A program made the position numbers and the translations under genes. DNA of 64,000 nucleotides. It comes from Bacteroidia bacterium (GTDB lineage: Bacteria; Bacteroidota; Bacteroidia; NS11-12g; UBA9320). The DNA is taken from the NCBI GenBank assembly GCA_020849295.1, contig JADLGN010000012.1:1-64000 (forward strand), read 5' to 3'. The notes below the pieces were generated by a model, which had not been told where the DNA came from, did not search any database, and saw only the letters and a program-made list of their open reading frames with translations. Shown here in pieces: positions 1 through 64,000 of the stretch (its first letter is position 1; each line of letters begins with the position of its first letter).

Positions 1-16
1 GCTTTTTTTTTGAAAA

Positions 17-68
17 GCAATTTTTGGCAACTTTTTGCAATTTCTATTGCAACTTTTAGCAACACATT
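17..68. repeat. Degenerate 10-bp repeat GCAAYTTTTN
   Basis: Five copies of GCAA followed by a pyrimidine-rich run start at 17, 27, 37, 49 and 59, so the spacing is 10, 10, 12 and 10 bases, close to one helical turn; a stray GCAA lies at 114. The rest of 1-302 is AT-rich with no supported gene. The array could be a decayed minisatellite or a binding-site array upstream of a gene to the left; nothing in the window decides between these. Confidence 0.45.
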
Positions 69-302
69 TTTCTTTTTTTAATAAATTATTATCTTTTGGT
101 TTGAAACCGTGTTGCAACTCAAAAAAAATTAAAGGGAATGCCGATGACCTTGGTTAGTAGGCAAAAATTATTAAAAAAAAAAATTAAAAAAATGAAAATT
201 AAATCAATTATTTAATCATTATCATTTTTGATATTATCAGGAATTTTATTTAGTTTTAAAAACCAAAATCATTCAAAACTTTTTTTAACTAAAATTCACA
301 AA

Positions 303-728
303 ATGAATAGAAAGGTACTGATGTCAGAAGCAGAATTGTCACGATGGAAATTAAAGATTCAAGTAGGATTCCCTGACTTGGGTAATTTTGGTTGTACAGG
401 TGACAATCCGTGTGGACCATGCCCGGGTTTATGTATAGTAATAGAAAGGAGAAAATTGACAGAATATTTTTCCAGTTCTGCTCCAAGTGGAGAAGTTATT
501 GGAGAACTAACAGATGACACTCATTTTAAAATCATCTTTAATAATTCAATTTCACCCCAAATTGTGAATAATAGCAATATATCTCTCTCAGAAAATATTA
601 TTATTGATGGATTAATTTGTCAAGAAGTATGTGATAAAAATTCTATAACTGCAATTGCAGGAATGTATACGGTAATTGATAATGGTGATGGCACATCGTT
701 TACAATAATGAATTGTTTAACATATTAG
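303..728 (+). CDS. Unrecognised small Cys-rich protein
   Basis: A 141-residue protein that I do not recognise. The ATG at 303 is preferred over an in-frame TTG at 228, because the extra 25 residues are AT-rich filler and no signal peptide appears with either start. Near residues 30-43 it has a tight cysteine cluster (CTGDNPCGPCPGLC), which could bind metal or form disulfides, and two more cysteines lie near the C-terminus. It stops 4 bases before the next gene, a predicted lipoprotein, so the two are probably co-transcribed. It looks like the short uncharacterised proteins scattered through Bacteroidota accessory regions. The coding call rests on ORF length and the non-random Cys pattern. Confidence 0.5.
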   Translation: MNRKVLMSEAELSRWKLKIQVGFPDLGNFGCTGDNPCGPCPGLCIVIERRKLTEYFSSSAPSGEVIGELTDDTHFKIIFNNSISPQIVNNSNISLSENIIIDGLICQEVCDKNSITAIAGMYTVIDNGDGTSFTIMNCLTY

Positions 729-732
729 ATAA

Positions 733-1314
733 ATGAGAAGATTAAATTTAATAATATATTTTGTCATTATTTTTTATTCATGCAAAAATTTCAAAATTAT
801 TAGTAGAAGTGTATATTCTAATCATGTTAAAATTTCTGAAAACAAACTTATAAAGCATTTATTGAAAAATGAAATTGATACATCAAATATATATTTTGCT
901 AACGATAGCTTTTATATTAAAATTTTCTCTCCTCAATTTCAATCGGATTCTACAATAGATCTAAATTCGTTTAGACCTATTCAATTTAGAGTATTTGATT
1001 CTTCCGGTAAAATTGTAAATATATGGGCAAATTGTTACGGTCCAATGTCTTTTTACATTAAAGACTATAATGATTTATTAATAAAAAGAATGAATCAAAA
1101 TATTATTTTAAGTACAAAATTAACAGATTATACATCGTTAATGAAGACTAATCCAATAATAAATACAAATAAATATGATATAATAATCATAGCTTTTTGG
1201 GCTTGGTATATGGATAAATTTTCTATAAAATTGCTGAGAGAATTACAATTATTATCTAACTTTAATAACAAAAAAGTGTTAATTATTAAACTTAATATTG
1301 ATAATTCAAAATGA
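733..1314 (+). CDS. Predicted lipoprotein, unknown function
   Basis: A 193-residue protein. It opens with two arginines, a hydrophobic stretch and a lipobox-like FYSC at about residues 14-17, as in Bacteroidota outer-membrane or periplasmic lipoproteins. The rest is rich in Asn, Ile and Lys with no domain I can name. It follows the small Cys-rich gene by 4 bases and ends 22 bases before the convergent universal stress gene. Function is unknown; surface or periplasmic location is inferred from the lipobox only. Confidence 0.55.
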   Translation: MRRLNLIIYFVIIFYSCKNFKIISRSVYSNHVKISENKLIKHLLKNEIDTSNIYFANDSFYIKIFSPQFQSDSTIDLNSFRPIQFRVFDSSGKIVNIWANCYGPMSFYIKDYNDLLIKRMNQNIILSTKLTDYTSLMKTNPIINTNKYDIIIIAFWAWYMDKFSIKLLRELQLLSNFNNKKVLIIKLNIDNSK

Positions 1315-1336
1315 GTATATCTAATAGAATTGTGGA

Positions 1337-2239
1337 TTAATAAAATCCGTCAGTTCCTTCGTAAATTACACCAGTTTCTTTAGGATGAATACACATTACA
1401 GGCACTCGTTTCACTCTGTTTACAATGTGTTGTGCCTCTGACCCGAAAAGATACTCACTAAACCCTTTATCTTGATGTGTCATTATTAAAATAAGGTCAG
1501 CATTTATCTCATCTGCATATTTCAAAGTATCATCGCCAAGTTTACCAGGATATTCTTTATCGCCAAGTTCATAAACAACACATTTTACATTGTTCTGTTC
1601 AAGTATATTTTTTACCTGATAAATTGTAGCTTTTATTCTGTTTCTCAAAAATTCGTCATCCTCAACTTCACAAATAATATGAACTTCTGAATTGTATTTT
1701 TTTGCAATATGTATTGCTAAAGTTACTTTTTGTTTTGATTCTATTGATTGGTCTATTGGCAATACAATTTTTTCGTATTTGCCCTTTTTAGGAAATTCAT
1801 TAACAATAAATACTGGTACGTTTGCATAACTCATTACACGCGAAGATGTACTACCAATTATGTGCTCAATTCCTTCAGCTCCGTTTGTTCCCATAATTAT
1901 ACAATCACAATCCATTTTCTCTGCAATCTCTACTATTGCTTTATATACTTTACCTGTATATACAAAATAATCAATTTTTAGATTTGGATATTTTGCTAAA
2001 ATTTGAGTTTTTAACTCTTCAAGTTTTAGTTCAACTCCGGTTTTAATCATTTCATTTTTGTAATTCTGATGAGAACCAAACAAACTTGACAAATAGCTTT
2101 CTTCAATTATATGAAGCATTACTATATCATTTTTAAATACGTTTGCGTGGTCTGCTGCATGCTTCAAAGCATTTTCAGATGTAATTGAAAAGTCAATTGG
2201 AACTATAATAGCTCTGTTATTTGGAATTAATTTGTCCAT
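1337..2239 (-). CDS. Universal stress protein, tandem UspA domains
   Basis: A 300-residue cytoplasmic protein with two UspA domains, about residues 7-147 and 155-290. Each starts with the family's beta strand (IIVPIDFS; KIVLPIDQS) and ends with a strand after a glycine-rich nucleotide loop. In domain 1 the loop reads GTNG, eight residues, then GS, one residue shorter than the usual G-2x-G-9x-G(S/T) ATP motif; in domain 2 the first glycines are lost (MTHQDKG then GSE). ATP binding is therefore likely in domain 1 and doubtful in domain 2. Tandem UspA proteins of about 280-300 aa are common in Bacteroidota and respond to stress or starvation. It appears monocistronic. Confidence 0.9.
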   Translation of the reverse strand: MDKLIPNNRAIIVPIDFSITSENALKHAADHANVFKNDIVMLHIIEESYLSSLFGSHQNYKNEMIKTGVELKLEELKTQILAKYPNLKIDYFVYTGKVYKAIVEIAEKMDCDCIIMGTNGAEGIEHIIGSTSSRVMSYANVPVFIVNEFPKKGKYEKIVLPIDQSIESKQKVTLAIHIAKKYNSEVHIICEVEDDEFLRNRIKATIYQVKNILEQNNVKCVVYELGDKEYPGKLGDDTLKYADEINADLILIMTHQDKGFSEYLFGSEAQHIVNRVKRVPVMCIHPKETGVIYEGTDGFY

Positions 2240-2298
2240 GTTCTAAAAATTTTTGCGAAATTAGAGTAATTAATTTGAATTTTTTTGTCAATTTTAAG

Positions 2299-3405
2299 TT
2301 AAATATTTTTAAATAAGTTTTTTACAATTTTTATTAACTCTGTTTCTTCTGTTTCCCAAGTAAACAATTCAGAAATTTGCTTTGTGTTGTTTTTTAAACT
2401 CAAATATAAATTTTGATTTTCATTTAAATTACTCAATACTTCAATCATTTTTTCTTCTTTTGGTTGCATAGTAATTCCAAAACCAAATTGATTGTTTATA
2501 GCTTCATACTCCGGAAAATCAGACATTAATTGAGGGATTTCAGCTAGTATATAGTCAAATGTTTTGTTTGATAATGAGTAATAGTAACTAAGGCTGTTAT
2601 TTTCAAGCATATTAAACCCTAACCATGCTTTGCGGGTTATTTTTTGCAAATCTTCGGGTTTTAATTTTCCTAAAAATATTTCATCAACATTAAGTTTTAA
2701 TTTTTGAGCAAAAATCCTAAGTTCATTGCTTAAATCTCCTTCGCCGGCAATTTTTACTTTAATTTGTGTATGTGCTGAAATTTTTAAAAGTTGCTCAATA
2801 CATCTGCCTTTGTTTAATGCACCTTGGTATAAAATGTACTTGTCTGTTTCTGAATAATCAATGTTTTCATTATTAGCTATTTTAATTGGGAAATTTCTTA
2901 TCACATCAAATTTCATTTTGTACAACGATTCATAATATTTTGCAATGGAAGCAGAAACAGTAATTCTTAATTCAGAATTTAAAATTACCAATTTTTCTAC
3001 TATTTTCCATATTCTTTTTTTTAAGTCTTTTGCTTCTAGTTCCGGCACTTCCGAAAAAAGTTCATGAGCATCAAAAATCAATTTCTTTTTACAAATTTTC
3101 TTGTAAGCAATTGCAGCTATAGCTGTGTCAGCATCTACAGAGTAAACAATATCAGGTTTTACCTTAAAAAGATATAATATAAACCTAATATTTAATTCGA
3201 GATAAAATAAAACCCCACGATTAAAAAACAATTTTAACCTTGTTTGAAAATATACTTTTTTATCAAGTTCAAATGAGTTTTTCAATTTTCTGCCCACAAT
3301 CTCAACCTCAAAATTACTCTTACAAAGACTAGTACATATACGCAACATTCGCTGGTCTGTGGCAATATCGTTGCTTGCAAGTATTGTAATTTTATTTCTT
3401 TTCAT
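2299..3405 (-). CDS. GT4-type glycosyltransferase
   Basis: About 368 residues when read from the ATG at 3405; the frame stays open to 3438, but the family N-terminus (KITILASNDIATDQRML) begins just after this Met. It has the two-Rossmann architecture of GT-B enzymes: an N-terminal half with the DAHELF motif near residue 120, then the C-terminal donor site with ILYQGAL, an EGDL loop and the SNKTFDYILAEIP stretch. It probably transfers a sugar from a nucleotide donor in cell-surface polysaccharide or lipid glycan synthesis; the acceptor is unknown. Its 5' end overlaps the end of recQ by 14 bases, implying translational coupling. Confidence 0.85.
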   Translation of the reverse strand: MKRNKITILASNDIATDQRMLRICTSLCKSNFEVEIVGRKLKNSFELDKKVYFQTRLKLFFNRGVLFYLELNIRFILYLFKVKPDIVYSVDADTAIAAIAYKKICKKKLIFDAHELFSEVPELEAKDLKKRIWKIVEKLVILNSELRITVSASIAKYYESLYKMKFDVIRNFPIKIANNENIDYSETDKYILYQGALNKGRCIEQLLKISAHTQIKVKIAGEGDLSNELRIFAQKLKLNVDEIFLGKLKPEDLQKITRKAWLGFNMLENNSLSYYYSLSNKTFDYILAEIPQLMSDFPEYEAINNQFGFGITMQPKEEKMIEVLSNLNENQNLYLSLKNNTKQISELFTWETEETELIKIVKNLFKNI

Positions 3406-5281
3406 TCCACTCATATAAACCTTTGCTGTTTTTTGCAATTATACCTTTGTCTATCAATTCTCTAAAATACTCTATTTTACTTTTATCTTCTTCTAATAAT
3501 TCATTTATTAAATTTATGTTACTCGGATTTTGGCAAAGTGCATTTTTTAAAGTTTCAAAAATCTCTTTTTCATCAAGGTCATTTTTACTTTTACAATTAT
3601 CGCAAGTGCCACAAGCTATAGTATTTTTTTCACCAAAATAATTAGCAAGATATTGTTGACGGCAAGTTTTTATAAAAGAATATTCAGCTATTGACTCAAA
3701 TTTTTCAATTGTATTTTTTTTAAGTAAATCCCAACGCTGCTTATTATATGGAATATTTGATTCTCGAGGTAATAAAAAAGTAATTATTGGAATATCGTTT
3801 TGAGGCAAATAATCAATTAATTTTATTTTGCTAAGCAATTTCAGAGCATTAATTATTTTTTCTTTACTTGTCTTAACATTTTTTGCTATTTCAAATTCTG
3901 AAATATGTATGTAATTATCAAAAATTCCACCATACATTCTAAGTATTGTTTTAATAAAAAATTCATAGTTGGGGTTTTTGAGATAGAATTTATACAATTC
4001 AAGGTTATCGGCTAAAATTCTCAGTTTTGGTTGATTTCTGTATGCATCTGTAATTTTAAGTACTTCTTCGGTTTCAAGCATTTTAATTGCAGTATGAATC
4101 TCTGAGAGTTTTAATTTAAAATTTTTAGAAAATAAATCAATGTCAAAAGTAAAACTTTCATCACAAGCTCCACCAAAAGGGATTTGCAAAAAATTGCACA
4201 ATGCATTATATATAATTACTAATTTGTTTTTGTCTAAAAATTTATTTTCAATTCTATTTTTTGTAATTTCAATATCAGGCTTGTTGTGAAGCAAAATGCA
4301 TCTGCTTAATTTTCCGTCACGCCCTGCCCTACCGCTTTCCTGATAGTATGCTTCTGGGCTTTCTGGAATATCATAATGTACTACATACCTAACATCACTT
4401 TTGTCTATTCCCATTCCAAAAGCATTTGTACATACTATAACGCTATTGTATCCATTTAGCCACTTCTGATAGTTTAATTCTCTATTGTCTAAAGTCATTC
4501 CGGCATTGTACATCCCAGCATTTATGTTGTTTTGCAATAAATACTCTGATAGCTCAGAAGTAAGTACTCTACTTTTAACATATATAATTCCACAACCTTT
4601 AGTTTTATTAACTATTTCAAGTACTTTATTTTTCTTATTTTCGGTATTAATTGCTATATATTGCAAATTTTGGCGAAATACACTTTCCCTTATTACTCTA
4701 TGATTGCTCCCAAATTCGAGATATTTTAAAATATCGCTTTGAACCAAAAGTGTTGCAGATGCCGTAAATGCTGCAAAAGGTATTTTATTAAAATGCACTC
4801 TTAATTTTGAAATAAGTAGGTAATCAGGCCTAAAATCGTGCCCCCATTGAGAAATACAGTGTGCCTCATCTACAACAAGCAAATTTACATTACAAGTAGA
4901 AATAACTTCGATAAATCTATCATTCTTTAATCTTTCAGGTGATGAATAAACAAAATTGTATTTGCCGTTTTGAATGTTTTTGTATTCAATATTTAATTCA
5001 TTTCTTGTAAGACCTGAATTGATGCATATTGCTTTTATGTTTATTTTTTTAAGGTTTTCAACTTGGTCATTCATTAAGGCTACCAAAGGGGAAATAATTA
5101 GTGTAATTCCTCCTAAAATTAGACCAGATACTTGAAAACACAATGACTTTCCGCTTCCGGTTGCCAATATTGATAGTGTATCATTTCCTTTTAATATTTC
5201 ATTAATAATATTTTCCTGATTTTGCCTGAACTTATCGTAATTCCAGTATTTTTTTAAAATTTCATGTGGAGTTGCAGGCAT
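3392..5281 (-). CDS. recQ: RecQ-family ATP-dependent DNA helicase
   Basis: A 629-residue 3'-5' DNA helicase. Superfamily 2 motifs are clear: Walker A TGSGKS at 41-46, DEAH at 138-141 followed by the RecQ-specific aromatic loop (CISQWGHDFRPDY), TASAT (motif III), and the arginine-finger motif QESGRAGRDG near residue 320. The zinc-binding cysteines (CRQQYLANYFGE ... CGTCDNC) lie late, near residue 545-570, after a winged-helix-like stretch, and no HRDC domain follows. That is the shorter RecQ form common in Bacteroidota rather than the E. coli layout. Roles in recombination repair and fork processing are family knowledge. It overlaps the downstream glycosyltransferase, a function with no obvious link. 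Confidence 0.93.
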   Translation of the reverse strand: MPATPHEILKKYWNYDKFRQNQENIINEILKGNDTLSILATGSGKSLCFQVSGLILGGITLIISPLVALMNDQVENLKKINIKAICINSGLTRNELNIEYKNIQNGKYNFVYSSPERLKNDRFIEVISTCNVNLLVVDEAHCISQWGHDFRPDYLLISKLRVHFNKIPFAAFTASATLLVQSDILKYLEFGSNHRVIRESVFRQNLQYIAINTENKKNKVLEIVNKTKGCGIIYVKSRVLTSELSEYLLQNNINAGMYNAGMTLDNRELNYQKWLNGYNSVIVCTNAFGMGIDKSDVRYVVHYDIPESPEAYYQESGRAGRDGKLSRCILLHNKPDIEITKNRIENKFLDKNKLVIIYNALCNFLQIPFGGACDESFTFDIDLFSKNFKLKLSEIHTAIKMLETEEVLKITDAYRNQPKLRILADNLELYKFYLKNPNYEFFIKTILRMYGGIFDNYIHISEFEIAKNVKTSKEKIINALKLLSKIKLIDYLPQNDIPIITFLLPRESNIPYNKQRWDLLKKNTIEKFESIAEYSFIKTCRQQYLANYFGEKNTIACGTCDNCKSKNDLDEKEIFETLKNALCQNPSNINLINELLEEDKSKIEYFRELIDKGIIAKNSKGLYEWNEKK

Positions 5282-5379
5282 ATAAATACTAACGCAATTT
5301 AACTAAAATAAAATTGTAAATTTTTCTAATAAAAATCAAAGTTGACTGATAAACAGAATCTACTTTATGTGTTTTTGCT

Positions 5380-8300
5380 TTATTTCAAAATAAACAAAGA
5401 GCCTGAAAGTTTGTACCACTTTTTATCTTCTGAGCTTTTGAAATGTATGAGATAAATATAGTTTTCTGATGGCACAATTTTGTCTTTGTATGTTCCGTCC
5501 CACGATTCTTTAATATTGTTAGTTTGAAATACAATTTCACCCCAACGATTTAATATTTTTAATGTATAATTTTCGCAATTTATCATTTCAGGTAAAAATA
5601 CGTCATTGAGTTTATCTCCATTTGGTGAAAATGAATTTGGTATATTCCAAAAACTTTTGCAATCATCATTTATTTCCATTTGTGAAGAACTGCTGCACCC
5701 ATCACTATTGGTAACTGTAACTTTATATACAGATTGTTTTGATGCAAATATTTTCTGTGTGGTTTCTCCTCCGGGACTCCAATTATATGTGCATCCCTGG
5801 TTTTGGGCATCTAAAATAAGCATAAAATCACCACACAAAGATGTATCATTACCTAAAAATACATTTGGACTTATTGATAATTTTATTATTACAGTATCAC
5901 TAATTGTAGCGCATTTGTTTTTTATTTCTGCCCAATACTTTCCTGCAGTTGTAAATGTATTGTTGTTTGTGGTTTTTGCATCGCTCCAAATATAATTTTC
6001 GTCATTATCTGTTGTTCCAATATTAAGTGTTGTGGGTTTTATCATGTCGCAATACAAGTAATCTTTGCCAAGATTTAGCTGAGGATTAACAATCAATCTA
6101 TAGTTTACCGAATCAGTATATGTTCCACATAAATTGCTTACAGATGCCCAAATTTTTTCAGGTTTTGTTGAAATAAAAGTTGAATTTGAAGAACCATCAT
6201 GCCATTTGTAAACTGCATCAGGGTCAGCTTGGGCAATATTTAAAGTAGTATTTATATTATTGCAAAAAACTGTGTCATTTCCTAATTCAAATTTCAAATT
6301 ACCTTTTTGTATAAACATAATAGTATCGCTTGCTTCGCTGCACAAATTTTTTATTTTTGCCCAATACTTTCCTTGCAAATTAATAATTTGTGAATTGGTT
6401 GTATTTGCTGTATTCCATGTATAAACTTCATCATTACCCACATTACCTATTTTTAGTACTTTGTATATCGAATTGCAATATACAGTGTCGTTCCCAAGAT
6501 TAATTACAGGACTTATAATATTTTTGATTTTAATAGAATCAAATGACTCTCCACATTTATTTGACACAGAAATACCGATAATTCCGGCTTTGTTAAATGA
6601 AAAAGTATCTTTATTCCCTATTCCTTCATTTTTCAATGCATCAAACCAAAAATATTTTTCATAATTATTTTGTATGCCGATTTTAAATTTCAAAGTAAAA
6701 GAATTGCATACTGTAGTATCATTGCCAATATTTACTAAAGGTGTAATTAATTTTGAGACATTAAATTCAACAGAATCAATACCGCAATAATTACTTACTT
6801 TCAATTTGTAAATTCCTGTTTTGTTTATAAATGTATTAAAACTTGAATCGCCGGTACTCCATAAGTATTTAGTTCCTGAACCAAACGTATCTGTTTTAGC
6901 AATCCAATTTATACTATCACAAAATATCGAATCTTTTAAGTTTATTATATCCGGATTTTTTAAAAATTTAACATTTGTCGAGTCAGTAATTTCGCCACAC
7001 AAAGTGGTAGAAATTTTTACTTTATACAGCCCAGGGCTTGTAACTTTTATTTGTTGTGTTGTATCAGCTGTGCTCCATAAGTATTTACAGTCAATACTGT
7101 CATTTTTGGCATCAAGCAAAATACTGCTTATATTATTACAAAGTGTGGTATCGTCATTTAGTTTTGGCTTGGGTGAAAATTGCAGATAAAATCTAATTGT
7201 ATCACTAACAGTATCGCAGCCATAGGTAGCCCTAACCCAGTATTTTCCGGTATCGGTTACAATTAAGTTCTTTTTCTTTGAACCATCACTCCAAAGATAA
7301 TCTGCACCGCGATTTTTTGCATCAAGAACTTCATATACATTATCACATTCTATTATTTTATCTTTTAATCCAATAGGTTCTGTATAAAGGGTATCTCTAA
7401 AACGAGTAATAAACCCAGAATATGCAAAACCGGTACTGCTTTTTCCTTTTTCACGATACACCCCTTTGGTAGTTGGGTAGTCGTCTGACAATGTAACGCC
7501 TCCATATAATATACTGCTCATACAACTAATTTTTTTTACTTTCAAAGCAGTTGGATATTCCCAGTAAGAACCTCCAAAATAAGTTCCATATAAAATTGTA
7601 CTTCCGTCGTAACTAAGTTTAGTTATTGCAAGATTTGTTGCCCAACCGCTTTTTGCATTATTTTTATTTTGTAATGCATCTGATGTAATTGGATAATTTT
7701 GCGACTTGGTAACACCTCCAATTATTGCTTCATCTTTAACATTTGCAGCAATTCTTATATTAGAATTCCACCAATAACCAGCCCATAGATTATCATCACC
7801 ACTTCCCCCCAAATAAGTACTGAAATATACATTTGTTCCGGCCTTATTCATTTTTACAATTACATGGTCATACCCTCCTTTTGAGGTAGTTTGTACAACT
7901 CCTGTTGTTGTGTAAAAATCGCTTGAATTTGAAAAACCAGCTATATACAATTCATCGTTGCTGTTTACGTATAATCCTTCAAAATAGTCTAAGCCACTGC
8001 CTCCCATCATTTTGCTCCACAATAGTTTCTTACCATCGTTTTGAATTTTTGCTACCCAACCATCTCTATTGTCTGAATTTGTGTATTTGAACGGACCTTT
8101 AGCTCCTATTGTTAAAGGAAAATTAGAATTTGCAGTAGAACCTACAAGATACACATCTTCATTTGCATTCAAACTTAAATCTGTAGAAATATCTTCACCT
8201 GTTCCACCAAAATATGTAGAATATATTAATTTGGTACCATCAGCACTTAATCTTGATAAAAATCCATCGTAAGTACCACCGCCATAAGTACTCTGCAGGC

Positions 8301-9612
8301 AAGCACTTGTTACAGGAAAATCACTTGCACTTGTTTGTCCTGTAAAAATAACATCTCCATTGGCAGCTATTGCCATGCTTTGTATAATATTCCACGAGGT
8401 GTTTACCTTGCCAAAATATGTTGAGAATACAAGCGTTTTAAAATCTTTTGAAAATTTTGTAATAAATCCTCTATAACCCGCCCCTGTTGTTTTATCGTAG
8501 GCATTTGATGTAATTGGAAAATCTGATGAATATGTAAGTCCTGATATTACAGGCTGTTCTTGCTGATTTACTGCAATTGACAATACATACTCCCAGTTTG
8601 ACCCTCCTATATATGTAAAAAGCATTATAGAGTCTGCATTTAATGACATTTTAGCAACAAATCCTTCATAATTTAATGTTCCCATTGATGTATCATAAGT
8701 GCCAACTTTTGTCGGATAACTTTCTGATGTCATTCCGGTAACATATACATTATTGTCTTTGTCTATTTCCATATCAAGCACGTAAGTCCAGCCCCATGTG
8801 CTAATACCTACATTTTTACCATAAAAGTACGAACTCCAGTCAAGCATCATTGGGTCAATAACAAGAGTTGCATTGGTTTCTAACTTATCTTTTGATATGT
8901 ATTGCAGAGTTTCTCCTTTTACCAAATAATTTATTTCAATATTTTTTTTACCTGATTCGGTATTTTGCCATGCTATTGGTTTTGCTTCTTTTATCTTGTC
9001 ATTCCAAGCTGTTACTAATAATAAATTGCCTTTTCTGTCAGTTTTTATTTGCTTTAGTCCGTTATATTTTAGTTTAATATCAGAATAATTTCCTCCCGGA
9101 TTTATAATAAAATCATATTTCAGATTTTCATTTTTATCAAGATAAAAAACCATATCAATATTCTCATACACATTTTTATACAAAAGCTTGCCATACTCCT
9201 CTATTGATATTGACTTATCGCTGCCTGCTGCAAATCTTGATATTTTTGAATTTAGTTTATTTTCACCAAAAAGAACAGAGTTTTTACTTTGATTTTCAAA
9301 CTCCATTTCCCAAATTACATATTCAAATTTATCTAAATCGTAATTTTTTATATCGCCAAAATTTCTATTTACATTTTTTACAACTCGCCTCAATCCAAAC
9401 TGAACTTTATTGTTGTAGAAAGCAATAGAAGTCTTACCACTGCTCAATCTGTATTTAATTTCTTTATCAAATTGCCCCGCATTTTTTCTGAAAACCGGTT
9501 TATTTACAAAATCATTAATTAAACCATTTGAATTTGTATTAATAAAATTTTCCTGTGCTGATAATCTAACAGATAAAATTAACAATAATACAATGTAAGA
9601 GAATCTTGACAT
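5380..9612 (-). CDS. Giant secreted SBBP/Ig-like repeat protein, T9SS type B tail
   Basis: A 1410-residue exported protein. A signal peptide (about 1-20, ending SAQ) is followed by an N-terminal module with the F-x-K-N-A-G-Q signature often found ahead of SBBP repeats (about 35-255), and then a run of SBBP beta-propeller repeats (about 260-735; recurrent YFGG, TGxTxSxxFP and FVAKM-like strings). Next come eight Ig-like modules of 65-75 residues, each with an N-terminal Cys after GNDT/DDT, a Y-x-W core and a second Cys. The end carries a gliding-motility-type C-terminal domain (FSPNGDxxND ... ILNRWGEIVF ... W-D-G-T-Y). This type B tail directs export by T9SS. A role as surface adhesin or structural protein is inferred. 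Confidence 0.93.
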   Translation of the reverse strand: MSRFSYIVLLLILSVRLSAQENFINTNSNGLINDFVNKPVFRKNAGQFDKEIKYRLSSGKTSIAFYNNKVQFGLRRVVKNVNRNFGDIKNYDLDKFEYVIWEMEFENQSKNSVLFGENKLNSKISRFAAGSDKSISIEEYGKLLYKNVYENIDMVFYLDKNENLKYDFIINPGGNYSDIKLKYNGLKQIKTDRKGNLLLVTAWNDKIKEAKPIAWQNTESGKKNIEINYLVKGETLQYISKDKLETNATLVIDPMMLDWSSYFYGKNVGISTWGWTYVLDMEIDKDNNVYVTGMTSESYPTKVGTYDTSMGTLNYEGFVAKMSLNADSIMLFTYIGGSNWEYVLSIAVNQQEQPVISGLTYSSDFPITSNAYDKTTGAGYRGFITKFSKDFKTLVFSTYFGKVNTSWNIIQSMAIAANGDVIFTGQTSASDFPVTSACLQSTYGGGTYDGFLSRLSADGTKLIYSTYFGGTGEDISTDLSLNANEDVYLVGSTANSNFPLTIGAKGPFKYTNSDNRDGWVAKIQNDGKKLLWSKMMGGSGLDYFEGLYVNSNDELYIAGFSNSSDFYTTTGVVQTTSKGGYDHVIVKMNKAGTNVYFSTYLGGSGDDNLWAGYWWNSNIRIAANVKDEAIIGGVTKSQNYPITSDALQNKNNAKSGWATNLAITKLSYDGSTILYGTYFGGSYWEYPTALKVKKISCMSSILYGGVTLSDDYPTTKGVYREKGKSSTGFAYSGFITRFRDTLYTEPIGLKDKIIECDNVYEVLDAKNRGADYLWSDGSKKKNLIVTDTGKYWVRATYGCDTVSDTIRFYLQFSPKPKLNDDTTLCNNISSILLDAKNDSIDCKYLWSTADTTQQIKVTSPGLYKVKISTTLCGEITDSTNVKFLKNPDIINLKDSIFCDSINWIAKTDTFGSGTKYLWSTGDSSFNTFINKTGIYKLKVSNYCGIDSVEFNVSKLITPLVNIGNDTTVCNSFTLKFKIGIQNNYEKYFWFDALKNEGIGNKDTFSFNKAGIIGISVSNKCGESFDSIKIKNIISPVINLGNDTVYCNSIYKVLKIGNVGNDEVYTWNTANTTNSQIINLQGKYWAKIKNLCSEASDTIMFIQKGNLKFELGNDTVFCNNINTTLNIAQADPDAVYKWHDGSSNSTFISTKPEKIWASVSNLCGTYTDSVNYRLIVNPQLNLGKDYLYCDMIKPTTLNIGTTDNDENYIWSDAKTTNNNTFTTAGKYWAEIKNKCATISDTVIIKLSISPNVFLGNDTSLCGDFMLILDAQNQGCTYNWSPGGETTQKIFASKQSVYKVTVTNSDGCSSSSQMEINDDCKSFWNIPNSFSPNGDKLNDVFLPEMINCENYTLKILNRWGEIVFQTNNIKESWDGTYKDKIVPSENYIYLIHFKSSEDKKWYKLSGSLFILK

Positions 9613-9704
9613 TTAAAGTGTTTTACAAATTTAATAATATAGACAAGAAATATTACTTTTCGTTGCATTTTTTATATTTTTTTTGCAGTAAAAATTTTTA
9701 TATT

Positions 9705-10049
9705 TTGGATATCGAGTATTATAGAAATTATTGTTTAGAAAAAATTGGGGTAACTGAAGAATTTCCTTTTGATAAAACAACATTGGTATTTAAGGTTTAC
9801 GGAAAAATTTTTGCATTGTTTGATATAGATAATTTTGAGTCAGTAAATCTAAAATGCGATCCTGAAAAAGCAATATTGCTTAGAGAACAATTCAATGAAA
9901 TAAAACCAGGATACCACATGAATAAAAAACATTGGAATACCGTGAGTTTTTCTAATAATATTTCAGATAATTTAATTATTCAACTCACTGATGATTCTTA
10001 TAATCTTGTGCTAAATTCTATTCCAAAAAAGTTATTGAATAGCTTATGA
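9705..10049 (+). CDS. MmcQ/YjbR family protein
   Basis: About 114 residues when started at the TTG at 9705. The frame is open back to 9606, but those 33 residues are low-complexity Phe/Tyr/Lys, and homologous proteins begin at the segment (x)DIEYYRNYCLEKxGVTEEFPFD. The family hallmark is that N-terminus plus TLVFKVYGKIFAL and the KPGYHMNKKHWNTV stretch near residue 75, which form the CyaY-like fold. Family members are small cytoplasmic proteins called DNA-binding, with no firmly established role. The last bases overlap the next start (ATGA), so it is translationally coupled to the GT39 gene. Confidence 0.85.
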   Translation: MDIEYYRNYCLEKIGVTEEFPFDKTTLVFKVYGKIFALFDIDNFESVNLKCDPEKAILLREQFNEIKPGYHMNKKHWNTVSFSNNISDNLIIQLTDDSYNLVLNSIPKKLLNSL

Positions 10050-11614
10050 TAAATGTAAAATTTTTTAATTTTAATAACAATTTTAATTTTGACACAAACA
10101 GAACTCAAAACTATTTATCAAAAATTATTTTGCTATTTGTATGTTTTACAGTTTTTACAAAACTTTACGATGGATATAACAATGATTTCAGACCTCAGGG
10201 AATTCACTTTTGGGCACAAGCAGACCGCAGCATTATTGCATTAAATTACTATGACAACGGGTTAAACTTTTTTGTACCTCAAACAAATTACCTCGAAATA
10301 TCTAATGGCAAAACAGGAGTTGAATTTCCTGCAATTCAATATATTTCTGCCGTTACAGCTAAAATTTTAGGAACAAGAAACCTTATTTTTCTAATATACC
10401 GCATTTACACTTTTCTTATTCTGGTTTGCGGAATATTTTATCTATCACAAACTGTAAAATTACATGGTGGCAATGGATTTCAACAAGTTTTAATCCCGAT
10501 TTTATATCTATTGTCGCCCGTTTTATTGTTCTATGGTTTTAATCTTTTACCAGATATACCTGCATTTTCACTTGTACTTATAGGATTCTATTTTTTTGAG
10601 AAATACAGATTAAAACTTGGTTTCAACTCAATTTATTACGCTTTTTTATGGTCAAGTATTGCTGTATTATTAAAAATCACCACAGCTATTTTTCCTATTG
10701 CATTTTTGGTTTGGTTTCTTATAAACTCTATTTTAATTAACAAACAAATTACTAAAAAACAGATATTATCTGTATTAGCTGCATTTATGCTCATTTTCGG
10801 GCTTTCAGTTTTAATCAATTATTTTTTTACTGTTAATGCTAATAATAATTATCAATCAACTGTATTTCTAAGTACATCAAGACATATAAATCAATGGACT
10901 GACTTCGGCGATATTTGGGAGAATGTAGTTTGCTGGCATCGCGAATATTTTTCAGAACCTCAGTATTGGATTATTCTTGCATCATTCATAGCTTCATTAT
11001 ATACTCCGTTTTTGCAAAAAGAATTTCTACTTCTAAAATCTATTTTAGTATTAGGCTTTATTTTTTTTATTTTATTAATGGGCAAACAACTTATGCACCA
11101 CGATTATTATGCAATTTGTACAATTATACCAATTATTATATTATTAAGTATTGATGGTTTAATGCTTCTTTCAAAGGGTTGCTTAAGCGCAATTATACTG
11201 CTGTATTTTGTTGTAAAAATTTATGACTCTAATATTGTTCAATCTGTAAAAAGACAATCTGAAGTTTATAATTTACCATGTCGCCAAGTTTGGGATTACA
11301 GAAATTATATGATTGAAGCAGCTGATTGGTTTGAAAAAACTGAAAAAAATAAAAATACTAAAGTTTTTGTTTTGTATGACTATCCGCTAAATACACCACT
11401 TGTATATATTGACCGTAAAGGAATGGTACTTGACCATTACAAAATGAAAGATAAAAAACTGGTAAATTATTGGTTTGAACTACATAAACCTAAATTTCTT
11501 GTTATTCCAATACAATGGAAAACACATTTGCATGAAGATAATCCACTAATAGAATCAAAAACTTCAGTATCTTTTGAAGGTAATAATGTGTTGATATTAA
11601 AAATGAATTATTAA
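10046..11614 (+). CDS. GT39/ArnT-like membrane glycosyltransferase
   Basis: A 522-residue integral membrane protein with about ten to twelve hydrophobic segments. After the first transmembrane helix (about 27-45) comes an extracytoplasmic loop with the acidic pair expected for the GT-C catalytic site (NNDFRPQGIHFWAQADRS), then repeated Phe/Ile/Leu-rich helices and a soluble C-terminal domain of about 110 residues. GT39/ArnT-like enzymes move sugars from polyprenyl-phosphate donors to lipid or protein acceptors at the periplasmic face; the substrate here is unknown. It overlaps the YjbR-like gene by 4 bases upstream and the convergent RNA methyltransferase gene by 4 bases at its end. Confidence 0.8.
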   Translation: MINVKFFNFNNNFNFDTNRTQNYLSKIILLFVCFTVFTKLYDGYNNDFRPQGIHFWAQADRSIIALNYYDNGLNFFVPQTNYLEISNGKTGVEFPAIQYISAVTAKILGTRNLIFLIYRIYTFLILVCGIFYLSQTVKLHGGNGFQQVLIPILYLLSPVLLFYGFNLLPDIPAFSLVLIGFYFFEKYRLKLGFNSIYYAFLWSSIAVLLKITTAIFPIAFLVWFLINSILINKQITKKQILSVLAAFMLIFGLSVLINYFFTVNANNNYQSTVFLSTSRHINQWTDFGDIWENVVCWHREYFSEPQYWIILASFIASLYTPFLQKEFLLLKSILVLGFIFFILLMGKQLMHHDYYAICTIIPIIILLSIDGLMLLSKGCLSAIILLYFVVKIYDSNIVQSVKRQSEVYNLPCRQVWDYRNYMIEAADWFEKTEKNKNTKVFVLYDYPLNTPLVYIDRKGMVLDHYKMKDKKLVNYWFELHKPKFLVIPIQWKTHLHEDNPLIESKTSVSFEGNNVLILKMNY

Positions 11615-12732
11615 TTCTTTTTCAGAATTTCTGCAATAAACATATTATCTGCTCTGCGATTATACCCTTTAATATATTCAATGTTTAAACATTCAACTTT
11701 ATTTTCAGCAGAAACCATTTCAAGTACTTTTGCGTTTTCATATTCAAAAACAGAACAAGTTATGTAATATAATTTTCCGCAAGGTTTTAAAAATTTTAAA
11801 GCATTATTTAGTATTTTGTATTGCTTTTCAAAGTAAGTATTCAATTTATTTTCATCAAAAAAATACAAGTTTTCAGGCTCTCGAGACCATGTACCTGAGC
11901 CGGTACATGGCACATCTGCAATAATTGTATCAAAAAAATTAAATACAATTTCTTCGTTATTAAAATTCAATTTTTCTGTGGTTTTCTCTAAATCTATTTC
12001 AGCAATTTCAGGTATTTTCAATCGTTTTTGCTTAAATCTATAACTTAGATTATTTAGTACTGATAGTCTTTTGTCGGAAGCAAATAGTTTTATATTACAA
12101 TTATATTCATAAACAAAAAGCGACTTACCGCCTGATCCGCTACAACAATCCCAAACATTCGAATTTATATCTGTTTTAATTTTTGATGAAGCAATTTGCG
12201 AACTCAAATCCTGAATTACATAACTAAACTTATCGTTTTCAAACAAAGTATTTGGAGCAAAACCAATTGCAGAAAATTTGTCATTTATTATCTCTTTTTC
12301 CAGAATACTATCTTTATATAATTTTTCAATTACTTTTAATTCTTTATTTAAAACCCTTAGCCAAACCAGCGGCTGGGTTTTAAAACTCTCAAAGTAATTG
12401 CTGTTATTAAAATTATGTGAAAGAGATTTTTTGAATGGATAATTAAATTTGGGTAAATTGCTTTCTGGTAGTCCGTTATAAAAATCCTTTAAAATATTTG
12501 ATGAATTTTTATTATTTGGAGTTAAAAATAAAAGTTCTGTATTGTTTTTATTATAATTCCCTTGTCTAAACAAAGTATAAAAAATTTCTTTAAGAATTTT
12601 TCTATCTTTTGACCCTAAAGACTTATTTGTATTGCAGTAATTCTTAAAAAAATGATGAAAAGGCAATTCGCCATTGTATAGTCTAATTACATCTGAAAAG
12701 TGACGGTAGATAAAATTTTGTCTTGAATTCAA
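11611..12732 (-). CDS. RsmB/NOP2-type RNA (cytosine-5) methyltransferase
   Basis: A 373-residue SAM-dependent methyltransferase of the RsmB/Sun/NOP2 group. The N-terminal third resembles the NusB-like RNA-binding part of RsmB. The catalytic domain shows the SAM site (VWDCCSGSGGKS, about residue 190), motif IV DVPCTGSGTWSREPE and motif VI YITCSVFEYEN. The motif VI cysteine is the expected nucleophile and the motif IV cysteine releases the product. The likely target is a cytosine in 16S rRNA, but paralogues modify other positions, so no symbol is given. It lies directly downstream of the periplasmic-binding-like gene with no gap, and converges with the GT39 gene. Confidence 0.88.
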   Translation of the reverse strand: MNSRQNFIYRHFSDVIRLYNGELPFHHFFKNYCNTNKSLGSKDRKILKEIFYTLFRQGNYNKNNTELLFLTPNNKNSSNILKDFYNGLPESNLPKFNYPFKKSLSHNFNNSNYFESFKTQPLVWLRVLNKELKVIEKLYKDSILEKEIINDKFSAIGFAPNTLFENDKFSYVIQDLSSQIASSKIKTDINSNVWDCCSGSGGKSLFVYEYNCNIKLFASDKRLSVLNNLSYRFKQKRLKIPEIAEIDLEKTTEKLNFNNEEIVFNFFDTIIADVPCTGSGTWSREPENLYFFDENKLNTYFEKQYKILNNALKFLKPCGKLYYITCSVFEYENAKVLEMVSAENKVECLNIEYIKGYNRRADNMFIAEILKKN

Positions 12733-13872
12733 TTATCTGAAATTTACCTCTTCTAAAACATTGTCATTGAAATTTAAAATAAAAACACCTTTATTCTGAT
12801 TGCAATGCGGGTCAATTTTAAACCAAAATCTTGTAGAATAAAATCTATACTTATCACCTACAAAGTCTGCTGCTTTAAACCTATTATACTTTAAGAAAAT
12901 TTCAGATATAAAACTTGCTTGATCATGTCCTATGATAGAATAACGACTCGGATTTAATGAAAATTCTGACTTATAATTATTCTTAAATTCTCGCATAGTT
13001 TCTGCACTGTCTGCTGCATTAATAAAATCTGATGATAGTATTTTAATTTTATATTTATTCCGTTTTGAGTAATGTACTGCTTTTAAAACTGAAGGCTTGT
13101 ATTCGGCTAGAATTTCAATGTTTGAATTTTGCTTGTCTAAGCATGTAGTTAAATTTTTAATATCTTTTGAATTTTCGGCAGTATGGTAAACCAAATAATC
13201 CAGATTGCCCGGCATAAAGGTACTATCTGCATTTTCAATTTCATCTTCAGTTACAAATCTGTAAGGCACCCAACCTCTCATCCCAGAAATTAAATTTTCA
13301 AGTTTTTTTTCAAAAGCTAAACTTTTTTGGTTTGCCGACTTTACAACAATTATTTCACAATTGCGACAATTTTTCCTGTAATATTCAAAAAATGTTTCTG
13401 CTTTAGTTTTTTCTGATGGTACTGCATTAAAAAAAAGCGGATTTTTAGGAAAAAGGCTATCTGCAGCAGTAAATGGCGACAATACTGCAATTTGTTTTTT
13501 TGAAGAAAATCTATTTAATAAATGCAAATGTTCATCTAAAATAGGTGCTATTATTAAATCCATTTTACTTAATTCAGGCTTTAATAATATTTCTTTGGTA
13601 ATTGAGGTGTCGTGTTCATTGTCATAAATAAACAATTTCACATTCAATCCTTTGTTTTGATACTCTTTTAATGCAGTGTAAAATCCTTGAAAATAATCGA
13701 GCATAATGTTGGAGCGATTAATATTAGCTCCATTGTAATCGTTGTAATGAAAAGGCAGAATTATTGCAATTTTAAAGGTAGAATCTGTTTTGTTTATGGC
13801 AAAAACTCTTTGGGTTGAGCCAAGTAAAAACAGAACAAAAAATAAAAAAACTTTTATTTTATTCCCATTCAA
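12733..13872 (-). CDS. Exported type 1 periplasmic-binding-fold protein
   Basis: About 379 residues from a TTG at 13872; the frame stays open to an ATG at 13908, but that would put a polar extension ahead of a normal signal peptide ([21 protein letters not shown]). The mature part has the alternating strands of a type 1 periplasmic binding protein: [13 protein letters not shown] at the start, [12 protein letters not shown], and [12 protein letters not shown], as in branched-chain amino-acid receptors. In many Bacteroidota the gene after guaA encodes such a domain behind LysM repeats; no LysM is visible here. It overlaps the end of guaA by 14 bases. The ligand is unknown. Confidence 0.75.
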
Positions 13873-15385
13873 TTGTTGCCGGTGGTTTTGAACTGATGTC
13901 ATACACAACTCTATTAATGCCTTTTACTTTATTAATTATATCGTTTGATGTTTTTACTAGAAAATCACGAGGCAAATCTGCCCAGTCGGCAGTCATTCCA
14001 TCAATTGATGTTACCGCTCTTAAACAAATTACATGTTGATATGTTCTTTCATCTCCCATCACTCCTACTGATTTTACAGGCAAAAATATAGCTCCTGCTT
14101 GCCAAATTTTATCATATAATCCAAAAGATTTTAGATTACCAATAAAAATATCATCGGCTTCTTGCAATATTCTAACTTTTTCAATTGTAATATCATCAAT
14201 AATTCTAATTGATAGACCTGGACCGGGAAAAGGATGACGATTTAGGATAATTTCAGGTAAACCGAGTGCTTTTCCTACTTTTCTTACTTCGTCTTTGAAC
14301 AAAAAATTAATTGGTTCTAAAACTTTTAAGTGCATTTTTTCGGGCAATCCTCCTACGTTATGATGTGACTTAATTGTAGCTGATGGACCATTAACACTTA
14401 CTGATTCAATCATATCCGGATATATTGTACCTTGTCCTAACCATTTAGCGTTTTTCACTTTTTTTGATTCTTCTTCAAATACTTCAACAAAAATTCTGCC
14501 AATAGTTTTTCGTTTTGTTTCGGGGTCTGATATCCCTTTAAGTTCATTTAAAAACCTATCTCCTGCTCTTATCGCAATTATATTAAACCCTACATTATTG
14601 TATGCATCGAGTACGTTTTCAAATTCATTTTTACGTAGTAAACCATTATCAATAAATATGCAAACTAATCTGTCGCCAATTGCTTCTTTTATTATTTTAG
14701 CGGCTACTGTACTATCTACTCCACCCGATAGACCCATTATCACAACATCATCTCCTGTTTTTTCTTTTATAAAACTTATAGTAGAATGTATAAAATTATC
14801 AGGAGTCCATGATTGCGTGCATTTGCAAATACCTACTACAAAATTTTGTATAATATTTTGCCCCTGTTCACTATGAGTAACTTCGGGATGAAATTGTAAG
14901 CCATATACATTTTGGTTTTTTATTTGAAATGCTGCAAGAATACCATTTTCGGTAGTAGCATGTGCTTCAAAATTATATGGTAATTTAGTAATTGTATCGC
15001 CATGACTCATCCAAACAGTTGAATTTTGTTTAACATTTTTAAAAATTTCAGAATTGCTATGTTGTGCAAGTGGTGCTCTTCCGTATTCTCTATGTTCTGA
15101 AGCTTGAACATTCCCACCAAAATTTTTTGCAAGCCATTGTGCCCCATAGCAAATACCTAAAATGGGCACATTAATTTTTGAAAAATCCAGTGCTGGAGAT
15201 GGTGCATTATTGTCGTTTACAGAACAAGGACTACCAGAAAGAATTATTCCTTTTACAGATGAATCAATGAGAGGTATTTTATTAAATGGATGAATTTCTG
15301 AATATACATTTATTTCTCTTATGCGCCTTGCTATTAACTGTGTGAACTGTGAACCAAAGTCAAGAATAATAATTTTTTCTGCCAT
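13859..15385 (-). CDS. guaA: GMP synthase (glutamine-hydrolysing)
   Basis: A full-length 508-residue enzyme that converts XMP to GMP using ATP and glutamine. The class I amidotransferase domain has its nucleophile C79 ([10 protein letters not shown]) and the His-Glu pair 166/168 (LQFHPEVTH). The ATP pyrophosphatase domain follows with the P-loop SGGVDST at about 220-226, and the dimerisation domain ends with the family signature [14 protein letters not shown]. It is slightly shorter than the E. coli enzyme (525 aa) with no missing motif. A -7 element TAACTTTG lies 15 bases upstream of the start. It is probably transcribed with the overlapping exported binding protein and the RNA methyltransferase. 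Confidence 0.97.
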
Positions 15386-15399
15386 TTTTTAGAGAATGG

Positions 15400-15407
15400 C
15401 AAAGTTA
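15400..15407 (-). promoter_or_regulatory. -7 element upstream of guaA
   Basis: On the minus strand the sequence reads TAACTTTG, an exact match to the Bacteroidota -7 box TAnnTTTG. No TTG was found at the usual 19-21 bp upstream, so this is a partial promoter match. Confidence 0.45.
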
Positions 15408-15463
15408 TTAAATATAAAATTGTGTGAATGTTAAATTTTTGATTTTTTTTAAGGAATAAGTAA

Positions 15464-16153
15464 TTATACAATAAACTTGTATCCTACACCTCTTAATGAT
15501 TTGAAATGAACAGGATTGCCAGGGTCCATTTCGAAATATTTTCTGAAAGAAAGTATAAAATTATCTATAGTTCTTGTTGATGGATATACTGAATAGCCCC
15601 ATACTGTTTGCAATATTTCATCGCGGCTTACTACTTCATTTTTGTTTTCAACAAGTAATTTCAAAAGCATAGCTTCTTTTTTGGTAAGGGTAAATTTACC
15701 ATTTGTTCCGAAAGCATCATAGCTTACAAAATTTATATAATTTGAACCGAAACTGAATTCTTTTAACTCAGTTTTTTGGTGTAATTTTTCATTACGGCTT
15801 ATAAGGTTTTTAACTCTCAATATCAATTCTTCAAGATTAAAAGGTTTGTTAAGATAATCATCTCCTCCTTTTTTTAAACCGAGTACTCTATCTTGGGCAG
15901 AATTTTTAGCCGAAAGAAATAATATTGGAATTTTTGAATTTATTAATCTGATACTCTCAGCTACTCTCAATCCGTCAATTAGCGGAACCATTATATCTAA
16001 TAATGCCAAATCAAATTTTTCACCTTTAAATGTTGAAATAGCTTCTTCGCCGTTTGTTACAGGCACTACTACATATCCTTCAATTTCCAGATTTAGTTTT
16101 AAATTGTCGAGCAAATGTTTTTCATCTTCAAGCAGAAGTATTCTCTTTTTCAT
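15464..16153 (-). CDS. OmpR-family response regulator
   Basis: A 229-residue transcriptional regulator. The receiver domain (1-118) carries the acidic pair E9/D10, phosphoacceptor D53 (LALLDIMVP), a Ser/Thr switch in ILFLSAK and the conserved Lys of LNKPFNLEEL. The C-terminal winged helix (about 135-229) has the typical LTKKEAMLLKLL, EILQTVWG and LRGVGYKFIV ends. The histidine kinase gene lies 95 bases upstream on the same strand and is the likely partner. The target genes are unknown; the M16 peptidase and SPOR protein genes further upstream are the nearest candidates. Confidence 0.93.
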   Translation of the reverse strand: MKKRILLLEDEKHLLDNLKLNLEIEGYVVVPVTNGEEAISTFKGEKFDLALLDIMVPLIDGLRVAESIRLINSKIPILFLSAKNSAQDRVLGLKKGGDDYLNKPFNLEELILRVKNLISRNEKLHQKTELKEFSFGSNYINFVSYDAFGTNGKFTLTKKEAMLLKLLVENKNEVVSRDEILQTVWGYSVYPSTRTIDNFILSFRKYFEMDPGNPVHFKSLRGVGYKFIV

Positions 16154-16248
16154 ACCGGATTATTTATCAATAATTCATTTTTTTTTACAAATATTATGAT
16201 ATTTAACTAATCAGGATAATTTTCTAAAATTAATGATATAAAAATGAC

Positions 16249-17385
16249 TTAACTTTTATTTTTTAATTCTATAACTACTTTAGTGCCTTGTGGCTTATTG
16301 TCTTCTATTTTAATTTTTCCTTTGTGTTTTTTTATTGATTGTTTTACTATGTACAATCCCAAGCCACTTCCTGATGTGTTTCTTATTTCATCATCTTCTA
16401 TCCTATAAAACTTTTTAAAAACTTTTTTATGGTATTTACTATCTATTCCTATTCCATGGTCTGCAATTATTACAATTATTTTGTTTTCATCGCGTTTCAA
16501 GGTTATTTCTATTGCTTTGTTATCCGAATATTTAATTGCATTTTCAATTATATTATTAAATGTCATTTTTAGCAATGCCCTATCTCCCATGAAGTAAATT
16601 TCTTTTTCAATACTTGAAATAATTTGATTTTTTAATGAGAAATTATTTACGCAGTCGTTTATTACTTCGCTTAGATTTAGGAGTTCTTTTCTTATAAAAA
16701 ATCTCTTATTTTCAATTTGCATTGCGGTAAGCATATTTTCAGTCATATCTTTTAATCTGTCGGCATTTTCAATAACATGTCCAAGCAGTTCATTTTGTTT
16801 TTCAGATGGTAATATTCTTTTTTGAAGTGTTTCACTAATTAATATTATTGAAGATATTGGTGTTTTTAGTTCATGTGTTACCGAAAGCAAAAAGTTATTT
16901 TGCTGTTTGTGAAGTTCGTAAAGTGTGGTTACCGTAAAATACAAACCTAAGATTCCGGCTGATACAAGTATTATTAAGATTATTGTTTCTGTTATAAAAC
17001 TTCTGTTTCTGAAATAATAATCTTTTGATAGCTTTTTCAAAGTCTTACTGCTTACAACTATTTCAGCATTATTTTTACTTGAATTAAAATTGAATTTTAT
17101 TTCGTATTTGCCTTTAAACTTGTTAATGATAAACTTTTTAATCAGAGAAGTGTCTGCATTAATTATAAAATTATTTAATCTAAAATTTTGTGACTTTTGA
17201 GTTAAAAACTTTAAAGAACGAGCTTCTTCAATAGTTTTTAATTCGGTTGTTTGTTTATTGCTTTTAAGTAATTGTATTTTTAGATTGTAATTAGCTTCAT
17301 TATACTTCATAAGCGAGTATGCCCACCACAATATACCCACTATAATATAAGAGATAATTAAAAAAAATAAGATTTTTAGTTTCAC
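16249..17385 (-). CDS. Sensor histidine kinase
   Basis: A 378-residue inner-membrane kinase. Transmembrane helices at about 4-24 and 132-154 enclose a periplasmic sensor of some 105 residues with no domain I recognise. The HisKA region has phosphoacceptor H171 (SVTHELKTPISS), followed by the ATPase boxes N (NIIENAIKYSD), G1 (ADHGIGI) and G2 (GSGLGLYIVK), all intact. The OmpR-type regulator downstream is its probable partner. Such short-sensor kinases are widespread in Bacteroidota; the signal cannot be read from the sequence. Confidence 0.93.
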   Translation of the reverse strand: MKLKILFFLIISYIIVGILWWAYSLMKYNEANYNLKIQLLKSNKQTTELKTIEEARSLKFLTQKSQNFRLNNFIINADTSLIKKFIINKFKGKYEIKFNFNSSKNNAEIVVSSKTLKKLSKDYYFRNRSFITETIILIILVSAGILGLYFTVTTLYELHKQQNNFLLSVTHELKTPISSIILISETLQKRILPSEKQNELLGHVIENADRLKDMTENMLTAMQIENKRFFIRKELLNLSEVINDCVNNFSLKNQIISSIEKEIYFMGDRALLKMTFNNIIENAIKYSDNKAIEITLKRDENKIIVIIADHGIGIDSKYHKKVFKKFYRIEDDEIRNTSGSGLGLYIVKQSIKKHKGKIKIEDNKPQGTKVVIELKNKS

Positions 17386-17425
17386 GTCTTTAATTTAAAG
17401 CAAATTATCTCAACAAATTTAAACT

Positions 17426-17460
17426 AAAAGAGGGAAGCAAATTACTTCCCTCTTTTTTTA
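17426..17460 (-). terminator. Intrinsic terminator after the M16 peptidase gene
   Basis: A perfect 12-bp stem (AAAAGAGGGAAG at 17426-17437 paired with 17445-17456) surrounds a 7-base loop, with T-runs on both sides. It lies about 20 bases after the M16 stop and upstream of the histidine kinase, so it separates the two transcription units. It could work in either direction. Confidence 0.85.
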
Positions 17461-17479
17461 AAAATAAAATTAATATTTA

Positions 17480-20302
17480 TTAATCTATTTTAATTTCTTT
17501 TACTTTTCCATAGCCGAGTTTGTTGAGTTTGTCTTTTATTTTATATCCATGACCTACAACAATTATTGAAATAGTTTCAGGATGTAATATTTTTTTGGCT
17601 ATTTCATTTATATCATCTTTGCTTAGATTGCTTATTAATTTCATTTGCTCTTGAGTGTAGTTTCGCGGTAATTTATATTCAATAACTCTACCAAGAAAAC
17701 TCGCTTTTTGTTGTGGAGATTCGTATCTTAATGCATCAGCCGAAAGCAATGAACTTTTTGTATATTCAAGCTCATCTTCTGTTATTCCGGTATTTTTAAA
17801 ATTTGTAATTTCATAAAGTACTTCTCTAATTGCACTGTCAGTTGCATTTGCTCTTACGTCTGCTTTCCAAAATAAATATCCGTAATGCTTGTTTCCAACA
17901 AACGAAGATTGTGGACTATATGCAAATCCGTGTTTTTCGCGAATGTTCAAAGTCAATCTACTGTTAAAACTTCCACCAAGAGAAAAATACATTACATTAG
18001 ATTTAAAATAATCGCCATTATAATCAAATGGTATATGTTTTTGTGCAACCGTAATAATTGATTGTGGAGCATAAGGCTTGTCAACTAAGTAAATTTGCAC
18101 CCTGTCTGATTCAGGCATAACTCCAATTGAAGGAATTGTAACATCTTTTTTATTCCATTTATTTAAAAATTCAAGACTTTTTCTTGCTTCATTTTCGTTC
18201 AAATCGCCTGTTATTATTAAAGAAGTAATATTTGGAGCATAATTGTTATTGTAATATTCCTTTAAATCATCTAATTTAATTTTTGATACTGATTTATAAT
18301 TACCTGATGGATTATCTTCAAGCAGCGTTCCTTTGAACATTATATTTTGAAAAGCAATTTGCGACATTGCATTTGGATTTTTCTTTAAACTCTGAACACT
18401 TTCAAGCGTTTGCTTTTTCAATCTTTTAAAATCAGCATTATCAAATCTTGGTGAAAGCAATATTTTTTCAAATAGTTGTAGCGTTTTTTCAAGATTTTCT
18501 TTTGTACAAGTAATATAACAGCCATTTGAAGTTTGGCCTCCGTAAAATGAAATAGAACTGCCCATTTTATCAAGTTCATTTTGCAACTGCTCAGATGTCA
18601 TATCCTTGGTGCCTTCTGTCATCAAACTTGCTAATAATTCTGAAGTTCCGGTTGGGTAGTTTCCGGCTTCTAAAATTTGGCCTCCTCTTATGTTTAATTG
18701 AATAATTACTTTTGGAGTTTCGCTTGTTTTTGTTCCTATTACATTTAAATCATTGTTTAATTTAAACTCATAAATTTCAGGAAGCGTAACTGGTTTGTTA
18801 GGCTTTCTTTCTGGCCATCTTGAGCGGTCAAAGTCATCTTTTACCGGTTCATAAACTAATCCGTTATATTGCGGATCTGGCACTTTCTCTTCGTTGGCAT
18901 GAGGGTTTACACTTTTGCTCACCGAGGTATCTCTCTCTTCCGGGTCAGGAACTACATTTATTATTACAGAGTTTTTACCTTTAATATAAGTTCGGAAAAC
19001 ACGCATTATATCATCAGTACTTACTCTGTCAATAGAATTTATATCGTCATTAAGATTATAAGTTTTGCCTAACATCATATTCCAATGGCTAAGGCTTAAT
19101 GCTTTTGAACTTACAGCATCCATAACATCTATCATGCTTGTTTTGAATACTATTTTTGCTTTATTTAATTCTTCGTTTGTACAACCGTTTTTATCAAATT
19201 CTTCAAGTGTTTCTCTAATTTTCTTTTCAATTTCTTTTGTTGATAATCCACCATAAGTAGCAACTACATCTATTCCCAAAAAACCGGCAAGTTCAAGAGC
19301 ACTATGTGAAGCAGAAGCTTGAACAGCATCTTCGGTTTTCACAAATTTTTTGTAAAATGGAGAACTGTTGTTTCCTGCAAGTATGTATGACAATAATTGT
19401 AAAGCAGCTTCATCTTTATGATACTCATGAACAGTAGGCCATACCATCATTGTAAGTGGAAGATAAATATTATCTTTAATTTCTACATATTGGTCGTAAG
19501 GTAAAATTACATTTAATTTCTTTGGTTTAGGTATAGCTTTTCCTTTCTTTAATGTGCCGTAATATTTATTTACCCATGCTTTTACTTCTTCAGGATTTAC
19601 ATCTCCTGATACTACTATTGTAGCATTGTTTGGTTTATACCATTTAAGAAAAAATCTCCTTAAATCTTCAAAAGTAGCAATATCAAGATCGTCAGTAAAA
19701 CCAATTGGTGTCCACTCATAAGAACTCATATTTGCAAAAAGAGTTTTAAATAAAACTTCGCTAACCATACCATAAGGTTGGTTGTCATAACTCTGCTTTT
19801 TTTCATTTTTTACGGCATTACGTTGGCTCTCGAATTTATCTTTTGTAAATCCTTCTAATAATGATGACATTCTATCAGCTTCCATCCATAGCAGTGTTTC
19901 GGTAAAACTTGATGGAGCTGTATTTATATAAACTGTTTTATCAAAAGATGTAAAGGCATTGCAAGTGCCACCGGCTTTCGATATCATTTTAAAATGTTCT
20001 TCATCATTTACATTTTTTGAACCCTGAAACATCATGTGCTCAAAAAAATGTGCAAACCCACTGTTTCTGACACTTTCTCGAGCAGAACCAACATGGTAGG
20101 CTATCTGCACATGCACTATTGGGTCTGAATGATCTTCATGAATAATAAGATTTAAGTCATTACTTGTTAACTTGTACTTTTCGTAAGAAATAATAGATTC
20201 TCCCGGTTTTTGCTCAACTTTTTCAATAAGCTCAAATTGCGAAAATGCTTTTGCTGAAAAAAGCATAAGGCTTAAAAAAACAATCTGTTTTAATTTTGAC
20301 AT
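17480..20302 (-). CDS. M16 (pitrilysin/insulinase) metallopeptidase
   Basis: A 940-residue exported zinc peptidase. A signal peptide (1-21, ending AFSQ) precedes two M16 halves. The N-terminal half has the inverted zinc motif HxxEH at 85-89 (HFFEHMMFQG) and the downstream helix with further acidic ligands (RNAVKNEKKQSY). The C-terminal half (from about residue 500) lacks zinc residues but keeps the substrate-binding pattern (HIPFDYNGD ... GGSFNSRLTLNIREKHGFAYSP). This is the two-domain 'clamshell' typical of periplasmic or surface M16 enzymes that degrade oligopeptides. A strong terminator follows. Confidence 0.94.
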   Translation of the reverse strand: MSKLKQIVFLSLMLFSAKAFSQFELIEKVEQKPGESIISYEKYKLTSNDLNLIIHEDHSDPIVHVQIAYHVGSARESVRNSGFAHFFEHMMFQGSKNVNDEEHFKMISKAGGTCNAFTSFDKTVYINTAPSSFTETLLWMEADRMSSLLEGFTKDKFESQRNAVKNEKKQSYDNQPYGMVSEVLFKTLFANMSSYEWTPIGFTDDLDIATFEDLRRFFLKWYKPNNATIVVSGDVNPEEVKAWVNKYYGTLKKGKAIPKPKKLNVILPYDQYVEIKDNIYLPLTMMVWPTVHEYHKDEAALQLLSYILAGNNSSPFYKKFVKTEDAVQASASHSALELAGFLGIDVVATYGGLSTKEIEKKIRETLEEFDKNGCTNEELNKAKIVFKTSMIDVMDAVSSKALSLSHWNMMLGKTYNLNDDINSIDRVSTDDIMRVFRTYIKGKNSVIINVVPDPEERDTSVSKSVNPHANEEKVPDPQYNGLVYEPVKDDFDRSRWPERKPNKPVTLPEIYEFKLNNDLNVIGTKTSETPKVIIQLNIRGGQILEAGNYPTGTSELLASLMTEGTKDMTSEQLQNELDKMGSSISFYGGQTSNGCYITCTKENLEKTLQLFEKILLSPRFDNADFKRLKKQTLESVQSLKKNPNAMSQIAFQNIMFKGTLLEDNPSGNYKSVSKIKLDDLKEYYNNNYAPNITSLIITGDLNENEARKSLEFLNKWNKKDVTIPSIGVMPESDRVQIYLVDKPYAPQSIITVAQKHIPFDYNGDYFKSNVMYFSLGGSFNSRLTLNIREKHGFAYSPQSSFVGNKHYGYLFWKADVRANATDSAIREVLYEITNFKNTGITEDELEYTKSSLLSADALRYESPQQKASFLGRVIEYKLPRNYTQEQMKLISNLSKDDINEIAKKILHPETISIIVVGHGYKIKDKLNKLGYGKVKEIKID

Positions 20303-20432
20303 AATTATAAATTTTTTTGCGGCAAATTAAATGATAAGTTACTTATAAAATACAATTAGTTTCGATGTTTTGGCATTTTTTATCGAAATTTATAAGAACA
20401 ATGTAATGAAAAATTATATATTATTCATTTGT

Positions 20433-21608
20433 TTAATAAAATGCAATCCATGCTTGCTTAGTGCCGTTTTCTGTAACTATTTCAAGAAGCTTTATTGCAA
20501 TTTGTTTGTCTTTACCTGCCCATATTGCAGTTCTGAAAAATCCATTTGGTTGAGCAATTACTTTTACATTTGAATATTTCATTCTTAGTTTTTCTGCTTC
20601 TTTTACGGCTATTGCTTCATTCATGGCAGATATTGTAACTACATAGTAATTGTTTGTTTTATTTTTAACTATTTCTATACTTTTATTATCCTTTTTTTCT
20701 GTTGAAATTTCAGTTTTTTTTGTTTCTGTTTTTTTATCCTTTTCTACATCTTCTTTTATTGGCTCCTCTTTGGCAATAGTTTTATCTTTAATTTTTTTAT
20801 TTATTAACTCAATTTCTGCATTCAGCTTTTCCATTTTGCTCTTTAGATGCAATAGTATTGCTTCCATAGAATCGAGCTTGGTTTTTGAAACAATAATATT
20901 TGAAACATATCCTTCAGGGCACCCCATATTTCCAAATTTCCCCTTAATTGTAGGGCATTTGTCATCTATATCTGCTACTCCATCATTGTCATAATCGTTC
21001 TTGAATTTTTCTTTTTCGGGGTCTGGTTTATTATTTCTATCTACAAGTACTTGTGTAACGCCAATTCTATGAATAAAATGAGTGTTGAAATTTCCATCTA
21101 ATTGCTGATTGAGCATACTGTGTAATTGAAATGAAAATCTTTTTTTTAAATTAAGATTAAAGCCTATTCCATATTGTAATGAAATGTGCCCGGGCTTTAA
21201 ATTATAATTTTTCAATTTATTAATATAATAATACTGATACCCAAATGAAAAATAAGGAGAAAAAGGCGCATCTTGGCTGAAAATTTTACCATTATTTGTT
21301 ATAAACATAGCAGTAGCATCTATTCCCACTGCATAATTTTTAGTAAGATTGGTTGTTTCTAATTGGTTGTTCCATAAAAAACCATTTGAAATACCGGTAG
21401 TAAAAATAATTGAATTTGATAATTGCCTGTTAAATCCTATCCTTATTGACTGTGAAAGGCTGCTATCAAAATTAAATAATTTATAATCTAAAACATTAAT
21501 ACCATAATCGTGAAAATCTTGCTGAAATGAAATTGAATTCTTCCCATATTTTTGAGAATATGCCGTAATTGTCAAATATACAAAGCAAATCAGTAGTTTA
21601 ACTCGCAT
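20433..21608 (-). CDS. Outer-membrane barrel/TSP3/SPOR protein
   Basis: A 391-residue envelope protein. After a signal peptide (about 1-19, ending AYSQ), residues 20-195 alternate aromatic and small residues like an outer-membrane beta barrel (FGYQYYYINKL, QYGIGFNLNLKKRFSF). One thrombospondin type 3 calcium repeat follows (DYDNDGVADIDDKCPT, about 207-222). A Lys/Glu-rich coiled coil covers about 245-315, and the last 70 residues look like a SPOR fold (YYVVTISAMNEAIAVKEAEKL ... FRTAIWAGKDKQIA). The TSP3 motif normally leads into an OmpA peptidoglycan domain; here SPOR, which binds denuded glycan strands, takes its place. A link between outer membrane and cell wall is inferred. Confidence 0.78.
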   Translation of the reverse strand: MRVKLLICFVYLTITAYSQKYGKNSISFQQDFHDYGINVLDYKLFNFDSSLSQSIRIGFNRQLSNSIIFTTGISNGFLWNNQLETTNLTKNYAVGIDATAMFITNNGKIFSQDAPFSPYFSFGYQYYYINKLKNYNLKPGHISLQYGIGFNLNLKKRFSFQLHSMLNQQLDGNFNTHFIHRIGVTQVLVDRNNKPDPEKEKFKNDYDNDGVADIDDKCPTIKGKFGNMGCPEGYVSNIIVSKTKLDSMEAILLHLKSKMEKLNAEIELINKKIKDKTIAKEEPIKEDVEKDKKTETKKTEISTEKKDNKSIEIVKNKTNNYYVVTISAMNEAIAVKEAEKLRMKYSNVKVIAQPNGFFRTAIWAGKDKQIAIKLLEIVTENGTKQAWIAFY

Positions 21609-21749
21609 CGCTATAAATAGTATTAGGACAAAATTAAATTAAAATATTGCAACTATGCAAGTTGATAGGATAATTTTCCCATTAGGCGAACTAAATATTA
21701 TACAATTATTTAAAGGTTAAAGAAAAAAATAAAAATATAAAAAACTGAG

Positions 21750-21824
21750 GGTGAAAGACGGGACTCGAACCCGCGACTTCTTGAACCACAATCAAGCGCT
21801 CTAACCAACTGAGCTACAATCACC
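21750..21824 (-). tRNA. tRNA-His (GTG)
   Basis: Read on the minus strand this folds as tRNA-His: an extra G at position -1 opposite C73, D arm AGCTCAGTTGGTTAGAGC, anticodon arm CTTGA-TTGTGGT-TCAAG with anticodon GTG, and T arm GCGGG-TTCGAGT-CCCGT. CCA is not encoded. In the acceptor stem, GTGATTG faces CTTTCAC, so positions 5-68 and 6-67 are both U-U mismatches. The other pairs are intact. This weakness is unusual and is listed as a finding. Confidence 0.92.
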
Positions 21825-21900
21825 GTATTTGCTATAAAAACTTTTAAAGCAGTGGCAAAATTAACACTTTTAAAATTTAACTCAAATTCTTTTTATAGTT

Positions 21901-23238
21901 TTGTCAAAAAAAAATATCAATACTTTTAATATTACTTTTAAATCTAAAAAATATCTTTCGCAAAACGATGGTTTGGGTTATTTGCAAATATTTAACCTAT
22001 TGAAAACTCTATCAATAGTAGTAGTTTCTATTATCTTAGCTAAAACTGTAAAAAACCAAAGTTACATTGCAAAATGGGAAACTCTTATGCTGTTTTCAGG
22101 TAGTTTTACTTTTTTTTATGTTTCGGGTTTAGGTTATACTCTATTAAGTTTTATAAAAAAATACCCACCTGAAAAGTATATTTCAATTTTTAAAAATGCT
22201 TTTTTTCTGTTGTTTTCTTTTGGATTATTTTCATGTTTGGCTATTGTTTTGACTGAAATCTTTTCTAATGCATCTCAAACTTCCTTTCTATATATTTTAC
22301 TATTTTGTATTTATGTTTTGGGCAATGTATGCAGTTCTGTGTTAGAATATTATTTTTTAATTTTCAAGCAATACAAGATACTAATTTGGTGGGGGATTTT
22401 CAATTTCATTGCTTTTGTTTTGTCACCATGTATCATTATTTTTCGCGATTTTTATTATGCAATTTTTGCTCTTTCTATTTTAGGAGTTTTAAAATTTGTT
22501 TTCATTTTTTTTATTATCAAAAAACCTTTTGACTTTGGCAAATTAGAGTTTATAAAACCGCTGTTAAAATTTAATATACCTGTGATTTTATCACTTTTGC
22601 TTGGTACGGGCTACATATATATTGCCAATTTTATAGCAAAGGCAAGTGTAAATGATTCTGATTTTAACCTATTCAGGTATGGCAGTAGAGAATTTCCCGT
22701 TTTTATGGTTTTAGCCAATTCATATAGTATAGTGCTCGGCAGTATTGCTTCGTCAAATAATAATACAAGCGATTTTTGGGTAAGAATAAGCAAAAATCAC
22801 AGAAGATTGCTTTTCCAGCTTTTTCCTTTAGCAATAATTTTGATGATTTTTTCGCCTTTTATTTTTAAAATTTTATTTTCTGACAGTTTTGTTAGTTCTT
22901 CCATAATTTTCAACATTTTACTATTAACCTTAATTGCCAGAGTTGTTTTTCCGCAATCTCTACTTCTAGGTTATGGAATTTCAAAATATTCATTTTGGGC
23001 TTCACTTGTTGAGTTTGTTTCAGGTACAATACTTTCGTTAATTTTTGTAAAACAATTTGGGATTTCAGGTATTGCATGGTCTATAACAATTGCATATTTT
23101 ATTGAAAAAATCATTCTAATAATTTTCTGTTATAAAATAAAAATTCCATTTCATAAAAGCATTAACTTAAAATGGTTTTTAATTTTTACGGTTTTACTTA
23201 TAATTTCGTTTATTTATAATCTTATTAGAAATGTATAG
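21901..23238 (+). CDS. Polysaccharide flippase (Wzx/MATE-like)
   Basis: An integral membrane protein of up to 445 residues with about twelve to fourteen hydrophobic helices and few charged residues, as in Wzx/MOP-superfamily lipid-linked oligosaccharide flippases. Recognisable features are the first helix after SQNDGLGYLQIFNLLKTLSI, the Pro-rich LLKFNIPVILSLLLGTGYIYIANF segment, and the late pair PQSLLLGYGISKYSFWASLVEF / GISGIAWSITIAYF. It likely moves a glycan precursor across the inner membrane for surface polysaccharide. The start is uncertain: the TTG at 21901 sits inside a TAGTTTTG -7-like box, and TTG codons near 21973-21982 are alternatives. Confidence 0.8.
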   Translation: MSKKNINTFNITFKSKKYLSQNDGLGYLQIFNLLKTLSIVVVSIILAKTVKNQSYIAKWETLMLFSGSFTFFYVSGLGYTLLSFIKKYPPEKYISIFKNAFFLLFSFGLFSCLAIVLTEIFSNASQTSFLYILLFCIYVLGNVCSSVLEYYFLIFKQYKILIWWGIFNFIAFVLSPCIIIFRDFYYAIFALSILGVLKFVFIFFIIKKPFDFGKLEFIKPLLKFNIPVILSLLLGTGYIYIANFIAKASVNDSDFNLFRYGSREFPVFMVLANSYSIVLGSIASSNNNTSDFWVRISKNHRRLLFQLFPLAIILMIFSPFIFKILFSDSFVSSSIIFNILLLTLIARVVFPQSLLLGYGISKYSFWASLVEFVSGTILSLIFVKQFGISGIAWSITIAYFIEKIILIIFCYKIKIPFHKSINLKWFLIFTVLLIISFIYNLIRNV

Positions 23239-23300
23239 ATAAATAGAAAACATCATATTTTTGTTTAGAATTATAAAATAAAAAAAATACACTTAACAAT

Positions 23301-23308
23301 TAACTTTG
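23301..23308 (+). promoter_or_regulatory. -7 element upstream of the TPR protein gene
   Basis: TAACTTTG matches the Bacteroidota -7 consensus TAnnTTTG exactly and lies 13 bases before the ATG. A -33 TTG at the standard distance is not clear. Confidence 0.45.
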
Positions 23309-23321
23309 TCGTTTAATTATC

Positions 23322-26300
23322 ATGCGAAAAATAGTTTTTGTATTTTTTTTATCATTTGTTTTTAAAGCAAATGCACAAAAGACCTTAATTTATTCTAATC
23401 CTGAACAATATTACCAACACGCATTAGAACTATACAACAAAGAACTGTATGGTAGTGCTGTTGAATATTTTGAAAAATATATAAGTCTTTCAATAAACAA
23501 TAATAGAAAACATGAAGCATTGATATATTCTGAATTATCAAAACTTAAAAATGGCAATGAAAATGTAGAAAATGTATTGCTTGAATTTATTGAAAATAAG
23601 CCTGAATTTGCTTTAAATAATTTGATTTTCTTAGAACTTGGCAATTTTTACTTTGAAAACAATAAATATAAAAGAGCATCTGGATATTTTGAAAAAACTG
23701 ATTTGAATGGAATAAATGAAGAGAAAGAGGAAGAACTTAATTTCAGAATGGCATATTCTTATTTCAAAGCAGGCAAATACGATAAAGCAAAAACCAAATT
23801 TGAAACACTAAGAAACAGGCAAGGTAAATATTTTGTGATTTCAAATTATTATTATGGATACATCTGTTATCAGGCAAAAAACTACGATTGTGCCATAAAA
23901 AGTTTTGAAAAAATAAAAGATGAAAATTATGAATCAATACCATTGTTTATAGCTCAAATATACTATGCAAAAGGCGAATACCAAAAAGCAATAGATTACA
24001 GCAATAAAATAAACAATGAAAAATACACAAACGATTTAAACCTTATAAAAGGCAAATCAAGTTTTCAGTTAAAAAAATTCGATGAAGCATATAAGTTTTT
24101 CAGCAAATGCAATTTAAGCAGCTTAAAACCTAGCAATGAAGAAAGATATGAAATAGGTTTTTCAGCATTTAACCAAAAAAAATACGAAGATGCTATTGCT
24201 CAATTTTTAAAATTATCATCACTCGATATTGCTTTGGGACAAATAGCTAATTACTATTTGGCTCAGTCATTTTTCAATCTGGATAAGAAACAAAATGCCT
24301 ATAATGCATTTGCTGAAGCCAAACGATTAAACCATGATAAAAGCATAAAAGAAATTTCACACTTCAATTATGGAAAGCTCGCTGTAGAACTCGGTTATTC
24401 AAATATTGCACTTAAATCTATTCAGGATTTTATCTCTGAATACCCAAATTCTGAATATAATGATGAGGCAAAAGGACTTCTTGCCGAGTTGTTTTTGCAA
24501 ACAAAAAATTATAAACAAGCCTGCGATATTCTGTCAGGTATAAAAAATCATAATGAGCAAAGTAAAAAGGCTTTTCAAATTGTACATTTTCATAGAGCAG
24601 AAGAATTATTTATTGATAAAAATTTTACTGAATCTGAATCATACTTCAAAAAATCATTAAAATACAATATTGATAAAAAATTAGAAGGCGAAGCGTGTTA
24701 CTGGCTTGGAGAAATTTCTTATAAAAACTCGAAATTTACAGATGGAATAAGTAATTATAACAGGTTTTTGAATATAGCAGAGGCAAATTCAAGCAGTATT
24801 TTTAACAATACTTATTATAATCTAGGATACTGCTACTACTCTGAAAAAAATTATGTTCAAGCCCTAAATTATTACAAAAAATATAAAGATGTAAGTTCGT
24901 ATGTAACACCTAATGCAGAAAGATATATAGATAATATTTTAAGACTTGCCGATTGTTATTTTTTAGTTTCTCAATACGATAAAGCAGCCGAAACTTATGG
25001 CTTTGTAAGTAGTAAAAAAATTAAAGAAAGTGACTATGCTACATTTCAGCAAGGGATAATATATGGCTTGTTAGATAAACGTGAGCTAAAAATTGCTACA
25101 TTAAGAAACATACCGCAATATTATCCCAAAAGCCAATATACAGATGATGCTTTATATGAAATAGGAGCAGAATATCTTGAAGACGATAATTATTCATTGG
25201 CAGAAAGTTTTTTTGTAAAACTAACTACAGACTTCCCAACGAGTGTACATATTCCTGATGCATTATTAAAACTCGGACTTATAAATTATAATCAAAAAAA
25301 ACAACAACAGGCAATAAATTACTATATGGATGTGGTGAAGAAATTTCCTAAAACTACTCAATCGGAAATGGCACTTGATGCTTTGGAAATTATTTATGTT
25401 CAAAATGGAAAAGGCGATGAATTTATTGAAATAGTAAATAAAATTCCGGGAGCAAGTGTAAGACTTTCATATCAAGATTCAATATTATACCAATCTGCAT
25501 TGACAAACTATAATGACGGAAACTGTATAAAAGCCGTATCAGGATTCAAAACTTATCTTACAAAATTCAGTATTAATGCTTTTTTCTATATACAGGCAAA
25601 TTTTATGATAGCAGAATGTGAATATAAAGATAAAAAATACGATGATGCCTTGTCAGCATACAAAATTGTAGCTGATGCTTCAAAAAGTGAATTTTCTGAA
25701 AAATCTGTATTACGTGTTGCCAGGATTTATTACTTCAAAAAAGAATTCAGTCAAGCTCTGCCATATTACGAATTACTAAATAAATACGCTACAACCAAAG
25801 AAAACACTTTAGAATCTTTAGTAGGTTTGATGCGTTGTCATTTTATCAATGACAATTTACAAATGGCAAAAAAATATGCAATTGAAATATTGCCAATTCA
25901 AAATGTGCCAAAAGATGTATTGGTAGAAACCAATATGAATTTGGGAAGAATAGCAATGAAAGACAAAAGCTGGCGTACAGCGCAGTTCCACTTCAATTAT
26001 GTATTAAAAGAAAACAAGGCTGCTCTTGGTGCTGAAGCTTTATATAACAAAGCTGAAATTGAGTATTATGTAAACAAAAAAGATTCTTGTAAAAATATTG
26101 TATTCAAGTTAAATGATGATTTTCCTTCTTACGAGTACTGGGTAGTGAAAGGCTTTATTTTATTAAGTGATGTATATCGCGATGAAAAAGATTATTTTCA
26201 GGCAAAAGCTACTCTACAGAGCGTAATTGATAATTATGACGGGAAAGAACTTCTTGCAATTTCAAAAGCAAAACTTGAAGAAATAATTGCTTTAGAAAAA

Positions 26301-26336
26301 GTATCATCAGAACCTATCAAAGAAGATGATGAATAA
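23322..26336 (+). CDS. Large exported tetratricopeptide-repeat protein
   Basis: A 1004-residue protein with a signal peptide (1-19, ending ANAQ) followed almost throughout by TPR-like helix pairs. The repeated pattern has Tyr/Ala pairs such as YYFENNKYKRASGYFEK, YFKAGKYDKAKTKFE, YSEKNYVQALNYYKK and YEIGAEYLEDDNYSLAES, spaced roughly 34-38 residues, giving some twenty copies. Long periplasmic TPR proteins of this size are a standard Bacteroidota family and act as scaffolds for protein complexes; related TPR proteins work in T9SS/gliding and cell-division assemblies, but no specific partner is indicated. It ends directly against the convergent phospholipase-like gene with zero spacing. Confidence 0.88.
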   Translation: MRKIVFVFFLSFVFKANAQKTLIYSNPEQYYQHALELYNKELYGSAVEYFEKYISLSINNNRKHEALIYSELSKLKNGNENVENVLLEFIENKPEFALNNLIFLELGNFYFENNKYKRASGYFEKTDLNGINEEKEEELNFRMAYSYFKAGKYDKAKTKFETLRNRQGKYFVISNYYYGYICYQAKNYDCAIKSFEKIKDENYESIPLFIAQIYYAKGEYQKAIDYSNKINNEKYTNDLNLIKGKSSFQLKKFDEAYKFFSKCNLSSLKPSNEERYEIGFSAFNQKKYEDAIAQFLKLSSLDIALGQIANYYLAQSFFNLDKKQNAYNAFAEAKRLNHDKSIKEISHFNYGKLAVELGYSNIALKSIQDFISEYPNSEYNDEAKGLLAELFLQTKNYKQACDILSGIKNHNEQSKKAFQIVHFHRAEELFIDKNFTESESYFKKSLKYNIDKKLEGEACYWLGEISYKNSKFTDGISNYNRFLNIAEANSSSIFNNTYYNLGYCYYSEKNYVQALNYYKKYKDVSSYVTPNAERYIDNILRLADCYFLVSQYDKAAETYGFVSSKKIKESDYATFQQGIIYGLLDKRELKIATLRNIPQYYPKSQYTDDALYEIGAEYLEDDNYSLAESFFVKLTTDFPTSVHIPDALLKLGLINYNQKKQQQAINYYMDVVKKFPKTTQSEMALDALEIIYVQNGKGDEFIEIVNKIPGASVRLSYQDSILYQSALTNYNDGNCIKAVSGFKTYLTKFSINAFFYIQANFMIAECEYKDKKYDDALSAYKIVADASKSEFSEKSVLRVARIYYFKKEFSQALPYYELLNKYATTKENTLESLVGLMRCHFINDNLQMAKKYAIEILPIQNVPKDVLVETNMNLGRIAMKDKSWRTAQFHFNYVLKENKAALGAEALYNKAEIEYYVNKKDSCKNIVFKLNDDFPSYEYWVVKGFILLSDVYRDEKDYFQAKATLQSVIDNYDGKELLAISKAKLEEIIALEKVSSEPIKEDDE

Positions 26337-27305
26337 TTACTCGTCATCTCTGCCAAGCATTTTACTCCTATCAAAAATCTTTTGAAAAATATTTTTATCA
26401 TCATCATTATTTTCGGGTAGTTCAAATTTTAAGTTTTGCAAGTCTGGCTGTCCTGCATCAACCCAGCAACTGTACCACAACGAACCAACCAAATCTATTG
26501 CAGATTTTATTCTGCGCTCTATCATTCCGTTAAGCAATTTGTTGTAGTATTTACAAAATTCTTTGTTATATACTTTTTCGCTACTTGTACCTTTAGAATT
26601 AAGTACATATTTATTGGGAAACTTAGCTGACGCTAATTTTTCTAGCAAAAAAACACTATCAACAGCAGCAACACTCTGTGAAAACCTCTCCCAAATTGTT
26701 TCATTTATATTGTCAATATATTTTGCTTTGCCGGTCATTAAATTATAATCTAAAGAAAACAATTCATACATTCTTGATTCAAATAGACTATGTATGCCTA
26801 TTTGATTTGTGAGTTGTCCATTGTAATTTTTTGTAGCATGAAGCGGCACATGAAGATCTGCTGCATAATGACCTATGTCTGCACTTAATTTTATAATCTG
26901 AAAAGCATCTTTTTTTTCAAATGCTTTAATCAGTTTACCTCTGAATAATTGCAAATACCATGGCAAAATACCATAAGCCATAAGTGTATCTTTAGTGTAT
27001 TTTTTAACAGCATCATTCCAATTATGAGGAATTGTATCAAGAGGTAATGATTTTTCGTATTGGTCAGCATCTAGATAATGACGACATCCTTCTTCGGCTA
27101 TTGCATATCTGCGTTTGTCAGCATTTACAGCTCTTTCTGTTATTTCATCTATATTTTTTTTATAAAATCCAAACATAGCCTTGGGCAATGTAAAAACTGC
27201 CGCATTATTTATATCTTTATGTGCCTTAAATCCCCATGAAAATATGTTTGAAGGAATTAATATTAAAATTATAAATAAAATATTTGATATAATTAATCTA
27301 CTCAT
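26337..27305 (-). CDS. Zinc-dependent phospholipase C / S1-P1 nuclease family
   Basis: A 322-residue exported enzyme. The signal peptide ends at about residue 22 and the mature protein begins S-W-G-F-K-A-H. In this fold the mature N-terminal Trp itself binds zinc, followed by the first His. Other ligands fit the pattern: the Asp/His set near EEGCRHYLDADQYE, the central ADIGHYAADLHVPLHATKNYNGQ (about 150), and HSLFESRMYE (about 175). The family covers bacterial phospholipase C and S1/P1 nucleases, so phosphodiester hydrolysis outside the cytoplasm is likely, but phosphate lipid versus nucleic acid cannot be decided. It converges with the TPR gene. Confidence 0.85.
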   Translation of the reverse strand: MSRLIISNILFIILILIPSNIFSWGFKAHKDINNAAVFTLPKAMFGFYKKNIDEITERAVNADKRRYAIAEEGCRHYLDADQYEKSLPLDTIPHNWNDAVKKYTKDTLMAYGILPWYLQLFRGKLIKAFEKKDAFQIIKLSADIGHYAADLHVPLHATKNYNGQLTNQIGIHSLFESRMYELFSLDYNLMTGKAKYIDNINETIWERFSQSVAAVDSVFLLEKLASAKFPNKYVLNSKGTSSEKVYNKEFCKYYNKLLNGMIERRIKSAIDLVGSLWYSCWVDAGQPDLQNLKFELPENNDDDKNIFQKIFDRSKMLGRDDE

Positions 27306-27464
27306 TATTTTTTTGTTTTTGCATATTGCTTTTGTTAATTATTATATAAAACTTAAAAAGTATAAACACAATTATTAATCCTAAATTAGCTTTACAAATT
27401 TATTATAAATAATAAATATCCCTCAATATTGAAAATCAATAAAGAATCTATTATTTCGCGGATA

Positions 27465-27956
27465 ATGAAATTTTATTTATTAATTTTAACATTTTTAATA
27501 ATTAATTATAAGCAATCGTTTGCTCAAAATAAAGAAAAATCAAAAGACAATCATGAACATACACATATTAAAAATGAGTTTGGTTTTGCTAACTCTCCAG
27601 TATTTTTTTTGAATGAAAACAAAATTGCTTATGGTTTACATTTTCATTTTATAAGACAAATATCTGCATCAAAACTAGGAATTGGTTTTGGTTATGAAAT
27701 GATATTTGACAATCATAAACACAAAACAATAGGTATAGTTTGCAGCTATAATCCAACCAATAATATTACATTAAACTTATCACCTGGATTTGCATTTGAA
27801 AATAATTTAATCAAAAATTCTCAACTTGCAATGCATATTGAATCAACTTATAATTTTGAGTTTAAAAAATACCATATAGGTCCAATTATAGAACTTGGTA
27901 TTGACAAAAAAGATAAGCATTTAAGTATTGGATTGCACTTTGGTTTTGGTTTTTAG
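27465..27956 (+). CDS. Small outer-membrane beta-barrel-like protein
   Basis: About 163 residues from the ATG at 27465 (an in-frame TTG at 27429 adds 12 residues ahead of a normal signal peptide). The signal peptide ends SFAQ at about residue 20. The mature part starts with a His-rich patch (HEHTHIKNEFG) and then alternates hydrophobic and polar residues with Gly/aromatic turns (IAYGLHFHFIRQI, GIGFGYEMIF, LNLSPGFAFE) and ends in Phe, as outer-membrane barrels do. It resembles small Bacteroidota proteins found with metal transport genes, but no such genes adjoin it. The His patch suggests metal binding; this is inference. It overlaps the convergent rhomboid gene by 4 bases. Confidence 0.7.
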   Translation: MKFYLLILTFLIINYKQSFAQNKEKSKDNHEHTHIKNEFGFANSPVFFLNENKIAYGLHFHFIRQISASKLGIGFGYEMIFDNHKHKTIGIVCSYNPTNNITLNLSPGFAFENNLIKNSQLAMHIESTYNFEFKKYHIGPIIELGIDKKDKHLSIGLHFGFGF

Positions 27957-28762
27957 TCGTCTTTTTCCCAAGGATTAGCATTCTTGGGTATATATTTATA
28001 TTTAATAATGGTTTCAGGTTTATTTTCATTTTCTTCTTTATTTTCATCTTTTTCAATTTCATTAATTTCTTCATTTGCACCTTCCATCCAATATGGAAAT
28101 TCATCAGTAGTTTCATCTTCATCTTCCTGTAATTTTTCAATTGGTTTTTGTGGACCTTTTTTCAAAAGTATTATAGCAGTAAAAGTACCTGAAATTGCAC
28201 CGCCTAAATGACCTTCCCATGAAATATTTTCTTTTAGCAGTTTTACATATTCTGGAAACAAACCCCACATAATGCTTCCATAAAGAAATACCATTACTAA
28301 CGATACAGCCGCAAGTTGTCTGTTTCCTCTTATTATTCCTGAAACCAATAAAAAAAATACCAATCCGTAAACAACGCCACTTGCTCCAATATGTAATGTA
28401 CCCTGTTCTCCAATAAACCATAAGAACAATCCGCTGCCAAGCCATATTATACTCAAAATAATAAAAGTTAAATTTTTAAAGTAATAAAAAAGAAAAAAAC
28501 CTGCAACCAAAATTGGAACTGTATTGCTGAATAAATGTTCGAAATTTTCATGCAAAAATGGCATAAACAAAATACCTTTTAGTCCATCAATTTCGTGTGG
28601 CTTAATTCCATATTGTTCAAGATTAAGATTATATTTTATATTAAAAAAAAATACAATCCACATAGTCATTACCAATATTAACGGATATACTGATTGTTCA
28701 ATAAATTCTGTAAATAATTTAAACATTCCTTTTGCTTTTAGTTTATGCAAAACATAGCCCAA
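27953..28762 (-). CDS. Rhomboid intramembrane serine protease
   Basis: Up to 269 residues; the family N-terminus suggests the Met at residue 13 may be the true start. It has six transmembrane segments with the catalytic dyad S128 (HIGASGVVYG) and H185 (WEGHLGGAISG), plus the HENFEHLFSN loop before helix 2 that matches the rhomboid HxxxxHxxxN oxyanion motif. The last 70 residues are acidic, cytoplasmic and unlike the core. Rhomboids cut transmembrane helices of other membrane proteins; the substrate is unknown. The M1 peptidase gene ends one base upstream, so the two are co-transcribed. Confidence 0.92.
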   Translation of the reverse strand: MGYVLHKLKAKGMFKLFTEFIEQSVYPLILVMTMWIVFFFNIKYNLNLEQYGIKPHEIDGLKGILFMPFLHENFEHLFSNTVPILVAGFFLFYYFKNLTFIILSIIWLGSGLFLWFIGEQGTLHIGASGVVYGLVFFLLVSGIIRGNRQLAAVSLVMVFLYGSIMWGLFPEYVKLLKENISWEGHLGGAISGTFTAIILLKKGPQKPIEKLQEDEDETTDEFPYWMEGANEEINEIEKDENKEENENKPETIIKYKYIPKNANPWEKDD

Positions 28763-31141
28763 TTATCTTATTATGATAAAACTTTGAGATAACAATTTGT
28801 AATTATCACTAACAACTGAGATATGATAATTCCCAGGAGCAAAATTGCAAGTATCTATTTTACTTTGATTTTTTGTATCACTGATTTTTGTCTTGTAAAC
28901 TGATTTACCGTAACTATCAAAAATTTCAAGTTCTGTATTAGAAATTGTGTTTTCACATTCTATTGTAAGAGTTTGGTCAACTGGGTTTGGGTAAACTTTA
29001 ATTTTTTTACTTCGCAATGGTTGATTAAACCCTGAACTTGGATTTTTGCCTTTTAATCCAAATGTATATTCTCCTTTTTTTAGTTCATTAATGATAAAAT
29101 TTCCTTTTTTATCGGTTTTGCCACCGGTATTTTTTACAATATTATTTTCTATTTGCCAGTAACTTACAGCATTTGGTCTATATAGCAATACTAAACTATC
29201 TTCACTCTGATTTTGTAACAGTTTGTTATCGAGCCAGCCACTTGTATATGAAGTTAGCTTGCTTCCATCATAATTAATGGTTGCTTTGGCTTTGAATGAG
29301 GGAGAAAAAATACCGTCAACTTTCCAGAATCTTTCTTTTGAGATAATAATATCAGGAATATTCAGGAAGTATTCATCGGGATAATTCCAATGATGTTCTA
29401 CTCTTATTAATGTAGAATCATTATTTTCAGTTATATTCAAATTAATCATTGCATTCTCAAATGAATGAGTTCCCGATGTTTCTGTAATTAATAAATCATC
29501 AGAAATTGCATCAGATAGTTTACCTTCTAAATCAAAACAAATAAATTCAGGTTTTAAATTTGAATTTATCTTTAAATTTTGCTGTTTACCAAGTAAAACA
29601 TTAAATACTTCTTTTTTAAATTTTTTATCAAATACATAGATTTCACAAGGGATAGAATCGTAATTGTGATTGCCAAATCTATTTCGGCTTTTATAATTCA
29701 AATTAATTTCCCATAAGTTATTTTTATTTTCAATTGTATAATTATAGGTAGTAAAATGGCAAAATCCAGTATCTGTAATCATCTGCCTTAAAAAATTTGC
29801 TTGAATACCGTATTTGCTGAAATGATTAATAAAATTTTCGGTATTTACATTTGAATATTTATATAACTCCATAAAAGTTTGGCAGGCATTCTTAAAATTT
29901 TCATCACTCATAGCACTTCTTATGCTATGAACAATGTCAGCTCCTTTTTTATATACATGGCTGCCATACGTATTTTGATGACTTACATTGCTTATTGCTG
30001 TAGGCACACCGTCTTTTAAATGTGTAAACTGCAAAACTTCTTTATGCAATTTATCAATGTAATTTTTATATGCTTGTTTGCCATAAACTATTTCAGTAAA
30101 CAAAGCTTCAGAATAGCTTGCCCAACCTTCGTTTAGCCACATATCACTTGCATTCATACAAGTTGTATTATTACCCCACCAATTATGGCTAAGTTCGTGT
30201 GTCATTAAAGTTTCAAAATTAAGAGATCCATCTGCCGCACTTACAGGATATGCAATATTACATGAATGTTCCATAGCTCCACTATTAAATGGCACAAGAC
30301 TGTACCCTACTCTTTCAAATCTGAATTTACCATAATAATTTTCGAAAATTTCAACTGCCTTAGCAAGGTTTTTAAATGATGTTTTCAATTTTGCTGTATC
30401 ATTAGCTAATGCTGCAAGCATTACAGGAATGGTTGTACTTTTGCCAAAAATATCATATCTGATAAATTTATATGGTGCTACTGCTACAGAAGCGAGATAA
30501 GTATTTATTGGTATTTTATGCTCCCAGTTCCACAAAGTTGAATTGTCAGGCATTTGCAAAGTATCTACAAATTCTCCCCCACATGCGGCAGAATATCCTC
30601 TGGGAACTTTTACTGAATATTTATATATTGCTTTATCCAAAAAATTATCAATACAAGGGAACCACACCCTGCCGTAATTGTGCGGATTTGATGTAAAAGC
30701 AACACCGAGATTAAAAGCATATTCTCCACTGAAGTAAAAACCTCCCCATGACTGATCTTTCACAGGATTTCCATGATAATAAATTTTTACTTCGGCTTTA
30801 TAATTTAGGCTTTTATTTATTGAAATAATTGTATCATTATGTTCAAAATTTACTTTAATAAAATTTCCAATAAGCGAATCTTTGTAAAAAACGCTATCAA
30901 CTTTAAGCTTTAAAAGCATAAATTTAATTTTACTTACTTTATAATTTTTAGTAGGTTGGCATTTAATAATAGCTTCGCCATAAAGTTTTTGTGATTTAAA
31001 TTGAGATAAATCAATATTCAGGTTATAATTTAAAACATCTATACTGTCTGTGATTGATGCTTTTAGTTCAAGAGTAATACAAAAAACAATTATTATTAAG
31101 TGAAATAATTTATGTATAAATTTGAGAAATTTTATATTCAT
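28763..31141 (-). CDS. M1-family aminopeptidase with T9SS type A tail
   Basis: A 792-residue exported zinc metallopeptidase. The signal peptide covers about 1-29. The beta-rich N-terminal domain is followed by a GAMEN-like motif (GAMEHS, 288-293), the zinc site HELSH at 315-319 and the third ligand E338 (WLNEGWAS). The middle to late region is beta-rich, and the last 80 residues are a T9SS type A sorting domain (KVYPNPVDQTLTIE ... GNYHISVVSDN). It should remove N-terminal residues from peptides at the cell surface or outside. The start codon lies only 3 bases from that of the divergent PKD protein. Confidence 0.94.
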   Translation of the reverse strand: MNIKFLKFIHKLFHLIIIVFCITLELKASITDSIDVLNYNLNIDLSQFKSQKLYGEAIIKCQPTKNYKVSKIKFMLLKLKVDSVFYKDSLIGNFIKVNFEHNDTIISINKSLNYKAEVKIYYHGNPVKDQSWGGFYFSGEYAFNLGVAFTSNPHNYGRVWFPCIDNFLDKAIYKYSVKVPRGYSAACGGEFVDTLQMPDNSTLWNWEHKIPINTYLASVAVAPYKFIRYDIFGKSTTIPVMLAALANDTAKLKTSFKNLAKAVEIFENYYGKFRFERVGYSLVPFNSGAMEHSCNIAYPVSAADGSLNFETLMTHELSHNWWGNNTTCMNASDMWLNEGWASYSEALFTEIVYGKQAYKNYIDKLHKEVLQFTHLKDGVPTAISNVSHQNTYGSHVYKKGADIVHSIRSAMSDENFKNACQTFMELYKYSNVNTENFINHFSKYGIQANFLRQMITDTGFCHFTTYNYTIENKNNLWEINLNYKSRNRFGNHNYDSIPCEIYVFDKKFKKEVFNVLLGKQQNLKINSNLKPEFICFDLEGKLSDAISDDLLITETSGTHSFENAMINLNITENNDSTLIRVEHHWNYPDEYFLNIPDIIISKERFWKVDGIFSPSFKAKATINYDGSKLTSYTSGWLDNKLLQNQSEDSLVLLYRPNAVSYWQIENNIVKNTGGKTDKKGNFIINELKKGEYTFGLKGKNPSSGFNQPLRSKKIKVYPNPVDQTLTIECENTISNTELEIFDSYGKSVYKTKISDTKNQSKIDTCNFAPGNYHISVVSDNYKLLSQSFIIIR

Positions 31142-31144
31142 TTA

Positions 31145-32524
31145 ATGAAAAAGTACAAATACAAAATTATCATAATTATTCAATTTGTGTTTTGGGCAAA
31201 TATCAATTTTGCACAAATTACAATTTCATCATCAGAAACACCTTCAGCAAACGATACAATAAGATACAGCACGGTTCAAATGGCACAAGGTGTTGATTTT
31301 AAAACAAGCGGAGCAAACAAATCATGGAATTTTACAAGCTTAAATGCAAATTCACAGGATATATATGAATTTAAAAACTCTACCTCAACTCCATATATTT
31401 TCAATTTCGGACTTGGGGCAATTGGTTTAAAAATGGCTGATTCACTTGGCTCCGGCCAAATGGGATTAAAGGATATTTATAATTTTTTTAAAAAATCAAC
31501 AGGTAAATGGGAAGCCATTGGGATAGGTTTTAAACTTAGCGTTCTTCCTTTGCCTCAAGCCGGAAAATACACAAATAATGATGAAATTTATCAATTTCCT
31601 CTAAATTTTAACGATAAAGACAGTTCAAGTTTTTATTTAAATATTCCACTTACAGCATATACTTTTTCAATAGGAAATTTTTATCGTTGGGGAAACAGAG
31701 TTAATTATGTAGATGGATGGGGCAAAATTTCAACCCCTTATAAATCTGACGTAGAATGTTTAAGAATAAAATCTGTAATAACTGAGATTGATTCATTTGC
31801 AATTTCTTTGAGTGGACAAGCTCCAATCAATTTTGCTTTTCCAAATGATAGGATTGAGTATAAATGGTTAGTTAAAAATGAAAAAATTCCAATGCTTGAA
31901 GTTGTAGGAAGCGAAATAGGTGGAAATTTTGTGGCTAGAGAAATAAAATACAGAGATAAATACAGAGTTATTTACAACCCACTTGCACCAGTTGCTGATT
32001 TTGAAGCTGACGACATTACTCCCGAAACAGGGCAAATTGTTAATTTTACCGATAAAAGTACAAACAATCCGATTTCTTATGACTGGGTAATATCCCCTTC
32101 AAATTATACTTTTGAAACAGGCACAAGCAATACATCAAAAAATCCGAAAGTTAAATTTAATGCTGCTTCAAAATACACAGTAAAATTAACAGCAACAAAC
32201 ATAGCAGGGAAAAACACCACTACAAAAACTGAATATATTACAGTAAATAATAATGCAACAATTAAGCAAATTCCAAATTTATTAATTAAGGCTTATCCTA
32301 ACCCCGCAAATAATATAATAAACTTTGAAGCACCCGAATTTAAAAACAATTATTTTAAAGTTTTTGTATTTGATATAAAAGCAAATAATGTAATTTCATT
32401 AGATTACTCTTGCAGTAATAATAATATAAGTATTGAAACCGTTAATTTGCCAAACGGGCAATATACAGCCGTTATAGCTAATCATAAGTCAGTATATTTT
32501 TCAGTATTTAATGTTGTAAAATAA
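31145..32524 (+). CDS. PKD-domain secreted protein, T9SS type A
   Basis: About 459 residues from the ATG at 31145; the frame extends to 31112, but the Met chosen begins a normal signal peptide (KKYKYKIIIIIQFVFWANINFAQ). Residues 25-290 form an uncharacterised beta-rich region seen in many Bacteroidota secreted proteins. A PKD domain follows (DFEADDITPETGQIVNFTDKS ... YTVKLTATNIAGKNT, about 293-375). The end is a T9SS type A domain (AYPNPANNIINFE ... GQYTAVIANH). No enzyme motif is seen, so a structural or binding role at the surface is inferred. It converges with the receiver gene, 4 bases apart. Confidence 0.88.
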   Translation: MKKYKYKIIIIIQFVFWANINFAQITISSSETPSANDTIRYSTVQMAQGVDFKTSGANKSWNFTSLNANSQDIYEFKNSTSTPYIFNFGLGAIGLKMADSLGSGQMGLKDIYNFFKKSTGKWEAIGIGFKLSVLPLPQAGKYTNNDEIYQFPLNFNDKDSSSFYLNIPLTAYTFSIGNFYRWGNRVNYVDGWGKISTPYKSDVECLRIKSVITEIDSFAISLSGQAPINFAFPNDRIEYKWLVKNEKIPMLEVVGSEIGGNFVAREIKYRDKYRVIYNPLAPVADFEADDITPETGQIVNFTDKSTNNPISYDWVISPSNYTFETGTSNTSKNPKVKFNAASKYTVKLTATNIAGKNTTTKTEYITVNNNATIKQIPNLLIKAYPNPANNIINFEAPEFKNNYFKVFVFDIKANNVISLDYSCSNNNISIETVNLPNGQYTAVIANHKSVYFSVFNVVK

Positions 32525-32528
32525 GGGA

Positions 32529-32933
32529 TCAATTTAAAATCCCGCAATCTTTTAAGACTCTTGTTAATTCGTTAACTTGAAGAGGTTTATTAAGAAAACA
32601 TAGAACTTGTGGACTTTCTTTTGATTTTTCTATATCTCCTTCATCAATAGAAGACGATACAATAATAATTTTGGTGTTTTGTGTTTTATTTCTTGGCAAC
32701 TTATTGAAGTTATGTATAAATTCGAAACCATTGGTAACGGGCATGTGAATATCTAATAAAAGAATATCAGGCATTTCTTCAACTTTGCAATTTTCCAAAA
32801 AATTAATAGCATCATCAGCAAAACAAAAAGAAGAAATATTATGTGTAAAATTTTCACTTTCTATAAATTTTTGCTGAAGAAACAAATCAAACTCATTATC
32901 ATCAATAATCATTATTGAAAGAGTTGTGTTCAT
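32529..32933 (-). CDS. Stand-alone receiver-domain response regulator
   Basis: A 134-residue CheY-like receiver with no output domain: acidic pair DD at 11-12, phosphoacceptor D61 (ILLLDIHMP), switch Ser in IIIVSSS and Lys in FLNKPLQV. It is of the type found after hybrid kinases in Bacteroidota (N-terminus SIMIIDDNEFDLFLQQKF). It is the last gene of the five-gene minus-strand operon, and its ATG adjoins the stop of the receiver-kinase gene with no gap. It most likely serves as a phosphate acceptor or sink for the two kinases upstream and acts by protein contact. Confidence 0.93.
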   Translation of the reverse strand: MNTTLSIMIIDDNEFDLFLQQKFIESENFTHNISSFCFADDAINFLENCKVEEMPDILLLDIHMPVTNGFEFIHNFNKLPRNKTQNTKIIIVSSSIDEGDIEKSKESPQVLCFLNKPLQVNELTRVLKDCGILN

Positions 32934-34040
32934 TTATGACGAAGATTGGTTTTTATATTGCAATATTTTATTGGGGAAAAGTATTTCAAATGTAGTTCCT
33001 TCATTTAAAACTGATGAAACTTTTATATCTCCTCCTACTTTATTTAATGATTCTTTTACAATAAATAATCCTAAACCTGAACCTTGTTTTTTATTTGTTA
33101 GCTGTGCACGATAAAACATTTGAAATATCTTATCAAGATGTTCAGATTCAATGCCAATTCCTGTATCGCTAATAGTTATATAAACCATATCGGGTTCAAT
33201 GTTTAATTTTATCTTTACAATATGTTTTTCTCTTTCAGGATGTCTGTATTTAATAGCATTTCCAATAATATTATTTAAAACAACCTTAAGACGGAAGGCA
33301 TCGCCGGCAAATTCACTATTAGATACATTTTCAATAATAAATTCAGTATTTTTATCCTGATTTTTCAACATTTCTACTATATCAGAAACTATTTCGTTTA
33401 TATCGGCTTTTTCTAATTGCTCTTGTGATCGCGAATTTTGATAATATTCAATTATACTTTTTACATACTTGTCGAGTTTATTTACACTTCCTTCTATAAT
33501 ATTAAAATATTCGTGGTTTGTTGTTTCATCCATTTTTGCAAGTTGCACAATACCAAGAATAGACATAAGCGGCGAACGCAAATCGTGAGAAACACTATAA
33601 ATAAATCTGTTTAATTCATCATTGGTTTTTTGCAATTCTTCATTGGTCAATTTCAGTTCTTGTCCCTTGTAATAAAGATCACAGCAATTTTCTAAAATTA
33701 ATCTCAATTTATCCCAGTCCCAAGGTTTTTGTATGTATTTGTTAACTCTTCCTCTGTTAATAGCATCAATAACCAGATTGATATCTGAATGACCGGTAAT
33801 TAAAAGCCTTATCGAATCAGGATTTGATTCAATTGTTTTTTCTAGAAATTCAACACCACTCATTACCGGCATACGCTGGTCTGTTACAATTATCTGAATA
33901 GGATGCTCGGCAAGTAGCTTAATTGCTTCATCAGGCATAGAAGCAGTAATAATTTCATAATCTTTTCTAAAAAATGATCTAAATGCAAGCAAATTATTTT
34001 CTTCATCATCTAGATATAAAATTTTTATTTTTTCACTCAT
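32934..34040 (-). CDS. Receiver-histidine kinase hybrid
   Basis: A 368-residue soluble protein with a receiver first and a kinase after it. The receiver (1-118) has D54 in IIVTDQRMP and the LITGHSDI ... YIQKPWDW signature shared with RpfG-like receivers. A coiled-coil linker follows (about 120-145), then HisKA with H152 (YSVSHDLRSPLMS), and the ATPase boxes N (NIIGNAIKYRHPE), G1 (SDTGIGI) and G2 (GSGLGLFIVKESL). No membrane segment is present, so it should be driven by phosphotransfer from another kinase; the 7TMR kinase gene 9 bases upstream is the obvious source. Its receiver is a close paralogue of the divergent gene at 39471. Confidence 0.93.
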   Translation of the reverse strand: MSEKIKILYLDDEENNLLAFRSFFRKDYEIITASMPDEAIKLLAEHPIQIIVTDQRMPVMSGVEFLEKTIESNPDSIRLLITGHSDINLVIDAINRGRVNKYIQKPWDWDKLRLILENCCDLYYKGQELKLTNEELQKTNDELNRFIYSVSHDLRSPLMSILGIVQLAKMDETTNHEYFNIIEGSVNKLDKYVKSIIEYYQNSRSQEQLEKADINEIVSDIVEMLKNQDKNTEFIIENVSNSEFAGDAFRLKVVLNNIIGNAIKYRHPEREKHIVKIKLNIEPDMVYITISDTGIGIESEHLDKIFQMFYRAQLTNKKQGSGLGLFIVKESLNKVGGDIKVSSVLNEGTTFEILFPNKILQYKNQSSS

Positions 34041-34049
34041 ATATTATTT

Positions 34050-36230
34050 TTATGCTATACTCGCTTCAGTAGGTTTATGTTGTAATTTCAAGTTTAATAC
34101 AATAGTAATTTTTGTACCATTACCCGGTTCTGAATCAATTTCAATTTTTGCATTATGGCTTTCAATTATTCCAAACACTATTGACATACCCAGTCCTGTA
34201 CCTTCTCCAACATCTTTTGTTGTAAAAAACGGATCGAAAATTTTGTCTTTTACTTCCTGAGTCATACCCATTCCTGTATCAATACACTCTACATACACAT
34301 GTTCTCCTTTTAAATATGAGTTAATTGTAAGTTTATGTTGTTCACGTTCATTATATTTTGCCATTGCCTGAATAGCATTATTAAACACATTCATAAATAC
34401 CTGATTAAGTTTTCCCGGATAACATTCTACCAAAGGAAGTTCGCCAAGATTAAGTTCTACTTCAATATTTGGAGGAGTAGTACTTCTTAATATTACTAAC
34501 GTAGATTCAATACCTTTATTAATGTCTGCTTCCTTAAAATCACTTTCATCCAAATGAGAGAAATTTTTTAAACCCTTTACAATCTCTGCTGTTCGTTTTG
34601 CACCATCTTCAATACCATTCATTAAAGTTGAAATTTCAGTTTTTAGATAGTCAAGGTCTATCTCTTTTTTGAAGTTTTCTATTTCTTTGAGTTTATTCTC
34701 TAAATTTTCTTCGTCAGGTTTTATTGATTCGTACTTACCTATCAAATCAAGAACATCATTAATATCCATATTTAATGGGCGAATATTTGCACTTACAAAA
34801 TTTATCGGATTATTTATTTCGTGTGCTATACCAGCAGTAAGCTGACCAAGTGAAGCCATTTTTTCTACAGATACTAGTTGTGATTGAGTTTCCTTAAGAT
34901 TTTTAAGTGTTACTTGAAGGTCGGTGTTTGTTTTTGCAAGCTCTTCGGTTCTTTCTTCTACTTTTTGTTCTAACATTATTTTTTGTTCGGTAATTAACTT
35001 GCGATTCTCTTCTAAAGCATGTAATGCTTCCAGTTGAGATTTTTCTTTTTCTTTTTTCAAAATATTTATTCTATCAGCAAGTGCAAATGATAGTAAGATT
35101 ACCTCTGCCCCTGAACCAAAGTGCATAGTGTAACGAGTAAAATTGTTATATGCCAATAATTCGAAATCTTTTAAAACATATATACAAACTCCAAGTAAAA
35201 ATATTGACCAACCAACCAAAAAGAAACGAGCCTCTTGATTACCTTGTCTGTATGTTTTAATTGCAAATATTAACATAAAAACAGAAATGGCTGTTGCTGT
35301 AAGTTCCATTATCTGAAAACTCAAGCTAAAATGTCCAGTAAAACTCAATATAATAGAAGTTGCATAAGGAATTATAAATAAATTTGAATAAAGATAAACT
35401 TTATAATTTAATGTTTTAAGGTGTAAAAATTCCTTAAAAAATTCGAGCCCTGCCAATCCAACAAGTGAAGGAAATAAAAATGGACTGTATGTAGCAAGCC
35501 AAGGTGTATTTGGCCATAAAAACTGAAATGGTAATCCCTGAAGACTTGTTTGTGTAAGTAAAATTAATATAATATATATAGTATAAATTAAATAACTTTT
35601 ATCTCTAACTATTCCAAAAATAAACAGATTATATAAAATCATCACAAGCATTATCCCAATGTAAATGCCCGATGCCACATTTTTATTAGATACAATTTTA
35701 AATGCAGATATGGTAGTGCCGACTGTAAGAGGAATTTGCATATTTTCCTTGCATCTAAGTTCAATATAACATGTTTTTTCTGTACCTTTTGGAATTTTTA
35801 TATCGTATAAATATTCAGGGGTAAGATATTTTCGTAGATGAAACACTTGATATTCCCCCATTTTGTTTCCTTTCCATTTTTGAGTTTCATCATCAAAAAC
35901 ATAAAAACTCACTTCGTCAATTATAGGCTGATTGAGCTGAATTATCAGATTTTCAAAATTTGATTCATTTTTAATAATTACTTTTAGCCAAACAGTGGAT
36001 GAGGTAATACCAAAGTTTGGTACATTTTTTTTGCTTTTTTCAAATTTATCAGATTTTGAAATTTCGTTTATACTGAGTTTATTGGTTTTATCGTGTAATA
36101 TAAACAATTCTTTACCTAATTGTAAATTATAATTCTCATCTTTATAAACAGCTTGAGCTTTTATTGAAAAATTAATAAATAATAAGCATGTAATTATAAT
36201 AAGTTTTGATATTTTATTTAAACTATTCAT
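34050..36230 (-). CDS. 7TMR-DISM sensor histidine kinase
   Basis: A 726-residue membrane kinase. The signal peptide (about 1-26) is followed by an extracytoplasmic 7TMR-DISMED2-type beta domain (about 30-175), then seven transmembrane helices (about 186-390), a coiled coil (390-455), HisKA with H470 (LTAGIAHEINNPINFV) and an HATPase domain (NAIQAMAKYN; GMGMTQEVKDKIFDPFFTTK; EGTGLGMSIVFGI). DISM receptors are thought to sense small diffusible ligands through the extracellular domain. It lies 1 base downstream of the acyltransferase gene and 9 bases ahead of the receiver-kinase hybrid. This suggests that it senses a molecule linked to the two enzymes encoded upstream; that link is inference. 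Confidence 0.92.
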   Translation of the reverse strand: MNSLNKISKLIIITCLLFINFSIKAQAVYKDENYNLQLGKELFILHDKTNKLSINEISKSDKFEKSKKNVPNFGITSSTVWLKVIIKNESNFENLIIQLNQPIIDEVSFYVFDDETQKWKGNKMGEYQVFHLRKYLTPEYLYDIKIPKGTEKTCYIELRCKENMQIPLTVGTTISAFKIVSNKNVASGIYIGIMLVMILYNLFIFGIVRDKSYLIYTIYIILILLTQTSLQGLPFQFLWPNTPWLATYSPFLFPSLVGLAGLEFFKEFLHLKTLNYKVYLYSNLFIIPYATSIILSFTGHFSLSFQIMELTATAISVFMLIFAIKTYRQGNQEARFFLVGWSIFLLGVCIYVLKDFELLAYNNFTRYTMHFGSGAEVILLSFALADRINILKKEKEKSQLEALHALEENRKLITEQKIMLEQKVEERTEELAKTNTDLQVTLKNLKETQSQLVSVEKMASLGQLTAGIAHEINNPINFVSANIRPLNMDINDVLDLIGKYESIKPDEENLENKLKEIENFKKEIDLDYLKTEISTLMNGIEDGAKRTAEIVKGLKNFSHLDESDFKEADINKGIESTLVILRSTTPPNIEVELNLGELPLVECYPGKLNQVFMNVFNNAIQAMAKYNEREQHKLTINSYLKGEHVYVECIDTGMGMTQEVKDKIFDPFFTTKDVGEGTGLGMSIVFGIIESHNAKIEIDSEPGNGTKITIVLNLKLQHKPTEASIA

Positions 36231-36231
36231 T

Positions 36232-36933
36232 CTATTTTTTGGGTAATATTAAATTATATTGTATTTCAATCTTTTCTTTTGTTCCTTGTTCCACGGTAAG
36301 TTGTTCTGGATATTCACGCAATGATTGCATTCTCATTTTATCATATTCATCAGCAGTAGAAAGTGTAGAAGCATTCATAATTCCAAGCACACGGGCAATG
36401 TAATTTTCGTTAGGGTATTGAAATTCACCTTTTACACCCAGCGAATCATCAACAACAAATCCTACTTTTTTAAACATTTCAAGAGTGTACTCTGCACAAA
36501 TACCAACCAGAGTTTCAAAATCTAATTGATTAGCCATAGAAATACCGGCTCTTGTTAGTAATACACTAATACCAATACCTGCTACCCGTTTTGCATTCCA
36601 TAATGCACACAATTCTCCTACACCGCCATTTTCTCTGTATTTTTTTACTATGTCATGTATGCGTGGGTCCATTTTGCTTATAGCTTTCTCTACCGGCAAC
36701 CAATTTTGCTCATCAGATTTCTGAACTCTAATTCCTCCCACCACTTCCATATCAGGATATATTTCTGCAACAATTCCATATATATTCGGATTTTTCATCC
36801 ACTCATCATTATTGGTTGTAATGTTGGTTATTCCATAATCTTTCAAAACAGAAACATGACCATCCCTGTATCTGATGCAGGTATCAGGCTCATCTATTGC
36901 TCTGAATGCTCTAAAGAGTAACCTTTCGCTCAT
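36232..36933 (-). CDS. GNAT-fold N-acyltransferase-like protein
   Basis: A 233-residue cytoplasmic protein that I assign to the GNAT fold by pattern, not by a close named relative. The N-terminal segment (RAIDEPDTCIRYRDGHVSVLKDYG) resembles the opening helix of LuxI/FeeM-type acyl synthases. The central strand VVGGIRV (about 65-71) and the segment GELCALWNAKRVAGIGIS (about 106-123) match the GNAT beta4 and acyl-CoA/ACP pyrophosphate-loop region, although the consensus R/Q-x-x-G-x-G/A is only approximate. The start shares one base with the stop of the E1/nitroreductase gene (TAATG), which is tight translational coupling. It probably acylates an amine made or bound by that partner. It could instead be a GNAT-fold protein without catalysis. 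Confidence 0.7.
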   Translation of the reverse strand: MSERLLFRAFRAIDEPDTCIRYRDGHVSVLKDYGITNITTNNDEWMKNPNIYGIVAEIYPDMEVVGGIRVQKSDEQNWLPVEKAISKMDPRIHDIVKKYRENGGVGELCALWNAKRVAGIGISVLLTRAGISMANQLDFETLVGICAEYTLEMFKKVGFVVDDSLGVKGEFQYPNENYIARVLGIMNASTLSTADEYDKMRMQSLREYPEQLTVEQGTKEKIEIQYNLILPKK

Positions 36934-39236
36934 TATACTATTTTGCGGAATACCATTTCTAATGGTCTCCTTAATGTTTTTATAGTTGGTACTTCTGCTT
37001 TTGTTAATCTAAAAATTAAAATATCACCACTACCTGGTTTAATTTTAAATATTTCTTCAAACTTTGGTCTTAATGCCCAAAGTTTTTTCTGTCCTTCTGC
37101 TGATATATTATCACCCTTACCTTGAATTAACCTTGCATATACAAAAACTGAAGAAGAAGTTGGCTGAAATGCTAATCCTCTCAAATTTGAAGTTATCCAA
37201 ACTCTTTGCAAAACTCTGCCACCATTAAAATAATCTTCTAAGGCGTGCCCATCCATTGAAAGAATTCCTACAGCTCCGGCAGAATCAATTGATTTTTTTG
37301 TCAATTTTTTAAATGCATTTCCTCCTCCCCATTCATTTACAAGCTCTATTACATCGCCTTCTTTTGCTATTCTCAAGCCTGCTCTTTCTGAATTACTTAC
37401 ATCCAGTGTATTAATATCAACTCCATCTCTTCTTGCATTATTTTCTGCGTCTGACCATCTTATTTCATCTGAAAAGTCTAATTGACCTCCTTTTTCAAGC
37501 AATCTTAATTTTTCAAGTTCTCCAAGAATTTCTCCAATATTATTCAATTCATTTTCGCTTGTAAAAAATCTCAAATCTGCACCTTTAGTTTCTTTTGCTA
37601 AATTTACTAATTCATCAAGTATTTGAGGTTCTATAACCGGGCGTTTGGTAAGTTTTCTGTTAGTACATCTTAAATTTATTCCATCTGCCATTTCTACCAT
37701 TCTTGAATTACTTGATGATTCAGGGAAAAATTTTACCTGAGCTACTAATTCCTTAATATTTTTATCAGGGAATACATCAATTTTTGCATCTAATTTCATT
37801 TTTTTTGCTTCAAGTACAGCATTTTCAAGGCAAGCCCCTAATGCAACACTTGCTGATACATTTCCCCAACCTAAAAATACAGGATTACCATCAAGTGCAT
37901 AATAAAGTAATAAAGTATTATTTTTCATTGCCCATTGCCAAGGTTGATAATTCCCCCCCGAAGGTGCTCTTATTGCTGCTTCAAGAATTTGCTTTACCTG
38001 CGAATCACTTATTAATGCTTGGTTTGCATCTATTTGTACATTGTATTTTTGGGATATTCCTACTACATCAGTATATGTAAATGGGTCAACCCATGGCTGA
38101 GGTTCTTTTTTAGGTTTTTTATCGCCAATCAATTCCTCAATATCAACATGATATCTGCCGGATTCATTGTAATAACCTAATAAAATTCTTCTTGCTACAT
38201 CGGCAGTTATTCCGCCTCCCATAGTTACAGAGCTTGCAAGTTGGGGCCAAGTTGTAATTGTTTGCTCTATTTCCAACATTGATGCTTTTAATCTTAATGA
38301 TGATGTTTCAATGCCTAAAATATCCAGCATATATGGTATTTTTTCTTCGTTAGTTTTTAATGTTTTCAATGTATTAATATCAAGATGATCTACCAACCCA
38401 TGTAAAATACTGCGATTAGGTTCAAGGTCAAAGCGTTCAACATCAACCATACACTTATCACTTGCTTCCATAAGCACGGGTATTCCAAGTTTTCGAGCAG
38501 TATGACGACATAAGATTTTTATATCTAATCCGTCTGACTCTTCAATTAATAAATCCAGATTTCCACCATCTGTAAAATATGCATCCATATTTTCTTCTGT
38601 CAAACCATCATTAAAACATTTTACAACTAAAAATGGGTCAATTTCTGCTATTTCTCTTGCAACAGAATTAACCTTATATATTCCTAAATTTTTAATACCT
38701 GTTCTTATTCTATTAAGATTTGTCAATTCAAGTATATCAAAATCTGCAAGTCTTATTTCACTGCAAATCCTTTCCATTGCTATTGTTATAGCTACCGATT
38801 GTCCTACTGAAAGTCCAATAACTCCTATTTTTTTATTTTTTAGTTTTGCTTTCTCTTCTGGTGTAATTTTATATTGATTGCGGCTTGTTCTTATTTCAAC
38901 AAATTCATCTTCATCAGGAATATGCACCACTCGATCAGACCAAGGATAATAAACCCAAACACCATATTCTTCATTACTCAATGGAGAAATATGATTTCTT
39001 GCTTGTTCTGCTAACTGCTCATCAGTAAATTTGATATATGCCGTTCTCATTTTCATGAGTTCCTTAATCTGGTCAAACATATAATCGTGAACCTTAATAC
39101 CTGGTATTTTTAATAAATTTTCAAACTCTTTTCTTTGGTTTTCATTTGTCAATCTGTAAAATACAGGTTTTACAGTCATTTCATTTTTCAACTGAATTTG
39201 TCTTAGTTCTGCAAGTTTTGATTTTATACTTTCCAT
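36933..39236 (-). CDS. E1-like (ThiF) plus nitroreductase fusion, Rv1355c type
   Basis: A 767-residue two-domain cytoplasmic protein. After about 130 N-terminal residues, an E1/ThiF domain (about 132-350) shows the nucleotide loop GVIGLSVG (138-145) and the conserved adenylation strip LADFDILELTNLNRI (163-177). I see no CxxC zinc pairs and no clear catalytic Cys. The C-terminal half (about 400-765) is nitroreductase-like, with an FMN-binding signature RAPSGGNYQPW at 423-433. This fusion corresponds to what is called the Rv1355c family (the M. tuberculosis member was once labelled MoeY). It leads the operon and so probably adenylates a carboxylate and reduces or oxidises the product; the substrate is unknown. 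Confidence 0.83.
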   Translation of the reverse strand: MESIKSKLAELRQIQLKNEMTVKPVFYRLTNENQRKEFENLLKIPGIKVHDYMFDQIKELMKMRTAYIKFTDEQLAEQARNHISPLSNEEYGVWVYYPWSDRVVHIPDEDEFVEIRTSRNQYKITPEEKAKLKNKKIGVIGLSVGQSVAITIAMERICSEIRLADFDILELTNLNRIRTGIKNLGIYKVNSVAREIAEIDPFLVVKCFNDGLTEENMDAYFTDGGNLDLLIEESDGLDIKILCRHTARKLGIPVLMEASDKCMVDVERFDLEPNRSILHGLVDHLDINTLKTLKTNEEKIPYMLDILGIETSSLRLKASMLEIEQTITTWPQLASSVTMGGGITADVARRILLGYYNESGRYHVDIEELIGDKKPKKEPQPWVDPFTYTDVVGISQKYNVQIDANQALISDSQVKQILEAAIRAPSGGNYQPWQWAMKNNTLLLYYALDGNPVFLGWGNVSASVALGACLENAVLEAKKMKLDAKIDVFPDKNIKELVAQVKFFPESSSNSRMVEMADGINLRCTNRKLTKRPVIEPQILDELVNLAKETKGADLRFFTSENELNNIGEILGELEKLRLLEKGGQLDFSDEIRWSDAENNARRDGVDINTLDVSNSERAGLRIAKEGDVIELVNEWGGGNAFKKLTKKSIDSAGAVGILSMDGHALEDYFNGGRVLQRVWITSNLRGLAFQPTSSSVFVYARLIQGKGDNISAEGQKKLWALRPKFEEIFKIKPGSGDILIFRLTKAEVPTIKTLRRPLEMVFRKIV

Positions 39237-39371
39237 TATTTATTTTTAATAAAACATTACTTAGCAAAGTTTAAAATTAATACATTTCAATTTTAAAAAA
39301 TTTTAAACAGCTAAAAAATAATGAACTATTTTTACTACACGCATTTTTTTTAAATTATTAAAAAAAATGTT

Positions 39372-39402
39372 TTGAATAATTATTAAGAATTTATTACCTT
39401 TG
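39372..39402 (+). promoter_or_regulatory. Promoter for the divergent receiver gene
   Basis: TTG at 39372-39374, a 20-bp spacer and TACCTTTG at 39395-39402 match the Bacteroidota -33/-7 consensus. The site is 68 bases before the ATG at 39471. The 234-bp gap (39237-39470) must also hold the promoter of the leftward five-gene operon, which I could not place. Confidence 0.65.
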
Positions 39403-39470
39403 AAAACAAAAGAGTTTATTTTTTTTGCTTAAAAATATTATCATTTATTAAATATAAATAAATAAATAAA

Positions 39471-39938
39471 ATGGATCCAGTACAAGAAATTCATGTTTTG
39501 TATGTTGATGATGAAGCAAATAACTTAACTGCTTTTAAAGCCTCATTCAGAAGGGATTTTAAAATTTATACTGCTATATCTGCCGAGGAAGCAAAAAAAA
39601 TATTAGCAGAAAATCAAATTCATATTTTAATTACAGACCAAAGAATGCCTGAAACTACCGGTTCGCAATTGTTAGCTCAAACCGTAAAGAATTTTCCTGA
39701 CCAAATAAGAATCTTACTTACCGGCTACTCAGATATAGATGCACTTAAAGACGCTATTAATCTTGGGCAAATATACTGTTATCTACAAAAGCCATGGGAC
39801 GAAACTCTTCTTCGTGAAACCATAAATAAAGCATTTAGCATATATAGTGCTAAAAAAGAAAAAGAAGCTATGACCGGTAAATTGATGGATGCAAATGAGC
39901 AACTTGAATTTTATTTAAGGCAAAAATTACTTTCATAA
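39471..39938 (+). CDS. RpfG-type receiver protein without output domain
   Basis: A 155-residue response regulator with D56 in ILITDQRMP, the ILLTGYSDI switch and YLQKPWDE. It ends in a helix (about 125-155) rather than an HD-GYP or DNA-binding domain. It is strikingly similar to the receiver of the hybrid kinase encoded at 32934-34040 (shared patterns LYxDDExNNLxAF, ITDQRMP, DAIN-G and QKPWD). It is transcribed divergently from the five-gene operon, from a good promoter. It could compete with the hybrid receiver for phosphate or deliver the signal. It ends just before a histidine kinase remnant. Confidence 0.92.
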   Translation: MDPVQEIHVLYVDDEANNLTAFKASFRRDFKIYTAISAEEAKKILAENQIHILITDQRMPETTGSQLLAQTVKNFPDQIRILLTGYSDIDALKDAINLGQIYCYLQKPWDETLLRETINKAFSIYSAKKEKEAMTGKLMDANEQLEFYLRQKLLS

Positions 39939-39981
39939 ATTATATTGATTCAATATATAATTCTGAAAAGAATCAAATAAA

Positions 39982-40142
39982 GTTGAATATATAGCTAATG
40001 GAATAGATTTTAATCTTAATAAAGATAAAATATTCGGTATGGTTTTAAAAATAATGCAACTCGCATTGCATTATTGAGTAGAAGTATCAAAATTATTGAT
40101 ACGGATGGATGTAAAGCAAGCACAATTATTATCACAATATAA
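39982..40142 (+). pseudogene. C-terminal remnant of a NarL-type sensor histidine kinase
   Basis: Read in two frames, this short stretch spells the end of a kinase ATPase domain. NGIDFNLNKDKIFGM (39991 onward) leads to VLKIMQ; one base off, TRIALLSRSIKIIDTDGC continues through KASTIIITI and a TAA at 40140-40142. In intact relatives this is the G2 box GMGLKNMQ-x-RI followed by the last strands. The frame changes near 40057, where one A seems lost. The stop is 5 bases before the ATG at 40148, the usual kinase-to-regulator spacing. Upstream bases (39945-39980) may hold more of the kinase but are not readable with confidence. The rest of the gene is deleted. Confidence 0.75.
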
Positions 40143-40147
40143 AAATT

Positions 40148-40811
40148 ATGAAATTACCAATTAATGTTTTTAGTTGTAGAAGATCAACCCATTTACAGGA
40201 GGGGAATAATAAAAGTATTATCCTCGCTCCAATTTGTGGAGGTTTGCGATGAAGCGGAGAATGGGCAAGTAGCTTTGGATAAATTTCAAAACAAAGTGTA
40301 TGACGTGGTTTTTATGGATATTGAAATGGAAGTGATGAATGGCGTAACCGCTACCCGGTTTATTAAAGAGAAATATCCTAAAACCATTATTATCATTTTA
40401 ACCTTGCACGACACCAAACGGCTTATTGCCGAACTTTTTGAAATGGGTGTTAATGGTTATATTCTAAAAAGTACGGATGAGGAAGAACTTGTTAAAGCAC
40501 TAACCCTTATTATTACCGAGGGTAGGCAATATTTTACTGACAAAGTGTATAAAATTTGGGCCGACTACCTCATAAATAAATCGGCCAAACCCTTACCACT
40601 GAGCGACCAACCTTATTTCGGATTTCGGGAACTGGAAATTATTAAACTCTTTTGCCAGCAACATACCGCCAAAAGCATAGCCGTCACCCTCCAACTATCT
40701 GAATCAACAGTAAACAATAGCCGTAGCCATATTATGCGAAAAATGGGGGTTGATAATATTGTAGGATTGGTGATGTATGCCGTAAAGCATGGTATGTATT
40801 TTCCTGAGTAA
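40148..40811 (+). pseudogene. LuxR/NarL-family response regulator with 1-base frameshift at its start
   Basis: The uninterrupted frame from the ATG at 40164 encodes 215 residues: a receiver with D52 (VVFMDIEM), Thr/Lys switch residues (IIILTLHD; GYILKSTDEEE) and a C-terminal LuxR-type helix-turn-helix (FRELEIIKLF ... SIAVTLQLSESTVNNSRS). The better start is the ATG at 40148, which gives MKLPIN and joins VLVVEDQP perfectly if one T is removed from the T5 run at 40167-40171. As written, either the protein starts at 40164 lacking half of its first strand, or the gene is broken. Its kinase partner just upstream is a remnant, which favours decay. Confidence 0.8.
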
Positions 40812-40835
40812 ATTTTATATTTCATCAACTTGTTT

Positions 40836-40950
40836 CTTGATAAAAAATTGAGCTTGGGAGCATTGTTTTACCTTGAAATGCAATTGCATTCGCGAACACC
40901 TTTGAAAGTAAACATGAAAGGTAAGCATTTTTTGTTTCTTTTTTATCAAG
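40836..40950. repeat. Inverted repeat with internal palindrome
   Basis: CTTGATAAAAAA at 40836-40847 is the exact reverse complement of 40939-40950. Inside lie TTACCTT/AAGGTAA arms and a perfect 14-bp palindrome AATGCAATTGCATT at 40877-40890. It starts 25 bases after the LuxR regulator's stop. It could be a large stem-loop or the footprint of a small non-coding element. The rest of the gene-free gap 40812-41212 shows nothing else I can support. Confidence 0.4.
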
Positions 40951-41212
40951 ACACCGAAGGTTCATGAACACCCGTAAAAATATAAACAGATAATGAGTGA
41001 ATAAAAAAGAAAAATAGATAAAGCAACGCCGATTAAAATTCCTACATCAGGACTCTTATTGTCATAATAAAGTCCTCAAATTCCCCAAAAACCCATTTCC
41101 TCAAAAATCTCAATAATAGTTTTCTACTTTTTCAATAGTAGATTTCTGTAATTTTAGCGATGGATGAAAATTATCATTTTCTTTTCATCACTTTTGAGAA
41201 AAATATAGCAAA

Positions 41213-42155
41213 ATGAACAGACTAATTACAATCTTCACTTTAGTATTTTTAACTTTTTCAGGGTATGCTCAGCCAGATATTGAAAATATTAACTGGTCGT
41301 CTTGGGGAAAAACCAACAGGTATTTTGTAAGCACACAGGCAATCAGCCCCAACCCTGTTCCTCCGGGGAAGGATATAACATGGGATTTCACAAATCTTTC
41401 GGGCCCAGCCAAAGATTCAATTTCCATATTAGACTATGGAGGAAACACTCCATTTAGTTTCGATTTTTCAAAGGCCAATGTAAATTTTGCCAGATACTAC
41501 GCCAGCACGAATGAAACGTATATTTCCCATTATAGAAAAACTCAATTCGATTTTGCCTATATGGGTGATGGCCTTGTTGGAGGTGGGGCCGCCCCGTTTT
41601 CTTATGACCGTAAAATGTTTAAATTTCCCATGGCATTTAACAGTTCTTTTAAAGAGTTTTTATTCTAATAGTGGCAGTGTAGATGGATATGCAATGGTGA
41701 AATACGATGGATATGGAACTCTAAAACTTCCCGGTGGTACGTATAAAAATTTATTTCGAACTTCCTGTAAAGATTCTGTTTCGCCTACCAAAATTACGTA
41801 TAGGTATGAATGGTTTGATATAGACAACCGTTATATGTATATGACCGTATCGGGTACTACAACCACCATTACGTATATATATAACCGGCCTAAAGCTTCC
41901 GGCAGTATTTCTTCTGGTATTTTACAAATGGAACTAAACGTATTTCCTAATCCCGGTTCATGACAGCTTACAGTATCCTTGCCTAATCCCATAAGCAATG
42001 GTTTATTGGAAATAACCAATATGTGCGGACAAGTGGTAATACAAAAAAATATAGATAACTCAATTATGAATTTTGAGCTAATAGATAAGGGAGTCTATTT
42101 GGTTAGCGTTTATTCGGATGGGCAAAAGTTCTTTAAAAAGTTACTAGTAGATTAA
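41213..42155 (+). pseudogene. Broken T9SS type A secreted protein gene
   Basis: The first frame (41213-41668) gives a signal peptide (about 1-19, ending GYAQ) and a beta-rich N-terminus, then stops soon after SSFKEF. Removing one T from the T5 run at 41657-41661 restores the frame, which goes on YSNSGSVDGYAMVKYDGYG and reaches the sorting domain VFPNPGS. There a TGA at 41961-41963 interrupts; beyond it the same frame continues QLTVSLPNP ... GVYLVSVYSDGQKFFKKLLVD to a stop at 42155, which is a complete type A tail. So the gene carries one frameshift and one nonsense codon. The intact protein would have been about 310 residues. Function unknown. Confidence 0.85.
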
Positions 42156-42297
42156 ACCAAAATTAACCAATACCTGATTTTATATTATGTTTCGGTTAAA
42201 CTTTAAAATTTAATATGTTTTATAGAATAAATAGTTTCGTTTTGGAGTTAAGTAAAATACAAAAGCCAGTTTTACCTATGATTAAAATATAATACCA

Positions 42298-42691
42298 ATG
42301 GGCAAATTTCATTTTTTTACAAATCCTGATTTGCTTTTGACACAAATAAGTGATCAATCTTTTGGGGCAAAAAACTCAGTAACTATTGCTGGAGTGCAGT
42401 ATGATGTATTTAATGCAGGCTCTTCACATACGGCTTCAACCAATCCTAAAATTTATGCTCCTTCCGATGGTATTATCTGTTTCCAAGAAGATATTTCTAA
42501 TCCAAATTTATTGAATGCTATTATAAAACCAAAGACAAACAATTACCTTGATTTCTGTGGTGTAAAATTTTTTATATTGAAAGGAATATTAAAAAATAGT
42601 CTTGTACAGTCTTCGGGAATTATTAATCCCGTTGGGACTAATCCTTTTATTGATAGAATTTGGGCCTCACAAAATCTATTTAACAACCAAC
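42298..42691 (+). pseudogene. 5' fragment of a gene split by a transposon
   Basis: About 131 residues are left before the inverted end of the RAYT element begins at 42692. They are rich in Asn and Ile and match no family I recognise (for example NSVTIAGVQYDVFNAGS, GVKFFILKGILKN). The frame runs on into the element and stops at 42774, adding a tail of transposon origin. The other half probably lies at 43518-44525 on the far side. I cannot confirm from sequence alone that both belonged to one gene; strand and frame direction agree. Confidence 0.6.
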
Positions 42692-42784
42692 TTTTCTTCC
42701 CTCCAGCGTCTCCCCACTTGGCACTTCCCAGCCACCGTCTCGCCCTGCGTGGGTTTGAGGGATGGGAGGGCTGACGTGGCGGCT
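42692..42784 (+). repeat. Left inverted repeat of the RAYT element
   Basis: This 93-base arm starts TTTTCTTCCCTCCAGCGTC and ends GGCTGACGTGGCGGCT. It is far more GC-rich than its surroundings. The central 25 bases differ from the right arm and so may be free to drift. Confidence 0.8.
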
Positions 42785-42801
42785 CCCCATTCATAGTCCT
42801 T

Positions 42802-43383
42802 TTACTCGCTAAAATCAATATCTGCCAATGAAAGGTAATTGGTAACAGGATAAATACTTTGCATGCCACAAATATAAAATTTTGCCGAACTATGCTCATA
42901 ATCTTCAGGAGTTGCAGCCAAATTCCATTTGCCTGAACACGGGTTTAAGTGCATATAGTTCAGCTTTTGTTCTATAAACGCATTGCTTCTGCAATCTTTC
43001 CAATCGAAGGATGGTATCCAAACCTTATGCTTCTTATTTCTTAGCTTTTCGTTGGCACTTGCGGATTGTTCCAAAATATCAAGTAGCCGGTTTTCTCCAT
43101 TGGCCTTTAACCCGTTAACTATATCATAAGCCATAAACCGTTTCCCATTACCCACAATGGTATTGATACCCTGGTTGGTTTGTTTAAATGCAATAAGGAT
43201 ATGGATATGATTGGGCATAATAACATAGCCTATTATGTGATGACCTTGGTTGACAATGAAATCAAACCATTTGTAAACAGCACCCCAGGCATTGGCCTTT
43301 TCAATCAATGGCAGCCAACCCAAACAGGTAAATGTTATAAAATAGGTTCCTCCGGTTTCAAAAATGTTTACTTTTACAGGCAT
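42802..43383 (-). CDS. REP-associated tyrosine transposase (Y1_Tnp)
   Basis: A 193-residue transposase with an intact catalytic core. The HUH metal motif is H59-I-H61 (MPNHIHILIAF), and the single catalytic tyrosine is Y143 in the helix FIEQKLNYMHLNP, followed by the RAYT-type tail (EDYEHSSAKFY). The start (MPVKVN) matches the family length. These enzymes cut and rejoin single DNA strands at hairpins. The gene lies between the two inverted repeats, pointing leftward, opposite to the interrupted host gene. Because the reading frame is intact, the element may still be active. Confidence 0.92.
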   Translation of the reverse strand: MPVKVNIFETGGTYFITFTCLGWLPLIEKANAWGAVYKWFDFIVNQGHHIIGYVIMPNHIHILIAFKQTNQGINTIVGNGKRFMAYDIVNGLKANGENRLLDILEQSASANEKLRNKKHKVWIPSFDWKDCRSNAFIEQKLNYMHLNPCSGKWNLAATPEDYEHSSAKFYICGMQSIYPVTNYLSLADIDFSE

Positions 43384-43427
43384 TGAACAAAAATAAAAAT
43401 AATCAGTATAATTGTTTTGTGTTTATT

Positions 43428-43517
43428 AGCCGCCACGTCAGCCCCATTTCTCAAGCCCTTACTTCGCGAGACGGTGGCTGGGAAGTGCCAAGTGGGGAGA
43501 CGCTGGAGGGAAGAAAA
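43428..43517 (-). repeat. Right inverted repeat of the RAYT element
   Basis: The reverse complement of this 90-base arm matches the left arm at both ends. Within the arm, CCACGTC (about 43433) and GACGGTGG (about 43470) can pair with one bulge, so each arm may form its own hairpin. The adjacent frame reads through it as PSGETLEGRK, which is not real protein sequence of the host gene. Confidence 0.8.
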
Positions 43518-44525
43518 ATGAGGAAAGCCGTAGAGGCCGAATTTATTCCTGTATTTCCACAACCAGCCTTGCATGATTTTATAAAAAATGATGGAACTTC
43601 TGCTGAAAATACCAAGCCCGTAATTAGAGATAAAGATGATTCATTTTTAAAACCCACTCATGCGGATTTTAACCCCTTCCCAAGCGTGAGAAGGTTTACA
43701 GAATCGAGTAAAAACTATATTCGCTTTACTGATTTTGGGCTGGATGGAGGAACAAAAAACATATATTTTTACTGTCTTCAGGAAATGTCAGAAAAATTGG
43801 AATACGGCGAAATGAGCGAAATTCTTGGTCCTGTATTCCTTGTTAATACGTTTCCACCAGAAGCTCCCGGAATTCGAAAAATAGAAACCGTTTTAACCGA
43901 CCAATATTTAGAAATCAGTCCGGGGATTAAATTTGAAATTAATCCTTACTTTGATTCAGAGGAAGTAAAGAAAGTTCGCATCTATCGCACTATCGAAAAG
44001 GAATCATCAGAATCTGTTCGTACAATGCAATTGGCAGGAGATTATGATCTAACAACTCCTATAAAGGATGAATTTACGGACTTAACTTTCCCACCCTTTG
44101 GTAAGGATATTTATTATAGGTTGGTGGCCTTACGAAAAATTAAAAATGAGTTTGAAGAATTTGAATATGTACCATCCAAACCTTCAGAAACAAGAATTGC
44201 CAAAGTGGTTGATAATATCAATCCTCCGTCTCCCGAAATATTAGTAAATATTGGGGCAACCCAAGTAATCCCGCCACAGTTACAAAACATTGACCTCTCT
44301 TGGGCAGAGACATGTTATGAAGGAAAATATTCACTTTACAAGATGTCGGATTCTGGATTTTGGCAATTAGTGGAACAATTTAATTTTACAGACACACTAA
44401 TTTACAACTATAGTACCTTGGATAAAGAGGATACTGATGGTGATACCATTTATCACCGGTTTAAAGTAGTGGCTGAAAATGCAAACGGATTATTGAGTTT
44501 GGATGAAAAAATATTGGTTTTATAG
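43518..44525 (+). pseudogene. 3' fragment of a transposon-split gene (FN3-like)
   Basis: The frame is open from 43383, but its first 45 residues come from the RAYT repeat. From 43518 on there are about 335 residues of host protein with no signal peptide. Two beta-sandwich-like segments resemble FN3 domains (APGIRKIETVLTDQYLEISP, about 43860; NIDLSWAETCYEGKYSLYK, about 44290). The family is unknown to me. It ends 11 bases before the first TIR-like gene, so they may once have formed an operon. It could still be translated if a start exists inside, for example the ATG at 43519, but lacks its N-terminus. Confidence 0.6.
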
Positions 44526-44536
44526 TAAAGTAATTT

Positions 44537-44919
44537 ATGCCAAAAGTATTTATCAGTTTCGACTATAACGATATTAATTCAAAAAAAGTTGTAGATAATT
44601 GGATTCATCAAAATATTGGGGCCGATATTTCTTTTTCATCTTTAGAAGGACTTAGCTATAGCTCTAAGGGGGAGGATTTTGTAAAACAAATCCTTAGGGA
44701 CAAAATTAATCAATCACAAGTTGTTCTGGTGCTCGTAGGAGATAACACACACAACAGGCCTTGGGTAGATTATGAAGTACATCATGCAAAAGTCATGGGA
44801 AAAAGGTCATTTGGACGCAATTACCAGGAACAAGAGGAGCCCCACCTAAAGAAGTGGTAAATATTGTGGGCGTTTCATTTGATTTGAATTCAATTCAAAG
44901 AGCAATTCAATCTTACTAA
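44537..44919 (+). pseudogene. TIR-like (DUF1863/MTH538 type) protein gene with frameshift
   Basis: The first frame encodes 107 residues: PKVFISFDYNDINSKK at the start, RDKINQSQVVLVLVG in the middle and RPWVDYEVHHAKVMGK later. These match TIR-like domains of the DUF1863 group, the kind used as ThsB in Thoeris defence. After the A5 run at 44800-44804 the frame turns to nonsense and stops at 44860. One more A restores VIWTQLPGTRGAPPKEV ... VNIVGVSFDLNSIQRAIQSY, ending at 44917-44919. The intact product would be about 127 residues. In the family, the conserved Asp/Trp-Glu region lies in the surviving part. Confidence 0.8.
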
Positions 44920-44952
44920 GACATTTTAATAGTATATGTTAGAATAGATATT

Positions 44953-45246
44953 ATGGCCCACAAATGTTTCATATCATTTAAAACCACCGACTTTACCTAC
45001 AAAAGACATATTCTTGAAAATTTGAAAGTTGACCTTGTCGATAAATCTCTTCATGAGGCAATAAATTCGGATGATGAAGATTATATTATGCGTAAAATTC
45101 GTGAGGATTATTTACGGGATAGTACAGTAACAATACACCTAATAGGTTCTCAGAGTTAAGAATTACTCGGTTGGGAAGAGCAAAAATTTATTAGTGTTTT
45201 GAAAGGACTAAATGTTTGCAAATGGTTAGCAAATCCTTCTAAATAA
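44953..45246 (+). pseudogene. Second TIR-like protein gene, nonsense mutation and truncated
   Basis: HKCFISFKTTDFTYKRHI and RDSTVTIHLIGSQS resemble a TIR-like family with a core similar to the preceding gene. A TAA at 45157-45159 interrupts the frame exactly where relatives continue; the same frame then reads ELLGWEEQKFI, a conserved-looking stretch, and runs into unrelated residues up to a stop at 45244-45246, next to the tRNA-Leu terminator. The 3' half is missing. The two genes together look like a dead immune locus rather than a working one. Confidence 0.65.
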
Positions 45247-45247
45247 A

Positions 45248-45276
45248 AAGGGGTTTCATCTCTGAAACCCCTTGAG
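45248..45276 (-). terminator. Intrinsic terminator of tRNA-Leu
   Basis: On the minus strand AAGGGGTTTC and GAAACCCCTT form a perfect 10-bp stem around a 6-base loop, followed by a T-rich stretch, directly behind the tRNA. Confidence 0.85.
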
Positions 45277-45358
45277 TGCGGATGATAGGACTCGAACCTA
45301 CACGCCGCGAAGCACCAGATCCTAAGTCTGGCATGGCTACCAATTACATCACATCCGC
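45277..45358 (-). tRNA. tRNA-Leu (TAG)
   Basis: Minus strand. The acceptor stem GCGGATG/CATCCGC is perfect, with discriminator A. The anticodon arm is CCAGA-CTTAGGA-TCTGG, giving anticodon TAG. A long variable arm (TGCTTCGCGGCGT) marks it as class II, and the T arm is GTAGG-TTCGAGT-CCTAT. CCA is not encoded. Its 3' end borders the decayed accessory island, as tRNA genes often do. Confidence 0.95.
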
Positions 45359-45402
45359 AATAAGGTTTCAAAACTACGATTTATTATTAAATTATTCAAA
45401 TA

Positions 45403-45433
45403 AAAAAAGCCGGAATTTAATCCCGACTTTTTA
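45403..45433 (-). terminator. Terminator after the BNR-like protein gene
   Basis: AAGTCGGGA and TTCCGGCTT on the minus strand form a 9-bp stem with G-T wobbles around a short loop, followed by seven T. It is 24 bases behind the stop of the gene at 45457. Confidence 0.8.
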
Positions 45434-45456
45434 ATATTTCTTTTAAAAATGCAAGA

Positions 45457-47403
45457 TTAATTTACTTGCATTTTTTTTGTTATACTATATTTTGAATTTG
45501 AAATTGTGTAAAAATAAATACCTGCTTTTAATCCTTCTGCATTTATACTTATAGAACTATTGCCGGCTGAGTAAAATCCAAGATTTTCGCTTTTTACTAT
45601 TTTCCCGGTAATATCAGAAACTGTTAAATCTAACTCGCTACCATCTCTTAAATATATATTAGTAATTGTCTCAGAAGCAAATGGGTTAGGTTGATTTTGA
45701 CTTACAAAAAATATTTTGGGGTCAACGTTTACCTTATTTACACTAACTACATCTCCTATTTTGCTTTGCAAAATATCTGCAATCGGAATAGCTCTGTACA
45801 TTATTCTGTTTTCATCATTTGGGTGTGTATTGCTATTTCCATTGTTTTGTAAATTGGTACCTGGCAAATCGTCTTCCTGATAAACTAAATGTAAAAAGTT
45901 ATCACAATTTTTAGCAACAGAGCCAAATACATTTTCTCTGTTTGCTAATGTACCGTTTGCATTTGCAGTTATATTTTGTCCTATTGTCCAAGTTAATCCA
46001 CCGTCAGTAGAAAACGAAACATATATATCTCGATAATTTGCATTGTATGGACTAACTGCTTGTTCATGTACAGCACTATATGTTACATATAAGTTTCCAT
46101 TTGCATCAGTTGCTGATGAAGGGAAAGAAACAAGAGAAGTTGAGCCATATCTTGTAGCTGAAGAAACATTTGCAGGTAAGTTTCCGTTTGCATCAAGAAA
46201 TGCAGTAGTTTCAGGGTTAATATCGAGTGTGGAATTATCGTTATAGTCTTTAGCCAAACCACAAGTATTAACACTGTCCCAACCTTCAGCCCAGTGTACT
46301 AATTCTGCTGTTCCTGGATAAAAATTATATGAATCATCTGTAGTATCTTCATCTGCTACATAACTTCTGCCAAAAAATACATGAACCTTAAAATTATTGT
46401 CAATTAATACATCTAATGAACCATCGTTTGTTTTTGCTCTGTTTGTAGTAGCTACATATTTTTTTGTAAATGGTGCATAAGGAAATTCTTCAACCATTAT
46501 TTTAGCAAAATTATTTCCATTGTCAGTTGATTTATACAAAACAACATCATCTCCAAGACCTCCTATTACTATTGCAACTACAGAGTCTTTTACATCAATT
46601 GCATAATTGTCTCCACCACCTGCAACAGTTCTTGTTGAATCATATCCGGGCAAAACAATAAACTGCTTATCCCAAGTAAGACCTCCATCATTAGAACGAC
46701 TATATGTTGATGGATTGCTTACTCCATTAAGTTTTACAACAGGAATACCATCAGATGTACTTGAATAATAATTTGAAACTAAATGAATATAGTTTTTATT
46801 ATTTGAAGCAGCTCTTCCCCAGATAGAAACCTTATTATTTAATTGTTTTAAAACTTCTGTTTGTGTAGAAAAACTTGTATTACCTATAGCTGAATTTTTA
46901 CTTAAAACCCATCCCCCTGTTGATGAAATATGTCCCATAGTAAACTCATAACTAGTATTTCCATTTTTAAGCAACCCAATGCTGGGCCAACCGGTACGTT
47001 GACTTTCAATTCTAGTATTAACCGATGCATTCCAAATTGTTGAAGATTTGTGATTATATCCAATACCTCTGCTTGGCCAATTTAGTTCACTAACAGAAGC
47101 TGTAGTCCATACTGCTGAAACTTGATGTGCATCATGCAATAATACTCTTCTGCCTACTGAAGCATTTGTTTGTAAATCATAATATGTTGAACCAATTAAA
47201 ATTGCTGAATAACCAGGGTGTTTTTTGTTTAATTGATTAAGCGATTTTCCTTTTAAAAATGGGTCATAATTAAATTCAGTACGTTCAAAACTTTTTACAT
47301 ATTTTTGAGGTACATCAGATTTAGGATTCACTACCGTAACATTTTTTTGTGCCATTACAATTAATGGTAACATGCTTAAAATTATAAGTAACTTTCTTTT
47401 CAT
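45457..47403 (-). CDS. BNR/sialidase-like secreted protein, T9SS type A
   Basis: A 648-residue exported protein with a signal peptide (1-18, ending VMAQ). The body is built of beta-propeller-like repeats with Asp-box (BNR) hints such as SRSNDGGLTWDKQF, KSTDNGNNFAKI and SFSTDGGLTWTIG (S-x-D-x-G-x-x-W/F), spaced as in sialidase-type propellers. The last 85 residues are a type A sorting domain (QNQPNPFASETITNI ... GIYFYTISNSKYSITKKMQVN). No sialidase catalytic Arg triad or FRIP motif is visible, so enzymatic activity is doubtful. It appears to be its own transcription unit with its own terminator. Confidence 0.87.
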   Translation of the reverse strand: MKRKLLIILSMLPLIVMAQKNVTVVNPKSDVPQKYVKSFERTEFNYDPFLKGKSLNQLNKKHPGYSAILIGSTYYDLQTNASVGRRVLLHDAHQVSAVWTTASVSELNWPSRGIGYNHKSSTIWNASVNTRIESQRTGWPSIGLLKNGNTSYEFTMGHISSTGGWVLSKNSAIGNTSFSTQTEVLKQLNNKVSIWGRAASNNKNYIHLVSNYYSSTSDGIPVVKLNGVSNPSTYSRSNDGGLTWDKQFIVLPGYDSTRTVAGGGDNYAIDVKDSVVAIVIGGLGDDVVLYKSTDNGNNFAKIMVEEFPYAPFTKKYVATTNRAKTNDGSLDVLIDNNFKVHVFFGRSYVADEDTTDDSYNFYPGTAELVHWAEGWDSVNTCGLAKDYNDNSTLDINPETTAFLDANGNLPANVSSATRYGSTSLVSFPSSATDANGNLYVTYSAVHEQAVSPYNANYRDIYVSFSTDGGLTWTIGQNITANANGTLANRENVFGSVAKNCDNFLHLVYQEDDLPGTNLQNNGNSNTHPNDENRIMYRAIPIADILQSKIGDVVSVNKVNVDPKIFFVSQNQPNPFASETITNIYLRDGSELDLTVSDITGKIVKSENLGFYSAGNSSISINAEGLKAGIYFYTISNSKYSITKKMQVN

Positions 47404-47543
47404 GATTGTTTAAAATTTTCAGGCAAAATAAAACATATTTTTTAATATATGAAATAATGTTATTTTATAAAAAATAAAATAGTTAGTAATATTTTACAAA
47501 AATGTGAATGGCTTTTTAAAAAAAAATTGGCTTACTTTGCATT

Positions 47544-48086
47544 ATGGAATTAAAAGATGTAGCTTCAGTACATGGAAAATCGGGTTTGCACAAAATAATT
47601 GGCAAAGGTCCGTCAGGATTAGTTTTAGAATCAATTGACGAGTTTAAGAAAAGAACAATTACTCCATTATCTCAAAAGGTTTCAATTTTAGAAGATGTTT
47701 CTATATATTTGAATGATGGCGATTTAAAACTTTTTGAAATTTTTGCTAAAATGCAGCAAATGCAAAAAGACAATATTTTACTTTCTATCTCTAAGAATTC
47801 GTCTGGTGATGAAATTAAAAAATGGTTTACATCTATAGTACCTGATTTTGACAGAGAAAGAGTATATAATTCTGATATATTAAAAATAAACGGATGGTTT
47901 ACTTTATTAAATAATATAATTGATTTCAGTATTAAGCCTACTGAAGAAACTATTGAAACTACTGTTGACAATGATAAAACAAAATCAAAAACTATTAAAC
48001 CTATAAAGAAAGTTGAAGCCAAATCAAATGCTAAAACTTCAAAGGGTGTAACCAAAACAACCATTACAAGTAGAAAGATGAGTTAA
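47544..48086 (+). CDS. DUF5606 family protein
   Basis: A 180-residue cytoplasmic protein. The first 130 residues match the Bacteroidota-specific DUF5606 family: ELKDVASVHGKSGLHKI, GPSGLVLESID, and a later KKWFTSIVPDFDRERVY. The start of these proteins has an SH3-like beta pattern and is strongly conserved in the phylum, but the function is unknown. The C-terminal 45 residues are a Lys/Thr-rich disordered tail. A near-consensus -7 box (TTACTTTG) lies just before the ATG at 47544. Confidence 0.85.
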   Translation: MELKDVASVHGKSGLHKIIGKGPSGLVLESIDEFKKRTITPLSQKVSILEDVSIYLNDGDLKLFEIFAKMQQMQKDNILLSISKNSSGDEIKKWFTSIVPDFDRERVYNSDILKINGWFTLLNNIIDFSIKPTEETIETTVDNDKTKSKTIKPIKKVEAKSNAKTSKGVTKTTITSRKMS

Positions 48087-48762
48087 AAAAATCTTTATTC
48101 ATCTGGTTTTTCTTTTACTGAATTAGGTTTTAATTTTTATATATCATTTTCAAGATAGAAGCATAATTGTAAACTTTTTTTAGGACGAGTTAAACTCAAA
48201 TATAAGCAAAAAGCTTCAAAAGCACTCAACCACGCCTGACGCCAAACCGAAGTTAGCTGCTGCCCGATTTGTCTCGTATTAATACTCTTTCCAAACTTAT
48301 ATTGAGTTTTTGTAGTCTTTGGATATACCCCAATGTGAAGTCAAAATAAATTAAAAATGGTTTAACAAAAAATAATTTTCAGATAAAAAAGTTTAGAAAA
48401 TTAATAAAGAATTGTTTAAAAAGATTTTACTGTGCTTAATATGAGTTTTATAAGGTTGATAAAAGGTAAATTATAGTATAATTTCATTTCTTAAAAATCT
48501 AAAACCACTCGAAATCTACTTCAATTATCACCATAAGCTATTCTACATTTTATAAAAGATTAGAGGTGAGTTTAGTAAAGTTTTATGTCCCGCAGCTTAC
48601 CGAAGAGCAACTTCAGAGCTAACCGACCTTAATTTTAAAAAAAAATAATTTGAAAAAAGAAACTTACCAAACCAATAGTCCTCACTGCTTTGTAGTAACT
48701 TTTAGTGACTGTTCATCGCCGTTAACCATATTTATTTGCAAAATAATACGGTCAAAAATAAT
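48087..48762. other. 676-bp gene-free stretch
   Basis: No readable gene in either direction. Two short GC-rich patches stand out in AT-rich DNA: about 48229-48270 (CACGCCTGACGCC followed by GTTAGCTGCTGCCCG) and about 48592-48633 (CCCGCAGCTTACCGAAGAGC). Their shared partial words suggest eroded copies of a dispersed repeat, but I cannot define its ends. Confidence 0.4.
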
Positions 48763-50865
48763 TTAATGGTTCACCATAATTCTCCCCAAAAAGACTGAGG
48801 ATTCATTTTGCACTCTTATCAAGTAAACACCTTTAGCCACCTTTATTTCAATATTGTATTTTGTTGCATGGTGATAAACTTGTGAATTTTTAATCTGGTT
48901 TCCTAATAAATCATAAACCTCAATGTTTACCTCTTTGGAAGGATTCTCAATTTCAACTTCAAAACTTCCAGCATTGGGATTTGGATAAACTTTTATTCCA
49001 TTGTGCTTCTTAATATTGGCAATGCCTGCGGTTACTGAAACCTCTTTACAGGTTAATGAAGAACAAGCGTCTGCATTTATTACTTTTAAACAGGCCAAAT
49101 ATTTTCCTGAAAGGGGGTAGGAATAACTATAATCCTTATTATTCGAGGCGCTATCACCATTTCCAAATGTCCAATGATAGATTGTATTACCTGCTTGGGT
49201 AGCTTTAAAATCAACACGGTTCTTATTTTTGATGTAAGTGAAATCAGAAACCGGATTGGCATTAACCGTTACAGGTTTAGTAATTGAATCTTTACAACCA
49301 TTATTCATTGTAGATGTAAGTGTAACATTATAAGTTTGTGATACTCCTCCTATTTTATAAAAATGTGAGGGTGATTTTAAGGTTGAATTTTCACCATCTC
49401 CAAATCTCCAGTTAAATTGAAGCATGCCGACTAATTCTGAGGAGGTATTTTTAAACCGGATCGTATCATTCTCACACACATTATCGGCTTCAAAATTCGG
49501 CATGGGGTCAGTAAAAGAAATTTTGTGAATGAAAGTATCTGCTACACCAGCCGAAAAAATAATCAACCTTGGATAATATACGCCATATTTTGAATATTGA
49601 TGGGTTACATCACCCTTAATCTTGGAATAATTGGATGAACCTGAAGCTGTATCCCCAAAATCCCAATAAATCGAATCTGTTTCATAAGCGTCACCAAGCA
49701 TGAAATTTACCGGCTCACCAATACATTTTGTAGCTACATTGAATGCTTCTGATTGAAAGTATGATGCTAAAAAGACAGGGATACCTATGTGACTAAAGAA
49801 CATATTTTTTTTTATATAAATTGCCTGTTCTTTATATTTAAAACCACAATTTTTCCCTTCAAGGTTGGGGTATTTTACCACATGTAAAAAACTGTCGTTA
49901 GTACGTATATACAGTTTACCATCTGGTGCCAGCTGCATAGGATATGGCGCCGGATTTTTACCGATATACATGGTTGAATCCAGATAATAAACCTTACTTA
50001 TTTTACTAATAGGTATCTGATAAATATTGGATAAATAGAGATACCTGCTATTGGGAGAAAATTCTATTCCGTATGACCCAACCATAATTTTTCTTTCATT
50101 ATTAAGAGTTCCGGAATAAGAATCAAAATTGTAGAGGTAAACGCTTCGTAAATTTATATTGGGAACACCTATACTGCCCAAAGCCAGATATTTTCCATTT
50201 GGAGAAAATTTCATTTGACCTGTATTATAAAGAGAATCTCTATATGTTTTATTTTTTATAATTGTTGTACTTAGGCCATTGGGTGTAAGCTTAAAAATGA
50301 AAAGTGTATCCGTTCTATTTTGTTTAACTGCTATCCATACATCTCTTTTATTACCATGAAGCACCGCGGCAATCTTTTCTGCCGAGTTTTTTACCAGAAC
50401 ATTCCTTTGGCTTATAACCCTTCCTTTACCACCATTTTGCTCTATATCTATAATGGAATATCTTACCTCGTCCGCTTCAAGAGGCGGTGGATCGCTTTCT
50501 GTTGCCGTAAAAACATAATAATAGCGATAGCTATTTGGCAATCGGACGATGAGTGGGGCGCTTGGGCATGAATAAGAATGATAACCCCCGATACCCATCC
50601 CACCCTGCATTTTTTCATGAAAACGGTTCCAGACGGTGTCACCGTCAGTATAAAAGAGCAGGTTTCCCAGAGTATCCGCAATAGAGGCTGTACCTTCAAA
50701 TCCATTAATTTTGGAATTGGTAAGAACTCTCGGAGGTTTATAATTAAAATCCAATCCCGAATGAGAAAAATACCAGATATTGGCTTCTTTTTGCGCACAG
50801 GAAGTAAATGCGAAACAAGTCAAAAGCCAGATAGAAAGAATACATCTCCTCATAATTAATTTCAA
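48763..50865 (-). CDS. PKD-domain secreted protein, T9SS type A
   Basis: About 696-700 residues; the Met at residue 5 (MRRCILSIWLL) is the likelier start of the signal peptide, which ends TSCAQ. Residues 25-380 belong to a Bacteroidota family with a propeller-like region (ANIWYFSHSGLDFN ... FSPNGKYLALGS ... LYLSNIYQI). Two or three PKD domains follow (IYWDFGD, FNWRFGDGENS, YHWTFGNGDSA; about 390-610). The end is a type A sorting domain (KVYPNPNAGSFEVEIE ... KGVYLIRVQNESS). Base composition looks richer in G+C than in flanking genes, so recent transfer is possible. It may be expressed with the small Cys-rich secreted protein upstream. Confidence 0.87.
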   Translation of the reverse strand: MKLIMRRCILSIWLLTCFAFTSCAQKEANIWYFSHSGLDFNYKPPRVLTNSKINGFEGTASIADTLGNLLFYTDGDTVWNRFHEKMQGGMGIGGYHSYSCPSAPLIVRLPNSYRYYYVFTATESDPPPLEADEVRYSIIDIEQNGGKGRVISQRNVLVKNSAEKIAAVLHGNKRDVWIAVKQNRTDTLFIFKLTPNGLSTTIIKNKTYRDSLYNTGQMKFSPNGKYLALGSIGVPNINLRSVYLYNFDSYSGTLNNERKIMVGSYGIEFSPNSRYLYLSNIYQIPISKISKVYYLDSTMYIGKNPAPYPMQLAPDGKLYIRTNDSFLHVVKYPNLEGKNCGFKYKEQAIYIKKNMFFSHIGIPVFLASYFQSEAFNVATKCIGEPVNFMLGDAYETDSIYWDFGDTASGSSNYSKIKGDVTHQYSKYGVYYPRLIIFSAGVADTFIHKISFTDPMPNFEADNVCENDTIRFKNTSSELVGMLQFNWRFGDGENSTLKSPSHFYKIGGVSQTYNVTLTSTMNNGCKDSITKPVTVNANPVSDFTYIKNKNRVDFKATQAGNTIYHWTFGNGDSASNNKDYSYSYPLSGKYLACLKVINADACSSLTCKEVSVTAGIANIKKHNGIKVYPNPNAGSFEVEIENPSKEVNIEVYDLLGNQIKNSQVYHHATKYNIEIKVAKGVYLIRVQNESSVFLGRIMVNH

Positions 50866-50969
50866 ATTTAAATAAAATTTTTAAACCTAAGGGAGTAATT
50901 GAACACCCCCTTAGATTTATATATTATCTGAATTAATAGCAATCTATTTGAACTGTACCTTCGTTAGGA

Positions 50970-51398
50970 TTAAACAGGATCCGGGATTATTGTAATTTTC
51001 AGATCACAACATCCGGTCATTGGAATGGGTCCGAATACAGCAGATGTATATGTCCAGGATACCAGATCGCCCCAATCTTCAATTACTGAGCCTGCTGAAA
51101 CATCTACAAGTCTAATCTTGGTGGGGCACTCACAAGGTCCATTATCATCGCACCTCATGCATGCCAGATACCAAGTTGAATTTCCTGGATTAACAATAAA
51201 ACTTGGATTAGCCCCTGAGGTACAATCGTAATAAGAAGTCCAGGTAAGATCACATCCTGTATTATTAACAAAATGGATTGTGTAACATGGGTCAGGTGAA
51301 CATTCCCATGGATTACAATAGTAAAGTTGTGCTGATGATTTTTTTGAATAACCCATCAATAACAGCAGTACGAATAATAGTTTAATTATTTTTTTAAT
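50970..51398 (-). CDS. Small Cys-rich secreted protein, apparent ATT start
   Basis: About 142 residues. The nearest standard starts (TTG at 51359, ATG at 51356) would cut a signal peptide in half. Reading upstream in frame gives (I)KKIIKLLFVLLLLMGYSKKSSAQ, a textbook signal peptide whose first codon is ATT at 51398-51396; a TAA lies 5 codons further up. So translation starts at a rare ATT codon or the start was lost by one base change. The mature protein has about ten cysteines in pairs (CNPWECSPDPC; CMRCDDNGPCECP; CC near the end), suggesting disulfides. Function is unknown. It lies upstream of and in line with the PKD protein. Confidence 0.65.
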   Translation of the reverse strand: MKKIIKLLFVLLLLMGYSKKSSAQLYYCNPWECSPDPCYTIHFVNNTGCDLTWTSYYDCTSGANPSFIVNPGNSTWYLACMRCDDNGPCECPTKIRLVDVSAGSVIEDWGDLVSWTYTSAVFGPIPMTGCCDLKITIIPDPV

Positions 51399-51553
51399 AG
51401 TTATTTTTTAAAATCACTGAAAATTTTAAGCATTTATTTAAAAGCAATAAAAAAAAAATCAACATATAATTTTTATAAAAAAAATAGGAAATTTAAAAAC
51501 AGGCTAATATCTTAACAATGCTATAATTTTTCTTAAGTTCTAAACATTCGCAT

Positions 51554-54349
51554 TTATTTTAATTTCAATTCTAATTTTTTTTCTACAATTTTATTTTTAG
51601 TTTGTATTCTAAATGTAAATAAGCCAGGTGTTAAATAATACTTATCATTTTTACCTTTCTTTAAAAATTTAGAAATCATCAAATTTTCATTAGCAGTAAA
51701 TTTATATTGGTAATAGTTTACACCCTTATCAGCAATTATTTTTTCTAAAAGTATAATTACTCCTGCCGAATCTGTAATCACAATATCTATAGGTTGTTCT
51801 TTAGTAGAGAAAAATGCGATTTTAATTTCTTTTTCAACTACCGGCTCCCAAAAATCAGGTTTACTACCCCAATTTTGAGAATAAAAATTTTCTGGAATTT
51901 GATATAAAAACAGCTCATTTTGATTTATTAAAGTGTCAAGGTTATTAATTTCATTTAGTGAAATTACAATTATCGAACGACCATGCGTTCCTACTATTAG
52001 TTCATTTGTTTTATTATTAATTACTAAATCATGTACAGCAACTCTAGGTAAAGATGATAAATGTTCCCAGTTTTTTCCGCCGTCAAATGTTAAATACAGC
52101 CCATTATCAGTACCGATATATAATATATTTTTATTTTTAAAATCTTCGCGAATTACATTAATAGGCTCCATTGGTAAATTACCATTTATTTTTCTCCAAT
52201 ATTTACCAAAATCATCAGAAACTGCAATCATTGGCACAAAAACATCATTTCTCAAACCGCTGAATGTAGCATAAACTCTCGAGATTTTATGTATAGATGC
52301 CTGTACTCTTGTAACCCAGAATTTTGAATATTCCGGAACAGATATGTTTTGCCAGCTATTACCTCCGTCTTGTGTGATATTTATATTCCCATCATCACTT
52401 CCGGTATATATTAGTCCAAATTTTAGTTTACTTTCATCTATACAAGTCAAAGTGCCAAAAGGGATATTTCCTTCTTTTTTGCCTGAAGTAAGATCAGGCG
52501 AAATAATTTGCCAATTATCACCATTATCAAATGAACGAAACAGATAATTACCTCCTAAATACAAAGTATTTTTTACATGTTTTGAAAGTATGATTGGGGT
52601 TTGCCAATTAAATCTGTAAGGTAATTCACCAAGTTCATGACGGGGTGTAATATATTTCCTTGAGTTGTCAATATTATTTATTCTGAAATAATTTCCAAAC
52701 TGATAACCTGTAAAAATTAATTTTTGCTTTGTATCAATTGCTGTTTGCATTCCATCGCCTCCTAAAATAGGTTGCCATGGATATTTACCATATTGGTGCC
52801 ATGATTTTCCTTTTATGTAATTTCTTGAGCCTTTCCAAACGCCATTGTCCTGCATACCGCCATAGATATTATATGGTTCTTCTTCATCTAATGATACTGA
52901 ATAGAATTGACCAACTGACGGCGAATTGCATTTTATCCAATTTCTGCCTTTGTCGTATGAAATATTTACACCACCATCATTTCCACATACAAAATGAGTA
53001 GGTTTATCAGGATTTATCCAAAGTGAATGATAGTCGGCATGTACATTTTCGTCATTTAATTTATAAAGGGATTTCCCACCATTATCAGATTTGGCAAGTA
53101 CAACACCTAAAATATAAATTTCATTTTTGTTTACAGGTGATACTCTTATTTGCCCAAAGTAATAACCATAAGTATAATAAAAATTATCAATTGAATCATT
53201 CATTACTTCCCAATTTACTTTTTCTAATGATTCTGTTTTAATAATTAGTGCACCTTTTAATTTTGAATTGAAAAGATTGTTATTAGCATCACCTATATAA
53301 TTAGCAATATCTATTATTTTGTTTTTGCCTTTTTTAATTAATTCTTTTACAGTTTTAGCTGTATATTTTTCAGGGAAATTATTATCTCTAAGATAATCTT
53401 CAAGTTTATTATCACTCAATTTTAGAAAACTTTCAATTGGTTTTTTGCTCAAATTAATAATATCTTCTATATTTAATTCTGAAGTATCTGAAATTATTTT
53501 TTTATTTGGGTTTTGATCATCTATTAAGGCGTATAAACCTGTTTTGCCGCTTTCGTTATATACTCCAAGTCCAATTCTACCAATATTATTCCCCGAAAAT
53601 ATTTTTTCCCAACTTATTCCTCCATTTTTAGTAATATAAATTCCCGAGTTGCTACCAGCCCCAATAAATTGGTAAGGATAGCGTATTCTTTCCCACATTG
53701 CTGCAATTACCGTTTCAGGATTTTGAGGGTCAAAACACAAATCAATTGCACCGGTTTTATCATTTAAATACAGTACTTTTTCCCATGTTTTACCAAAATC
53801 TACTGTTTTATAAACCCCTCTTTCTTCGTTTGCTGAGTTTAAATGCCCAAGAACTGCTACATATATGATATTGTCTTTTGTGGGATGTAACAATACTTTA
53901 CCAATATGATGGCTTTCAGGAAGACCGCAATATTTCCAAGTATTTCCTGTATCATTTGTATAATAAACCCCGGTACCAGCATAACTTGAGCGGCTCGAAT
54001 TGCTTTCGCCTGTACCAACCCAAAGCGTAAAGTTGTTCCAGTTTACAGCTATATCACCTATTGTAATTGAATGTTGATTGTCGAATATTGGTTTAAAAGA
54101 TTGTCCATTATTATTTGAATACCACACTCCGCCAGATGCATAAGCTACAAACATTTCTTCAGGCTTTGCTGGGTTTACTTCAATATCTGTCACCCTGCCA
54201 CTCATTATTGTAGGACCAATATTTTCATAAGGTACTTTATTAAAGTTTCCTTTTTTTAATATATCAAACCTCGATTTAATTTCATTTTGTGAATATAAAA
54301 GGTTAATAAAAACAAAAGTTGAAATAAATATTAAATAAAAATTTTTCAC
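51554..54349 (-). CDS. VPS10/sortilin-like BNR repeat protein
   Basis: A 931-residue exported protein with a signal peptide (1-20, ending YSQ). Two linked beta-propellers are indicated by repeated Asp-box motifs (SNNNGQSF, YTNDTGNTWKY, KTVDFGKTWEKV, ITKNGGISWEK, ITQDGGNSWQN, LTFDGGKNWEH). This is the large Bacteroidota family annotated as VPS10-domain or BNR-like glycosyl hydrolase. A WVGTGESNSSRSSY segment near residue 110 is typical. Catalytic residues are not established for the family, so glycosidase activity is uncertain. No T9SS tail is present. It is the third gene of a minus-strand operon, 10 bases after panB. Confidence 0.88.
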   Translation of the reverse strand: MKNFYLIFISTFVFINLLYSQNEIKSRFDILKKGNFNKVPYENIGPTIMSGRVTDIEVNPAKPEEMFVAYASGGVWYSNNNGQSFKPIFDNQHSITIGDIAVNWNNFTLWVGTGESNSSRSSYAGTGVYYTNDTGNTWKYCGLPESHHIGKVLLHPTKDNIIYVAVLGHLNSANEERGVYKTVDFGKTWEKVLYLNDKTGAIDLCFDPQNPETVIAAMWERIRYPYQFIGAGSNSGIYITKNGGISWEKIFSGNNIGRIGLGVYNESGKTGLYALIDDQNPNKKIISDTSELNIEDIINLSKKPIESFLKLSDNKLEDYLRDNNFPEKYTAKTVKELIKKGKNKIIDIANYIGDANNNLFNSKLKGALIIKTESLEKVNWEVMNDSIDNFYYTYGYYFGQIRVSPVNKNEIYILGVVLAKSDNGGKSLYKLNDENVHADYHSLWINPDKPTHFVCGNDGGVNISYDKGRNWIKCNSPSVGQFYSVSLDEEEPYNIYGGMQDNGVWKGSRNYIKGKSWHQYGKYPWQPILGGDGMQTAIDTKQKLIFTGYQFGNYFRINNIDNSRKYITPRHELGELPYRFNWQTPIILSKHVKNTLYLGGNYLFRSFDNGDNWQIISPDLTSGKKEGNIPFGTLTCIDESKLKFGLIYTGSDDGNINITQDGGNSWQNISVPEYSKFWVTRVQASIHKISRVYATFSGLRNDVFVPMIAVSDDFGKYWRKINGNLPMEPINVIREDFKNKNILYIGTDNGLYLTFDGGKNWEHLSSLPRVAVHDLVINNKTNELIVGTHGRSIIVISLNEINNLDTLINQNELFLYQIPENFYSQNWGSKPDFWEPVVEKEIKIAFFSTKEQPIDIVITDSAGVIILLEKIIADKGVNYYQYKFTANENLMISKFLKKGKNDKYYLTPGLFTFRIQTKNKIVEKKLELKLK

Positions 54350-54359
54350 TTAATCAAAA

Positions 54360-55175
54360 TCAATATTGCTCATTTTCGTTTGGGAAATCCATTGATTTAA
54401 CATCGCCTATATATCCCTCTACTGCTTTTTTTACCCCATCGTGCAAATTCATATATCTACGTAAAAAACGAGGGTTGAATTCTTTTGTCATTCCAAGCAT
54501 ATCATGTAAAACAAGCACTTGCCCGTCAACACCACCACCTGCTCCTATTCCTATAACAGGTATAGTGAGTAATGAGGCTACTTTTTTGGCAAGTTTTGCA
54601 GGTATTTTTTCTAAAACTATAGCAAAACACCCGGCTTCTTCAAGTAATTTTGCATCGTTTATTAATTTATCAGCTTCTTCTTTTTCTTTAGCTCTTACTG
54701 TATATGTGCCAAATTTGTAAATAGACTGCGGGGTTAATCCGAGATGTCCCATTACCGGAATTCCTGCCGAAATTATCCTTTTTACAGAATCCACAACCTC
54801 AAAACCACCTTCAAGTTTTATTGCATGTGCACCAGCTTCTTTCATAATTCTTATTGATGAATTTAGTGCATTTTTGCTATCTGCCTGATAAGAACCAAAT
54901 GGCAAATCGCAAACTACAAGAGCTCTATCAACAGCCCTTACTACTGACTGGGCATGATAAATCATTTGGTCTAAAGTAATAGGAAGTGTAGAAATATGTC
55001 CTGCCATTACATTTGAGGCTGAATCGCCTACTAAAATTACATCAATACCTGCACTGTCAATTATTTTGGCGAAAGTAAAATCATAAGCGGTGAGCATTGA
55101 TATTTTCTCACCTTTATGCTTCATCTCTACAAGTGTATGTGTGGTTATTTTTTTCAATTCGTTAAAATTTGCCAT
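54360..55175 (-). CDS. panB: 3-methyl-2-oxobutanoate hydroxymethyltransferase
   Basis: A full-length 271-residue enzyme for the first committed step of pantothenate (vitamin B5, coenzyme A) synthesis: methylene-tetrahydrofolate plus alpha-ketoisovalerate gives ketopantoate. All key residues are present: metal ligands D51 (LVGDSASNV) and D90 ([10 protein letters not shown]), the K120-L-E122-G-G motif, the [11 protein letters not shown] loop and [21 protein letters not shown]. No other pan gene is in the window. It is flanked closely by a coiled-coil protein gene (3 bases) and a VPS10-like gene (10 bases) with no metabolic link. Confidence 0.96.
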
Positions 55176-55178
55176 TTC

Positions 55179-56288
55179 TTATTCTTTATTAATATCTTTA
55201 AGTTGATTTAAAAGTTGTTTGTTTTCCTCTTTTAATTCATTAATTGCTTTTGTGAGTTCTTCATTTTTTTTTCTTTCACGATTCAATATTTCGTTTAATG
55301 ATAAAATTACATCTCCGTTTTTATCTTCTTCTATTGTTTTCTTTAGAATTTCAAATTCGGCTAGTAGTTCTTTTGACTTTCTTAATTCAATTTCAATTTT
55401 ACCTTTTTCAATAAGTAATTTTTCATTTTGTTTTGTCAATTCTATATTTTTTCTCTCCAAAGAAGTGTCGGTATTGTTTTGTGTTTTACATTTTTCTAAT
55501 TGACTGTTCAATTCACTAATTTTCTTGTGTTGTTTATCAATTTTTGCTTTAAGAATAAGTATTATTTCTTTATCATTTGAATCAAATTCTTTGTTTTTAT
55601 TTTCGCTTATAACATCAGTATTTTCAATAGCCGTTTCATTTATTTTCATAGCTGTTTTACTATTGAAAATTTTAATATAATCAAACTTACCTGATGAGTT
55701 TTTATTTACAAAAAAGCCAATATTTCCGCTTTTAAATTTGGTTTCAACAAATGAAAATATAAAGTGAGAGTTTATGTAAAAATCAAATATGCCATCACTT
55801 GTATTCAAAGTAATTTCATTAAATGATTTAGATTTTATTTTTTTACTTTTAATCCATCCATTATCACCTGAATTTGAAATTATATGCCATTTTCCATTAC
55901 TAAATTGTCTTATTCTATACTGGTTTTTTGAATTAATTTCGCAAACTAATGCACTATTGCCTTCAGGATTTGCATTTACAAGTAGTCCAATACTTTTTTG
56001 TATTGATTTAGAATCATCGGCTTTTAAAGATACAGAAACTGAATAGTTAGCAAAATCAGAATATGGTTTATGCATTGATGTTAAAAAATTATCAGTATTT
56101 TTATTTTGAATAAAGTAATAACCATCGCTAATTACAATAAATTCCTTGTCTGACGAACGCTGCTCCCATTTATCACTTGAATTAAAAAAATTTTCAACAT
56201 ACAATAAACTATCAAATGCTTGTGTGATTTGCTGAGAGTAACAATTTATTTGATATACGATTAATATAATTAATAAAATAATTCTCAT
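55179..56288 (-). CDS. Secreted lectin-like/coiled-coil protein
   Basis: About 369 residues from the ATG at 56288; the frame is open to 56309, but this Met starts the signal peptide (RIILLIILIVYQINCYSQ). Residues 30-190 form a beta sandwich like the DUF1080/concanavalin-type domain (GYYFIQNKN, SIQKSIGLLVNANPEGNSALVCEI, GNIGFFVNKNSSGKFDYIKIF). After that, residues about 240-369 are a long Glu/Lys/Leu coiled coil. The pairing suggests a carbohydrate- or surface-binding head on a rod. I do not recognise a named family. It leads the panB operon and diverges from the DUF4249-like gene with 15 bases between the start codons. Confidence 0.72.
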   Translation of the reverse strand: MRIILLIILIVYQINCYSQQITQAFDSLLYVENFFNSSDKWEQRSSDKEFIVISDGYYFIQNKNTDNFLTSMHKPYSDFANYSVSVSLKADDSKSIQKSIGLLVNANPEGNSALVCEINSKNQYRIRQFSNGKWHIISNSGDNGWIKSKKIKSKSFNEITLNTSDGIFDFYINSHFIFSFVETKFKSGNIGFFVNKNSSGKFDYIKIFNSKTAMKINETAIENTDVISENKNKEFDSNDKEIILILKAKIDKQHKKISELNSQLEKCKTQNNTDTSLERKNIELTKQNEKLLIEKGKIEIELRKSKELLAEFEILKKTIEEDKNGDVILSLNEILNRERKKNEELTKAINELKEENKQLLNQLKDINKE

Positions 56289-56303
56289 TTTTGTATTTTG
56301 ATA

Positions 56304-57371
56304 ATGCACAAAACTAAGTTTAATTTTTTTAAATCAAGTAACACAACATTTAATCTGGTAATTCTAACCGTGTTATTTCTTTTAAATTCATGTAAAAATG
56401 AAATAAATGTTGCTGCACCATGGAAAGAAACATTGATAGTTTATGGTTTATTAGACCCTGCCACATCAGTTAATTATATACGAATTCAGAAAGCATATCT
56501 TGACCCCAACAGTAATGCTATAAAATTTGCAAGTATAAATGATTCAATTTATGCAGAAAAACTAGATGTGAAACTTTATGTAAAATTGAACGGAAACACA
56601 ATAGATACTATCTTTCCAGAATATATAAATGGAGATATAGAGGGAATAAAAAAAGATTCAGGATTGTTTTCAAACTCACCAAATTATTTATACAAAATTA
56701 CAGAGCCTATAAAAGCATCACGACTAAGCCCTAACCCTGAAGATTACACATATCAATTAGAAGTTTACGATAAAAAAACAGGTTATAAATGTTCATCTAA
56801 TACAACTACTACAGGCTATCTTGAACCGCTAAGTCCTGTTACAAATAATATTACTCCTATTACCATTAATTCAAAAGTTGGAACATATATTACAATAGGA
56901 TATCGCGAAGGTAGAAATGTGAAAACTTATGATATGATAATAAGATTTTGGTATAAAGAATATGATATTAAAACGCCGTCAGATACACAAACCAAGTATA
57001 TTGACTGGGTTTTGTTTAAAAACAGACCAACAACTTCACTTAGAGGATATGAGTTGAAAATTACTTCTATAGAAAGTAATATTTTTTATGAGTTGTTAAA
57101 TTATTCATTGAATGCTGATAGTGATATTAAGCGTATTCCTATGTATTGTGATGTAGAATTTTATGGTGCAGGAGAAGATTTATATACTTATATTCAGGTA
57201 AATTTACCATCGGTAGGAATAATACAGAAAAAACCTGAATATACTAATATTTCCAATGGATTGGGCTTGTTTTCGTCAAGATATATAACTGCATTCAGAA
57301 AAATACCAATTAGTGCCGAAATGAAATCTCAATTAAAAAATTCTGATTATACAAAAAGTTTAAACTTTTAA
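56304..57371 (+). CDS. DUF4249-like lipoprotein
   Basis: About 355 residues. The signal sequence ends in a lipobox (FLLNSC, about residue 30), giving a lipid-anchored envelope protein. The region after it (KETLIVYGLLDPATSVNYIRIQKA) and the beta-rich body fit the DUF4249-type lipoproteins that accompany TonB-dependent receptors. The receptor gene follows 114 bases later with its own promoter. As with SusD-type partners, a role in binding the receptor's substrate at the cell surface is inferred, not shown. The start is the ATG at 56304, although a TTG at 56298 is in frame. Confidence 0.7.
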   Translation: MHKTKFNFFKSSNTTFNLVILTVLFLLNSCKNEINVAAPWKETLIVYGLLDPATSVNYIRIQKAYLDPNSNAIKFASINDSIYAEKLDVKLYVKLNGNTIDTIFPEYINGDIEGIKKDSGLFSNSPNYLYKITEPIKASRLSPNPEDYTYQLEVYDKKTGYKCSSNTTTTGYLEPLSPVTNNITPITINSKVGTYITIGYREGRNVKTYDMIIRFWYKEYDIKTPSDTQTKYIDWVLFKNRPTTSLRGYELKITSIESNIFYELLNYSLNADSDIKRIPMYCDVEFYGAGEDLYTYIQVNLPSVGIIQKKPEYTNISNGLGLFSSRYITAFRKIPISAEMKSQLKNSDYTKSLNF

Positions 57372-57440
57372 TTTTTCTAAACTTACATCAAATTTTAACA
57401 GCTTTAATTTTTATTTTTTTCTTTTTTTTAAAAAAATACA

Positions 57441-57471
57441 TTGCCATTCTAAATTTAAAAATATACGTTTG
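57441..57471 (+). promoter_or_regulatory. Promoter of the TonB-dependent receptor gene
   Basis: TTG at 57441-57443, a 20-bp spacer and TACGTTTG at 57464-57471 match the Bacteroidota -33/-7 consensus. The site is 14 bases ahead of the ATG at 57486, so the leader is very short. Confidence 0.7.
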
Positions 57472-57485
57472 GATTTTGAAAAAAT

Positions 57486-60329
57486 ATGGTTGACAGGAAA
57501 ATTCTTATCTTATTTTTAATTTTAAGTTTAGTTACAAAATATAGCTTTGGACAAAACATAATAAAAGGAAAAGTAATTGATAAGCACACAAATGAAAGCT
57601 TGCCTGGAGCAACTGTAAAAATAAAAGGAACTAATACAGCAACAGCAACCAATGCTGATGGAATTTTCACAATTGAAATAAAAAAATACCCAGTAACTTT
57701 ACAAATAAAATATGTAGGTTACGAAAATTTTGAATTAAAATTAAACAACCATGCAGCATCTATCTTAAAAATTGAATTAAGCGAAAAAGGGCAGGATTTA
57801 TCAGAGATAGAAATAAAATCAAGCCGTATAACAGAAAAAGAAAAAGAATCACCAATCACTGTTGAATCAATGGGAAGCAAACAGATAAAAGAAGCAGCCG
57901 CAAGTACTTTTTATGAAGGTCTTGGCAATATGAAAGGTGTTGATATTACTGCTGCAAGTCTTGGTTTTAGAGTAGTAAATACAAGAGGATTCAACAGTAC
58001 AAGCCCCGTTAGGAGTCTTCAACTAATAGACGGAGTAGATAATCAGTCTCCGGGTTTAAATTTTTCTCTTGGTAATTTCCTTGGAGCATGTGAACTTGAC
58101 TTAAAAAAAGTTGACATAATATCAGGAGCAAGTTCTGCTTTTTATGGTCCTAACGCATTTAATGGAGTGATTAGTATGGAATCAAAAAACCCATTTGATT
58201 CTAAAGGTTTAACAATTCAAACCAAAATTGGAGAACGCAAAATGCGTGAAATATCTATTAGACTTGCCCAAGTAATTAAAGGAAAAAATGGAAAAGAAAA
58301 GTTTGCTTATAAATTTTGTTTTTTCGGGCTTAGTGCTTATGACTGGGAAGCCAAAAATTATCTGCCATCAAGCGACTCTAAAGCAGGTATTGACAACCCA
58401 GGGCGATATGATGCTATAAATATATATGGTGACGAAGTAACAAGTTATGGCAATGATTTTACAGATGCCGAAAGTATGCGAACTTATCCGGGTTTAGGAT
58501 TAATATACAGAGATGGATATAAAGAAAGTGATTTGGTAAATTATAATTCACATAACTTAAAATTTAATACAGCATTACATTACAAAATAACACCAAAAAC
58601 AGAATTGATATATGCTTTTAATATAGGTGGCGGTACTACTGTATATCAAGGTGAAAATAGATACAGCCTAAAAAATATAAAAATGTGGCAAAACAGGATA
58701 GAATGGTATCAAAAAGACAAGTTTTTCATTAGAATATATTCTACACAAGAAGATGCAGGTGACACTTATGATGCTGTTTTTACAGCAATGAGAATAAATG
58801 ATGCAATTGATAATAATGTTCACTGGTATGATACTTATCGCACTTTTTGGGCATATCCCGGATTTGGCTTTAAAGGTAAAGTAAAGGCTCTTCCGGGGTA
58901 TCCTGAATATAGTATTGCTGATAGTATTTCAAAAGAAGAATGGGCAAAAACAAAACTTACCCCTTTCTTAAACTTATATAGAGATTCTCTTATAAAATGG
59001 CATAAACAAAACCTTGACAATGTAAATAGAAGTAGCTATAATAGATATGAACCAGGAACAGATAGATTTGATTCTTTATTCAATTTAATAACTTCAAAAC
59101 GGTTTAATGAAAATGGCACAAAATTTTATGACAAATCAGCTCTCTACAATTTTCAGGCAGAATACAAGTTTACTCCTAAATATGGCGATATTATAACAGG
59201 TATAAGTGGTAGATTATACAAACCAGACAGTAAAGGAACTTTATTTAAAGATACTGCAGGAAAAGGAATCAACAATTTTGAATTTGGACTATATGCCGGA
59301 TATGATAAAAAATTTAAAGACAATCACTGGAAAGTAAATATTACCACAAGGCTCGATAAAAATCAAAATTTTAATTTTTTGTTTTCTCCGGCTGTATCAG
59401 TTCTATATTTACCTCGCAAAGAACATAACTTTAGATTTACTATATCAAGAGCAATAAGAAACCCTACACTTGCCGATCAATATCTGTATTATAATGTAGG
59501 TAGAGCAATTCTAATTGGCAATTTAAGCGGATTTGATTCGCTTATTACACTCGAATCACTTGACGAATGGAGAAATAACCTTGATGTATCAAAAATAAAA
59601 TACATCAAAGTAGCTCCTATCTCACCGGAAAAAGTTTTTACTTTTGAGTGTGGTTACAAAGCAGAGTTATTCAAATCACTTTTTCTTGATATGGGCTATT
59701 ATTACAGCATTTATACTGATTTTATTGGTTATAATATTGGTGCAGTTGCAAGATTTAATATGTTTGGGTTTCCGCAAGGAGGTATTAGAGTTTACAGACT
59801 TGCAGCAAATTCACAAGACAAAGTAAATACAAGTGGATTCAATTTTGGTTATAGTTATTTTTTCAAGAAATACAGTTTTACCGGAAATTATTCGTTTAAT
59901 ACAATTAATCTAAGAAATACTGATGACCCTATAGTTCCAGCGTTTAATACCCCAAAAAACAAATTCAACCTCGGATTTTCCGGAAGGGAATGTAAACTAC
60001 CTTATACAAAATACAATCGTTTTGGATTTGGAGTAAGTTATAAATGGATAGAAGGATTTGAATTTACAGGTTCTCCGCAATTTACAGGTTTTATAAGAAG
60101 TTATGATATGTTTGATGCTCAAATTAACTATTTTTTCCCAAAACAATATCTCACAATTAAATTAGGTGGTTCTAATTTATTTGGGGTAATGCCACTTTTT
60201 AGAAAAGATAGTGGAAATAAAATAAAAGCAATGTTTAACAACTCTAATACTCAGGTTTATGGAGGTCCTTATGTTGGTCGTTTAACCTACATTTCATTTT
60301 TATTTGAGTTGCCATCAAGAAAAAAATAA
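57486..60329 (+). CDS. TonB-dependent outer-membrane receptor
   Basis: A 947-residue receptor. The signal peptide ends at about residue 23 (SFGQ). A carboxypeptidase-regulatory-like beta sandwich follows (IKGKVIDKHTNESLPGATVKI ... VGYENFELKL, about 24-105). Then comes the plug domain (TRGFNSTSPVRSLQLIDGVD ... VDIISGASSAFYGPNAFNGVI, about 120-235) and the barrel, which ends in alternating aromatic residues (YVGRLTYISFLFELP). No FecR-type signalling domain is present. It should import a ligand with TonB-ExbBD energy. The lipoprotein upstream and the T9SS esterase downstream suggest a nutrient-processing locus; the ligand is unknown. Confidence 0.93.
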   Translation: MVDRKILILFLILSLVTKYSFGQNIIKGKVIDKHTNESLPGATVKIKGTNTATATNADGIFTIEIKKYPVTLQIKYVGYENFELKLNNHAASILKIELSEKGQDLSEIEIKSSRITEKEKESPITVESMGSKQIKEAAASTFYEGLGNMKGVDITAASLGFRVVNTRGFNSTSPVRSLQLIDGVDNQSPGLNFSLGNFLGACELDLKKVDIISGASSAFYGPNAFNGVISMESKNPFDSKGLTIQTKIGERKMREISIRLAQVIKGKNGKEKFAYKFCFFGLSAYDWEAKNYLPSSDSKAGIDNPGRYDAINIYGDEVTSYGNDFTDAESMRTYPGLGLIYRDGYKESDLVNYNSHNLKFNTALHYKITPKTELIYAFNIGGGTTVYQGENRYSLKNIKMWQNRIEWYQKDKFFIRIYSTQEDAGDTYDAVFTAMRINDAIDNNVHWYDTYRTFWAYPGFGFKGKVKALPGYPEYSIADSISKEEWAKTKLTPFLNLYRDSLIKWHKQNLDNVNRSSYNRYEPGTDRFDSLFNLITSKRFNENGTKFYDKSALYNFQAEYKFTPKYGDIITGISGRLYKPDSKGTLFKDTAGKGINNFEFGLYAGYDKKFKDNHWKVNITTRLDKNQNFNFLFSPAVSVLYLPRKEHNFRFTISRAIRNPTLADQYLYYNVGRAILIGNLSGFDSLITLESLDEWRNNLDVSKIKYIKVAPISPEKVFTFECGYKAELFKSLFLDMGYYYSIYTDFIGYNIGAVARFNMFGFPQGGIRVYRLAANSQDKVNTSGFNFGYSYFFKKYSFTGNYSFNTINLRNTDDPIVPAFNTPKNKFNLGFSGRECKLPYTKYNRFGFGVSYKWIEGFEFTGSPQFTGFIRSYDMFDAQINYFFPKQYLTIKLGGSNLFGVMPLFRKDSGNKIKAMFNNSNTQVYGGPYVGRLTYISFLFELPSRKK

Positions 60330-60334
60330 TCAAC

Positions 60335-60364
60335 TTGTATTTATAAATATTAATAATAAATTTG
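60335..60364 (+). promoter_or_regulatory. Promoter of the T9SS esterase gene
   Basis: TTG at 60335-60337, a 19-bp spacer and TAAATTTG at 60357-60364 fit the phylum consensus. It lies between the receptor stop and the ATG at 60388, so the esterase can be transcribed separately. Confidence 0.65.
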
Positions 60365-60387
60365 CCATTAATAAATAATTTTAAAAT

Positions 60388-62082
60388 ATGAAAAAAATTA
60401 CAATTTCTCTTATCCTATCAGTTTGTTTTTTTGCTTTTAACGCAAATTCTCAAACTATTTACCGTTACAAAAACGAAGTATTTACCGATGCACAAGTTAT
60501 GATTGCAAGAGGTATTACTTATGGTATCAATCTAAACTGGCTTATAATTAATCAAACTGATTTAAATACACCTTCAAATGGTCCTCAGGTTATATCTGAA
60601 ATAACTTTTCTAAAAACAAAAGTATTGTCAGGACAAGCTGCAACAATTCCATTAAAATATTTTTATCCAAAATCAACCCCGCCAGGCGATTCTACTATAT
60701 TAAAAGTAACACAACTCAAGATGGATGCCTATATGCCGAACTTGCTAAATGATACAGCAAAAAAACGCCCTGTAATTATTTATCTTCATACCGGTAATTT
60801 TTTACCTACAGGTATAAATGGAAGCCCATGCGGTGATAAAAAAGATAGTGTAGTTAATGATTTATGTAAAGCATTTGCAAGAAGAGGATATGTAGTTTTA
60901 GCAATAGATTACAGACTTGGGTGGAATCCATTAGCTGCTACTGTTGACGCAAGACGTGCGGGCTTACTTAACGCTGTATATCGTGCAATTCACGATATTA
61001 AAGAATGTGTAAGAGTAGTAAAAGGTCCTAATATGGCTCCATACAAATTAGATACTGATAATATTGCATTGTTTGGCGAAGGTTCTGGGGCGTATTTAGC
61101 TCACGCATATAATACGCTCGACAAATATCCTGAATTTATGACTTTACCAAAATTTGCTGGATATATTGATACATCAAAAGTTGGATATATTGACGGCACA
61201 CACGGTATATTTAATCTTTATGCAAATAGCTCTGTAAGTACCGATGTAAAAGTAATAGGAACCATTGGAGGAGCATTAGCAGATACAAGTTGGCTTGAAG
61301 CAGGCGATGCTCCAATAGTATCAATGCAATGTGTTCGCGACCCATTTGCTCCTTTTGGTTATGGTATGGTAAAAGTTCCAAATCTCGGACTTGATGTAGT
61401 AGAAGTTGATGGAGCAAACAATACAATTGCTAGAGCTGATAGACTTGGCAACAATGATATTTTTGGTACAATACCTAATGGAGACCCATATACTATAAAA
61501 GCTCGTTCATTATACAACAAAACTGTAGATTATATATATCCGGCACCTGGTGATAAAATCACAATAAGAAATGGTGAAGGTATGTATCCATTCTTATTGC
61601 CTAAAGCAAGTACAGTAGAAACAAATCAAGCATCTCCATACCAATGGTGGGATCCATCATCACCAGAAGGTACATATATTGTTCAGGCTCCAAGCACTAC
61701 GGCTCACATGGCTGCACTTGCTTCAAATACCGATATGAGCAAATCTAAATCTCGTTTATATCAAGATACAATTTTAGGTTTTGTAGCTCCAAGATTTGCT
61801 CTTGTAATGGGATATCTTACAGCTAATCAATTAAGCACAAAAACTGTAAAAGTAACAGGAGTAAAAATTTATCCTAATCCTACTTCAAACAAATTAAACA
61901 TTCATTACAAAGGAATTATTAATAATATTTCAATTACTGACTTATCTGGTAAAACCATATTAACAGAAGTTGTAAACGATACTCATTTTACAATTTCATC
62001 ATTAAACTTAAGTAAAGGTATGTACATTGTAAATATCAATACTAAAGATGGAAACGCTACCCAAAAACTATTAATTGATTAA
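60388..62082 (+). CDS. Alpha/beta-hydrolase esterase with T9SS type A tail
   Basis: A 564-residue exported hydrolase. The signal peptide ends at about residue 21 (NSQ). The core has the oxyanion segment PVIIYLHTGNF (128-138), an ARRGYVVLAIDYRLGW strand and nucleophile S233 in the elbow GEGSGA (231-235, G-x-S-G), the carboxylesterase/lipase pattern. Candidate acid and His residues lie later, the His probably in STTAHMAALAS. The last 75 residues are a type A sorting domain (KIYPNPTSNKLNIHY ... KGMYIVNINTKDGNATQKLLID). It is likely to cleave ester bonds outside the cell, and its location suggests it feeds the TonB receptor. Confidence 0.88.
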   Translation: MKKITISLILSVCFFAFNANSQTIYRYKNEVFTDAQVMIARGITYGINLNWLIINQTDLNTPSNGPQVISEITFLKTKVLSGQAATIPLKYFYPKSTPPGDSTILKVTQLKMDAYMPNLLNDTAKKRPVIIYLHTGNFLPTGINGSPCGDKKDSVVNDLCKAFARRGYVVLAIDYRLGWNPLAATVDARRAGLLNAVYRAIHDIKECVRVVKGPNMAPYKLDTDNIALFGEGSGAYLAHAYNTLDKYPEFMTLPKFAGYIDTSKVGYIDGTHGIFNLYANSSVSTDVKVIGTIGGALADTSWLEAGDAPIVSMQCVRDPFAPFGYGMVKVPNLGLDVVEVDGANNTIARADRLGNNDIFGTIPNGDPYTIKARSLYNKTVDYIYPAPGDKITIRNGEGMYPFLLPKASTVETNQASPYQWWDPSSPEGTYIVQAPSTTAHMAALASNTDMSKSKSRLYQDTILGFVAPRFALVMGYLTANQLSTKTVKVTGVKIYPNPTSNKLNIHYKGIINNISITDLSGKTILTEVVNDTHFTISSLNLSKGMYIVNINTKDGNATQKLLID

Positions 62083-62104
62083 TAAAACTATTTATTTAAA
62101 TATC

Positions 62105-62141
62105 AAAAAAGGTCTTTTTGTCAAAACAAAAGACCTTTTTT
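62105..62141 (+). terminator. Intrinsic terminator after the esterase gene
   Basis: AAAAAAGGTCTTTT and AAAAGACCTTTTTT form a perfect 14-bp stem, including the A and T tracts, 22 bases after the stop. It is followed by TATTTAC. Confidence 0.85.
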
Positions 62142-62175
62142 ATTTACTGTAATTATCATTTAGTTTTGCCAATCT

Positions 62176-64000
62176 ATGATTGGATTAATTAAGTTTACTG
62201 CAAAGCAACTTCTGTTTTGGCTTATTCTTTTTATATTATATCAATGTACTTTTTTATTTTTGTTTTCTAGTGAACTAACTAATATTGACTCTCTTCATAT
62301 TTTATCTTCATTCAAATTTGGTTTAAGTCTCAATTTAGCTTCGGCATCATATATTACTATATTATCTCTGCTATTATATTTCATTTCTACATTTTTCAAA
62401 TCAGGTTTATTTCAAAAAATAAACTATTGCTATGTTATAATTGTTGTGATAATTTGTTTTGTTATTAATACTGCCGACTTTTCATTGTTTCAAAACTGGG
62501 GTACAAAAATTAATGGAAAGGCAATATGGTATTTACAATTTTCTGATAGTTCTAATACAACAAAAGGCTATACAGGATTGTGGAAATATGCTTTAGCATT
62601 GTTTTTAATTTCATTAGCTGCAATTATTATTTACACTAAAATTTTAAATGATTTTAAACAAATAAACTTAAAAGTTCATAGTAGAGTTTCAGGGTTTTTA
62701 ATTTTAATATTTATTCTTTTTATTGCATTAAGAGGCGGATTATCAGGAAAACCAATTGATAAAGGAAGTGGATTTTACTCAAAATATGCAGTATTGAATT
62801 ATGCATCAATAAATGGATTCTGGAATTTTTTTGATCTTATTACAAATTTCAAAACTCCACCTAAGCCATATAGTTTTTTAAACAAATCACAAATTGACAG
62901 TATTAAAAATGAAATTATCAGTTCAAAAACCAAAAGTATTGTTAAACTGAGTAAGGTGTCTAAACCAAATATAATATTCATTTTTCTTGAAAGCTGGAAT
63001 GCTGATGTTGTAGGATGTATAAGTGGCGAAAAAGGAATAACTCCTTATTTTGACAAACTGAGCGAAAATGGAGTTTTGTTCACTAATTTTTACAGCACGG
63101 GTTTCAGAACAGAGCAAGGTTTGATGGCAGCATTGAGTGGTTTTCCTGCTCAGGCACAAACATATCCTATGCTTGATTTTGACAGATTTGACAAGTATCC
63201 GAATTTAATTAAAGATTTAAGCAAAATTGGATATTACACTTCATATTATACAGGTGGCAATTCTCATTTTGCAAATACTGATGTTTATCTTACATCAGCA
63301 GGTATTGATAAAATAAACAAGGATTTATTAAAAACAGCCAAACGCAAAAGTGCTTGGGGTGCTTACGATGAAGAATCGTTTGATTATATGATAAATGGAT
63401 TAAATAATCAAAAACAACCATTTTTTTCTACTATAGTTACTATAACCAGCCACGAATGGTTTGAAGCAGATGTGCCAAAAAAACACAAAGACAAAGACAT
63501 AGTTTCAGCAAGATACAAAAATACAGTAAGCTATACTGACAGTTGTCTTTTTGATTTTATAAAAAAAGCTGAAAAGAAAGACTGGTATAAAAATTCACTT
63601 ATTTTTATAATGGCTGATCATTCCTGCTCTTATCCACATCACCGTAAAATGAACGAACCTGAAAGATACCATATTCCATTTTTAATTACTGGAGGAGCAT
63701 TGAATGATAAGTTTAAAAATATAAAAAACAGAGTTTCTGCTTGTCATTTAAATTTACCAGCTTTGGTTTGTGATGAATTGAATTTGAATAAAAGAAACTT
63801 TATTTTTTCTGAAAATTTAATTTCTGACAGTATAAGTTCTTTTGCTTACTATGCCTTTGATCATGGTTTTGGTATAATACAAAACAATAATCTTTTTGTT
63901 TGGGACCTGAATCTTAAGAAACCTATTTACAAACGTGGTACTGTTTCACAAACAGATTTTTTACAACAAAAAGGAAATTTCATTATGCAATATTCATCAA
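62176..64000 (+). CDS. LTA-synthase-like sulfatase-family membrane protein (partial)
   Basis: The ATG at 62176 opens a frame of 608 codons that reaches the window edge without a stop. About five transmembrane helices (to roughly residue 185) precede an extracytoplasmic alkaline-phosphatase/sulfatase-fold domain. It has the metal-binding FLESWNAD strand (about 272-279), a nucleophile Thr in TGFRTEQGLM (about 310-319), a conserved TSHEWF and MADHSCSYPHH. These are the marks of LTA synthase and related glycerophosphate or phosphoethanolamine transferases. Gram-negative members modify periplasmic glycans or lipids, so that is the likely role. A terminator closes the previous unit. Confidence 0.88.
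   Translation, partial: MIGLIKFTAKQLLFWLILFILYQCTFLFLFSSELTNIDSLHILSSFKFGLSLNLASASYITILSLLLYFISTFFKSGLFQKINYCYVIIVVIICFVINTADFSLFQNWGTKINGKAIWYLQFSDSSNTTKGYTGLWKYALALFLISLAAIIIYTKILNDFKQINLKVHSRVSGFLILIFILFIALRGGLSGKPIDKGSGFYSKYAVLNYASINGFWNFFDLITNFKTPPKPYSFLNKSQIDSIKNEIISSKTKSIVKLSKVSKPNIIFIFLESWNADVVGCISGEKGITPYFDKLSENGVLFTNFYSTGFRTEQGLMAALSGFPAQAQTYPMLDFDRFDKYPNLIKDLSKIGYYTSYYTGGNSHFANTDVYLTSAGIDKINKDLLKTAKRKSAWGAYDEESFDYMINGLNNQKQPFFSTIVTITSHEWFEADVPKKHKDKDIVSARYKNTVSYTDSCLFDFIKKAEKKDWYKNSLIFIMADHSCSYPHHRKMNEPERYHIPFLITGGALNDKFKNIKNRVSACHLNLPALVCDELNLNKRNFIFSENLISDSISSFAYYAFDHGFGIIQNNNLFVWDLNLKKPIYKRGTVSQTDFLQQKGNFIMQYSS

Follow-up and report, generated by a model that had tools for sequence, protein, structure and literature searches.

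REPs, RAYTs and REPtrons

REPs are among the commonest repeats in bacterial genomes, and how they arose and how they move is unsettled. RAYTs are generally regarded as domesticated, single-copy genes that stay in place, and REPtrons as not transposing in one piece (PMC2817692, PMC6006769). Nunvar et al. (2010) reported RAYTs without multiple copies or changes of chromosomal location (PMC2817692), and Bertels and Rainey (2011) suggested an origin of REPINs in the ends of an ancestral RAYT-type element (PMC3116915). A closely related described system is the E. coli/Stenotrophomonas REPtron, in which the gene of a HuH Y1 enzyme, TnpA-REP, lies between inverted REPs that form bulged or imperfect hairpins with an unpaired conserved foot (PMC8266576).

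The unit described here shares all of these features. It lies in a Bacteroidia genome, within the stretch of 64,000 nucleotides that was analysed (the window), and the REP-RAYT lineage to which it belongs looks like an exception to the sedentary view of RAYTs.

A RAYT gene between two-headed REP arms

The REP-RAYT-REP unit spans positions 42692-43517 (826 bp) in the layout REP+ / RAYT / REP-. Its inverted arms measure 93 bp on the left (42692-42784) and 90 bp on the right (43428-43517), and a repeat search recovered them as a 75-nt inverted pair at 88% and a 17-nt inverted pair at 100%. Compared directly, the arms are identical over 52 nt from the outer end and over 17 nt at the inner end, with a diverged centre. 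This agrees with the original prediction of mirrored arms of about 90 bp with a perfect 52-bp part; its second perfect match, at the inner ends, also holds, at a length of 17 rather than 16 nt. A 52-bp perfect inverted match at a spacing of 0.8 kb is not a product of chance. The arms had also been described as much richer in G+C than the genome, and measured against the window they are (0.645 and 0.600, compared with 0.301), the RAYT gene itself lying at 0.376.

Each arm is a two-headed REP, with an outer head (CTTCCC..GTCTC) followed by a hairpin core, and the termini of the unit read (T)CTTCCC. The left outer head (42692-42723, forward strand), which is identical to its counterpart in the right arm and forms the outer end of the unit, consists of a T-run, then CTTCCCTCCAGCGTCTC and a spacer; the corresponding TTTT-CTTCCCTCCCGAGTCTC is the outer end of REP copies in three related genomes (G003, G005 and G006). 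The left core (42724-42788, forward strand), CTTCCCA GCCAC c GTC TC GCCC ... GGGC t GAC GTGGC GG, has a covarying stem and matches the REP covariance model (R1) with E=2.7e-14. The right core (43424-43485, reverse strand; E=1.3e-13) has the same stem and a different loop, and beyond it the right outer head (43486-43517, reverse strand), identical to that of the left arm, closes the unit, as comparison with the outer ends of REP copies also indicates.

REP design and the hairpin

Comparison of relatives reveals a common REP design, in which an outer head, CTTCCCTCC(C)GAGTCTC, is followed after about 12 nt by a core with the consensus CTTCCCA GCCAA y GTC TC GCCC ... GGGC t GAC TTGGC GG. The stem varies between copies, with GCCAC/GTGGC in the window and in several G003 copies, and GCTGA/TCAGC on contig C9 of G005. 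The foot is CTTCCC in the unit and its related copies, and the GT[AG]G foot of the canonical GTAG REP is absent from them.

Across 14 REP copies, 94.9% of the stem cells are paired, a percentage biased towards the stem since the stem was partly picked from those same sequences; the changes on both sides seen at seven of the 14 pairs are therefore the stronger evidence. None of 500 shuffles and no slid register equalled the real stem. The original prediction that each arm can form its own hairpin is thus upheld by covariation and only weakly by energy: single-strand DNA folding of the two arm cores was no better than that of shuffles (z of -0.6 and 0.0), and the minimum-energy fold of the right core differs from the REP hairpin.

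The RAYT enzyme

The gene between the arms (42802-43383, reverse strand) encodes a RAYT/TnpA-REP-like HuH Y1 transposase of 193 amino acids, as indicated by NCBIfam, Foldseek and an alignment of relatives. Its HuH motif is NHIH (residues 58-61) and its catalytic tyrosine is Tyr 143; H59, H61 and Y143 are invariant in an alignment of 12 sequences, the RAYT and 11 relatives. The NCBIfam model REP_Tyr_transpos (NF047646) scores 68.4 bits (E=6e-19), below its curated cut-off of 80 bits, and the Pfam Y1_Tnp match is sub-threshold (E=0.0026), which together mark a divergent RAYT outside that equivalog. A sequence search of solved structures with the RAYT returned nothing beyond a match to Mediator subunit 23, attributable to chance. 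With a predicted structure (pLDDT 77), the best Foldseek match is 4er8, the E. coli RAYT-REP complex (E=8.2e-7). The gene had been called an intact RAYT, and an uninterrupted 193-codon frame with HuH and tyrosine in place and 4er8 as its closest fold confirms the call.

The next Foldseek matches are the TnpA proteins of ISDra2 and IS608, and with a HuH Y1 enzyme, a T-rich left flank and no target duplication the unit could be read as an ordinary IS200/IS605 element. That reading is extremely improbable, since the closest structure is that of a RAYT and the unit has long inverted REP arms, lacks tnpB and contains a RAYT whose full gene is single-copy in its own genome.

Host genes flanking the unit

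The unit is flanked on the left by the N-terminal 131 codons of gene A (42298-42691, forward strand), homologues of which are intact at 666-668 amino acids in G005 and G007, and on the right by the C-terminal 335 codons of gene D (43518-44525, forward strand), whose G007 homologue exceeds 825 codons at 51% identity. A single host gene split by the unit, as originally proposed, was considered and rejected: the two fragments are the start and the end of different genes. Homology to gene A reaches to about 8 nt from the left arm, and homology to gene D resumes at the first codon past the right arm. Each arm end thus marks an end either of the unit or of a deletion.

Genes A and D probably belong to one cluster. 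The order in G005 is response regulator, A, B, C and a gene in the position of D, and the response regulator of the window is a homologue (61%) of the one in G005. In G007, a contig carrying A and B (C39) and a contig carrying C and D (C14) meet with a 9-nt overlap in an open frame. Apart from a weak N-terminal match, the D homologue of G005 does not align with that of G007, so the A-D order rests mainly on G007. By the layout of these two genomes, about 7.3 kb would be absent at the unit, comprising the rest of A, all of B and C, and the start of D. The N-terminal two thirds of D were absent from the assembly in a search at an expected identity of about 50%; the corresponding search for the missing part of A was less sensitive.

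Two different genes as flanks could also point to an assembly chimera, in which a repeat joined two distant places of a draft genome of 55 contigs, and contigs of the sister genome G003 are indeed broken by repeats. Such an artefact is very unlikely here, given that the arms and the RAYT occur once in the assembly, the missing part of D, expected at about 50% identity, is absent from it, and the homologues of A and D stand in one gene series in G007, where C39 and C14 meet in frame.

The neighbourhood shows several further features. The A-B-C-D cluster is fast-evolving and encodes DUF6603, DUF7379 and patatin-like proteins beside the response regulator (G005:C9, L031 2794-11589; G007, L024/L029). 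Directly downstream of the broken D are two ThsB-like TIR-domain genes (44537-44860 and 44953-45159; Pfam ThsB_TIR, E=1.6e-15 and 2.1e-7), possible defence genes of which the second seems truncated. Between the response regulator and A, a secreted-protein gene seems broken into three overlapping frames (41213-42155). The D homologue on G007:C14 (L024 2445-4780) is interrupted by a gene pair that we take to be an IS21-like istA/istB.

Ends, target sites and probable movement in relatives

All 14 complete left ends of the two-headed form begin at (C/A)TTCC after a T-run, and the four bases preceding them are 84% T against a background of 36.6% (p=4e-13). On G005:C9, a REPtron end adjoins the second, truncated copy of a host gene, the intact copy of which lies 0.7 kb upstream at 91% identity. 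The intact copy reads GCTAAAAATAATTTC where the broken copy reads CTGGGAAGGAAATAATTTC, from which it follows that the T-run, as read from the element, is host sequence. At the same locus (L030 6260-8490), a 0.66-kb direct duplication (91%) flanks the REPtron and spans the end of the 510-codon host gene and the next gene; the REP end is the exact starting point of its downstream copy, after which comes a further partial REP. On G005:C1, a REP unit is inserted within another REP, at the junction of GACTT and TTATTCCC.

The immediate neighbours of the RAYT are non-homologous among G000, G003 and the two loci of G005. The G005:C1 RAYT lies within a 2.16-kb insert that holds REPs, the RAYT, a REP, a 215-codon gene and two more REPs; a search of all seven genomes with the flanking genes showed its flanks to be contiguous in G004 (84/91% at the nucleotide level) and G003 (75/82%). 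This insert exceeds the REPtron by the extra REPs, the 215-residue gene and about 35-40 nt past the REPs. It is best read as the gain of a RAYT island, parallel loss being less likely. The 215-codon gene (L033 4935-5579), enclosed by REP copies, is a possible passenger. The original prediction called for empty sites in relatives, and one exists for this larger RAYT insert, in G004 and G003; for the 826-bp unit's own insertion, no nucleotide-level empty site was found.

REP copies and doublets with RAYT gene ends

On the original prediction, many solo copies of the arm sequence in a genome-wide search would define a REP/MITE family mobilised by this enzyme. Apart from the two arms, the own genome holds no intact copy and a single decayed two-headed relic (C5:200369-200425), bringing its covariance-model count to three. 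The same model finds 21 copies in G003, many of them at contig ends, 14 in G005, four in G004, two in G006 and zero in G001 and G002. Arms found nowhere else, between unrelated flanking genes, had been named as what would speak against a mobile unit; the own genome comes close to that picture, and the relatives alone rescue the interpretation.

RAYT relatives are present in G003 and G005; none was detected at E<=1e-10 in G004 or in G006, which is 77% complete, and zero were found among the plasmids and viral contigs searched. An insert of about 50 nt, bounded by the inverted ends GGCAAT...ATTGCC, interrupts the RAYT frame of G003 (G003:C34, L032 269-319), and the gene there is a pseudogene while many REP copies persist.

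Several REP doublets carry pieces of the RAYT gene. Its 3' end lies just inside the left REP in seven G003 copies and one G006 copy (0 of 200 shuffles), and at G005:C4:9899-10097 the RAYT leader and first six codons are joined to the 3' REP. At least five of the G003 copies form a MITE of about 265 bp; they are 85-93% alike and have unique flanks. In two Bacteroidota outside the genus, comparable forms occur: in Bacteroidetes SZAS-41 (G109), doublets of 250-300 bp lie on several contigs and include up to about 135 bp of RAYT 3' coding sequence, and in Chitinophagaceae Jr-7aug17-132 (G110) a doublet retains the first 18 bp and about 106 bp from the end of that genome's RAYT.

These doublets have both ends in common with the autonomous unit and retain remains of its gene, as MITE or REPIN derivatives do. 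Because they hold the ends of the RAYT gene, their sequences identify them as internal-deletion derivatives of the REP-RAYT-REP unit. Some G005 solo REPs (C2, C1:81972) contain zero detectable RAYT remains, which means that some copies are not evident deletion derivatives. Some of the G109 and G110 doublets lie close to the RAYT and several G109 copies cluster; these may be local duplications, and doublets could have spread partly by recombination or local duplication.

The same observations bear on the possibility that the RAYT is sedentary and domesticated, with small REP doublets alone moving and the gene placed passively at its junction, either through deletion or recombination involving REP copies that lay in A and D, or because a larger segment arrived by horizontal transfer. 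This account agrees with the published view of non-moving RAYTs (PMC2817692, PMC6006769), with one full copy per genome, with the deletion at the site and with a G005:C1 insert that holds more than the REPtron. It is nevertheless rather unlikely: the arm ends match the breaks in host homology on both sides, the neighbours of the RAYT differ in every sister genome, and doublets that hold RAYT ends derive the moving entity from the whole unit.

Proposed mechanism and significance

The unit is probably a REPtron of a Bacteroidota RAYT lineage that behaves, or has recently behaved, as a transposable unit. The mobile form originally suspected is supported by the dispersal of related REPs, the RAYT-derived doublets and the empty site of the sister RAYT insert; from these we infer transposition of the exact 826-bp unit.

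Single-stranded DNA would be the substrate in which the Y1 HuH enzyme recognises the REP hairpin, and the unpaired CTTCCC foot would plausibly act as the guide, in the part that GTAG plays in other REPs. Cleavage would take place at the outer CTTCCC beside the host T-run, transposition may depend on strand and replication, and the unit would land next to T-runs, leaving no clear target duplication. Shorter doublets would then arise by internal deletion, keep the two REP ends together with fragments of the RAYT gene, and spread as MITEs or REPINs. In the own genome, the full unit may have come to stand at the ~7 kb cluster loss through insertion with an adjacent deletion, or through insertion followed by REP-mediated deletion.

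Overall, the evidence favours a lineage whose REP-RAYT-REP unit moved and yielded non-autonomous derivatives. Whether Bacteroidota REPtrons of this type are, more broadly, complete and still mobile single-strand transposons that make REPIN-like MITEs by internal deletion is an evenly balanced question. If they are, 'domesticated' is the wrong description of these RAYTs, and REPINs can be observed as they originate. The findings support descent of common bacterial hairpin repeats from a transposon, and the family offers, for a direct transposition assay, an enzyme, cognate ends, non-autonomous derivatives and a candidate cut site.

Comparison with known systems

Relative to the E. coli/Stenotrophomonas REPtron, the unit differs in its foot (CTTCCC rather than GTAG), in arms of about 90 bp with a second outer head, in its position at a host-gene break and in the existence of RAYT-derived deletion derivatives (PMC8266576).

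Among RAYT classes, subclass 2.6 (Bertels group 5; Quentin et al. 2018, PMC6006769) shares with the unit its occurrence in Bacteroidota, a HuH-to-Tyr spacing of 82, NH[LIV]H, a C-terminal SS and 'atypical' REP structures with copies elsewhere. In place of the subclass motifs WQ and YIH[QN]NP, the RAYT has WI and YMHLNP. Set against the published motifs, these features point to subclass 2.6 as the closest class, without filing the RAYT as a member.

Like REPINs (Bertels and Rainey 2011, PMC3116915), the doublets are REPs in opposite orientation spread in the genome; unlike them, they retain pieces of the RAYT gene. They match the ancestry that was proposed in that work, although an earlier description is possible beyond the open-licence literature. 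TIRYTs (PMC3733652) likewise have a RAYT-like enzyme within long inverted repeats; the unit lacks their GGGG[AT][CG]A[CG] terminus, and its arms are REPs with covarying stems.
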